From a virus, in IMG/VR virus record IMGVR_UViG_3300031862_000018, positions 1 through 35,464 of that record: a stretch of DNA of 35,464 nucleotides, one strand, 5' to 3'. Shown here piece after piece: positions 1-35,464 of the stretch. Position 1 is the stretch's first letter; every line of letters begins with the position of its first letter. Both the position numbers and the translations under genes were made by a program. The notes beneath the pieces are model-generated. The model searched no databases, was not told the origin of the DNA, and saw only the letters and a program-made list of their open reading frames with translations.

Positions 1-185
1 GGGACAGGTCGGGAAAATATATGGCAATGGATATTGGCGGGATATTTGACCAAAGAAAGATCGCTTATGCAAACCTATCGACGACAACTCATCCAAACTG
101 GAATCCGGGCTTTTCAATGATTTACCATGGATTTCCTTATCTTTTTCATGAAGGAACTGATTTTTCATTCTGGCTTGAGAGATAA
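1..185 (+). CDS. 3' fragment of HTH-metallophosphoesterase gene (second copy of 34286-35338 end)
   Basis: The reading frame enters at the left edge and codes for the last 61 residues of the protein encoded whole at 34286-35338, ending in Leu-Glu-Arg and TAA at 183-185. Compared with the intact copy it has one amino-acid change (His for Gln, base 128) and otherwise silent changes. It is truncated by the window edge and is not a pseudogene. Annotate the function from the full copy. Confidence 0.9.
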   Translation, partial: DRSGKYMAMDIGGIFDQRKIAYANLSTTTHPNWNPGFSMIYHGFPYLFHEGTDFSFWLER

Positions 186-311
186 ACTACTATGAGGGTT
201 CTTAGAAGCTCAATAAAAATGAGAAATGACAGGATCGTTGTAGTTGAACAGGCAATCGTAAAACTTGAAGCATTGACAAATGAGAAGATTGGAAACATAA
301 ACAAAGAAATG
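1..311. repeat. Left copy of the imperfect terminal direct repeat
   Basis: Bases 1-311 match 35154-35464 with 8 substitutions and no gaps. The differences are at 128, 149, 179, 182, 190, 191, 227 and 239. Six lie in coding sequence and five of those are silent; 128 changes Gln to His in the phosphoesterase tail. The repeat shows the contig closes on itself, giving a unit length near 35153. It is not an exact overlap, so it joins two slightly different variants of the same locus. Confidence 0.95.
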
Positions 312-488
312 GCCGAAATAAAAAGTGATATCAAAAATCTTAAAGAAAATGAGATTCTCCACCTTGGCGAAGAAATTGGAAAACTTAAAGAAGAGATTGT
401 GAAACTTCGAATCTGGCAGGCGAAAGTGATGGGTGCTATCGGCCTTGTCTGGATTTTAATTCAGGTGGCTTTAAAAATATGGAAGTAA
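192..488 (+). CDS. XhlA-like coiled-coil protein with C-terminal membrane anchor
   Basis: 98 aa. Residues ~15-70 are a heptad-rich charged coiled coil (many Glu, Lys, Ile, Leu), followed by Arg/Trp and one hydrophobic membrane segment at ~80-96 that ends in Lys. Coiled coil plus single C-terminal TM is the architecture of XhlA-type holin-associated proteins, so a role at the inner membrane in lysis or as a membrane tether is inferred. No catalytic motif is seen. It follows the phosphoesterase gene by 6 bases, has only a weak SD, and overlaps the next ORF by 10 bases. Its 5' end is repeated at 35345. Confidence 0.6.
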   Translation: MRVLRSSIKMRNDRIVVVEQAIVKLEALTNEKIGNINKEMAEIKSDIKNLKENEILHLGEEIGKLKEEIVKLRIWQAKVMGAIGLVWILIQVALKIWK

Positions 489-655
489 AATTTAGTGTCT
501 TAATGAAATCATTGTCTATTAAAAGTCTAGTTTCTGGAGATAAAGCAGGAAGACTTCTTCTTGAGTTTAGAGTGGAAAATGATGATTTAATTTCAAAACT
601 CAACAGAATTATGAGGGCAGATGAAGAAATAAAAATTACAATTGAAAGACCATGA
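479..655 (+). CDS. Small hypothetical protein upstream of the small terminase
   Basis: 58 aa, start ATG 479, stop TGA 653-655. The start overlaps the 3' end of the XhlA-like gene and the stop overlaps the ATG at 652 (ATGA), so it fits exactly between two genes in a translationally coupled chain. The composition is mixed charged and hydrophobic, with a likely beta-rich N-terminal half and no recognisable motif. No strong SD is visible, consistent with coupling. Function unknown. Support is the gap-free overlap on both sides. Confidence 0.6.
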   Translation: MEVKFSVLMKSLSIKSLVSGDKAGRLLLEFRVENDDLISKLNRIMRADEEIKITIERP

Positions 656-960
656 TAAACACAGATTTAAAAACGGAGAGAAAACATAAAAGGGGCAATC
701 CTAATTTGCCCAAACCCGGGCCGGGCAGACCAAAAGGATTGCCAAATAAATTTACAAATTTAAAACAAGCCTTTTTAAATGTTTTTGAAAAATTGGGTGG
801 AGAAGAAGAACTCTATGATTGGGCAAAAAAAACAGAAAAAAATAAGGCCATGTTTTATCAATGGATAACAAAAATGCTTCCTGCAAATCTTGATGTTGAG
901 CACAGCGGCCAAATACTCCTTAAAGTATCGAATGAATATTTGCCAAGACTGGAGGAATAA
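652..960 (+). CDS. Probable terminase small subunit / DNA-packaging accessory protein
   Basis: 102 aa. The N-terminus is basic with a Gly/Pro-rich stretch (GNPNLPKPGPGRPKG, residues ~16-30), followed by helical segments and a conserved-looking MLPANLD near residue 75. Small proteins with this Gly-Pro-Arg leader are common directly upstream of large terminases and are often annotated as packaging or terminase small subunits, which recognise phage DNA and load it onto the motor. Call by position plus this pattern. ATG 652 overlaps the previous stop, and TerL begins 3 bases downstream. Confidence 0.55.
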   Translation: MINTDLKTERKHKRGNPNLPKPGPGRPKGLPNKFTNLKQAFLNVFEKLGGEEELYDWAKKTEKNKAMFYQWITKMLPANLDVEHSGQILLKVSNEYLPRLEE

Positions 961-963
961 ATT

Positions 964-2166
964 GTGGAGATTAATCTTAATGCACTGCTCAATCCAAAGA
1001 AAAAGCATAGAGAGATATTTCAGGCAACAGAAAGAGAGCTTGTGGTTTATGGCGGGGCGAATGCGGGAAAGACTTTTTCTGTTGCCGATAAAATTCTACT
1101 TCAGCCCGCCTTTCAAGGTGTGGATCTTAAAGTTTTATGTGTGAGAAGGACCTTGGCAAGTGCAAAGAAAACTACAATGGAACTTTTTGAAAATGAAGCT
1201 GAAAAGCTTGGAGTTCCTTTTGAGCTTAAGCGCCAGGATAGTATCGCCGAATATAGCTTTGGTTCAAGGTTATATTTTGTAGGGATGAATAACAAAGAAG
1301 ATATTATGCGGATTAAGGGAATGACAGATATAGATATTATTTGGGCAAATGAATTGGCTGAACTTCGGGAAGAAGACTACAAACAATTATTGCTGAAACT
1401 CCGGGGTGGTAAAGGCAAATATCACCAAATGATTTCCGACTTCAATCCTATCGGGACGAGTTCATGGATTTTCAAGCGCATGTTTAAAACAGATGATTAT
1501 GCTGGCATTCGAAAAATAAGACTCACGGTGGAAGATAATCCCTGGGTAGAACGGGAATATGTCGAATATCTTGATAAGCTAAAAGAACAGGACCCAAATT
1601 ATTATAAAATTTATAGACTCGGTGAATGGGGAGACATCGAGGGCGCAATCTATACAAACTGGGATATTGTCCAGAATCTCCCGACCAAAATTGATGAAAT
1701 AATTTATGGCCTTGATTTTGGATTCAATAATCCTACTGCGCTTCTGAGAATTTATCTTGCAGAACAAGAATTTTGGATTGAAGAACTGCTTTATAAAACA
1801 CATCTAACCAACGCTCGGCTGATTGAGGAAATGGGGACATTGGGCATAAATGCAACGGATCCAATTTATTGCGATTCGGCAGAACCGGCAAGAATAGAAG
1901 AAATAAGGCGGGCGGGATTTAATTCTCATCCCTCGGATAAAGATGTTAAGGCCGGAATAGATTTCCTAAAATCTAAGAAACTTCACATTCTTGAGGGCTC
2001 GGCGAATGCCATTGGGGAATTTACATCTGCCGCCTGGGCAAAAGATAAAGATGGGGCGTGGATGGAAATGCCCGTCAAATTTAAGGATCACTGTCCCGAT
2101 GCCGCAAGGTATGCAATCTATACGCATTGTGTTCATCGAGCCGAACCTCGAGTCTGGAGAGCATGA
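964..2166 (+). CDS. terL: Terminase large subunit (packaging ATPase and nuclease)
   Basis: 400 aa, GTG start at 964 after a GGAGG site. It drives DNA into the prohead and cuts the concatemer. Walker A is GGANAGKT (~30-37) and Walker B IDIIWANE (~123-130, catalytic Glu130). The RNase H-fold nuclease has acidic residues at D251 (GLDFG), D304 (YCDSAEP) and D379 (HCPDAARY), the usual three-Asp pattern. The length is normal for the PBSX/Terminase_3-type group. The stop overlaps the portal start. Genome-end chemistry (cos or pac) cannot be read from this sequence. Confidence 0.95.
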   Translation: MEINLNALLNPKKKHREIFQATERELVVYGGANAGKTFSVADKILLQPAFQGVDLKVLCVRRTLASAKKTTMELFENEAEKLGVPFELKRQDSIAEYSFGSRLYFVGMNNKEDIMRIKGMTDIDIIWANELAELREEDYKQLLLKLRGGKGKYHQMISDFNPIGTSSWIFKRMFKTDDYAGIRKIRLTVEDNPWVEREYVEYLDKLKEQDPNYYKIYRLGEWGDIEGAIYTNWDIVQNLPTKIDEIIYGLDFGFNNPTALLRIYLAEQEFWIEELLYKTHLTNARLIEEMGTLGINATDPIYCDSAEPARIEEIRRAGFNSHPSDKDVKAGIDFLKSKKLHILEGSANAIGEFTSAAWAKDKDGAWMEMPVKFKDHCPDAARYAIYTHCVHRAEPRVWRA

Positions 2167-4226
2167 TGAGAATTCCACTGTTAGGAAAGAAGCAGAAAAA
2201 CATAGAAAAAAAGAGCAATCTTGTGCAATATCAAAATGGAATTTATTTTCTTGGACTCTCTGGAATGAAAGGCCAGCAACGCCTGAAAAATTATATATCC
2301 GGCTATCTAAATGACACCGTTTATTCTTGTGTCAACCTTATTGTGCAATCTGCAGTTGCGGTCCCTTGGTTCTTATACCGCAAGCGTAAGGATTCTATCG
2401 AGGAGGTAAACACACATCCGCTTCTTAATTTTCAAGCCAGGCCTGCAATTGGAATGACTTGGCAGATGTTTCTTGAAGAGTCATTAATATTTTATTTGAT
2501 TGCCGGAAATAATTACTGGAGAAAACTCATTGGATCTTTTCGCAAATATGGAGAGTTTGAAATTCTTGAACCACAATATGTAGAAATAAAAGAATCTGGC
2601 GGCGAGATTCGAAGTTATAGATACGGGAGACCTGGCGCCCAGACAATTGAATTTGCGCCAGAAGAAATTATCCATATCAAGACCTTTAATCCAAAAAATA
2701 GACTCTATGGATTATCTAAAATTGAAATCCTCGCACGTCAAATCGACATTTCAAACTTCAGCCAAGAATGGATGCTGAGCCTGCTTGAAAATATGGCATG
2801 TCCGCCTGCAGCACTTTCAACCAAGGGCTCACTAACGGAACCACAAAGAACGGCGCTTAGGGCAATGCTAAAGCAAGATTATTCTGGATATGAGAATGTA
2901 GGCAATTGGCTAATCCTTGAGGGCGACATGGATGTCAAGAAGCTTGGCCTTACACCCGGAGAACTGCAGTTTCCAATAAATGAAAAAGTTAACATGAGGA
3001 AAATATGTGCAGCATTTAAGGTAGCGCCAGAACTTTTCGGTGATTCAGAAAACAAAACCTATTCAAATATCCAGGAGGCGCGAAAGGGTTTATATCAAGA
3101 GTCGGTGATCCCATTACTTGACGTATTCAAAGCTGCAATCAATTTGAAAGTTGTTCCAGATTTCGATGATTCTGGTGAGTTATTTTTTGATTATGACGTT
3201 TCGGGAATTGACGCCCTTTCTGAAGATCTGAATGCAAAGTGGACGCGGGTATTAAATGCAAAACGGGAAGGCTTGATAACTCGAGGCGAGGCACGAGAAG
3301 AGATTAATTATGGCATGCTTCCTGGCCCTGATATTTTGACAGAACCAATCTCCTCGGTTCCTGTTCCCGTTTTGGGAAAAACCTCGAGCAAGCAAATCAA
3401 ATCCACAGCTTTGATTCGCCAAAACTTCAAGGGTGGATTTTGGCAGGATGAAAAAAGGAAAGAAGCGAAATGGCATCATTTTGTGAAAACCGTTCAGTCA
3501 AGAGAACGGGCGCTTATTCCGATCGCCCAAAAATATCTTAGTCAACAAGCCTCAAGAATAAGGGCTGAAATAAAAAAAGCCCCAACCATATCGCAGTTAT
3601 CGCCCTGGGCGCTAATTAATAAAAAAGATGAGGCTCAAAAATTTGCAGATGCCACGCATCGCTGGTCAGTGGATACGTTTAAGCATGGAATTTCGCGTGG
3701 TCTTGCGGCTTCAAAGGGTGAACTTTTTGAGGGCGAAGCAAAGGAAGGAATATTTACGCCAGAGCAAGAGGAGACATTGAAAAAACTAATCCTTCATAGC
3801 GGCACAAAAATTGCTGAGACGACAATGGAAGAAGTGATGGATATGCTTCGCCTGGCTGAGGACGAGAACTGGACAATCGAAGAACTGACCCAGGCAATCA
3901 ATGCGAAGCTGGAGGATTTTTCCGCTGCTCGAGCGCGGCGAATTGCAAGAACAGAATCTGCGAAAATTGAGAATTATGCCGAACTTCAAGGCTATAAAAA
4001 GGCAGAATTTATTGATTACAAAGGCTGGCTAAGCGCTTTTGTTGAGAAGTCACGTCAAGCACACATGGATGCAGACCGCAGGTATTCAGATAATCCCATA
4101 CCGCTAGATCAAGCCTTTGAGGTTGACAATGAGGCCTTGGATTATCCCGGAGATCCGCATGGCTCTCCTGGAAATATCATAAATTGCTTATGTGCATTAT
4201 TCCCACAAGTAGGAGCGGGGGAATAA
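2163..4226 (+). CDS. Portal protein fused to MuF-like minor head domain
   Basis: 687 aa from ATG 2163, chosen because GGAG lies 3 bases upstream and ATGA overlaps the terL stop; a more upstream TTG lacks an SD. Residues ~1-400 are an HK97/SPP1-class portal: the dodecameric vertex ring with conserved patches such as HIKTFNP and NKTYSNIQEARK. Residues ~430-687 resemble the MuF/phage head morphogenesis domain, with ARRIARTES, KGWLSA, a His-Met-Asp-Ala-Asp segment and a C-terminal NIINCLC. Many phages encode these two as separate adjacent genes; here they are continuous, with no internal stop. The MuF part probably sits inside the head. Confidence 0.9.
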   Translation: MMRIPLLGKKQKNIEKKSNLVQYQNGIYFLGLSGMKGQQRLKNYISGYLNDTVYSCVNLIVQSAVAVPWFLYRKRKDSIEEVNTHPLLNFQARPAIGMTWQMFLEESLIFYLIAGNNYWRKLIGSFRKYGEFEILEPQYVEIKESGGEIRSYRYGRPGAQTIEFAPEEIIHIKTFNPKNRLYGLSKIEILARQIDISNFSQEWMLSLLENMACPPAALSTKGSLTEPQRTALRAMLKQDYSGYENVGNWLILEGDMDVKKLGLTPGELQFPINEKVNMRKICAAFKVAPELFGDSENKTYSNIQEARKGLYQESVIPLLDVFKAAINLKVVPDFDDSGELFFDYDVSGIDALSEDLNAKWTRVLNAKREGLITRGEAREEINYGMLPGPDILTEPISSVPVPVLGKTSSKQIKSTALIRQNFKGGFWQDEKRKEAKWHHFVKTVQSRERALIPIAQKYLSQQASRIRAEIKKAPTISQLSPWALINKKDEAQKFADATHRWSVDTFKHGISRGLAASKGELFEGEAKEGIFTPEQEETLKKLILHSGTKIAETTMEEVMDMLRLAEDENWTIEELTQAINAKLEDFSAARARRIARTESAKIENYAELQGYKKAEFIDYKGWLSAFVEKSRQAHMDADRRYSDNPIPLDQAFEVDNEALDYPGDPHGSPGNIINCLCALFPQVGAGE

Positions 4227-4240
4227 TGAGGAGTGAAAAA

Positions 4241-5152
4241 ATGGAAAATAAAATTTTTAAATTCTCGATTAAAGAACTTACCGATGACGGGAAGCTCTGG
4301 GGTTATCTTTCAACTTTTGGAAATTTGGATGCCGGAGGCGATATTGTAGATCGGGGGGCTTTCACAAAAACGCTTCAGGAAAATAACGCCTTCCCTCTTA
4401 TTTGGGCCCATTCAATCGGAGATCCCAGTTTGATTGTAGGTTCATTTTCTGCAAAAGAAGATGAAGATGGTCTTTTCATTGAGGCTGAATTTTTTATGGA
4501 CTTAGAGCCAGCCAAACAGGCATATAACGTTGTCAAAAAGTTATTTTTGAAAAAGGTAAAAATAGGATTATCGATGGGCTATAAGGCAATTAAGTGGATA
4601 GATGAAAAGCTAGATAATTCTTTTGTACGCCGGCTTAAGGAAGTTCAACTTGTGGAAGGATCATTGACGCTTTTTCCAATGAATAATCAAGCCTTGGTTC
4701 AAGATGTAAAAACCGGCGATAATGGATATTGGGAATATAAACCTTATCCTAATGAACATTCAGCTAGGCTTCGAGATCCAGATGATTTTGATCCTGATAC
4801 TTTCAGGAGAAAAAATGATGGTACGATTTATGGGAAGACCAAGGTTCCTGGAACTGTGGCCGTAATCTGGGGAAAACTTAAGGGACATAGTAAACCATCA
4901 GATCAACCAATTCCTCAAGCCCTTCGTTTCCCTACGGATGATTGGACGGCAGAAACGGCTAAAAAATGGCTAAAAGACAATAACGTAAAATATATTTCTT
5001 TTGAGGCAGCTAAGGCAAAAAGTGCACCTGGAGATGCACTCGGCATCGGGGAGCCGGACACATCCACTCCTCAAGCGGAGCCGCAAGATGAGGCTGAGAC
5101 GAAATTTCTCTCAGACCTTAAAAAAATCATCCAGGAACTTAAATCTATATAA
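4241..5152 (+). CDS. HK97-type prohead protease with C-terminal extension
   Basis: 303 aa from ATG 4241, preferred over ATG 4226 because GAGGAG sits 7 bases ahead of it. Residues ~1-160 match the U35/HK97 prohead protease fold: FGNLDAGGDIVDRGAF, then WAHS (catalytic His region), then GLSMGY and EGSLTLFPMN with the Ser. It processes the capsid precursor inside the prohead. Residues ~165-260 form a separate domain around EHSARLRDP and WTAETAKKWL, and the tail (~285-303) is a short helix that may scaffold. No separate scaffold gene is seen, so the extension may supply that role (inference). Confidence 0.88.
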   Translation: MENKIFKFSIKELTDDGKLWGYLSTFGNLDAGGDIVDRGAFTKTLQENNAFPLIWAHSIGDPSLIVGSFSAKEDEDGLFIEAEFFMDLEPAKQAYNVVKKLFLKKVKIGLSMGYKAIKWIDEKLDNSFVRRLKEVQLVEGSLTLFPMNNQALVQDVKTGDNGYWEYKPYPNEHSARLRDPDDFDPDTFRRKNDGTIYGKTKVPGTVAVIWGKLKGHSKPSDQPIPQALRFPTDDWTAETAKKWLKDNNVKYISFEAAKAKSAPGDALGIGEPDTSTPQAEPQDEAETKFLSDLKKIIQELKSI

Positions 5153-5163
5153 AGGAGAAAAAA

Positions 5164-6312
5164 TTGGAACAAGAAAAAATTATGAGTGAATTGACACAAG
5201 CCATTCAAACAATTCGTGACAAACAGACTGTTCTTGAAAATGCAAAAATCACAAAAGAGGTAGCTCAGGCAGAGATCAAAGCAATGATTGATCCTATCAC
5301 CACCAAGCTTGATCAGCTTGAAGTTCAATACAAGAAGCTTTCAACCAAGACGGATGGCACAAAAGAGAAATCTCCTGAGCATAAGGCTTTTCTGGATTAT
5401 CTTCGCTTCGGTCAAGTTTCAGAACTGCTCAGAAAAGCAAATCCGCTTGAAACAAAAGTTCTCAAGCTTTCAGATGCGACTACCGGGGGATATCTCTCTA
5501 CGCCCGAGGTTTCAGATGAGCTAATCAAAAACATTGTAGAATTTTCGCCAATCCGGTCTATTGCTCGGGTGCGGACCACTGGAAAAGAGAGCGTTCTTGT
5601 AAGAAAAAGAACCGGCAGTTTCTCTGCATCGTGGGTTGGAGAAGTGGGAACAAAATCAGAGACAACCGGCCTGAAATATGGGCTGGAACAACTCCCTGTT
5701 CATGAGATGTATGCTCTTGTTGACATTTCGAATTGGGACCTCGAGGATTCGGACTTTGATCTTGAGGCGGAACTCAATACTGAGTTCGCAGAGCAGTTTG
5801 GAGTGGCCGAGGGAACAGCTTTCGTAAGTGGAAATTCGGTTGCCAAACCAGAGGGCATTTTAACGAATGCTGATGTTGGATCTGTGGTTTCTGGTAGTGC
5901 CGCAGCACTGACGGCGGATGGTTTCTTTAAGTTATATTTCGAACCCAAATCCGCTTATGCGAATAATTGCCGCTGGATTATGCGCCGGGCCACAATGCTT
6001 GCAGCTTCTATCCTGAAAGACAGCCAGAACAATTACCTCTTGCGCAGGCTAGGCGAATCTCCAGTCTGGAATATCCTCGGCGCTGATGTTGTGGAATGTC
6101 CTGATATGCCGGCAGTCGCCGCAGACGCCTATGCCGTAGCCTTTGGAGACTTCAAGCAGGGTTATCTAATCGTTGATCGTATTGCTATTGCTGTTTTGCG
6201 TGATCCCTTCTCTGCTGCAACCTCAAACGCTGTCCGGTTCCATGCCAGAAAAAGAGTTGGTGGCCAGGTTATTAAAGCCGAAGCCATCAAGAAGATGAAG
6301 ATTTCGGCATAA
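5164..6312 (+). CDS. Major capsid protein, HK97 fold
   Basis: 382 aa. The TTG start at 5164 has GGAG 6 bases upstream; an ATG at 5182 is the alternative. Residues ~1-75 are a Lys/Glu/Gln-rich helical delta (scaffold-like) region, probably cut off by the upstream protease. The remainder is the HK97 core, with features such as LSDATTGGYLSTPEVSDEL, SNWDLEDSDFDLEAEL, GNSVAKPEGILT and a C-terminal RVGGQV. It follows the protease by 11 bases, the standard order. The main shell protein, needed in hundreds of copies. Confidence 0.95.
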   Translation: MEQEKIMSELTQAIQTIRDKQTVLENAKITKEVAQAEIKAMIDPITTKLDQLEVQYKKLSTKTDGTKEKSPEHKAFLDYLRFGQVSELLRKANPLETKVLKLSDATTGGYLSTPEVSDELIKNIVEFSPIRSIARVRTTGKESVLVRKRTGSFSASWVGEVGTKSETTGLKYGLEQLPVHEMYALVDISNWDLEDSDFDLEAELNTEFAEQFGVAEGTAFVSGNSVAKPEGILTNADVGSVVSGSAAALTADGFFKLYFEPKSAYANNCRWIMRRATMLAASILKDSQNNYLLRRLGESPVWNILGADVVECPDMPAVAADAYAVAFGDFKQGYLIVDRIAIAVLRDPFSAATSNAVRFHARKRVGGQVIKAEAIKKMKISA

Positions 6313-6323
6313 GGAGAATAAAA

Positions 6324-6743
6324 ATGAAAAGTTTATCAAGAGATGTTTATCCGGTTATTTCTTTTAGAGATGGAGCGAGAACGGCAGCAGCTAATGGTGA
6401 TGCTACGGTTGACCTTCAGGGTTATCAAGGCGCTTTAATTGTCATCCAAAGCGGAACAATTACAGATGGAACACTCTATACATTCGAGTTGAAAGAATCC
6501 GATGATGATTCAACCTATAGTGCAGTTGCCGATGCCGACCTCGTAGCTGGTGGTCCGGCAAATACCGATGTTGAGCCCTCATTTGCCGCTACCGATGATA
6601 ATCATACGCATTGGTTCAGCTATGTGGGCACCAAGCGCTATCTGCGGATTGATTTAGCTACGGTTACCGGCTCACCTTCAACTGGTGGGCATTTTATTGG
6701 AACGGTTATCAAGGGTGCACCAAGACATGCTCCAGTAGTTTAA
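6324..6743 (+). CDS. Probable capsid decoration / head-associated protein
   Basis: 139 aa, ATG 6324 with AAGGAG upstream. The protein is beta-rich, with low Lys and many Asp/Thr/Gly, and segments such as SGTITDGTLYTFELKESDDD and KRYLRIDLATVTG. Proteins of this type directly after HK97-type capsid genes are generally head decoration or stabilisation proteins. No enzymatic motif is visible. It is followed by a strong hairpin, so capsid and this gene may form the 3' end of a high-copy mRNA. Function by position and fold class only. Confidence 0.6.
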   Translation: MKSLSRDVYPVISFRDGARTAAANGDATVDLQGYQGALIVIQSGTITDGTLYTFELKESDDDSTYSAVADADLVAGGPANTDVEPSFAATDDNHTHWFSYVGTKRYLRIDLATVTGSPSTGGHFIGTVIKGAPRHAPVV

Positions 6744-6762
6744 TTGACTAATTGAGGATTGA

Positions 6763-6784
6763 GGGGAGAGTTTCGGCTCTCCCC
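6763..6784 (+). terminator. Intercistronic hairpin, 8-bp perfect stem with UUCG-like loop
   Basis: GGGGAGAG (6763-6770) pairs perfectly with CTCTCCCC (6777-6784) around TTTCGG, which can form a UUCG tetraloop closed by a U-G pair. There is no T tract after it, so it is more likely an mRNA-stabilising or attenuating element than a classic terminator. It separates the capsid/decoration genes from the low-copy connector genes. Confidence 0.6.
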
Positions 6785-6809
6785 CTGATCCTACAAAGGA
6801 GAAGATGGA

Positions 6810-7007
6810 ATGAAAATACGCATGCTTTCTACACAGAAAGGAAGCCCCGACGGAATCCAGGTCAATGAATATGAAGTTGGCCAGAAATATGACCTTCCCC
6901 AGGGATTGGCAATGGTCTTTCTCAAACTTGGCTGGGCTGAGGAGGATAAAGATCTGGGTAGTGCACCAGAAAAGAAGGCTGGGAAAAAATTGAAAAGAAA
7001 AGGATAA
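6810..7007 (+). CDS. Small head-region hypothetical protein with basic tail
   Basis: 65 aa, ATG 6810 with AAAGGAG upstream. It has a compact first ~50 residues (NEYEVGQKYDLPQGLAMVFLKLGWAEE) and a Lys-rich C-terminus. Its layout (short beta segment, 'Y-x-V', helix ending in a small/aromatic patch, charged tail) resembles the protein at 8676-8885. Proteins of this size between capsid and connector genes are common and usually uncharacterised. Function unknown. Confidence 0.65.
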   Translation: MKIRMLSTQKGSPDGIQVNEYEVGQKYDLPQGLAMVFLKLGWAEEDKDLGSAPEKKAGKKLKRKG

Positions 7008-7010
7008 AAA

Positions 7011-7598
7011 ATGTCATTAACCGCAAGAGCACTTGTCCCCCTGGCTGATGTAAAAACTTACCTTTCTATTGGGGATACAACCTACGATACCATTCTTGAA
7101 CAATTGATTAATTCTGTCTCGGATGAAATCAATTCCTTTACAAACCGCAATTTGGCCGAAACTACTTATACTGACCTATACCTTGATGGAAATGGAAAAC
7201 AGATACTCTTTCTGCCAAATTATCCGATTACAGCTATGACCTCGGTTTATGAAGATGGAGAGCTTCTGGTTGAGGGCGAGGATGACGACTATCTTGTTTA
7301 TCAAGATGAGGGATATCTCTGGCGCGTAAATCGCACCTGGTATTTAGGACCAAAGAAAATAAAGGTCACATATACGGCGGGATATGTTTGTTTGACTGGA
7401 ACGATTACACTTCCCCATGACTTGAAACTTGCAACTATGATGAAAATAGCAAGAGAATGGAAGAAACAGAAATCTCAGCTCTGGGGTGAAGACTCACGTT
7501 CATTTCCAGATGGCTCTGTAAGCACGTCACATCTTGATGATGAATTTCTGGAAGCGGAACTCCGAATTCTTGAGAAATACAAAAGGCGAAAGATATGA
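7011..7598 (+). CDS. Head-tail connector, gp6-like adaptor
   Basis: 195 aa, ATG 7011, 3 bases after the previous stop. The N-terminus, with LADVKTYLSI followed by a helical IDxxIxxxTxR-like stretch (VSDEINSFTNRNLAETTYTD), is typical of the HK97 gp6/SPP1 gp15-like adaptor family, which forms a ring under the portal. The middle is beta-rich (KIKVTYTAGY is the usual family signature) and the C-terminus is helical and charged. It overlaps the next gene by 4 bases. Length is normal for an adaptor with a C-terminal extension. Confidence 0.8.
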   Translation: MSLTARALVPLADVKTYLSIGDTTYDTILEQLINSVSDEINSFTNRNLAETTYTDLYLDGNGKQILFLPNYPITAMTSVYEDGELLVEGEDDDYLVYQDEGYLWRVNRTWYLGPKKIKVTYTAGYVCLTGTITLPHDLKLATMMKIAREWKKQKSQLWGEDSRSFPDGSVSTSHLDDEFLEAELRILEKYKRRKI

Positions 7599-8179
7599 AA
7601 TTTCAAAGCGATTTCACTGGCGCAATCAAGAAGACTAAAGCTGCGCTCAATATTCCCAGGGCGGCTAGATTTCAACTTACAAAATGGACATCTGAGGCGG
7701 TTCGGGCGGTAAAACAATCGGCAATGAACATGAAGAAAAGTGGCCGAAAGACAAGTCAGCTTGCGCGCAATATCGGAAGCAAGACAGAGGTTGAAGGCTC
7801 AACCTATAAGACCGTAATAGGAACTGGCGTAGGATCTGCGAAAAGTGTCGTTTATGCTCGAATCCAGGAAGAGGGCGGGACAATCAAGCCAAGACGAAGA
7901 AAATTTTTGACTGTGCCCTTACCTGGAATAATGGGCGTGGCTTCAAATTATCCAGACGCCTTCTGTATTCGAAGCAAAGCCGGTAATCTATTGATTGTTG
8001 AACGGAAAGGTAAAGATGGCATTCGCCCCCTCTTTGTCTTGAAAAAACAAGTTACACTTCCGGCGACTCATTGGTTCAGCCGGCCACTATCAGAGAAGCT
8101 TCCTATGCTCAAACAGATGATGGAAGAGGGCGAACTTTTTAAAGTCGCTCAAAGATTAGGCGAAAAGGGAGGCGCATAA
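7595..8179 (+). CDS. HK97 gp10-like tail-component / neck protein
   Basis: 194 aa, start overlapping the previous stop by ATGA. A basic helical N-terminus is followed by a central VYARIQEEGGTIKPRRRKFLTVPLP stretch (written here as VYARIQEEGGTIKP then RRRKFLTVPLP) resembling the 'YAxxxExGG' hallmark of HK97 gp10/minor tail neck proteins. The C-terminus has HWFSRPLSEK. It lies between the gp6-like adaptor and the tail terminator candidate, the usual place for a neck protein joining head and tail. Confidence 0.75.
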   Translation: MKFQSDFTGAIKKTKAALNIPRAARFQLTKWTSEAVRAVKQSAMNMKKSGRKTSQLARNIGSKTEVEGSTYKTVIGTGVGSAKSVVYARIQEEGGTIKPRRRKFLTVPLPGIMGVASNYPDAFCIRSKAGNLLIVERKGKDGIRPLFVLKKQVTLPATHWFSRPLSEKLPMLKQMMEEGELFKVAQRLGEKGGA

Positions 8180-8180
8180 C

Positions 8181-8660
8181 ATGGCCCCAGCTACAAATCC
8201 CAAACGTCTTCAAGTGATTGACCGGATTGTAACAGTCCTCAAGGCGATTGTGACTGGCGATAATTATTTTTATACGCCTTATGATGTAACAAAACGGTTT
8301 GTTCATTGGGCTGAAGCAAAGGGATTTCCGCTCTATATGGTTCATAGTGCATCGGGGGGAACAATCGTTTATGCGGGTGAACAACAATATGATGAGAGTT
8401 TCTACGTGAGCGTCAAGGGAATAGTTCAAGATCAAAATGATACAATATCGAAACTCGAAAAAGCCATCAGGGATATCCGAAAGGCAATTAACGATGACTC
8501 CGAATCAACCGCCGCAGGTTCACTGGGTACGCTTTGCGTCCAGGTGAGAATAGACGAGCCGCCGGAGACTGATAACGGCTATTTACAGCTTGAGGGAGGA
8601 TTCGGATTTTTTGATCAGAGAATTCATATTCAGATTACGGGTGAATATGGAGAACTCTAA
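8181..8660 (+). CDS. Probable tail terminator / tail completion protein
   Basis: 159 aa, ATG 8181 with GGGAGG 8 bases upstream. The N-terminal helix (RLQVIDRIVTVLKAI) and alternating beta strands, with VSVKGIVQ and C-terminal IQITGEY, resemble the tail-terminator class (lambda gpU-like), which caps tail polymerisation and docks to the connector. The assignment rests mainly on position between the neck gene and the tail tube gene. No catalytic residues expected or seen. Confidence 0.6.
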   Translation: MAPATNPKRLQVIDRIVTVLKAIVTGDNYFYTPYDVTKRFVHWAEAKGFPLYMVHSASGGTIVYAGEQQYDESFYVSVKGIVQDQNDTISKLEKAIRDIRKAINDDSESTAAGSLGTLCVQVRIDEPPETDNGYLQLEGGFGFFDQRIHIQITGEYGEL

Positions 8661-8675
8661 ACGGAGGTGAAAAAG

Positions 8676-8885
8676 ATGAAGAAATTTATCTGGCTATTTG
8701 ATGACGCAAGTCCCAGGCGTGGACCTACGCTCAAAAAAAATGAGACTTATGAAGTTTCAATTTTTGGCGATGAAATAGTCGCCGAGTGGGTTAAGTCTGG
8801 GGCTGCGGCTTATGAAGAAGAATCCCCGAGGATTCGAAAATCTAAATTAACTAAGGAGGTTAACAATGCCACCAACAACACCTGA
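8676..8885 (+). CDS. Small hypothetical protein upstream of tail tube
   Basis: 69 aa from ATG 8676, chosen because GGAGGTGA lies 5 bases ahead; the in-frame GTG at 8667 is inside that SD. It has a core around ETYEVSIFGDEIVAEWVKSGAAAYEEE and a basic tail. Its 3' end overlaps the tail tube start by 20 bases and contains that gene's AAGGAGGT site. It resembles the 6810-7007 protein in layout. Function unknown; possibly a minor head-tail junction protein. Confidence 0.65.
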   Translation: MKKFIWLFDDASPRRGPTLKKNETYEVSIFGDEIVAEWVKSGAAAYEEESPRIRKSKLTKEVNNATNNT

Positions 8886-9909
8886 AAAAAGATTACTTGC
8901 TGCTGGTGCAAAGAAAGCAACGACCTGGGGAACAGCCGTAGCATTGGGTGCTGGAGACGGAATCCTGATTGATTCTGATGGCGGACTGGCAAGAAAACAA
9001 GATTATCTTGCAGCAAAGGAAGCGGATACACCCTTTGTCAAAGAGGGTGATCTTGGGCCGGTAAAAGAAGTAGATTTTTCGCCAACTTTTTTCATGCGTT
9101 ATGATCCAGGAAGGCTAGGCACGCTCATTGCGCTTCTTTTTGGCACGGCTGGCACGCCAACACAACAGGGCGCAACTACTGCTTGGAAACATGTATTTCA
9201 ATGGGCAGATTCTGTCTATGGGAAATTTGCGACATTCGCCGTTGAGAGGCCGGGAAAAATCTGGGAAGTTGCCTCGGCAAAAGTGCATGGATTTGAACTT
9301 GTGGTTGCTGCCGGGCTTGTTAAAGGGACATTGAACCTGAGGGGAAATACTGTCATTGATGATTCCGCCGTGAATACGGCAACCCAGATGGATGCCCTGA
9401 CATATGTAGATAGGGAAAACCGGATAAGATTCACTCAGGGACAAGTCAAGATGAATGCGCAAACAGGGGAAGATGTGACAGGAGAGACGGCGCTTCAGAT
9501 TAATTCACTTTCAATAAGCTATAAACGCTCGGTTGATGCTGTTGTGCCTGGCGGAGAAACAAAAATCATAGAGCCAGTAGAAAATGACCATCCGATAGTT
9601 CAGGTTAAGCTTGGATTTCCAAGGATGAATTCCGTGAATGCCGCCTTTTTCTCAACCTTCTCTGCTGAGACCGAACAGAAAATGCTGATCAAATTTACAG
9701 GTGCGTTGATAGCAACTTCATATTATTATGACCTTGCTCTGTATTTCCCGCGGCTCAGGATTATTGAACCCGATTTTCCCTGGGATGAGGTCGTTCCCGG
9801 TTCAATTACGCTCCAGGCAGAGGAAGCAAGTACAAATCCAACCGGCATGAGTTATGCCCGGCCATATGCAGAGTTAATCAATAAGCAAACCACAGATTAT
9901 CTGGCGTAA
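8866..9909 (+). CDS. Major tail tube protein
   Basis: 347 aa, ATG 8866 after AAGGAGG. Residues ~10-90 (KKATTWGTAVALGAGDGIL, PTFFMRYDPGRLGTLIALLFG) and the long beta-rich remainder match the siphophage tail-tube family, which polymerises around the tape measure. At 347 aa it is longer than the usual ~200-250, consistent with an extra surface domain or a two-domain tube protein. It stands directly before the frameshifted chaperone pair, the canonical spot. A hairpin begins at its stop codon. Confidence 0.82.
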   Translation: MPPTTPEKRLLAAGAKKATTWGTAVALGAGDGILIDSDGGLARKQDYLAAKEADTPFVKEGDLGPVKEVDFSPTFFMRYDPGRLGTLIALLFGTAGTPTQQGATTAWKHVFQWADSVYGKFATFAVERPGKIWEVASAKVHGFELVVAAGLVKGTLNLRGNTVIDDSAVNTATQMDALTYVDRENRIRFTQGQVKMNAQTGEDVTGETALQINSLSISYKRSVDAVVPGGETKIIEPVENDHPIVQVKLGFPRMNSVNAAFFSTFSAETEQKMLIKFTGALIATSYYYDLALYFPRLRIIEPDFPWDEVVPGSITLQAEEASTNPTGMSYARPYAELINKQTTDYLA

Positions 9910-9943
9910 GTAGAGCTAAAAAAACTCTTGCGAGTTCTACTTA
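9907..9943 (+). promoter_or_regulatory. Nested hairpin after the tail tube gene
   Basis: TAAGTAGA (9907-9914) pairs with TCTACTTA (9936-9943), and an inner ACTC-TTGC-GAGT hairpin (9924-9935) stacks next to the 3' arm. The element includes the tail tube stop codon and ends ~20 bases before the chaperone start. No T tract. A likely role is mRNA stabilisation or lowered expression of the chaperones relative to the tube (inference). Confidence 0.5.
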
Positions 9944-9961
9944 ATTTGCGAGGGAAAAGAA

Positions 9962-10351
9962 GTGGATGTAAACAAACTACTTTTAGAGGGCGAATGGCTC
10001 GAAGTTGAGGTAGAATCAAAAAAGATAAACGAACCTTTTCGCTTCAAGCTAAGGCCGATTTCTTCTACTGAACAGCTGAAGATGCTCGAGCGCGTGCAAA
10101 AGAATGACAAGCTAATAGTGAATGAAATTGCCTCTTTGATTTTGGATTGGAATTTGGAATTTGATGGAAAAAAGCTTGCCTGTGATCCGGCAAATAAGGA
10201 GAAATACTTAGAATGGCTATTGCTATTGGTAGTAAAAAAGAAACAAGATGAGGAAGAGGATTCTGAAGAAGAAAAAAAGAAAAGAATTAAAACTATCGGC
10301 GTTGTGATTTTAGAGTTTGCGCAAAATATTGAGAACTTCATAAAAAACTGA
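9962..10351 (+). CDS. Tail assembly chaperone, upstream frame (lambda gpG-like)
   Basis: 129 aa, GTG start 9962 with GAGGG upstream. It helps load tail tube subunits on the tape measure and is not in the finished virion (known role of the family). The protein is acidic, with a compact N-terminal beta region and a Glu/Lys-rich C-terminal helix. It sits between tail tube and tape measure. Its last codons are ATA-AAA-AAC-TGA, containing the slippery heptamer A AAA AAC at 10342-10348, so a fraction of ribosomes should shift -1 and make a fusion with the frame ending at 10653. Confidence 0.8.
   Translation: MDVNKLLLEGEWLEVEVESKKINEPFRFKLRPISSTEQLKMLERVQKNDKLIVNEIASLILDWNLEFDGKKLACDPANKEKYLEWLLLLVVKKKQDEEEDSEEEKKKRIKTIGVVILEFAQNIENFIKN
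10342..10348 (+). promoter_or_regulatory. Programmed -1 ribosomal frameshift site (A AAA AAC)
   Basis: The heptamer fits X XXY YYZ exactly in the zero frame (codons AAA and AAC), and the next zero-frame codon is the stop TGA. After a -1 slip reading continues CTG-AAA-GCC-TAT and stays open to 10653. The -1 frame is open from 10333, just upstream of the heptamer. This is the G/GT arrangement known from lambda-like tails. Confidence 0.85.
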
Positions 10352-10653
10352 AAGCCTATCTCCTGTGGTTTGAGGACTGGAGAAAGGTCATGCGCCCGGA
10401 GGAGATAGGCAAGGGGGCGCATCCAGCGCAGAATCCGCCGCGATTAAGTGAGGCTGATCATTGGATCCTAGATTGGTATTTCAAACATTGCACTGGATTT
10501 ACGATGGATTTTCATATTGTTGGAGGATTGATTGAGAAACTTCATTTGAGGGAAGTGGCAATGGAACTTCTGATACAAAAACTCAGTGCTATTCACGAGA
10601 TGATGGTTCGAGTTTCAAGCGAAGAAGCAAAAGATGAGATGGGGGACATTTAA
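10348..10653 (+). CDS. Tail assembly chaperone, frameshift extension (gpT-like part)
   Basis: About 101 residues read after the -1 slip at 10342-10348, giving a fusion of ~230 aa with the 9962 frame. It begins LKAYLLWFEDWRKVM and includes a Trp/His-rich segment (LSEADHWILDWYFKHCTG). An internal ATG at 10390 with GGAGAAAGG ahead of it could make a separate 87-aa protein, but the open -1 frame upstream of that ATG and the perfect heptamer favour the fusion. It ends one base before the tape measure start. Confidence 0.75.
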   Translation: MKAYLLWFEDWRKVMRPEEIGKGAHPAQNPPRLSEADHWILDWYFKHCTGFTMDFHIVGGLIEKLHLREVAMELLIQKLSAIHEMMVRVSSEEAKDEMGDI

Positions 10654-10654
10654 A

Positions 10655-12847
10655 ATGGCAGATATAAAATATGTCATTGAAGTCGATGATAAAGGAACAC
10701 CAAAACTCTCTAAATTTGATGGAGAATTAAAAGAGCTTGAGAGAGGCTCAAAGAAAGCGGAATCAGGTCTTGGCGGCCTATGGAAGCAATTTGCCATTGG
10801 TCAATTGGCTGTCGATGCCTTAAAAAGGGGGTTCTCGCTATTTACTGGATTTCTTAAGGATTCTGTAAAGGCGGCAGCGGATCAAGAACAGGCCGAAAAA
10901 AATCTTGCCTTAGCTCTTGGGACTACCGGAAGAACAGTTGATGCCCTCTTGCCCAGCTTCAAAAATTTTGCAAATGAAATTCAAAATCAGACAATCTATA
11001 CTGACGATGCTGTTCTTTCTTCTCTTTCTCTTATGGCTCAACTAACCAGGCTTGATCGAGAGGGGCTTCAAAGAGCAACTCAGGGAGCAATTGGACTTTC
11101 CTCGGTATTTGGCATTGATCTTCAAAGTGCTACGACAATAGTAGCAAAAGCCATGGCGGGTAATACGGCTGTGCTTTCGAGATACGGAATTCATGTTGAT
11201 GAAGCTGCATCCAAAGAGACGAAACATGCTCAAATCTTAAACCAACTTGGTGTAATGTATGAAAGGTCAAAGGGTGAGACCAACACTTTCTCCGGTAGTT
11301 TGAAACAACTTTCAAACATGTGGGATGAAGTGAAAGAGTCGGTTGGAAATTCCATCGTCAAAAATGAAGCCCTTCGAAACACAATTAAAGATTTGACTGA
11401 CAAGGTAAAAGCACTTGCTGGCTCAAATGATTTTAAACTTTGGCTTAATACTGTGATAGAAGGCTTAATAAAGGCAGTTGAATTCGTTGGGAAATTAGCT
11501 GTCGGCGTAAAAGATTTAACTGAAAAAATATTTGGTGCAACAAAAGCAAACAGAGAATATGATGAGGCTCAAAAAAGCCTTAATGAGGCCTTGAATAGGG
11601 CGGCAGCGGCGGGACATGATTTTCGCGGAAAACTTCAAGATATAACAAAAGAGGCAGGAAAGACAAAGCCCGCTATCAATGAAACCGGAAATGCGGTTAC
11701 CGATTTATCTACAAATTTTAAAACCACAAAAACCATTATTGAAACATTGGTTCCCCAATGGAGCCGATTAACAATAAACGCGAGGACATTTTCTGCATTA
11801 GTAAATGGAGAGACAGTTCCGGCTGCCAGAAATCTAAATTTTGTTTTAGACAAATTACCTACGACTATTCAGACAATTCCCTGGTCTGGCCTTCCTAAAG
11901 AGGCAAAGCCGGCGATTGATGCCGTCTCGTCAATGTTTGATGGCCTCTATAATGATATTGCTTCGGGATGGGGCAACACAATCCAGAAATGGTTTGAAGG
12001 CGCCTTGACCTTTAAAGGTCTTTGGGATAGCCTTTGGCAAGACGTAAAAAGCTCCTTCTTCCGGGTTATTGGAGAAATGATTGCAAAGTGGACGCTTGGT
12101 TTTATCAAAGAACTTATCTCTGGGGCAGCGAGCGCGGGAAAAACAATTACCGAAACGGTAGGGTCGGCGCTTAAATCTCTTGGAGCAACGGCGGGAAGTG
12201 TCGCCAACATCGCCTTAAAAACTCTTTCTTGGGTTTCATCTGCGGCGAATGTGGCCACGGCAGTCGCTTCAATCCTTAATCTTTTCAAGGGTGCGCCAAA
12301 GCAGACCGATGTTACCTACTGGCTCAAATTTATTCGTGATGATATTAAAGAAATACGGGACATTCTATTCATAAATTTCTGGGAACAAATCCAGTCGATA
12401 TGGACAAAACTTGAGGAAATTAAAAGCGTGCTTCTCGAACACGTTGGCGGCACGCTGAAAGAAATCCGCGATTTAATCAGGGCGGGTGGGGATGGGACAA
12501 CTGTCCCAGGAGAAACAATTGCCCCCAAAGAAATTGTAAAAAAACTTGCTCACGTATTAACCAAGTTGGATACGGCCAATTATCATCTTAATAAAATTGA
12601 GGGGATTCTTGCCGGAAGGAGACATCAAAAAAGCCCGGAGATAATTCCCAGCCCGGGGATAATTCCCGGCCCTGGCCCCAGGCCCGAACCGGTTATGGGC
12701 ATAGCCACAAGTCCAATAGTCGTTCATATAGCGAATGTCAATATTCCCCCAAATTATCGGGGAGATGACTACATCATTAAATTAATTCGCCAAACTCTGC
12801 GCAAAGGCAGGTGGAAGATTCCGGCTTCAGCAATCGGAGGATATTGA
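10655..12847 (+). CDS. Tail tape measure protein
   Basis: 730 aa from ATG 10655 (GGGGG upstream, 1 base after the previous stop). It sets tail length and is threaded inside the tube. Long helical stretches with few Cys, an N-terminal region with FKNFANEIQNQTIYTDDAVLSS and LQSATTIVAKAMAG typical of phage tape measures, and a Gly/Ala-rich hydrophobic zone (~495-540) likely to enter the host membrane. A Pro-rich linker (~660-685, 'PSPGIIPGPGPRPEP') precedes the C-terminal ~50 residues. By the usual ~0.15 nm per residue, the tail would be near 110 nm. Confidence 0.92.
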   Translation: MADIKYVIEVDDKGTPKLSKFDGELKELERGSKKAESGLGGLWKQFAIGQLAVDALKRGFSLFTGFLKDSVKAAADQEQAEKNLALALGTTGRTVDALLPSFKNFANEIQNQTIYTDDAVLSSLSLMAQLTRLDREGLQRATQGAIGLSSVFGIDLQSATTIVAKAMAGNTAVLSRYGIHVDEAASKETKHAQILNQLGVMYERSKGETNTFSGSLKQLSNMWDEVKESVGNSIVKNEALRNTIKDLTDKVKALAGSNDFKLWLNTVIEGLIKAVEFVGKLAVGVKDLTEKIFGATKANREYDEAQKSLNEALNRAAAAGHDFRGKLQDITKEAGKTKPAINETGNAVTDLSTNFKTTKTIIETLVPQWSRLTINARTFSALVNGETVPAARNLNFVLDKLPTTIQTIPWSGLPKEAKPAIDAVSSMFDGLYNDIASGWGNTIQKWFEGALTFKGLWDSLWQDVKSSFFRVIGEMIAKWTLGFIKELISGAASAGKTITETVGSALKSLGATAGSVANIALKTLSWVSSAANVATAVASILNLFKGAPKQTDVTYWLKFIRDDIKEIRDILFINFWEQIQSIWTKLEEIKSVLLEHVGGTLKEIRDLIRAGGDGTTVPGETIAPKEIVKKLAHVLTKLDTANYHLNKIEGILAGRRHQKSPEIIPSPGIIPGPGPRPEPVMGIATSPIVVHIANVNIPPNYRGDDYIIKLIRQTLRKGRWKIPASAIGGY

Positions 12848-12848
12848 A

Positions 12849-13604
12849 ATGGGAAAGATGAGATTTTTGTGGAATAATCTGGCTGATACCGCCACATTGA
12901 CGGCTTCTTCTGAAAATCCGGATTTTCCGCTTTCGAATCTCAAACATAGCTGGTATTTACGCCATCATCGGACAACCGGCGTTACTTCTGAATGGTGGAA
13001 ATGGAATCTGGGGTCGGCACAAAGTATATCTTATTTTCTTTTTTGGTATCATAATTTTCAGTCTTCTGCGACGATAAAACTTCAAGCAAACTCTTCTGAT
13101 TTATGGACTGCGCCCCCCCTGGATATATCACTTACCTGGAATTCTGGAAATTTAATTCACGAGCTGAGTCCTGCGCAAAGTTATCAATGGTGGAGACTTT
13201 GGGTTCAAGATGTGGGAAATCCGGATGGATATTTGAGGGCAGGGCGTGCTTATCTTGGCGGGTATTTCGAACCCTCAAGAAATTACTCGCTTGATTGGTC
13301 AAGGGAGCGAATCGATCCGTCAGAGATTAACGAATCCGAGGGAGGACAGGAGGCGGTTAATACTAAGACAAATTATTGGATATTCCATTTTCCTTTTCCT
13401 TCAATAATCGATCCCGATCAAGAAACTTTTAAAACTATTTCTTTGGCAGTCAAAAACTCAAATCCATTTTTTATCTGTTATGATTCTGCAGATAAACTTA
13501 ATACGACATTTTATGTTAAGGCAATAAATTCCTGGAAAATAGACCATGTGTTTATGAATAAGTTATTCAAGATTGATTCCATAGACTTGAAAGAGGAACG
13601 CTGA
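12849..13604 (+). CDS. Distal tail protein-like, discoidin-type N-terminal domain
   Basis: 251 aa, ATG 12849 after CGGAGG. Residues ~10-140 look like a jelly-roll of the F5/8 (discoidin) class: TLTASSENPDFPLSNLKH, WWKWNLGSAQSISYF, WWRLWVQDVG. The C-terminal part (~150-251, with FKTISLAVKNSNPFFICYD) resembles the second half of distal-tail proteins. It follows the tape measure, the normal place for the Dit-like protein that organises the tail tip and may bind surface sugars. The name is by position and fold impression. Confidence 0.6.
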   Translation: MGKMRFLWNNLADTATLTASSENPDFPLSNLKHSWYLRHHRTTGVTSEWWKWNLGSAQSISYFLFWYHNFQSSATIKLQANSSDLWTAPPLDISLTWNSGNLIHELSPAQSYQWWRLWVQDVGNPDGYLRAGRAYLGGYFEPSRNYSLDWSRERIDPSEINESEGGQEAVNTKTNYWIFHFPFPSIIDPDQETFKTISLAVKNSNPFFICYDSADKLNTTFYVKAINSWKIDHVFMNKLFKIDSIDLKEER

Positions 13605-14263
13605 TGTCCGGATCATTCATCGGTGAATCTAATATTGAGCAGGTTGTGGCCGTAATAATAGAGATTGGTCATCGAATCGACACTGATACCTGGACTCAAG
13701 ATGTGACTTATACGAATTGTTGGTGGATTACTCACGGCGAGGGAAAGCCGGTAAAAGTAGATGAAAATGGTGAAGAATATACGGAGCGTGCATCACTCAG
13801 TCTTTGCAATTCGAATCCTAGAAGTTGGTATTTAGATGATTCAAATAACCGATTATATGTTCATACTTCTGGATCTGACAATCCGGGCGGGGATAGTTAT
13901 ATCATTCTCTCGTATCTTTATGAGCGCCTGGCATCGCATGAAATCGTGTTAGATGGCCATCCTTATGGGGGTTATCTTGACAGGTCAAGTGTACCTTCAA
14001 TAACTCTACAGACGGGAGAATATTATGAAGGCGGGACACAGGAAAGTTTTGGCACTCTAAGGTTTGGCAATGCTGATGGATATTTTGATACAAGGTTGGA
14101 TACCTATATTTATGAGGCAAAAAGAATCTGGCTTTATTTAGGGAAATACGGAGCAGCCTGGTCTGATTATGTTCTCTACTGGACCGGCTGGACAGGAAAT
14201 GTTTCCTGGAGCGATCTTTGGATAGAGGTAGATATAGAAGATTTGAGGACTTGTATTTTATAG
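13604..14263 (+). CDS. Minor tail / tail-tip protein
   Basis: 219 aa, start ATG 13604 overlapping the previous stop, with AGAGG upstream. Trp/Tyr/Asp-rich and predicted beta. LSLCNSNPRSWYLDDSNNRLYVHTS is a common segment of tail-tip proteins where a coordinate-like 'value plus label' domain is repeated (given here as LSLCNSNPRSWYLDD and NNRLYVHTS). Ends with ...IEDLRTC. It is in one transcription unit with the neighbouring tip genes. No enzymatic residues identified. Confidence 0.6.
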   Translation: MSGSFIGESNIEQVVAVIIEIGHRIDTDTWTQDVTYTNCWWITHGEGKPVKVDENGEEYTERASLSLCNSNPRSWYLDDSNNRLYVHTSGSDNPGGDSYIILSYLYERLASHEIVLDGHPYGGYLDRSSVPSITLQTGEYYEGGTQESFGTLRFGNADGYFDTRLDTYIYEAKRIWLYLGKYGAAWSDYVLYWTGWTGNVSWSDLWIEVDIEDLRTCIL

Positions 14264-14272
14264 GAGAATAAA

Positions 14273-15052
14273 ATGAGCTGGCATACGGGCAATATCTCAA
14301 ATGTTGCGGGCGGGATGATAACTGTTTTAGATGCAGTTCTTCCCTTAAATTCCAGCTGGTCTATTTATGATGGAGCGGCCGGGACAAATGCTAAGGTCTA
14401 TAAATGCGAGGATGCGGCAGAAAATTGCCTTTTCTATGTTTATCTTGGCGATAACCAAGCGGACTATTCGATCATCCAACTCTGGCAAGGTTGGAATGCG
14501 ACAACGCATGTCGGCGTAGGACAATCTCTGACAACAATCAATACTTACGCCATGTGGTTTACTAAGCACGCCGGGGGTTATGCCATAGCCCTTGGAAGCC
14601 ACAGGTTTATTTATATTGACCTTGCTCAATATATGGCGTTCTATATTGGACAACCAAAACGCTATGATACGACAAAAAATATTGTGATAGCGGTCGTAAA
14701 TACTACATCTACCCTTCACAATAATCCTCTCGGATTTTATAATTCAGGCAATACTGCTGGATGGTCGTCACTTTTTGATGAGGGCGGAAACGTGAATCTT
14801 TTAGATCCATTCGGGCGTCTAAGTTCCTATTTATTCATAAAAACTATTGCGGGTACTTATTTCGTTTATGAAACCCCAGTTTATAATAACACCACAAAAC
14901 TAGAACTTGGTTTGCTTGAAGGTGTTATGTATCTTTATAATGCCGATAATGGTCTTGTAAATAATGACACAATTACAATCAGCGGCCAATCATGGATAGC
15001 CATCGGTGGAAATGAGTCAAACAAATACTGGAGTTTAGTTAAAGAGGCATAA
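14273..15052 (+). CDS. Virion-associated tail protein, function unknown
   Basis: 259 aa, ATG 14273 after TAGGAGA. Rich in Gly, Asn, Thr, Tyr and Trp, low in charge, with alternating beta pattern (GGMITVLDAVLP, LPLNSSWSIYDGAAG, KHAGGYAIALGSHRF, ISGQSWIAIGG). This composition is typical of surface-exposed tail-tip or adhesin proteins. It starts 9 bases after the previous gene and ends where the next begins, so it is part of the tip operon. I do not recognise a specific family. Confidence 0.6.
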   Translation: MSWHTGNISNVAGGMITVLDAVLPLNSSWSIYDGAAGTNAKVYKCEDAAENCLFYVYLGDNQADYSIIQLWQGWNATTHVGVGQSLTTINTYAMWFTKHAGGYAIALGSHRFIYIDLAQYMAFYIGQPKRYDTTKNIVIAVVNTTSTLHNNPLGFYNSGNTAGWSSLFDEGGNVNLLDPFGRLSSYLFIKTIAGTYFVYETPVYNNTTKLELGLLEGVMYLYNADNGLVNNDTITISGQSWIAIGGNESNKYWSLVKEA

Positions 15053-15478
15053 ATGGCTGATTATAGTGGCTTTATGTTTGATACTTATGAGTCAGAGTCA
15101 AGGCAGGCAAATCCGGTAAATTCTGAAGCATCAATGCGGATGTGCATTGGGTGGATGATGGATACTACAAAAAAACATGGAGGTGCAAAATCGCTTCGGC
15201 TTATGCCTGGCGGAAGGTATGAATTTTTTTATGGATGCGTAGCCGGTTCAACCACAATCACGGTCTGGGTTTATCCGCCGGTGGCCTCAAAATGTTGTCT
15301 TCAGATTTATAATCCAGAGACTGGAACTAAAGAGGCCGAAGCCTGGAATGTGAGTGCCGGTGCATGGGAGCAATTGTCTTTGAGTTTTACCTCAGAGAAA
15401 AAAGTCTATCTTGGCCGATTGGCAAATTTTACAAGTCATGGAGCGGATGCCTGTGCCTGGTTTGATGACCTTGTTTAG
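15053..15478 (+). CDS. Small beta-sandwich tail protein, carbohydrate-binding-module-like
   Basis: 141 aa, ATG 15053 immediately after the previous stop with AGAGG ahead. Contains a KHGGAKSLRLMPGG patch, then TTITVWVYPP, AWNVSAGAWEQLSLSF, and a C-terminal CAWFDDLV ending. The order 'GxxSLRL...W....L...F......ACAWFDDL' is that of CBM4/9-like or laminin-G-like sandwiches, suggesting sugar binding at the tail tip. Function inferred from the pattern only. Confidence 0.6.
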   Translation: MADYSGFMFDTYESESRQANPVNSEASMRMCIGWMMDTTKKHGGAKSLRLMPGGRYEFFYGCVAGSTTITVWVYPPVASKCCLQIYNPETGTKEAEAWNVSAGAWEQLSLSFTSEKKVYLGRLANFTSHGADACAWFDDLV

Positions 15479-15489
15479 GAGAAAATAGT

Positions 15490-17232
15490 GTGGCATGGCA
15501 ACCAACGGGAGACATGGAATATGGGCAAATGCCCGGAGGTGGCTATTATGTCGGCAATATGGAATTTGGACAATGCCCTTATGTCGGATTTTATTCGCCT
15601 CCATATTATGAAATTAAGGGAATAGAAATGTTGAAAACAAACATACCTCGATACAAATATTGGATTTCAGATTATCCCAATCTTGATCCCCGGGCTGAAG
15701 GTCAGGTAATTCCCGAGGTATATGGCGATATTCATAATATTACTCCGATTTGTGTTGATACGATTGCGGGAAAGTGGAAGATTGCCCGGCGTGAAATTAA
15801 GGCTATAGATGCGGTGCGTGATGGAGAAACAACGCTAGTTGCCGGAACAGATTATACGACCGACCTCGTGCATGCTGAATTTACAATTTTACAAACACCT
15901 TACTTGTCACCAAGCACAACATATTATTTTTCAATTGAAGGCGACTGGACAATTAACGGCACTGACTTTATTCGTGTCTGTAGAAATACGGGATATGCAA
16001 ATGGGCAGTCATATAATATCGATGACGCAAATGTTTGGACGCCCTCAGCTTCAGATATATTGTTTGTCATCTTTGGAAAGGAGAATCTTGAAGATGCTGA
16101 ATCCGTGATGCTTGATTGGGGCCTTGAGGGCGAAGATTGGCATTATGGTTCTGGTTGGGGTGGTTGGGATAATGGTCTACCACTTCGAGATAACGCTGCC
16201 CACACAAGGCTCGGACAAAGCTTTACAAATGGTGTCACAGGATTCTATGTTACAAAAATCCAGATATATTGGCTTGGTTACGGTACGGTTACCGGCAACA
16301 TTAAGATTAAAATATTTTCAACAATAGCCCCGAGTGAGACACAAGTAGGCTGTTCATCCTATGCATTGGACGTGAATGGTTCGAACCAAGCTCTTAATTT
16401 TCCCCAGCGAGGCACCCCATCAGAACTTCTAGCTGATGTTCAGGGATATATGTTAGGACAATTACCAACACTTTATCCAGGTAGCACGGTTTTGATGGAT
16501 AATGTCTCGGATATAATTCAGGACATATATGTCAATGTTTTAGGTGGAGCGATATCCGACCTTAATGCGACAGATTTTTCAGCATTAAAAACAGCAAGAA
16601 CTGAAGCTCTTGTAGTCTATTTGAATGAAGAAGTGGAATTTGGCAATCTTTTACAGAAGTTTGAAGCCGGGCAATTATTCAAATTTCTTCCAAATCTTTC
16701 AAATCAATTCACGGTTAAATATTATGCTTCGGGCGAACCGGCGGGCACGCCTCATTTGCGGGATGAAGATTTTGTAAAGGGAACATTCAAAATGACCCGA
16801 AACTGGCAGGCTATTTTTCAACGGGTGCAAGTGAAATATTATCAAAATCCCTCCTCGCAAGAATGGCAAATAGTGGAAGAGATCTCAAATATAGCACAAT
16901 ATGTCTATCGAAATCAGAAGACACTACAAATAGAGACTTTTTTGAAAGATAAAACGGCGGCCACACAACTGGCGAAAGATTATCTGGGCACTGATGCGAC
17001 ATCATCCCGGAAAGTGAATCTTCAGCAACCACAGATTATTTTAGAATTTGAAAATCTTGAATGCCTTAATTGGGACAAAATTCCCGCCGAGAAAAATAAA
17101 ATCACCAGAACTCGGGCAATGAGTGCAAGTGGCAACCTTAATGGCATCCTTTTTAGGCTTTTCGAGATTGAAAAAATAATATCAAGCGGGAATTGTAGAA
17201 TTAAGGCTATTCTCGATAGTTTGACATATTAG
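15490..17232 (+). CDS. Tail tip hub / host-contact protein
   Basis: 580 aa, GTG start 15490 with AGGAG upstream. An N-terminal near-duplicate motif (MEYGQMPGGGYYVG then MEFGQCPYVGFY) precedes a hub-like domain with YPNLDPRAEG and IPEVYGDI (~65-95). The middle (~210-300) carries a Gly/Trp-rich lectin-like stretch (WGLEGEDWHYGSGWGGWDNG). The C-terminal half (~330-580) has GDVSDI-type and FLKDKTAATQLAKDYLG segments resembling baseplate/tail hub proteins of siphophages. It is the largest tip protein and probable baseplate core. No lytic motif seen. Confidence 0.65.
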   Translation: MAWQPTGDMEYGQMPGGGYYVGNMEFGQCPYVGFYSPPYYEIKGIEMLKTNIPRYKYWISDYPNLDPRAEGQVIPEVYGDIHNITPICVDTIAGKWKIARREIKAIDAVRDGETTLVAGTDYTTDLVHAEFTILQTPYLSPSTTYYFSIEGDWTINGTDFIRVCRNTGYANGQSYNIDDANVWTPSASDILFVIFGKENLEDAESVMLDWGLEGEDWHYGSGWGGWDNGLPLRDNAAHTRLGQSFTNGVTGFYVTKIQIYWLGYGTVTGNIKIKIFSTIAPSETQVGCSSYALDVNGSNQALNFPQRGTPSELLADVQGYMLGQLPTLYPGSTVLMDNVSDIIQDIYVNVLGGAISDLNATDFSALKTARTEALVVYLNEEVEFGNLLQKFEAGQLFKFLPNLSNQFTVKYYASGEPAGTPHLRDEDFVKGTFKMTRNWQAIFQRVQVKYYQNPSSQEWQIVEEISNIAQYVYRNQKTLQIETFLKDKTAATQLAKDYLGTDATSSRKVNLQQPQIILEFENLECLNWDKIPAEKNKITRTRAMSASGNLNGILFRLFEIEKIISSGNCRIKAILDSLTY

Positions 17233-17244
17233 AAGAGGGAATTT

Positions 17245-17484
17245 ATGAATGACGAAATAATTCTTACGTTCAGTCAACGCATGGCAATTCAATTGACAAG
17301 GGAAAGAGCTCAAGATGTGGCAAAGCTCGCTCAGGAGGCAAATTCTCAATATTTAAACATTCTGAATAAAATCGCAATCGAGGCTGGTATAAAAAAAGAA
17401 GAGTTGGCGAACTGGCAACTGAATGAGGATGAAACAAAATTCAGAAAACTAGAAAGCGCAGAAGAGGAAAAAAAAGATAAATGA
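17245..17484 (+). CDS. Small helical protein, paralogue of 31492-31767
   Basis: 79 aa, ATG 17245 with AGAGGG upstream. Mostly helical and charged, with a C-terminal Glu/Lys run. It shares DEIILxFSQ-x2-AI-x-L at the N-terminus, then an A-x-EAG-x3-EEL-x2-WQLN-x-D-x-TKF core with the protein at 31492-31767, so the two are clear paralogues. Here the gene lies between the tail hub and the fibre; the other copy precedes the lysozyme. Function unknown. Confidence 0.75.
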   Translation: MNDEIILTFSQRMAIQLTRERAQDVAKLAQEANSQYLNILNKIAIEAGIKKEELANWQLNEDETKFRKLESAEEEKKDK

Positions 17485-18548
17485 ATATCGGCGAAAGATT
17501 CTTGCGAGAGAGAGAATTTAATCTTCGACTCAAATATTTAGATAAACAAATTTCCGCGTTAAGAATTGCCTTGAAGTCCGAACTTGGAATTGGGGCAGGG
17601 TCTGGAGCAGGTTGGAGTACGGTAACGCCACCGCTGGAAGTAGTTGGGTCAGCCATTTCTTTAGCTGGATTGGGAACGCTTGGTACGGCAAATTATCTTC
17701 CTGGAGTCAATGCCGCAGGAAATGCTTGGGAGTATAAGCAACTTCTGGGTACGACGAACCAGATAACCGTAACTCATGCGGCAGGTTCAATAACGTTGGC
17801 CGCACCGCAGGATTTGCATACAGGGGCAGGCCCTACTTTCGACCATGTTCATCTGACGAGTGGGGTGATATCTACAGGTTCAATTAAAGTTACTACGGAT
17901 GGAGTAAAATTTGAGCTCTATGAAAATGACGTACCTGAAACAGATGGCTACCTGAAACTGCAAAACTCAACTACATTACCAGGAGTTTTTGGACCTATAT
18001 TTTCTGGAAAATCAAACTATAGTTCTATCGCTGGACTATATCTTGTCGGTGACACTACTGATGATGCGGGTACAGCACCTATAGTCTCGATATCTGTAAG
18101 ACAAAATAGTACTACGGTTGTTAATAGACCTCTTTTTAGTATTATTAACTACGCAACTTACCGAATGAAAGTTCTCCCTTTAGGAGAAATGCAAACACTG
18201 GCTTCAGATAGAGCAGCTTCGCCAGTTTATTGTACGAATCCTCTCAACTTTTTTGGCTATAACGCTTCCAAGGCGGATGATGCGATTATATATCTTCCTC
18301 CTGTGACCACTAACGGTTTTGGGGTAGTGATAGCCAGTCCTTCTGGAGCAACGATAGCAGAGAGAACTCAATTTTTTGTAGACAATGATGGCGATGTTAC
18401 ACTCATAAACAATTCAACGAATGTGGTTGCGAACGCTGATACAGACACCAAACTTTGCATCGGGACAGCAGCAGCACAAGAACCGCTTCAAATCAAGAAT
18501 AGACTTGGAGGAACAAGAATTTTGAACGTCCTTTTTTGGTACGACTGA
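17481..18548 (+). CDS. Tail fibre / receptor-binding protein candidate
   Basis: 355 aa, start overlapping the previous stop. The N-terminus (~1-30) is a charged helix, then a Gly/Ser/Thr-rich beta region with 'LAAPQDLHTGAGPTFDHVHLT', a motif (QDLxTxxxPTFxxxxLT; given here as AAPQDLHTGAGPTF) that is common at the shaft of phage fibres. The C-terminal ~200 residues are low in charge, with short beta strands suited to a trimeric head. Its stop overlaps the next ORF's upstream region. Role in receptor binding is inferred. Confidence 0.7.
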   Translation: MNIGERFLREREFNLRLKYLDKQISALRIALKSELGIGAGSGAGWSTVTPPLEVVGSAISLAGLGTLGTANYLPGVNAAGNAWEYKQLLGTTNQITVTHAAGSITLAAPQDLHTGAGPTFDHVHLTSGVISTGSIKVTTDGVKFELYENDVPETDGYLKLQNSTTLPGVFGPIFSGKSNYSSIAGLYLVGDTTDDAGTAPIVSISVRQNSTTVVNRPLFSIINYATYRMKVLPLGEMQTLASDRAASPVYCTNPLNFFGYNASKADDAIIYLPPVTTNGFGVVIASPSGATIAERTQFFVDNDGDVTLINNSTNVVANADTDTKLCIGTAAAQEPLQIKNRLGGTRILNVLFWYD

Positions 18549-18556
18549 GGAAAAAA

Positions 18557-19615
18557 ATGGAACACCCAAAATTTTCGTTCGGGCTTTTAGACCTTCATTC
18601 AAGGTCCCACAAATACTCTGATGATGAACTTGAAAAATTGGCCACCTGGCTTCGTGCGGTAGATTGCAGATATCTCCGGCTTCTTCCCGCATGGAAGACA
18701 AATTTGCCGTATAAAAAAGGAGCCGATGGCCTATTTGATTGGAGAAAGAAAAACCCCATCTTTGAAAGTGAGCTTAAACGGGTCGCCCATAGATTCAGGA
18801 AGCATGGGATTGATATCTGGTTCGACCTTTTCGATGCCTGCTCGAATAGAATCGAATATCCCTGGTCGTGGTGGCTTCATAACAAACAGGGGATCCATGG
18901 GATTTATGATTATTCGCAAAGCGCCATTGAGCACTTCAAATATGATTGGATCGATTGGTTGTTTGACATTCTGCCGAATAAGCGGACGCTTTGGGGGTTA
19001 GGCAACGAGCTCCAGATTGGCAACGATGATAATCCTCCAGCTATAAACGAGTGGTGTTTGAAATGGCTCATACCGATTGCTCAATATCTCATCGAGAAAG
19101 GAGCAAGAAGACCGCTTTATTATTCGGCGGGTATGAAGCCGGGCGGAACGCAGAATCATATTGCGGGATGGTTAAGCGATGAGGTGCCCGAAGCTGGATT
19201 CAAGGCAACCGATACGGTCGCTATTGTTCATGGTATAGGAACTGCCAAGATGTGGCAGAAAAATATTGTGGATAAAAACATCTTGAGTGCGCGGCGCCTT
19301 TATGGAATTTCTGATGACGGTGTCGGCTGCAATGCCGAGACGACGGTGCCTCCCGAGTGTAAGGGTAATTGCGAGACCGATGACGGACAAAGATGCAAGG
19401 CAAACTCTAAATGCCGGACTGAAGCTGTCAAGGCGGTCAAGGCAACCTTGAAACCGAACCCGGTTTGTCCCCAGGAAAGGCTTGTCATGGTGGAATTTCT
19501 ACCTGCCGAAATAGCGATGGACTATCGGCACATTATCAACGACCTGGATTTCAAGGCAAGCATAGAAATCTATGCCAAGATAAGAAGAGAGATTTATGGC
19601 GAGAGATTTGCGTAA
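18557..19615 (+). CDS. Glycoside hydrolase-like TIM-barrel protein (clan GH-A type), tail-associated
   Basis: 352 aa from ATG 18557, with GAGG 7 bases ahead; the more upstream frame start lacks an SD. TIM-barrel pattern: CRYLRLLPAW (~37), GIDIWFDLFD (~84-93), LWGLGNELQ (~145-153) where Asn150-Glu151 is the acid/base pair of clan GH-A, ...PLYYSAG, and a late LVMVEFLPAE with the candidate nucleophile Glu. A Cys-rich insert lies at ~270-300. It is the last gene of the structural block, where a capsule or wall polysaccharide depolymerase is expected. Substrate unknown. Confidence 0.65.
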   Translation: MEHPKFSFGLLDLHSRSHKYSDDELEKLATWLRAVDCRYLRLLPAWKTNLPYKKGADGLFDWRKKNPIFESELKRVAHRFRKHGIDIWFDLFDACSNRIEYPWSWWLHNKQGIHGIYDYSQSAIEHFKYDWIDWLFDILPNKRTLWGLGNELQIGNDDNPPAINEWCLKWLIPIAQYLIEKGARRPLYYSAGMKPGGTQNHIAGWLSDEVPEAGFKATDTVAIVHGIGTAKMWQKNIVDKNILSARRLYGISDDGVGCNAETTVPPECKGNCETDDGQRCKANSKCRTEAVKAVKATLKPNPVCPQERLVMVEFLPAEIAMDYRHIINDLDFKASIEIYAKIRREIYGERFA

Positions 19616-19741
19616 TATTAATCAATTGATCAAAAATGTGTCTATCCTCAATTTGAAATAAATCCTTTCATTTAAGGCTTATCCTAAAACTGCGTCCAAA
19701 ATGCGACTAAAATTCTTCTTTGCCATTCAGTGCCTTTCGGC

Positions 19742-19783
19742 GATTTTCCCCTTGGTTTTCCTCATATAAACTGATTTTCCCCT
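19742..19783. repeat. Two direct repeats GATTTTCCCCT, 31-bp spacing, next to attP core
   Basis: Copies at 19742-19752 and 19773-19783, start-to-start 31 bases, i.e. about three helical turns, ending 10 bases before the tRNA-like core. Phased repeats flanking a core are expected of arm-type integrase or excisionase sites; the role is inferred. Confidence 0.55.
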
Positions 19784-19792
19784 GAAGAATCC

Positions 19793-19840
19793 ACAGGACT
19801 TCGAATCCTGAGGTCGGGGGTTCAAATCCCTCCGGGCGCG
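19793..19840 (+). other. attP core: 3' half of tRNA-Arg(UCG)
   Basis: CAGGA (19794-19798) and TCCTG (19806-19810) enclose a 7-base loop CTTCGAA with anticodon TCG. Variable bases AGGTC are followed by a T arm (GGGGG-TTCAAAT-CCCTC, 19816-19832), then the acceptor strand CGGGCGC and discriminator G (to 19840). No D arm or 5' acceptor strand is present upstream, and no CCA follows, so it is a partial tRNA as expected for a phage attP that restores the host gene on integration. Adjacent to the integrase. Confidence 0.85.
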
Positions 19841-19937
19841 CTCTCCTATCCTCTTGAAACTTCAAAAGATAAATAATATTTTTATGTCCGGGCGATAAAA
19901 AATATCCTTAGGGCTGTGTCCAAGCAATGTGACTTAA

Positions 19938-20939
19938 TCAATCTTTTTCAAGAAGTTTCACGGCTTGCTTTTTCCTGTCCGGCGAGGTGTGGGAATAGAG
20001 TAAAGACGTCATACTAGACCCATGGCCAAGAATCTCCGCGATTGTCACGATATCCACGCCGGCGGCCAGAAGGCGCGTCGCGAATGTATGCCGGCAGAGG
20101 TGAAGATGAAAAGGAACGCCCGACCGCTTTCTTATTTGTTTGATTGTTCTCCGAAAAAGATCGGGCTGGTGCCGGTTCGGGATGTCAAAGACAAATTCAC
20201 CGGTTCGCGGTTGTTTAAAAATGATTTTTTTTGCCCGACCATTGATCGGGACCAGCCGCTGCTTCTCTCCTTTACCTCTTATCTCTATTTCCTCATCCCG
20301 CACGTTCCGCCACTTGAGATTCAGAATTTCAGATTTTCTAAGTCCGGTCATGAAGGCAAGTTCGATAAAATCGGGAATGATTTTCTGCGCGGGGGATTGA
20401 GCTGAGGAAGCCACTGCCATTGCCCCTGCCATGATCCTTTTTATATCTTCGGCGCTCAGGTCATGAATTTCCGGCCTCTCCTTGAAAAACTTGATCTTCC
20501 TGACCGGATTTTGGCCGTGGAATACTTCCCAATCTATGGCGCGATAAAAAAGACTTCTCAAAAGTTGACAATGGCGATTCACGGTGGCGCGGGACTTTTT
20601 GTTTTCCAAAAGCCAGGACCGCATTTTCTCGATATGGAAAGGTGAAATATCGCCAAGATAGTTCAGGTCAAGATTCTTGAAATATTCAATCATTCTGTCT
20701 AGGCGATATTTTTCCTCCCTGGCTGAGGTTGGTTTTTGGATTTTCGCCCAATCATAATACTGCGCTACGATTTCCTTAAGACCGATATCCCGGGACCGGC
20801 TGCCGCGTCTAAGCGATTCCGCGAGATCCCGAGCACGCTCAAGGGCAAGGCTGTACTCGTCAGTTTTAAGGGATCGTCGGATTCTCTTGCCGGAGATCCA
20901 GACGTCCAGCCAGAATCTTTTTCCCCGCTTCTTGATCAA
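19938..20939 (-). CDS. int: Tyrosine recombinase integrase
   Basis: 333 aa, TTG start (20939-20937) whose TTGA overlaps the stop of the 50-aa ORF upstream; the N-terminal KKRGKRFWLDVWISGKRI is the usual start of such integrases. A SAM-like core-binding domain is at ~50-150. Catalytic residues: R201 (FMTGLRKSEIL), a beta-hairpin Lys around 223-226, H280 and R283 (HLCRH), H306 (LGHGS) and nucleophile Y315 (LLYSH). It integrates the phage at attP (19793-19840), directly beyond its 3' end. Full-length and intact. Confidence 0.95.
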   Translation of the reverse strand: MIKKRGKRFWLDVWISGKRIRRSLKTDEYSLALERARDLAESLRRGSRSRDIGLKEIVAQYYDWAKIQKPTSAREEKYRLDRMIEYFKNLDLNYLGDISPFHIEKMRSWLLENKKSRATVNRHCQLLRSLFYRAIDWEVFHGQNPVRKIKFFKERPEIHDLSAEDIKRIMAGAMAVASSAQSPAQKIIPDFIELAFMTGLRKSEILNLKWRNVRDEEIEIRGKGEKQRLVPINGRAKKIIFKQPRTGEFVFDIPNRHQPDLFRRTIKQIRKRSGVPFHLHLCRHTFATRLLAAGVDIVTIAEILGHGSSMTSLLYSHTSPDRKKQAVKLLEKD

Positions 20940-21088
20940 GACATCTCTTGCTGTTTGCTTTTTCCCGGCCTTCGTTTTTTGTCTCTGATAATCCTTGGCT
21001 CTATCAGCGGCGGAGGCTCGCCTTTTTCTGGCCAGAGAAAATCGACTCTTTCGCCGGTCTTTTTATCGACTTGGATGATGTATTTCAT
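20936..21088 (-). CDS. Small ORF coupled to the integrase start
   Basis: 50 aa on the minus strand, ATG 21088-21086 and TGA 20938-20936, so its stop overlaps the integrase TTG as TTGA. Rich in Lys, Arg, Glu and Pro, with no known domain. Upstream of its ATG there is no convincing SD. The exact overlap suggests translational coupling or a leader for int rather than chance. It could also act as an excisionase-type accessory; not recognised. Confidence 0.5.
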   Translation of the reverse strand: MKYIIQVDKKTGERVDFLWPEKGEPPPLIEPRIIRDKKRRPGKSKQQEMS

Positions 21089-21120
21089 TTTGGTTATTAT
21101 TTTTCAAAGGTGACAAGGCA

Positions 21121-21324
21121 TTATTTTTTTATGAGTGATTCAATATTTAAACCCGCAATTCCGCCCATTATTAAAAAAATACAAACAGCCGTGATGATAA
21201 CCGTTGCGGCAGCCATAATTTTAAGTAAAACTGCCCCTGATTCTACGGGTTTATCTTTTAAAAGCAATTCCCACATTCTGGTAAAAATATAGGCACCGAT
21301 CATTAAACCTATTGCTTGGATCAT
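21121..21324 (-). CDS. Two-transmembrane small membrane protein in the lysogeny operon
   Basis: 67 aa with a strong AAGGAGGG SD ahead of ATG 21324. Hydrophobic segments at ~2-21 and ~33-57 form a hairpin with a charged loop (LLLKDKPVESG) between. Its start overlaps the repressor's stop, so it is co-expressed with the repressor in the prophage state. Inner-membrane location is read from the sequence; a superinfection-exclusion or lysogenic-conversion role is inference. No signal peptidase site needed. Confidence 0.7.
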   Translation of the reverse strand: MIQAIGLMIGAYIFTRMWELLLKDKPVESGAVLLKIMAAATVIITAVCIFLIMGGIAGLNIESLIKK

Positions 21325-21596
21325 AGTTCCCTCCTTTTTAATTTTTTCAATGCCTCATAATCAATAGTAATAAGACCCCTTTTTGTGGGACAAATATCTT
21401 CAATTTTTAAACCTAAAGCTCTTGCAATTTTATCTAAAGTTTTTAAAGTTGGATTTGCTTTAAATTGTTCTATTTTCCCTATAACCTTTTCTCCAACCTG
21501 GGCTTTTATAGCTAATTCTTTTTGGGTCAATCCTTGGTCTTTTCGTTCATTTGAAATACGTTTCCCAATATATTTTATAGCTTCTTTAAAGTCCAT
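21321..21596 (-). CDS. XRE-family HTH repressor (CI-like)
   Basis: 91 aa, minus strand. The N-terminal HTH (~10-65) reads RISNERKDQGLTQKELAIKAQVGEKVIGKIEQ and is the classic Xre/Cro fold (given in parts: RKDQGLTQKELAIKAQVG, KVIGKIEQ). The remainder, with LDKIARALGLKIEDI, completes the five-helix domain, and a short basic tail follows. No LexA-like protease domain. It faces the rightward early genes and precedes the membrane protein and integrase, as expected of the lysogeny regulator. The SD (AGAGGAG) is ~14 bases from ATG 21596. Confidence 0.85.
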   Translation of the reverse strand: MDFKEAIKYIGKRISNERKDQGLTQKELAIKAQVGEKVIGKIEQFKANPTLKTLDKIARALGLKIEDICPTKRGLITIDYEALKKLKRREL

Positions 21597-21620
21597 TTGG
21601 GAAATTAAAACTCCTCTTAA

Positions 21621-21626
21621 ATTATA
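21621..21626 (-). promoter_or_regulatory. Possible -10 box of the repressor promoter
   Basis: Read on the minus strand, TATAAT lies at 21626-21621, 25 bases upstream of the repressor ATG and just before its AGAGGAG. No convincing -35 is seen at 16-18 bases, so activity may be weak or need activation. Confidence 0.4.
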
Positions 21627-21722
21627 CTAAAATATTTTGATATATTTCATCTATTTTTTATTAATCTATATAACTTAAAGATAATAATATAATTAAACAT
21701 GAAAATAAATTTAAAATAACTC

Positions 21723-21750
21723 TTGACTTTTTATAAATAGATATTATAAT
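21723..21750 (+). promoter_or_regulatory. Rightward early promoter (sigma-70 type)
   Basis: TTGACT (21723-21728), 16-base spacer, perfect TATAAT (21745-21750). The predicted start is near 21757, about 20 bases before the HNH gene ATG (21778). The region is very AT-rich. A perfect palindrome covers the -10, so repression by a bound dimer is expected. Confidence 0.8.
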
Positions 21751-21755
21751 ATCTA
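21738..21755. promoter_or_regulatory. Perfect 18-bp palindromic operator candidate
   Basis: TAGATATTATAATATCTA is identical on both strands and contains the TATAAT -10. Its position over the promoter and opposite the repressor gene makes it the obvious repressor operator. I saw no second copy in the repressor-early intergenic region. Confidence 0.65.
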
Positions 21756-21777
21756 CATGGTTCTCAAAGAGGATATA

Positions 21778-22212
21778 ATGGATATTAAAAAATCTCTTGT
21801 TCAGACAGGAAAGCACGCGGGAGAAAAAAATGGTATGTGGAAAGGCGGGGTAGCAGAATATCCTAATCATTTTATTTTAAAAAAAAGGCGCCTTGAGATT
21901 CTTAAGCGAGCAAAGGGTAAATGCGAAATATGTGGGGAATCTGCTTATGAAGTACATCATATAGATTTTTCTAAAAACAATCATTCGTTAGATAACCTCA
22001 TTTATCTTTGTCGCAATTGTCATCTTGCACTTCATATGCCCGAAGCTAGACCAGGAAGGCCAGCAAAAATTTTATATAAAGGAATGACCGCAAAAGAAAT
22101 TCGCCAAAAAACGGGCCTATCTTTTGCTACCATATACAAATTTATAAGAGGCGAAAAATTAAGGGTTGGAAATTTAGATAAAATTAATTTGGTAGTCGGA
22201 GATGGAAATTGA
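21778..22212 (+). CDS. HNH endonuclease fused to a C-terminal HTH
   Basis: 144 aa from ATG 21778 (SD AGAGG), preferred to ATG 21757, which lies at the transcription start and has no SD. Zinc-finger/HNH core: CEICGESAYEVHHID (~47-61) and NLIYLCRNCH (~70-79), with both Cys pairs and the His pair present. The C-terminal part (~100-140, MTAKEIRQKTGLSFATIYKFIRG) is a homeodomain-like HTH similar to that of 22393-22755. It is the first early gene, far from the terminase with which phage HNH proteins are often associated, so a DNA-targeting or regulatory role is likely. Confidence 0.8.
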   Translation: MDIKKSLVQTGKHAGEKNGMWKGGVAEYPNHFILKKRRLEILKRAKGKCEICGESAYEVHHIDFSKNNHSLDNLIYLCRNCHLALHMPEARPGRPAKILYKGMTAKEIRQKTGLSFATIYKFIRGEKLRVGNLDKINLVVGDGN

Positions 22213-22385
22213 CTATCCAACTCTTGACCAAAAAGCAGGTAGCTGAATTTCTTCATGTTTCCATCGACACCATAGACAACTATTGCAAAAAGCGGCTCCT
22301 GCCATTCATCCAACTTCCCGGAGGTAAGCGATTCAATCCCATTGACCTCAATAACTTCATAGAACGTCGGAAATTCCAAAGGTAA
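22209..22385 (+). CDS. AlpA / excisionase-like small HTH protein
   Basis: 58 aa, TTG start overlapping the HNH stop as TTGA, with GGAG 7 bases ahead. The sequence LTKKQVAEFLHVSIDTIDNY...RLLPFIQLPGGKRFNPIDLNNFI is the 'HTH_17' excisionase/AlpA winged-helix pattern (helix-turn-helix ~6-25, wing ~30-42, shown in parts). Such proteins bend DNA or regulate integrase genes, so this is the best candidate for Xis of the attP at 19793. It is short and easily missed by length cutoffs. Confidence 0.75.
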   Translation: MTIQLLTKKQVAEFLHVSIDTIDNYCKKRLLPFIQLPGGKRFNPIDLNNFIERRKFQR

Positions 22386-22392
22386 TTTATCC

Positions 22393-22755
22393 ATGTCACA
22401 ACAAGATTTAGCACTCAATCCAGGAATTGGCAATCTAAAAAACAACAGGATTTCTGGATTCCAAATGTATCTCTACACGATGTTTATCACAATGAAAAAA
22501 TGGCGGACTGATGACATCGCTAAAAAAATGGGAATTTCTAGTGATACCCTTTATAGATATATTCGAGGGGATAAAAATTTTCCTTTTGATAGATTCCTGG
22601 ATTTCTTAAAAGCGACAGGCGATTTAGACTATCTCAAATTTATAGCTAATGAAGTTGGATGCACTTTAATCCAGAAAATTAAAAGTGAACGGTTTGCCAA
22701 GGATTTGGCGGAAATCGGAAGACTTCTAACCGAAAGTGCCAGCAACAAACAATGA
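22393..22755 (+). CDS. HTH regulator, CII-like early protein
   Basis: 120 aa, ATG 22393 with AAAGG upstream. Residues ~36-70 (WRTDDIAKKMGISSDTLYRYIRG) form an HTH, and the rest is mostly helical, with a C-terminal helix. Size and gene order (third early gene after the repressor-controlled promoter) fit the phage CII/YmfL-type regulatory group, but I cannot assign one. It overlaps the next gene by ATGA. Probable transcription activator of lysogeny or late genes. Confidence 0.6.
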   Translation: MSQQDLALNPGIGNLKNNRISGFQMYLYTMFITMKKWRTDDIAKKMGISSDTLYRYIRGDKNFPFDRFLDFLKATGDLDYLKFIANEVGCTLIQKIKSERFAKDLAEIGRLLTESASNKQ

Positions 22756-22937
22756 TGATTAAAAGACCAAAAATAAAAAACGATCTAAAAAAAATGCTGG
22801 ATTACAACGCAATGCTTGCTATCGAGCTTTACAAAGAAAGGAAAAAAATAAGGGAACGATGGGAGGGAGAAATAGAAAGAAGGCTTGCCATAATTGAGCA
22901 ACATTTAGAGATTTTCAAGCCGGGAATAAATAAATGA
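22752..22937 (+). CDS. Small coiled-coil early protein
   Basis: 61 aa, ATGA-overlapped with both neighbours. Highly charged, with a helical run of Lys/Glu/Arg (YKERKKIRERWEGEIERRL) that suits a short coiled coil. No motif. The tight overlaps imply one transcript with the HTH genes. Function unknown. Confidence 0.55.
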   Translation: MMIKRPKIKNDLKKMLDYNAMLAIELYKERKKIRERWEGEIERRLAIIEQHLEIFKPGINK

Positions 22938-23044
22938 CACCCGAATTCAAATTTTGGCGGGGACGCCCGCTTAGATCAGATAGCGATCGAATCAATGAAG
23001 AAAAGCAAGCTATCTTTGGTCTTCATATAAAAGGTGATTTTTGA
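22934..23044 (+). CDS. Very short early ORF (36 aa)
   Basis: ATG 22934 overlaps the previous TGA (ATGA); stop TGA 23042-23044. It reads MTPEFKFWRGRPLRSDSDR... with a Trp, Arg-rich first half. Below usual length cutoffs; supported mainly by the overlap. No motif, function unknown. Confidence 0.45.
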   Translation: MTPEFKFWRGRPLRSDSDRINEEKQAIFGLHIKGDF

Positions 23045-23049
23045 GTTAG

Positions 23050-23238
23050 ATGATCTTAAACATTCATGAGAAGAAGATATTGCACGATCAAATAGAGAGG
23101 CAGAAGAAAAGATGGGAAGAAAAAGCGGAAAAAAGAAGGAAAGAAGATTGGAGACATAATGAAAAGCATTTTCATAATCCCATACAACAAAAAAAGTCTG
23201 ACGATGGCTTTCTGGCGAGCGTTCGGACGCTATTTTAA
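23050..23238 (+). CDS. Small charged hypothetical protein
   Basis: 62 aa, ATG 23050, 5 bases after the previous stop but without a clear SD. Basic and helical, with a 'RKKRWEEKAEKRRKEDW' type stretch (shown in short form). Its 3' end overlaps another frame, 23159-23269. No known domain. Either frame, or both, may be translated. Confidence 0.4.
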   Translation: MILNIHEKKILHDQIERQKKRWEEKAEKRRKEDWRHNEKHFHNPIQQKKSDDGFLASVRTLF

Positions 23239-23269
23239 GCCACTGGAGCGCATTTTTAATGAAGGTTAA
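23159..23269 (+). CDS. Alternative overlapping ORF (36 aa)
   Basis: ATG 23159 has GGAG 6 bases ahead, better than the SD of the frame it overlaps. It reads MKSIFIIPYNKKSLTMAF... with WRAFGRYFKPLERIF near the end, aromatic and basic. Its stop overlaps the next gene's start by 11 bases. Low confidence because of length, but the SD is real. Confidence 0.35.
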   Translation: MKSIFIIPYNKKSLTMAFWRAFGRYFKPLERIFNEG

Positions 23270-23468
23270 TAGCAACGGCAATAAACCAAAAAAGAATGTC
23301 TTAAAATGCCCCTGGTGCAAAAAACAGTTTGAACAAAAACGAATTAATCAAAAGTATCATTCTTCAAATTGCCGCAAAAGGGCATGGGAAAAAAACCGGT
23401 TCATAGAAACGGTAAACGCCATTATAAGGGACGTAGCTAAAAAAAGGCTAGGATGGCCAAAAGAATGA
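23259..23468 (+). CDS. Small zinc-finger protein
   Basis: 69 aa. CPWCKKQF (~18-25) and a downstream HSSNCRKR (~34-41) supply Cys-x2-Cys plus His-x3-Cys ligands for one zinc, with a basic N-terminus. Such single-finger proteins are frequent in phage early regions and are usually of unknown role, possibly nucleic-acid binding. Its stop TGA overlaps the next gene's ATG (23465). Confidence 0.6.
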   Translation: MKVNSNGNKPKKNVLKCPWCKKQFEQKRINQKYHSSNCRKRAWEKNRFIETVNAIIRDVAKKRLGWPKE

Positions 23469-23671
23469 CCGACCTTAAACACAAAGTGACTAGAAAAATC
23501 CCGAAGCCACGTGGTCTCCGACATCCCTTAGTCGTCCAGCTGGATCCGGCGGGGCCGGGGATCTTAAAACTTCGGGAAAAAGGGGCGAGGAAATGGTATT
23601 CAATCGGCCTTGAGGAACTCTATGAGCGACTCGTGGCCATCAATCTGAGAGAACAAGGAGATAACAGATGA
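23465..23671 (+). CDS. Small conserved protein, paralogue of 27501-27695
   Basis: 68 aa from ATG 23465 (ATGA overlap with the previous stop); an ATG at 23453 is upstream but does not match its paralogue. Alignment with the 27501 protein runs from the first Met: both have MT-x-LK, a basic stretch, R-x-PLV, D-x2-G, then a L-x2-KG-x-RK-YSI core. The two copies bracket the recombination module. No enzymatic motif. Function unknown. Confidence 0.7.
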   Translation: MTDLKHKVTRKIPKPRGLRHPLVVQLDPAGPGILKLREKGARKWYSIGLEELYERLVAINLREQGDNR

Positions 23672-23898
23672 TTAAATTAGGTGAAGTGGTTATTGACAAA
23701 TTGACAGGTTTCAAAGGTATCGCAATGGGAAGAACAGAATATCTTTATGGGTGCATATCAATCGGTGTTCTTCCTCTCAAGCTCAAAGATAACGGATCGC
23801 CTGGCGACTGGGTATGGCTTGATGAACAAAGATTAACGCTTGTAAGCAAAGCAGAATTAGGCGGTCCCCAGGTATTTAACGCACCATCAAAAAATTAG
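23668..23898 (+). CDS. Small conserved phage protein with VIDKLTGFKGIA motif
   Basis: 76 aa, ATG 23668 with AAGGAG 8 bases ahead. Residues ~6-30 (GEVVIDKLTGFKGIAMGRTEYLYGC) carry the short beta pattern known from many phage hypothetical proteins (shown in parts: VIDKLTGFKGIA, YLYGC). The rest is beta with an SD-like C-terminus. Last gene before the structured leader at 23899-24112. Function unknown. Confidence 0.65.
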   Translation: MIKLGEVVIDKLTGFKGIAMGRTEYLYGCISIGVLPLKLKDNGSPGDWVWLDEQRLTLVSKAELGGPQVFNAPSKN

Positions 23899-24112
23899 GT
23901 TTGCAATTAGAACTTTTTTAAAAGGAGGTGCAATCGGAAGGAAGGGCTAAAAACAAAAACTCAACGGGCAGGAGAGGCAGCCAGGTTGGTTGTCTCTCCC
24001 AAAACTAGGGAATAAAAAAGCCCAGCCCCGCTGGCAGGCCAGGCAGAAGACAATTAAAAGATAATTCAAAAAGCAGGTCTTGTCAAGCGGTTGGGCGAAG
24101 GAGAAAAAAATA
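23899..24112 (+). promoter_or_regulatory. Structured leader region upstream of the recombination module
   Basis: A 214-base gap without a convincing gene. It holds a GGAGGTG site (23922 area) not followed by a usable ATG, a 12-bp hairpin (23971-23999), and a short hairpin CCAGC-CCC-GCTGG about 30 bases further on. Candidate attenuator, antiterminator or small RNA; no promoter with good boxes found. Confidence 0.4.
23971..23999 (+). promoter_or_regulatory. 12-bp hairpin in the recombination-module leader
   Basis: GGAGAGGCAGCC (23971-23982) pairs with GGTTGTCTCTCC (23988-23999), two G-U wobbles, loop AGGTT. No T tract follows, so not an obvious terminator. Confidence 0.5.
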
Positions 24113-25147
24113 ATGGAAAAACAGAAAGACAAACCCCAGGGGAAAAAAACAACTGAAATTATCTCCCATCAGGAAGGTCAAGAAAAGTTGGTCGCCCTCA
24201 AAGTGGATTTCGGTTCAATCTATGTCCGGATCAAGGGCGAGCAGATACTTAGACCAATCAAAGCCGAGATGATGTTGTATGAGAAGTTGGGCCACATCTA
24301 CAAAGTCGCCGACAAATATGCGATCACGGCCTCGGGCTATACGCACCTCAACAAGGTCGCATCCATAAGCATAGTCACGCCTCAAAGGGTGGTCATCGAT
24401 GGAGTGGCGAAGCCGAACCCGCACATAGAGCGGAACTCCGACACCAAGGCTATCGAGACTGTTAACATCCGTAAAATCGGCATCGGATATTCCCCGGCCG
24501 GTAATGTGACGGTCATCGATAAGACCCTCTTCTACAACGTCTATACATATTTCATCCAATCGATCCAGGCCAAAATGAAGAGAAAAAAATGGGATGATAA
24601 ATCAAAACGTCTGTCCGACGAACCGATGTATCCCAACTGTGCAGTCACGGGGATAGCCGGAGAAAGACCGAAAATTGAGGGATCTTGGGCCTTTTTCCCG
24701 ACGGCACCCCCGCTCGGGCTCTGGGTGAATTACAAGGATCCGGCGATTCTGGATTGTCTCGAGGAGCACACACAACGCCAGCGATTCGGCGACCGGATTG
24801 CCCAGAAGATAGTCGAGAGGAATATCCTCAAGGACCATCCGGCGATCGGCCTCTCGAACGTCTTCCCGAAGGACGGAACCTCCGGGACCTATGCCTTCGT
24901 GACAGTATATGGCTATCGTCATGAGTTCGAGGCGCCAAATATCGCCGAGATCCTCGAGCAGGCGGATAAGCGTTCAGACACATTCGAGACGACCGCGGAG
25001 GTGATTGACCAGGTGGAGGAGCATGAGGAGAAGGCCGCCATAAATGAGGTAGTGACCGAAGAGGGCGAAGAGAAGCCAAAGCCATTTGGAAATCCAGCCG
25101 TCGACAAAGAGCCGCCACCCGAATTTTTCGAGGGAAAGAAGAAATGA
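24113..25147 (+). CDS. GC-rich gene of recombination module, candidate annealing/recombination protein
   Basis: 344 aa from ATG 24113 (AAGGAG upstream; an earlier TTG lacks it). I do not recognise the family. Visible: an N-terminal Lys/Gln-rich tail (~1-30), then MLYEKLGHIYKVADKYAITASGYTHLNK (in parts), PQRVVIDGVAKPNPHIE, ETVNIRKIGIGYSPAGNVTVIDKTL, and a C-terminal Glu/Pro-rich tail (from ~285). It directly precedes and overlaps a PD-(D/E)XK nuclease, as annealing proteins do with their partner exonuclease (RecT/RecE, Redbeta/exo). That pairing is the only reason for the role. Lines 24361 and 24841 are 55-63% GC, higher than neighbours. Confidence 0.5.
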   Translation: MEKQKDKPQGKKTTEIISHQEGQEKLVALKVDFGSIYVRIKGEQILRPIKAEMMLYEKLGHIYKVADKYAITASGYTHLNKVASISIVTPQRVVIDGVAKPNPHIERNSDTKAIETVNIRKIGIGYSPAGNVTVIDKTLFYNVYTYFIQSIQAKMKRKKWDDKSKRLSDEPMYPNCAVTGIAGERPKIEGSWAFFPTAPPLGLWVNYKDPAILDCLEEHTQRQRFGDRIAQKIVERNILKDHPAIGLSNVFPKDGTSGTYAFVTVYGYRHEFEAPNIAEILEQADKRSDTFETTAEVIDQVEEHEEKAAINEVVTEEGEEKPKPFGNPAVDKEPPPEFFEGKKK

Positions 25148-26190
25148 TCGAGGCCATAGAATCAGAAAAAATCATCAATGGCAACGGAGTCTTAATCGAA
25201 CAACTTAATGAGATAGCCAGCGAAATTATTAACCGATTCGATTCAAAGAGACAAAACAAAAGAGAACCTTATGATCACTCTGACATGAATTGGGCTTCCG
25301 AAATCGGCCATCCTTGCAAGCGATTTTTGGTCTATGCCCGCCTGAATTGGAAAGACCGCCAGCTTATGGATATCGATGGGGAGTATAGGGTCGAGGAAGG
25401 CCAACGGTATGAATGGGAGCTCAAAAAGGAACTTGGCGATATAGGATTCGAACTGAACGAGACCCAGCGCACACTCTTGATTCCCGAGTTCAAGATAAAA
25501 GGCAAGATTGATGGACTCCTGCCCATAAAAGCAAAACTCGCTGATTACCCAGACCTCAGGCAGGCCCCAAGCGAGCTGAAAAGTATCAGCCCCAATTATT
25601 GGGATTCAACCAGGACAATCGAAGACATTAAACGGCACAGGGCCTGGTGGATACGTGGCTATCCAAGCCAGCTTAATGTCTATATCTATGCCTCTGGAAG
25701 TCCCTTCGGATTTTTCATTCTAAAGACTTTTGGAAAAAGACCGCGCGTATTGCCTATGCTATTTGATGGGGAGCTTATTCGGGCCGACTTCGCCAAGATC
25801 GAAGACGTTAACCGGCACGTGGAGGCTAAAACATATCCTGAGCCTATACCATACGACCCGCAAATTTGTGAAATGTGCGGCTTCTCTCATTTATGTCTGC
25901 CCTTGAAGACTACGGATTTTTCTGAGATTCCGAATTCGGAGATTCCTATACTGAACCACTTTTTAGAACTCAAAGATTGGAACAAGCAATATGAAGAACT
26001 GAAGTCTATCTTGATAGGAACCAAAGAAAAGCCGGGCCGGTATTATGGCAAAAATGCGATCGTAGGTGATATCGAAATCTTGACAACGATTCAGAATCGC
26101 ACTTTCTATGAAGTTCCGAAGGATGTGAAAGAACCTTATGGCGAAAAGCGGGAAATAATCATCACAAAAATTCAGAGAATAGGAGACTGA
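25144..26190 (+). CDS. Cas4-like PD-(D/E)XK nuclease with four-Cys iron-sulfur pattern
   Basis: 348 aa, ATGA overlap with the upstream gene. Nuclease motifs: E85 region, D123 (KGKIDGLLP), E144-L-K146 (PSELKSIS), and QxxxY (Q176-Y180, SQLNVYIY). Cys58 (HPCKR) and the C-terminal Cys242, Cys245, Cys251 (ICEMCGFSHLC) match the 4Fe-4S layout of Cas4/AddB-type exonucleases. Probable 5'-3' end-resection enzyme acting with the 24113 protein in phage recombination. Length is larger than stand-alone Cas4 (~200), with ~90 extra C-terminal residues. Confidence 0.8.
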   Translation: MIEAIESEKIINGNGVLIEQLNEIASEIINRFDSKRQNKREPYDHSDMNWASEIGHPCKRFLVYARLNWKDRQLMDIDGEYRVEEGQRYEWELKKELGDIGFELNETQRTLLIPEFKIKGKIDGLLPIKAKLADYPDLRQAPSELKSISPNYWDSTRTIEDIKRHRAWWIRGYPSQLNVYIYASGSPFGFFILKTFGKRPRVLPMLFDGELIRADFAKIEDVNRHVEAKTYPEPIPYDPQICEMCGFSHLCLPLKTTDFSEIPNSEIPILNHFLELKDWNKQYEELKSILIGTKEKPGRYYGKNAIVGDIEILTTIQNRTFYEVPKDVKEPYGEKREIIITKIQRIGD

Positions 26191-26191
26191 A

Positions 26192-26950
26192 ATGAATGAA
26201 AATTTAGAGACGCGTATAGTGAAATTGCCCGATGAGGCCAATATGATTCAGATTTTAGATCAAGGCGGCCTCATCAAAGCCAACGATTTTCTGCTCGGAA
26301 TAAAAGGCTTGAAAAAACAAATAGACGAAATATGGGATCCGGTTATCGAAGCGGCTTATAAATCCCACCGGGAGGCATTAAGTCAGAAACAAAAATTTAC
26401 AAACCCTTTGCTCTTTGCCGAACAGATCGTGAAGAAGCGGATCTCATCCTATTTAGCAGAACAGGAAAGGCTTCGCCGCGAGGCAGAGGAGGCAAATCGC
26501 AAACTGGAAGAGGAAAGATGTCGACTAGAGGAAGAGGCACTCAAAAAAGCCCAGGAGGCAGAGGAGAAAGCTCGCCAGGCGGAGTTCGAGGCTGCCGCAT
26601 CGTTTGACTCATCTGAAAAAAAGGCAAAAGCCGAGGAGGAGGCTAAAAAGGCGAAAAAGGAGGCGGACAAGATAATCGAAGCAGCAGCCGAAAAGGAGAA
26701 ACAATTTGTACCACGGCTGGTCGTCGAAGTCCCGAAAACCAGCGGCCTGACAGCACGGGAGGATTGGAAATTTGAAATCGTGGATTTTGGATCTTTCCTT
26801 TCAGCCATCATTTCAGGAACAGTTCCTTTGCAGGCAATAAAAACTGACGATGTTTTTATAGGCAAAATGGTTCGGACGATGAAAAACGAGCTCAACTGGC
26901 CAGGAGTTCGAGTTTATTCTGAAAAAAACATTTCCGTCAGGTTGAGCTGA
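26192..26950 (+). CDS. Coiled-coil protein of the recombination module
   Basis: 252 aa, ATG 26192, AGGAG upstream. N-terminal globular part (~1-80) contains WDPVIEAAYKSHREAL, then a long Glu/Lys/Ala-rich coiled coil (~85-170), then a C-terminal domain (~185-252, DWKFEIVDFGSFLSAIISG). Proteins with this order (short domain, KEE-rich coil, small domain) accompany recombination and nuclease genes in many phages. No catalytic motif. Structural or regulatory partner of the nuclease (inference). Confidence 0.6.
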   Translation: MNENLETRIVKLPDEANMIQILDQGGLIKANDFLLGIKGLKKQIDEIWDPVIEAAYKSHREALSQKQKFTNPLLFAEQIVKKRISSYLAEQERLRREAEEANRKLEEERCRLEEEALKKAQEAEEKARQAEFEAAASFDSSEKKAKAEEEAKKAKKEADKIIEAAAEKEKQFVPRLVVEVPKTSGLTAREDWKFEIVDFGSFLSAIISGTVPLQAIKTDDVFIGKMVRTMKNELNWPGVRVYSEKNISVRLS

Positions 26951-26970
26951 TATGAGGTAAGGAGGAATAA

Positions 26971-27186
26971 ATGGAAAGTAAAATTCTCGAAGTTATTGAC
27001 AACCAACGAATAAGACTAACGGAAATTGCTATGAAGGTGCAGGAGATTGTCACGGCCGAGATTCGGAGGTTGGACGAATTCAAGATCAGCTTGATGAAGA
27101 CGGACAACAATCGGCCGAAGGTGACCATCGACGTCACTGAACCCATAGACCAAGATATAATTCTAAATGGGAGAAAACATGCCTGA
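26971..27186 (+). CDS. Small helical hypothetical protein
   Basis: 71 aa, ATG 26971 with AAGGAGG. Helical N-terminal half (IDNQRIRLTEIAMKVQEIVT) and a beta-like end (RPKVTIDVTEP). Follows the coiled-coil gene and overlaps the next by 8 bases. No recognised domain; part of the same operon. Confidence 0.6.
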   Translation: MESKILEVIDNQRIRLTEIAMKVQEIVTAEIRRLDEFKISLMKTDNNRPKVTIDVTEPIDQDIILNGRKHA

Positions 27187-27364
27187 AAACAAAGCTTACA
27201 TTTGGTGTGATAAGTGCCAGGCTTACATGGAACACGACATTTCTGATTATGGCCGATACTGGATTTGTCAGCAATGCGGAACTTGTTGGCTGATACGGGA
27301 CGGGAAGCCGCCACTGGAAGTTATCGCACTTCGACATGGCGGACCGGAAAGGCATATCGGCTAA
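27179..27364 (+). CDS. Small zinc-ribbon protein
   Basis: 61 aa from ATG 27179, chosen because GGGAG is 5 bases ahead; an in-frame ATG at 27167 has none. Four Cys in two pairs, CDKC (~10-13) and CQQC (~31-34), give a zinc ribbon of about 45 residues, followed by a Trp/Arg tail. Likely nucleic-acid or protein contact. Small zinc ribbons are common among phage accessory genes. Confidence 0.6.
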   Translation: MPENKAYIWCDKCQAYMEHDISDYGRYWICQQCGTCWLIRDGKPPLEVIALRHGGPERHIG

Positions 27365-27374
27365 TGAGGATACT

Positions 27375-27478
27375 GGGAAAGAGACCATGATTGCGCAGCC
27401 AATCGGAGAGAGCGGCTTTTTCTCATCGTTCCATTTACAAACCCTCCTTTTTTTTTGCCGCTTCTCTCCCTCTTTCCC
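27375..27478 (+). promoter_or_regulatory. Long-range leader structure before the 27501 gene
   Basis: GGGAAAGAG (27375-27383) pairs with CTCTTTCCC (27470-27478), and GGAGAGAGCGGC (27405-27416) pairs with GCCGCTTCTCTCC (27457-27469) with one bulged base. The two 3' arms are contiguous in a pyrimidine-rich tract. No T tail after it, and the GGAGG SD of the next gene lies downstream. This occupies most of the 136-base gap between the recombination and replication modules. Candidate attenuator or protective RNA element. Confidence 0.55.
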
Positions 27479-27500
27479 CCATTTTTGAAAGGAGGATTGA

Positions 27501-27695
27501 ATGACCAAACTAAAGCGAAATATTAAGCGTGAAATCGAGCTTCCCAAGATGAGGCGGCCCCTTGTTATCTCAATGGATTTAGAGGGTCAAAAGCTCGTCT
27601 TGTATGAAAAAGGCAGCAGGCGGAAGTATTCAATTAGGCTTCTGGCTTTATATAGTCTTTTGGTATTCAGGGACATGAAAGACGAGGATAAATGA
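27501..27695 (+). CDS. Small conserved protein, paralogue of 23465-23671
   Basis: 64 aa, ATG 27501 with AAAGGAGG. Shares with the 23465 protein MT-x-LK, a basic run, R-x-PLV, and the L-x2-KG-x-RK-YSI core. It is the gene immediately before the replication protein, overlapping its start. Duplication of an ancestral gene flanking the recombination block is likely. Role unknown. Confidence 0.7.
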   Translation: MTKLKRNIKREIELPKMRRPLVISMDLEGQKLVLYEKGSRRKYSIRLLALYSLLVFRDMKDEDK

Positions 27696-28702
27696 AAGAC
27701 CGCAAGACAAATCCCTGGTTTCCATTTTGGATTGACAAATGGCTTTTTGGTTCTACAAGAATTGAATTGCAACCAGATGAACGAGGAGTTTTTGTTGACC
27801 TTATGTCTCTCTCAAAAAAAGATGATGGTTTTATTCGTGCGAATGAAGGTGTGCCTTATCTTGAAAGTCAACTTTGCGGCTTGCTGAATATTACACCAGA
27901 GCTCCTGAAAAGAACATTAGAGAAATGCCTAAAATTCAAGAAAGTTAAGAAATTAGATGATGGCACACTTTACATGACCAGCCATGATAATTATAAGCTT
28001 AGTCAAAGACATCAAGATAGACTCTCTGGTGATCCACTTATTACAAATGAGGTTATATTACAAGAAAAAATCTGCGATGATTTAACCAAATTAAATATTC
28101 CTTATGAAAAACAAAAAATAACAAATTCTGGTCGTATTGATATTTTTATTTCTTTGAATCCTCCTAAAATCATAGAAGTAAAAAGTGATTCTTCGGCAGA
28201 TAAAATCAGGATCGCAATTGGACAATTATTGATATATAAAAAAGATTTTCCTTCGGCGGAACTTTATATTGCCACACCCGAGAAAATGCACACAAAAATT
28301 CTTAGAAAATTGGAATATTATGGTATTAAAGAATGGTCATGTCCGGATTCCCGACATGATGGCCGGGAAGCGGACGCCTATATATATAGAGAGAGAATAA
28401 AAGAGAATAAAATAAAAGAAAAAGAGAATACTGAAAAAAATAACTTTGATTCTCTCTTTGAAGAATTCTGGAAAGTTTATCCAAAAAAAGTAGCAAAAGA
28501 TTATGCCAAAGAAAAATTCATGATTCTAGCAAGGCAAGATAAGATACCTGAGCTTATCAAGGCAATGAATGGATACCTGGATTTTTTGAAACATAGGAGA
28601 ATTAAGGACAATTTTGAACAAGAGCCGATGAATCCAGCCACGTTTTTGATGAAAAACAGATGGAAGGATTACATTGATTTCAAATATATGCCACCTTTAT
28701 GA
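27692..28702 (+). CDS. Replication initiator-like protein with embedded PD-(D/E)XK domain
   Basis: 336 aa, overlapping the previous stop. N-terminal ~1-110 is the winged-helix type (PWFPFWIDKWLFG, ELQPDERGVFVDLMSLS, KDDGFI) common in phage replisome organisers. C-terminal ~250-336 carries FEEFWKVYPKKVAKDYAKEKF, typical of the same proteins. Between them, ~118-215, is a nuclease-like domain: D150 (GRIDIFI), E162-V-K164 (KIIEVKS), QxxxY (Q178-Y182, GQLLIY). The insert spans roughly 28045-28340; lines 28081-28320 are ~28% GC (67/240 by hand), flanks ~42-53%. A domain insertion, by my reading. Confidence 0.75.
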   Translation: MKDRKTNPWFPFWIDKWLFGSTRIELQPDERGVFVDLMSLSKKDDGFIRANEGVPYLESQLCGLLNITPELLKRTLEKCLKFKKVKKLDDGTLYMTSHDNYKLSQRHQDRLSGDPLITNEVILQEKICDDLTKLNIPYEKQKITNSGRIDIFISLNPPKIIEVKSDSSADKIRIAIGQLLIYKKDFPSAELYIATPEKMHTKILRKLEYYGIKEWSCPDSRHDGREADAYIYRERIKENKIKEKENTEKNNFDSLFEEFWKVYPKKVAKDYAKEKFMILARQDKIPELIKAMNGYLDFLKHRRIKDNFEQEPMNPATFLMKNRWKDYIDFKYMPPL

Positions 28703-28711
28703 GGAGGAAAA

Positions 28712-29533
28712 ATGACGAATGGATTTAAGTATCAGAAGGTTTTGCCCCTTGATGAGAATAGCAAAATAATAGACCAATTTGGCTGGCTACCCGTCTCGGT
28801 ATTTCGTCCAGAAAAGAGGCCTCAATGGGAAAATATCATTTGGGATAGTGGAGATCATGCAGGAACTAAAAGGAGCAAGGATGCTAAATACTTACCAGGT
28901 CTTCGCTATAGTCGCTTTCATCCTCATCTTGCAGAGGTTGTTCTCCGGTATTGGTCTCAACCTAACGAGTTGGTTATTGACCCCTTTGCTGGAAGGAGCA
29001 CACGAGCAATTGTTGCCATATTTTTAGGGCGCAAATATATAGGATATGAGATTGTGCCTGAGACGGCCAAGAGAACCCAACAAAATGCAGATGCCGTTAT
29101 TTTGGGCAAGGCTGAAATTAGATGCTTAGATGGACGATATTTAGAGGGACTAGCCGACGAGAGCGCAGACTTGGTTTTTACCTGTCCTCCTTACCATCGC
29201 CTAGAACGATACAATAGCATGCCGGGTCAACTATCTGATATTAAAGAATATCCAAGTTTTTTAGATGCTATCCAAGAGGCTGCACAAAATATAGCACGAG
29301 TGTTACGGAAGCAGCGATTTCTTTGCTGGGTCTGTGCTGATTGGAGAGAGGGAGGGGATTTTCGGCTTTTTCACAAGGATAGTCTCGATATATTTGAGCG
29401 AGTTGGCCTAATACCCTGGGATATAGTAATTATTAAAAATGACAGTCCTTTTGCGGCATTGCAGGCAGGCAAAGTGGCTGCCAAACGATATACAAGTAAA
29501 ATTCACGAATATCTTTTGGTATTTCGCAGATGA
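28712..29533 (+). CDS. DNA methyltransferase, N4/N6 type
   Basis: 273 aa, ATG 28712 with GAGGAGG. SAM-binding motif I DPFAGRS (~90-96) precedes motif IV TCPPY (~157-161), so the order is I-IV. N-terminal ~40-70 and the C-terminal ~200-273 likely hold target recognition. The TCPPY catalytic loop shows amino-group methylation of cytosine or adenine. No restriction partner next to it, so an orphan enzyme that protects phage DNA or controls gene expression is most likely. It follows the replication protein by 9 bases. Confidence 0.85.
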   Translation: MTNGFKYQKVLPLDENSKIIDQFGWLPVSVFRPEKRPQWENIIWDSGDHAGTKRSKDAKYLPGLRYSRFHPHLAEVVLRYWSQPNELVIDPFAGRSTRAIVAIFLGRKYIGYEIVPETAKRTQQNADAVILGKAEIRCLDGRYLEGLADESADLVFTCPPYHRLERYNSMPGQLSDIKEYPSFLDAIQEAAQNIARVLRKQRFLCWVCADWREGGDFRLFHKDSLDIFERVGLIPWDIVIIKNDSPFAALQAGKVAAKRYTSKIHEYLLVFRR

Positions 29534-29672
29534 TGATTTTGGTAAATGTGAAGAAAATTTTGCAGATTGTGTGCCCGCTCATAAGAAGATAGCCACAGAA
29601 GATGATATTGACGACTTTTCGGATTATGAAATAGGGGACGAAATATTCTGCCCCGATGAGGAGGAAAAATGA
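29439..29672 (+). CDS. Small acidic hypothetical protein, start uncertain
   Basis: 77 aa if started at ATG 29439, overlapping the methyltransferase end by ~95 bases. The part beyond the methyltransferase (~FADDDFGKCEENFADC...) is acidic and looks coding; the front may be a shadow. No good SD at 29439 and no other start in frame nearby. The last codons form the GAGGAGG SD of the next gene. A short C-terminal-frame protein or readthrough product is possible. Confidence 0.4.
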   Translation: MTVLLRHCRQAKWLPNDIQVKFTNIFWYFADDDFGKCEENFADCVPAHKKIATEDDIDDFSDYEIGDEIFCPDEEEK

Positions 29673-29812
29673 GTCGTGTAACAATTCTATTTAGAATTCC
29701 ATTTACAATTTACTGGCTTTGCTGGCACAAAGACAGGAAAAAATTTTTATTTGCCACTAAACGTTTTAGTGGAAGGTTTGAGCCCCCTTATTACTGGAAC
29801 TTTTTTGATTGA
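29669..29812 (+). CDS. Short hypothetical protein (47 aa)
   Basis: ATG 29669 immediately after GAGGAGGAAAA, stop TGA 29810-29812. Aromatic and basic: FRIPFTIYWLCWHKD and FRFSGRFEPPYYWNFF pieces (Trp/Tyr/Phe-rich). Possibly membrane-associated through IPFTIYWLCW. Start overlaps the previous stop; too short for standard cutoffs. Function unknown. Confidence 0.6.
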   Translation: MSRVTILFRIPFTIYWLCWHKDRKKFLFATKRFSGRFEPPYYWNFFD

Positions 29813-29821
29813 GGAGGAAAA

Positions 29822-29935
29822 ATGAGCATCCATTTAATTTTAATCGCAATGGGTCTGGTGGGATTCATTGCCCTATTCATTCTGATAATTGCAATTATGG
29901 ACAATAGAGAAAATTTTCCGTGGAGGAAGAAATGA
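29822..29935 (+). CDS. Single-pass membrane peptide (37 aa)
   Basis: ATG 29822 after GAGGAGGAAAA. Residues ~4-25 (LILIAMGLVGFIALFILIIA) are one hydrophobic segment, followed by a charged tail MDNRENFPWRKK. Likely an inner-membrane peptide. Overlaps the next start by ATGA. Role unknown; host-takeover or phage-exclusion peptides have this form. Confidence 0.6.
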   Translation: MSIHLILIAMGLVGFIALFILIIAIMDNRENFPWRKK

Positions 29936-30165
29936 ATGAGATAAAAGAATTTATGAAGAGGAAAATGAGCGAGGTAAAAGAATTTACAATCAATTCTCCA
30001 ACTTGCCCGAAATGTGGACATGAAACAAGAAGACAGTATCATTGGCATGGTCAATATCGTGACAATTTAACTGTTTTAGAATTCTTAGATGAGGGAGAAT
30101 ATTTTATCGTGACTTGTCAGGATTGTCATTATCAATTTGCACAGAAAACAAAGGAGGAAAAATGA
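29932..30165 (+). CDS. Zinc-ribbon protein
   Basis: 77 aa from ATG 29932 (SD GAGGAAG; GTG 29920 is an alternative in frame). Helical basic N-terminus (~1-20), then CPKCG (~25-29) and CQDC (~62-65) with two Cys pairs ~33 residues apart, ending in KEEK. Likely zinc-binding accessory protein, perhaps nucleic-acid binding. Stop overlaps the next start. Confidence 0.6.
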   Translation: MNEIKEFMKRKMSEVKEFTINSPTCPKCGHETRRQYHWHGQYRDNLTVLEFLDEGEYFIVTCQDCHYQFAQKTKEEK

Positions 30166-30368
30166 TCTTAAGCAATAAACCACAAACCATTGATGAAAAC
30201 TCTTGGTATTATGAGGAGAAAAAGGGAATAGAAATCGTGCACGAGATTAAAAATAAAGACGGAAGCTATTTGCGGACAGATTTCATTCTAATTCCCTGGC
30301 GGAAACTTAAAGAATCGTTAAGAAGGAAAAGGGTTTATGATTTATCAATTTTAAAGGAGAAGAAATGA
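30162..30368 (+). CDS. Small hypothetical protein
   Basis: 68 aa from ATG 30162 with AAGGAGG; the frame is open further upstream but without an SD. Mixed beta and basic helix (DFILIPWRKLKESLRRKR). No domain recognised. Member of the small-gene array. Confidence 0.55.
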   Translation: MILSNKPQTIDENSWYYEEKKGIEIVHEIKNKDGSYLRTDFILIPWRKLKESLRRKRVYDLSILKEKK

Positions 30369-30541
30369 AACCCCGAATTGAAGCATATAAAATAGTGGAC
30401 AAATTTGGAGGGGAATTATACATCCCGTTTTCAATTAGATGGTCACCCTATGAAGATCTAGGTGGATCACATGGGATTGCTATAGGATTTTTGATTTGGA
30501 AAATCTGGATCATTTGGAATCCAAAAGAAAAGGAGGAGTGA
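30365..30541 (+). CDS. Small hypothetical protein with aromatic C-terminus (58 aa)
   Basis: ATG 30365 after AAGGAG; TGA 30539-30541 shares a base with the next ATG. Contains FGGELYIPFSIRWSPYEDLGG and a hydrophobic, Trp-rich IAIGFLIWKIWIIW (~38-51), possibly a membrane segment. Not in usual ORF lists because of length. Function unknown. Confidence 0.6.
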   Translation: MKPRIEAYKIVDKFGGELYIPFSIRWSPYEDLGGSHGIAIGFLIWKIWIIWNPKEKEE

Positions 30542-30804
30542 TGAATAATCCAACAGAAAAAGATATTGAGAAGCATTTTGGGTATCAAGCACAATATCAG
30601 AAAGTAAAGGGCGAACAGGGAATAATCAAGAATACTTGTAAAGAATGCGGCCAGGAATTTGAGGTTTTATTTTATGAGGGCGAAACAGAAGAGAAGGCTA
30701 AAAAAGATTACTGCCTTTTTTGTATATTTGGAATTAAAAGAATCAAGAATAAGAATTTAGAAACTAGCGATGAAAAAAAACAAAAGGTGAGCGCCGATGA
30801 GTGA
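30541..30804 (+). CDS. Zinc-binding small protein
   Basis: 87 aa from ATG 30541 with AAGGAGG; the open frame runs further upstream without SD. TCKECGQEF and a later CLFC place two Cys pairs ~26 residues apart (zinc ribbon). Lys/Glu-rich tail. Overlaps the next gene by 8 bases. Unknown role. Confidence 0.6.
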   Translation: MNNPTEKDIEKHFGYQAQYQKVKGEQGIIKNTCKECGQEFEVLFYEGETEEKAKKDYCLFCIFGIKRIKNKNLETSDEKKQKVSADE

Positions 30805-31072
30805 GCCAACTAAAGAGGAAATGTTACTGTTTTTGAATTCTGTAACAGCACGGTGGGGCGGGATGATCCCGTCTGAGATGAGACTATATGAGGCTATTCG
30901 CCGCCTAATCAAGCAGAGGCCGAAAAAGAACAGGGCTTTTGTGGAAAGATGGGTAGATGAACTAGCTATTCATTTTTTAGGTGGAAATGCAGACGAGTTG
31001 AGTAAAGAATTTTGCTTTGAACACCTCAAGGCCATGCTTCTTATGGCGGGCGTAGAGGTGAGCGATGAGTAA
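30797..31072 (+). CDS. Small helical hypothetical protein
   Basis: 91 aa, ATG 30797 (AGGTGAG upstream, overlapping the previous gene). Mostly helical, with RWVDELAIHFLGGNADELSKEF. Similar layout of start 'MSxPTKEEM' in this gene and 'MSKTKEEM' in the next suggests a shared N-terminal motif for the pair. Function unknown. Confidence 0.6.
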   Translation: MSEPTKEEMLLFLNSVTARWGGMIPSEMRLYEAIRRLIKQRPKKNRAFVERWVDELAIHFLGGNADELSKEFCFEHLKAMLLMAGVEVSDE

Positions 31073-31292
31073 AACAAAAGAGGAAATGCTAAATGAATAT
31101 CGCAGCATATTACTGGATTATGCTGTCTGGAAGCAGAATTATGAATCCTGGATAAAATTAGAATTTGCGGATTTTGCCTTTCGAGTTAGATGTGTTTTGG
31201 CAGCAGAGAGACTCAAGGAGAGAATAGGTAAGGTGGTGAGTCATATTCGGGAATTATATGGCTGGAGGAAAAGTGGCGAGGAGGAAAAATGA
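31065..31292 (+). CDS. Small helical hypothetical protein
   Basis: 75 aa, ATG 31065 overlapping the previous stop. Start MSKTKEEML resembles that of the upstream gene. Helical, with Tyr/Trp-rich N-terminal half and Arg-rich end. Last residues are the GEEEK of the next SD. Unknown role. Confidence 0.55.
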   Translation: MSKTKEEMLNEYRSILLDYAVWKQNYESWIKLEFADFAFRVRCVLAAERLKERIGKVVSHIRELYGWRKSGEEEK

Positions 31293-31495
31293 AAAAGCTC
31301 TTTAAATTTTTTCTCTACACAATTATCGCCATTCTCTGGTTCTATTTCCTTCTCTTTGTGTTTGCTTTTCTCAAGGATACCAGAAAGGATGGCTGGGTCG
31401 GCGATTCGGATTTGATAGTCGTCCAAGACATTCCAAGTCCACCAAGGTTGGCGGACAGGCCTAGAACAGGTATCAAAATACAGGAGGAAAAATGA
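31289..31495 (+). CDS. Small membrane protein
   Basis: 68 aa, ATG 31289 after GAGGAGG. N-terminal segment ~7-28 (FFLYTIIAILWFYFLLFVFA) is a strong TM helix; the C-terminal ~40 residues (RKDGWVGDSDLIVV...) are polar with Pro-rich end. Likely inner-membrane anchored with cytoplasmic or periplasmic tail. Precedes the 31492/lysozyme pair, so a lysis accessory role is possible. Confidence 0.6.
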   Translation: MKKLFKFFLYTIIAILWFYFLLFVFAFLKDTRKDGWVGDSDLIVVQDIPSPPRLADRPRTGIKIQEEK

Positions 31496-31767
31496 AACCA
31501 TTAAAATCTAAAAGATTAGAAGACGAGATCATCTTGAGCTTCTCGCAAATCACGGCGATCAAGTTGGCAACCCAGAGGATGTTTGATTCAATAAACAGAG
31601 CTCAGGCCGCCAAGGCCGAGCAGCAAAGCATTGTGGATGAAGTGGCGCTTGAAGCTGGCGTGGCCAGGGAAGAACTCTCACAATGGCAACTTAACCAGGA
31701 CGGGACGAAATTCATAAGAGTCAAGGAACCGGAAAGCCCGCTGACAAAAAAGGAAGAAAAAAAATGA
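31492..31767 (+). CDS. Small helical protein, paralogue of 17245-17484
   Basis: 91 aa, ATG 31492 after CAGGAGG. DEIILSFSQ-x2-AI-x-L then a VALEAGVAREELSQWQLNQDGTKF core matching the 17245 protein (A-x-EAG-x3-EEL-x2-WQLN-x-D-x-TKF). N-terminal basic leader of ~10 residues and Lys-rich tail. It overlaps the lysozyme start. Function unknown. Confidence 0.75.
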   Translation: MKPLKSKRLEDEIILSFSQITAIKLATQRMFDSINRAQAAKAEQQSIVDEVALEAGVAREELSQWQLNQDGTKFIRVKEPESPLTKKEEKK

Positions 31768-32201
31768 ATAATGAAGATGAAACAAAATTAAAAAATCTAA
31801 TCATTCGTCATGAAGGATTCAGAACCCATATATATCTTGATTCTGTCGGCAAGCTGACAATAGGCGTCGGCCATAACTTGACTGACCTCGGCCTCACCTC
31901 GTCTCAAGTAAATCTGATATTTGAAGATGATCTCCAAAGGGCGATTGATGATGTGGAATCAATATTCCCAGGGTTTAAGGAATTTTCTGAAGCCAGACGT
32001 GCGGCCCTAATAGATATGATTTTCAACCTGGGAAAAACCAGATTTCTGGAGTTTAAAAAAATGATTGAGGCCATAAAAAACGAGGACTGGAGAAAAGCTT
32101 CTAACGAGATGCTGGATAGCGCCTGGGCAACGCAGGTTCCATTAAGAGTGGCTGAACTTGCAAGGATGGTGAAATTCGGCACCTGGGATAACGAAAAATA
32201 A
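31764..32201 (+). CDS. T4-type lysozyme (GH24 endolysin)
   Basis: 145 aa, ATG 31764 overlapping the previous stop. Catalytic triad by spacing as in T4 lysozyme: E17 (RHEG), D26 (YLDSVG), T32 (KLTIGVGHN), i.e. 9 and 6 residues apart. Full GH24 length, with no N-terminal signal and no C-terminal binding domain. It cuts peptidoglycan and needs a holin to reach it, consistent with the 32533 gene. A 13-base repeat GCTGAACTTGCAA near its 3' end recurs at the next gene's start. Confidence 0.92.
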   Translation: MNNEDETKLKNLIIRHEGFRTHIYLDSVGKLTIGVGHNLTDLGLTSSQVNLIFEDDLQRAIDDVESIFPGFKEFSEARRAALIDMIFNLGKTRFLEFKKMIEAIKNEDWRKASNEMLDSAWATQVPLRVAELARMVKFGTWDNEK

Positions 32202-32213
32202 GCTGAACTTGCA

Positions 32214-32516
32214 ATGAATAAAAACAGAAGAAGAGGAAAAGATTTAGAAAGATTTTTAGCAAAAGATTTAAATGGCAGACGAATTGGGATTCTAGGACAT
32301 GAAGATATAATCACCGAACGATTTTCAATCGAAGCCAAAGAAAGAAAAGAGCATCCAACTTTTTTAAAAAAAGCAATAGCGCAAGCAATTCGAAATAGCC
32401 GAGAAGAAAAAATCCCGGTTTTTATTCTGCATAGACTATATGATGAACATGAAAATGACCTGGTTATTATGCAGTATGCGGATTGGAAAAAATTATTTGC
32501 GAATAAAAAATCTTAG
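32214..32516 (+). CDS. Hjc-like PD-(D/E)XK nuclease / Holliday-junction resolvase candidate
   Basis: 100 aa, ATG 32214 with poor SD. GKDLERFLAKDL with E12, a later D31 (HEDII), and E40-A-K42 (SIEAKERK) give the E-D-ExK order of archaeal-type resolvases and phage PDDEXK endonucleases. ~100 aa is the size of that family. It probably trims or resolves phage DNA before packaging. Located between lysozyme and holin candidate, an unusual neighbour for lysis genes. Confidence 0.7.
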   Translation: MNKNRRRGKDLERFLAKDLNGRRIGILGHEDIITERFSIEAKERKEHPTFLKKAIAQAIRNSREEKIPVFILHRLYDEHENDLVIMQYADWKKLFANKKS

Positions 32517-32532
32517 AAAGGAGGTGAAATAA

Positions 32533-32793
32533 ATGCAAATACAACCTGAAATCATAACTGCGATTTTAGCTCTTTTCGGAATCGGTGTGATCGGGATTAT
32601 TCAGACTCTCAAACGGCTTCTCAAACTCGATGGCACAGGTGCTATCGTTTTGACGTTTATCGTTTCCTTTGTCGCTACAGCAGTCTACCTTATTCAAGCA
32701 CATACTTTTTCCTTGCTGGCGCTTCTCATTTACGGTCTTTTAGTTTTCGGCGAAGCATCGGGCCTCTACCACGTTTTCAAAAAGAGCGAGTAA
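32533..32793 (+). CDS. Holin candidate, three transmembrane segments
   Basis: 86 aa, ATG 32533 after AAGGAGGTG. TM helices at ~8-24, ~35-54 and ~58-74, short loops (LKRLLKLDGTG and QAHTF), charged C-terminus (KKSE). Size, three TMs and the nearby lysozyme fit a class I holin that forms the membrane lesion. No direct sequence motif for holins exists, so the call is by topology and position. Confidence 0.65.
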   Translation: MQIQPEIITAILALFGIGVIGIIQTLKRLLKLDGTGAIVLTFIVSFVATAVYLIQAHTFSLLALLIYGLLVFGEASGLYHVFKKSE

Positions 32794-32862
32794 AAATTTT
32801 CTTTTAGGGAGGAGAGGGTGGGAAATTTTAGGAGAAAATTATGTCTTTAAGGGAGAATTAAA

Positions 32863-32964
32863 ATGAAACCTTGGATAGTTTTTCTTCTTATGTTTGGCTC
32901 TTTTTGGCTTGGCTTTTTTACCGCATGTCTTTTGTCGGTAGCTGACAGGGAGAATAGACCATGA
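32863..32964 (+). CDS. Short membrane/lipoprotein-like peptide (33 aa)
   Basis: ATG 32863, GGGAG 8 bases ahead, TGA overlapping the next ATG. Hydrophobic core VFLLMFGSFWLGFFTACLL at ~6-24 and charged end ADRENRP. FTAC is a weak lipobox, so it might be a lipoprotein or single-pass peptide. Near the lysis genes. Confidence 0.5.
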   Translation: MKPWIVFLLMFGSFWLGFFTACLLSVADRENRP

Positions 32965-33293
32965 GCGATTATATAGCAAGTCCGACGCCATATTCACATC
33001 GAGTACGTGGAAAATCTAACTGGGAAGATCGTCATCAAAAAGAAGATTATTCTGTTGAAGGTCAAGTTTTTCTCGAGCGTGGCGACCTGGTTCAGATAAT
33101 GAAATTTCTATCTAAATTCAATCTTCCATCATGGCGCTTGATTTATTATGGTCTCATGGAAAAATGTAAAAGCTGTGAGAAAAATAGAATTTGTCCTCAA
33201 CCCGCAAAACCAGGTTATGAACACTGGTGCGAAAAATCGCCAGACTGGGAAGCTCAGATAAGGATGTTAGAGACATGCCTGAAGAAAACATAA
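32961..33293 (+). CDS. Cys-containing hypothetical protein
   Basis: 110 aa, ATG 32961 overlapping the previous stop by ATGA. N-terminal half polar (SHRVRGKSNWEDRHQ), then CKSC-x6-C (~68-77), and C-terminal W-C/C residues; perhaps a small zinc site. No family recognised. It is in one transcription unit with the holin-side genes. Confidence 0.55.
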   Translation: MSDYIASPTPYSHRVRGKSNWEDRHQKEDYSVEGQVFLERGDLVQIMKFLSKFNLPSWRLIYYGLMEKCKSCEKNRICPQPAKPGYEHWCEKSPDWEAQIRMLETCLKKT

Positions 33294-33559
33294 AGAAAAA
33301 ATTAAATCGTGCAATTATGATGGCAGTTCATATTTTGGATAATCCCCCCGGAATCGCCGAGATAACATTTTTGAAAAACTCTCCCTTTCACATTGAGGTA
33401 AGCAGAGAAAAAGAAATTCGAAAGATAAGAATTACCTTGGATGAAATTACTGAAGAAGATGAACGGCTTGTTAGAGATTTTAGGCTTCCAACTTCAAATT
33501 GCACGAAAGAGATATGGTGTAGAAAAGAAAAAAATGGTTTTATTTGTCATGTCGTCTAA
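33275..33559 (+). CDS. Small hypothetical protein
   Basis: 94 aa from ATG 33275; a GTG at 33227 would add 16 residues and overlap the previous gene more. Basic helical start (IKKKLNRAIMMAVHIL) then beta strands (EITFLKNSPFHIEV, RKIRITLDEI). C-terminal Cys residues in IWCRKE and FICHVV. Last gene before the repeat-bearing gap. Function unknown. Confidence 0.5.
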   Translation: MPEENIKKKLNRAIMMAVHILDNPPGIAEITFLKNSPFHIEVSREKEIRKIRITLDEITEEDERLVRDFRLPTSNCTKEIWCRKEKNGFICHVV

Positions 33560-33722
33560 TTTCATAAATTAAAAGTTTTGTCAAGAGTAAATACCCCCAT
33601 ATTTATGAGAAATTCCCCCATTTAAAATCCCGCCTTATTTCTGCCTTATAAATCAAACGTCCTAAAATCCCACATTTCCGGGAATGGCAAAATTCCTGTA
33701 TTAAAATTATCCACGGACAGAA
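33560..33722. promoter_or_regulatory. Repeat-bearing intergenic region upstream of the packaging genes
   Basis: 163 bases without a gene. CCCCCAT at 33594 and 33615 (21 apart), AAAATCCC at 33624 and 33664, GCCTTAT at 33632 and 33643 (11 apart), near-palindrome CATTTCCGGGAATG (33673-33686), and TTATCCACG (33707-33715), 8 of 9 to a DnaA box. A weak promoter (TTGTCA at 33578, poor -10) may start the late transcript. Candidate late control region, origin or packaging site; which cannot be decided by eye. Confidence 0.5.
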
Positions 33723-33938
33723 ATGAGCTATCGGCCCGCAAAAATCTTTAAGAAAAACAAAAGAGGCGAGATCTGTTTAACGCCAGAATATTATGCCTAT
33801 CTCAGAAATCTTGTTTCGGTGGATTATGAAGAAAAGAAAAGATGGCAAAATCTGGGCGTAAATTTAACAGTCCCTCGTCAGGGCCGGATTGAATGTCTTG
33901 GTGAAACCTATAATTTCATTCTAACGGGCCTAACATGA
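33723..33938 (+). CDS. Small hypothetical protein
   Basis: 71 aa, ATG 33723, no clear SD. Basic N-terminus (MSYRPAKIFKKNKRGE) and beta segments (RRQGRIECLGETYNFIL). It starts the gene run leading across the circular junction to the terminase. Unknown role; possible DNA contact by the basic start. Confidence 0.5.
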   Translation: MSYRPAKIFKKNKRGEICLTPEYYAYLRNLVSVDYEEKKRWQNLGVNLTVPRQGRIECLGETYNFILTGLT

Positions 33939-34117
33939 TTGATTTTAATTTAATTCTTCAGACTTTTTTAGAGGCTTTTAAAGTCCTGAAAAAAGACAAA
34001 ATATCGGAGCTTGAAAAGCTCTGGAAGGAAAAATATGAACAGGAATTACTTGCAGCATTGGAAAGTGGCGATAGCCTTACTCTTAATCGCCTTCTTTCTG
34101 AGCTGCGGAATCTTTAG
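33935..34117 (+). CDS. Small helical protein overlapping the lipoprotein gene
   Basis: 60 aa, ATGA overlap with the previous stop. Helical, with a LEAFKVLKKDKISELEKLWKEKYEQELL stretch suited to a coiled coil (shown in parts: AFKVLKKDKISELEKLW). No TM. The last 83 bases overlap the lipoprotein gene in another frame, an arrangement reminiscent of spanin pairs, but the lack of a TM argues against an i-spanin. Confidence 0.5.
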   Translation: MIDFNLILQTFLEAFKVLKKDKISELEKLWKEKYEQELLAALESGDSLTLNRLLSELRNL

Positions 34118-34286
34118 GCCGAAACCAAAAGAAGTTTTTGTTCCGATTGAAATGTTAGTAGTGGGTCGTCTTCCGAACGGAAATTGGGAAGTTCGAGAAG
34201 GCCTTGTTTATTCTTATGCGAAAGCGCTTAAACAAATAAAATATCTCGAGCTTCGGCTTGAGGAATGTGAGAGGAAAAAAGATTAA
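34035..34286 (+). CDS. Small lipoprotein, possible o-spanin
   Basis: 83 aa from ATG 34035 (AAGGA upstream); a TTG 24 bases earlier is also in frame. Basic start, hydrophobic ~11-22 (VAIALLLIAFFL) and Cys after Ser (LSCG, ~23-26) give a lipoprotein signal, then a polar Pro-rich linker (RPKPKEV) and a C-terminal helix. Lipoprotein plus overlap with an upstream short gene recalls o-spanin genes; partner i-spanin not recognised. Overlaps the phosphoesterase start by one base. Confidence 0.55.
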   Translation: MNRNYLQHWKVAIALLLIAFFLSCGIFRPKPKEVFVPIEMLVVGRLPNGNWEVREGLVYSYAKALKQIKYLELRLEECERKKD

Positions 34287-35338
34287 TGATGAAATGGGAT
34301 AAGGCAAAGATTGATACTTTGCGTCAACTCGCAGAATCGGGTATGTCTTATCAGAATGTTGCCAAAAAAATGGGACTACGATTTAAGCAGGTAGAGTCTG
34401 CGGCTATACGTTATAAAATTAGAAAATCAACCTGGAGCTGGAATGAAGAACGCAGAAAAGATATTTTGGAACTGCGAATTCGGGGCAAAACTTATGTCGA
34501 AATATCAAGAGAATTATCCCAAAAGTATAATCGGAAAATCAGTGCCGAAGCGATAAGAAAAATTGCCCTATCATATGGAATTTCAGACCAATTGCTTAAT
34601 AATCCAGATGACATTAAGTTATACGATTCGCCTGTATTGCCAATGGACGATTATATGATTTCTTGCGATTATCATTCGCCTTATTATAGCGAGCTTTGGA
34701 CAAATCGCTATCTGGCCATGGCGCAAAAATACGGGGTCAAAAAGCAAGTAATTGTAGGTGACCTTTTTGACATGGATTTTGCCAAAAGGCATCCAATTAC
34801 AGATGGTGAGGAGAAATCTTCTATTGAAGAGGAAGAAAAGCAGGGTGACCCACTGATCCAGGCTCTTTCCTGGTTTGATGAGACCTGGCTGGTATGTGGA
34901 AATCATGAAACGAGAATAAGTCGAATTACAGAAGCAAGAGTTCAATTCAGTCAACTTGTTAGCTATTTCTGCAAAGATTTGATTCAAAAGAAATTTAATT
35001 TTACGGTTTTTGATAAAGTTCAAATTGGAGAGAAATTTCTTCTTGTCCACCCCAAAAGTTATAGCCAGATCTCTGGAGCTACCGCTGTTCGCCTGGCCGA
35101 AAAATACAACAAACACATCTTTGCTGCACATGGCCATTTCTGTGCTTTTCGCTGGGACAGGTCGGGAAAATATATGGCAATGGATATTGGCGGGATATTT
35201 GACCAAAGAAAGATCGCTTATGCAAACCTATCGACGACAACTCATCCAAACTGGAATCCGGGCTTTTCAATGATTTACCAGGGATTTCCTTATCTTTTTC
35301 ACGAAGGAACTGATTTTTCATTCTGGCTTGAAAGGTAA
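34286..35338 (+). CDS. HTH-metallophosphoesterase (calcineurin-like) beside packaging genes
   Basis: 350 aa. N-terminal ~1-100 holds two helix-turn-helix-like repeats (DTLRQLAESGMSYQNVAKKMG and IRGKTYVEISRELSQKY, shown in parts). The C-terminal ~120-350 is a metallophosphoesterase: D128-x-H130 (SCDYHS), GD159-x2-D162 (VGDLFD), GNHE (N206-H207), LVHPKS, and GH-x-H-like AAHGHF. It hydrolyses phosphoester bonds with two metals; HTH targeting implies a DNA-linked role. Its end recurs at 1-185 with one substitution in protein. Followed directly by the XhlA-like and terminase genes. Confidence 0.8.
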   Translation: MMKWDKAKIDTLRQLAESGMSYQNVAKKMGLRFKQVESAAIRYKIRKSTWSWNEERRKDILELRIRGKTYVEISRELSQKYNRKISAEAIRKIALSYGISDQLLNNPDDIKLYDSPVLPMDDYMISCDYHSPYYSELWTNRYLAMAQKYGVKKQVIVGDLFDMDFAKRHPITDGEEKSSIEEEEKQGDPLIQALSWFDETWLVCGNHETRISRITEARVQFSQLVSYFCKDLIQKKFNFTVFDKVQIGEKFLLVHPKSYSQISGATAVRLAEKYNKHIFAAHGHFCAFRWDRSGKYMAMDIGGIFDQRKIAYANLSTTTHPNWNPGFSMIYQGFPYLFHEGTDFSFWLER

Positions 35339-35464
35339 ACTATCATGAGGGTTCTTAGAAGCTCAATAAAAATGAGAAACGACAGGATCGTGGTAGTTGA
35401 ACAGGCAATCGTAAAACTTGAAGCATTGACAAATGAGAAGATTGGAAACATAAACAAAGAAATG
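35154..35464. repeat. Right copy of the imperfect terminal direct repeat
   Basis: Matches 1-311 with 8 substitutions; see the left copy. The window ends inside the XhlA-like gene. Confidence 0.95.
35345..35464 (+). CDS. 5' fragment of XhlA-like gene (second copy of 192-488)
   Basis: The frame starting ATG 35345 gives the first 40 residues of the protein at 192-488 and is cut by the window edge at an internal Met. The two protein copies are identical over this stretch; the two base differences in the coding part (227 and 239 in the left copy) are silent. The two substitutions just upstream (190-191) fall between genes. Confidence 0.9.
   Translation, partial: MRVLRSSIKMRNDRIVVVEQAIVKLEALTNEKIGNINKEM

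Follow-up and report, generated by a model that had tools for sequence, protein, structure and literature searches.

An HNH–helix-turn-helix gene that leads the early operon in a probable temperate phage: a candidate free-standing homing-type endonuclease

The stretch of DNA that we have analysed, referred to here as "the window", is a virus record of 35,464 bp that carries a tailed phage: the terminase is encoded at positions 964-2166 and is followed by structural genes. With its integrase gene, tRNA-type att site, divergent XRE repressor gene, and Xis-like and CII-like genes, the window reads as a temperate phage. The two ends of the window (positions 1-311 and 35154-35464) are 97.4% identical over 311 bp, with 8 mismatches; the contig looks near-complete and either circular or terminally repeated, with two slightly differing copies of its end. 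Also located on the record are a Cas4-domain exonuclease-like protein (25144-26190; PHROG 1990, 1.4e-13), followed by an exonuclease-family protein (26192-26950; PHROG 10477, 3.8e-19), and an N6/N4 DNA methyltransferase (28712-29533; PF01555, 1.3e-19), which is a candidate protector of self DNA against the nuclease that is described below. The features around the locus of interest are the following:

19778-19840 (+): tRNA-like stretch near the integrase gene (Rfam tRNA, 32.5 bits; ARAGORN does not report it)
19938-20939 (-): tyrosine integrase gene (PF00589, 2.2e-24)
21321-21596 (-): divergent XRE/CI-type repressor gene (HTH_3, 2.6e-11; PHROG transcriptional regulators and repressors)
21723-21750 (+): sigma-70 early rightward promoter, TTGACT-16-TATAAT, 11 of 12 consensus matches
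21738-21755: perfect 18-bp palindrome TAGATATTATAATATCTA over the -10 element, candidate operator
21768-21772 (+): Shine-Dalgarno-like AGAGG, seen in the sequence 5 bp before the ATG at 21778
21778-22212 (+): HNH-HTH protein gene, 144 aa (an alternative upstream start at 21757 would give 151 aa)
21820-22035 (+): HNH part, residues 15-86 (PF01844, E 1.3e-5, above cut-off; structure model)
22069-22209 (+): C-terminal HTH, residues 98-144 (PF13443 and structure model; XRE/HipB-like)
22209-22385 (+): excisionase/MerR-like small HTH gene (PF12728, 4.3e-9)
22393-22755 (+): CII-like regulator gene (PHROG 101, CII-like, 1e-6; Phage_CP76, 9.7e-5, below cut-off)

The tRNA-like stretch, read by eye, resembles the 3' portion of a tRNA-Arg whose anticodon is TCG, and is the probable core of attP. 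The XRE gene faces the rightward operon that is led by the HNH-HTH gene, across an intergenic region of 14% GC; judged by gene order and family matches, the region is arranged as lysis-lysogeny control regions usually are. The excisionase-like gene, which also matches PHROG 66 (excisionase and transcriptional regulator, 6.8e-7), begins at a TTG codon that overlaps the stop codon of the HNH-HTH gene.

The promoter consists of a -35 element (TTGACT, 21723-21728) and a -10 element (TATAAT, 21745-21750) that are separated by a spacer of 16 bp. An earlier reading of the same DNA, made from the letters alone and called here the sequence-only reading, had described a perfect 18-bp palindrome that contains the -10 element of a good sigma-70 promoter, and both halves of this description are borne out: TAGATATTATAATATCTA is perfect, and exceeds all other perfect palindromes of the window in length, while the promoter agrees with the consensus at 11 of 12 positions. 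When the local 180 bp (16% GC) are shuffled with their dinucleotides preserved, a palindrome of at least 18 bp arises in 78 of 5000 shuffles; when the whole window is shuffled, one of at least that length arises somewhere in 53 of 300; TATAAT itself supplies much of the 8-bp centre, and the five outer pairs then have a probability of about 0.0075 at the local composition. The palindrome is suggestive, i.e. above trivial chance, but not overwhelmingly so. Its best other copies on the + strand, with 4 mismatches each, are located at 1958-1975 and at 21779-21796, the latter at the start of the HNH-HTH gene. As a conserved, shared motif the palindrome has been rejected: exact copies occur in 11 stretches of viral contigs, all of them within unrelated ORFs that have no repressor context, and the promoters of the four relatives that are introduced below (G001-G004) contain no comparable perfect palindrome. 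Transcription is expected to start at about 21757, so the palindrome would end before the RNA begins, and any effect of it would be exerted as DNA; from its position, it is a plausible candidate for the operator of this phage's own repressor.

The frame start taken by the sequence-only reading, 21757, coincides approximately with the expected transcription start and has been replaced by the ATG at 21778: the protein is probably of 144 residues, because AGAGG precedes this ATG and because the starts of the relatives align there, those of L160, L161 and L163 at most two residues away (alignment A3) and that of L162 a few residues earlier.

In the first gene downstream of the promoter, an intact HNH core is followed by a C-terminal HTH, as the sequence-only reading had proposed; sequence, families, structure model and relatives agree on this anatomy, and they likewise support the position of the gene as the first of the early operon, with the repressor facing the palindrome-covered promoter. 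The HNH part contains the motif N..W.GG, the zinc cysteines C49, C52, C78 and C81, the histidines H60 and H61, N73 and H82, and the motif residues are invariant in all five members of the family, with the exception of K22/G23. The protein belongs to the HNH superfamily by its PF01844 match above the cut-off, by the invariance of C49, C52, H60, H61, N73, C78, C81 and H82, and by its modelled beta-beta-alpha fold. For most rows of the wider alignments, the search pattern itself required W, C49, C52 and HHI, which are conserved by construction, so that only the conservation of N73, C78, C81 and H82 is independent of the pattern. The C-terminal part matches the Cro/CI-type family PF13443 with an E of 6e-4 and 20.4 bits, under the cut-off of 22, and this match, together with the model, indicates a separate predicted DNA-binding module beside the nuclease.

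The AlphaFold2 model, built on a 32-row alignment, has a mean pLDDT of 78; in it, a helical C-terminal part stands apart from the beta-beta-alpha core, and the linker (residues 90-97) is modelled with low confidence. A single-sequence model was set aside (mean pLDDT 39.8). In VIA-align, the HNH part aligns with DotN (Z 8.1, rmsd 2.7, 63 aligned), Cas5-HNH (Z 8.0, rmsd 3.2, 68 aligned) and the HNH protein of phage GVE2 (Z 7.9, rmsd 5.5, 77 aligned), and the HTH part aligns with HipB-type antitoxin chains at Z values of about 5 to 5.8 over 47 residues (4pu7_B: Z 5.8, rmsd 2.1, 47 aligned); Z values near 8 or lower may reflect common arrangements only, and these fold relatives are leads only. Among the Foldseek matches of the model, none of 221 in the PDB reaches an E of 0.001 or less, and 1 of 1077 in BFVD does, an HNHc protein.

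In order to place the nuclease among the HNH groups, we scanned for the pattern WKGG...C..CG...HHI, which returned at least 120 stretches with 121 matching ORFs; we removed 2 ORFs truncated by a locus end, 2 in which over 200 residues follow the motif, and 2 duplicate ORFs, which leaves 115, taken regardless of HTHs. Together with the window protein and three relatives, 119 proteins were profiled, with at most 60 residues kept before the W, so that N-terminal modules are undercounted. Among these 119 listed proteins, at E <= 0.01, HNH is matched by 112 and NUMOD3, a homing-endonuclease motif, by 34; the HTH families HTH_28, HTH_23, HTH_3 and HTH_26 are matched by 4, 2, 1 and 1, respectively, counts that overlap (the window protein is in both HTH_26 and HTH_28), include four family members and come from the best 25 of 53 families. 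The stretch after HHI has a median of 47 residues among the 115 matches listed and reaches 75 or more in 13 of them; in the window protein it is 82. Some WKGG proteins have HTHs elsewhere in the chain, e.g. L092. By these motifs, the window nuclease groups with the homing-type (WKGG) phage HNH proteins, among which an HTH tail is uncommon.

The WKGG copies L046 and L125 and the related L172 (5197-6984) have HNH domains with W.G motifs inside apparent inteins; the ends of L172 and L125 resemble what we take to be ThyX thymidylate synthase. In Synechococcus phage S-EIVl (L008, 1318-3858), a gene annotated as terminase large subunit contains an HNH match, possibly an intein. The HNH-HTH gene of the window is a complete short ORF of its own, within neither an intron nor an intein: no Rfam match occurs at 20800-23200, up to E 1, and no intron was detected. 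Its identity as a defence system has been rejected, the PADLOC matches being confined to the HNH core (ZorE best, 6.6e-6). The sequence-only reading had set the gene apart from the HNH proteins that accompany terminases. The contrast stands with respect to position, the large subunit being located at 964-2166 and the HNH-HTH gene at 21778-22212, about 20 kb away on the linear record, and with respect to the WKGG grouping, although some phage matches of the protein overlap genes of the terminase region.

With the window protein alone as the query, four loci were found in viral contigs and one in genome contigs, all by the HNH core only; the same query matches 45 phage records and 49 plasmid records, and the queries L160 and L163 match 25 and 16 phage records, respectively, with none of these matches covering 80% of its query. 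A scan for HNH plus TIY returned nine loci, two of them with full-length relatives, and two alignment scans returned 20 and 27 loci, 30 of them distinct, of which the ORFs of 26 were inspected (L170, L171, L178 and L179, left out, have matches equal to those of L169 or L177). The alignment scans gave four full-length relatives, two of them in contigs that the HNH-plus-TIY scan had also found. These relatives, 41-46% identical to the window protein, are located in the phage contigs G002 (locus L160), G001 (L161), G003 (L162) and G004 (L163), in phages that are otherwise divergent. Single-protein scans with the terminase and the integrase of the window found no relatives. Tyrosine integrase (PF00589) and resolvase (PF00239) are each matched in 0 of the 4 relative contigs, all of which may be incomplete.

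In G001, G002 and G004, the HNH-HTH gene is located directly after a small Cro-like XRE gene (HTH_3, 3.1e-9 in G002 and 9.9e-10 in G004; the Cro-like protein of G001 is identical to that of G002), and in G004 a divergent gene, which matches HTH_3 weakly (E 0.054), lies opposite the pair. Promoter-like sites that match the consensus at 12 of 12 positions precede the cro-HNH unit in all three contigs, and the gene of G003 has a site of its own with 10 of 12, counts that carry no shuffle control; in G001 and G002, the -10 element and the first ATG of the Cro-like ORF overlap, so that this ORF must start later. The gene of G003 is located between tail genes and other genes, on the strand opposite to all other listed ORFs. 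G001 has two further HNH matches besides the HNH-HTH gene (contig C1, 14036-14311 and 21080-21325), 37-38% identical over the HNH part.

The two halves of the protein have diverged to very different extents. Compared with the window protein, the HNH half is identical at 49/72 residues in both L160 and L161, 43/72 in L162 and 45/72 in L163 (60-68%), whereas the HTH half is identical at 9/44 in both L160 and L161, 12/43 in L162 and 8/44 in L163 (18-28%). At the DNA level, L160 and L163 share a stretch of 253 bp that is 82% identical; it opens 20 bp upstream of the start codon and ends near codon 78, and blastn reports no match between them in either the HTH part or the cro gene next to it. Over codons 1-86, the same pair is 80% identical in DNA and 86% in protein, with a dN of 0.10 and a dS of 1.6, the latter near saturation; on these values, the nuclease half is under purifying selection. 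L160 and L161 differ at six codons, three of them residue-changing, all at codons 109-132 in the HTH part. The stretch that holds cro and HNH-HTH is 98.8% identical between L160 (5480-6423) and L161 (5481-6423), whose contigs come from different samples; the other matching stretches of G001 and G002 are 72-96% identical, with one exact 23-bp match in addition, and from this comparison the cro and HNH-HTH stretch is a recently shared cassette.

When the window is compared with the four contigs one by one, HNH-HTH always ranks first in identity among the reciprocal best hits (45-48%), the two or three others per contig being at 26-41%; such an excess could also come from constraint, which weakens it as an argument for mobility. 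More identical than HNH-HTH (62%) are 4 of the 16 other proteins shared by G001 and G004 and 6 of the 19 others shared by G002 and G004, so not all comparisons point to independent movement. No allele without the HNH-HTH gene was seen among the phages examined, and for this reason insertion and homing are steps that we infer.

Several known systems resemble parts of this arrangement. The mob genes of phage T4, in the account given in PMC2988022, each encode an HNH domain with a distinct C-terminal region joined to it, and MobA and MobE are described there as nicking DNA and being over-inherited; the window gene shares with them its intergenic location and its layout of HNH plus distinct C-terminal region. 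Unlike the mob genes, it is located in the repressor and early-promoter region of a temperate phage, and its activity and mobility are predicted. The same account presents I-TevI as a homing enzyme with a DNA-binding part that has a second role, repression at an operator site, which offers a model for a possible autoregulation of the window protein by analogy, although I-TevI is a GIY-YIG enzyme and is intron-encoded. Enzymes of the I-HmuI type are characterised in PMC3943268 by an HNH core with elongated DNA-binding parts, and such phage homing enzymes can, as described there, include helix-turn-helix domains; the likeness is one of description, and the window gene differs in that no intron was detected around it. 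The phage WKGG/NUMOD3 HNH proteins share N..WKGG, the C..C zinc pair and HH..N..C..CH with the window protein, but are shorter after HHI (median 47) and have few HTH matches in Pfam. Gene 31 of the temperate phage epsilon34, which lies in the early left operon, is reported in PMC2629481 to encode a putative HNH homing endonuclease, and differs from the window gene in being described as an eaE-HNH fusion. In the L segment of Halobacterium phage phiH1 (L202, 3468-3905), the HNH gene PhiH1_255 is located about 1.3 kb from the repressor gene repR; its protein is 49% identical to the G004 relative over 47 residues, but has no HTH family match at E 0.01. In Flavobacterium phage snusmum9-1, an HNH domain is followed by C-terminal HTHs, so the combination itself is known; there, however, the nuclease is of the HNH_3 type, has two HTH stretches, and adjoins helicase and DNA methyltransferase genes. 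Our literature search did not meet an HNH-HTH arrangement at a repressor and early promoter, and we make no claim that it is absent in print.

The sequence-only reading had left open a targeted endonuclease or a regulator. Both are compatible with the locus, but relatives with a conserved HNH part and a variable HTH part narrow the choice towards a homing-type nuclease. The reading that we prefer, at a probability of about one half, is that the HNH-HTH protein is a free-standing HNH homing-type endonuclease that heads the early operon of a temperate phage and is aimed by its HTH. In the lysogen, the divergent XRE repressor would probably close the promoter by covering the palindrome at the -10 element; upon infection or induction, the nuclease would be the first product of the lytic programme, its C-terminal HTH would select a DNA site, and the HNH core would nick or cut there. 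In the likeliest case, the target would lie in the early/immunity region of a co-infecting relative without the gene, and repair would then copy the gene and its flanking control sequences into the cut relative. While the HNH module is kept, the HTH module would be replaced, or would diverge fast, and the target would change with it. This reading draws on the WKGG/NUMOD3 grouping, the intein-like copies, the relatives in divergent phages and the identity gap between the two halves, and also on the first rank of HNH-HTH in identity with the window, the bounded DNA match of L160 and L163, the shared cassette of G001 and G002, the dN and dS values of the HNH half, and the precedents of the mob genes and I-TevI. 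Against it, no intron was detected; immunity regions are variable and thus a poor target for homing into conserved DNA; an HTH of about 47 residues, as delimited here, is short for a long homing site; and the early-regulator neighbourhood that is found in four of the five loci, two of which are near-identical cassettes, could mean a function for the phage itself.

Such a function is the content of the alternative that survives best, which we nevertheless consider unlikely: a non-mobile early nuclease that serves the phage through host DNA nicking, recombination or replication start, with the HTH tethering it to phage or host sites. The promoter-like site upstream in all five loci (10-12 of 12), the adjoining early regulators, the purifying selection on the HNH half, and the overlap with the next gene, which suggests integration into the operon, are all consistent with it, as are the fold matches of the HNH part to nucleases with other roles, such as McrA and Cas5-HNH. 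It does not account well for an HTH identity that drops to 18-28% while that of the HNH holds at 60-68%, for the DNA similarity of L160 and L163, which sets in shortly before the start codon and declines towards the end of the HNH part, or for the G003 copy, located between tail and other genes against the strand of its surroundings.

Less probable still is a Cro-like regulator, whose HTH would bind the early operator and whose HNH part would be vestigial or structural, the gene replacing cro in the window. The HTH of the window is nearest to the Cro/CI type in Pfam (marginally, below the cut-off) and is HipB-like in the model, that of L162 matches HTH_3 above the cut-off (E 4.4e-5), and no Cro-like ORF of at least 50 aa is located between the repressor and HNH-HTH genes of the window. 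Three relatives, however, have a separate Cro-like gene directly upstream, no Cro-type match is found for the HTH of either L160 or L163, and the conservation of the HNH residues, including the pattern-independent N73, C78, C81 and H82, argues against decay of the nuclease.

An anti-competitor weapon, in which an HTH copied from a phage regulator would steer the nuclease to the operators of superinfecting phages, is improbable. When the window HTH is compared with 12,260 ORFs that come from 188 sources, its closest non-self match is the phage's own CII-like protein, ahead of the HTHs of the HNH relatives, and the HTH of G003 matches a neighbouring HTH gene (E 2.5e-5) on the contig that carries it. 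The match of the window HTH is weak (14.9 bits, E 0.019), though, and an unrelated ORF follows closely (E 0.038); the top matches of the G003 HTH are the G004 HNH-HTH protein and L092, not the neighbour; the HTHs of G002 and G004 have no own-genome match among the 12,260 ORFs, and that of G001 has a weak one (E 0.045, in a smaller ORF set). Such a weapon would also need a means of sparing self DNA. These matches are weak hints that HNH-HTH genes may have captured the HTHs of local regulators. The wider proposal of one HNH engine whose HTHs are swapped for ones like the phage's own regulators, and which would attack the immunity and early-control DNA of competitors and so decide which repressor system wins in a mixed infection, is likewise a long shot.

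The kind of protein proposed here for the head of this operon, a homing-type HNH nuclease, is already known; the variant part would be its slot under the early promoter and its swapped HTH reader. Even if the homing reading is wrong, the grouping of the HNH protein with homing-type proteins, outside any packaging cluster, is a useful correction. If the homing-type reading is true, a selfish or competitive nuclease, made of a conserved cutter and an exchangeable reader, would be controlled by the very switch between lysis and lysogeny, and would adjoin early regulators in several divergent phages; homing would be tied to the evolution of immunity regions.
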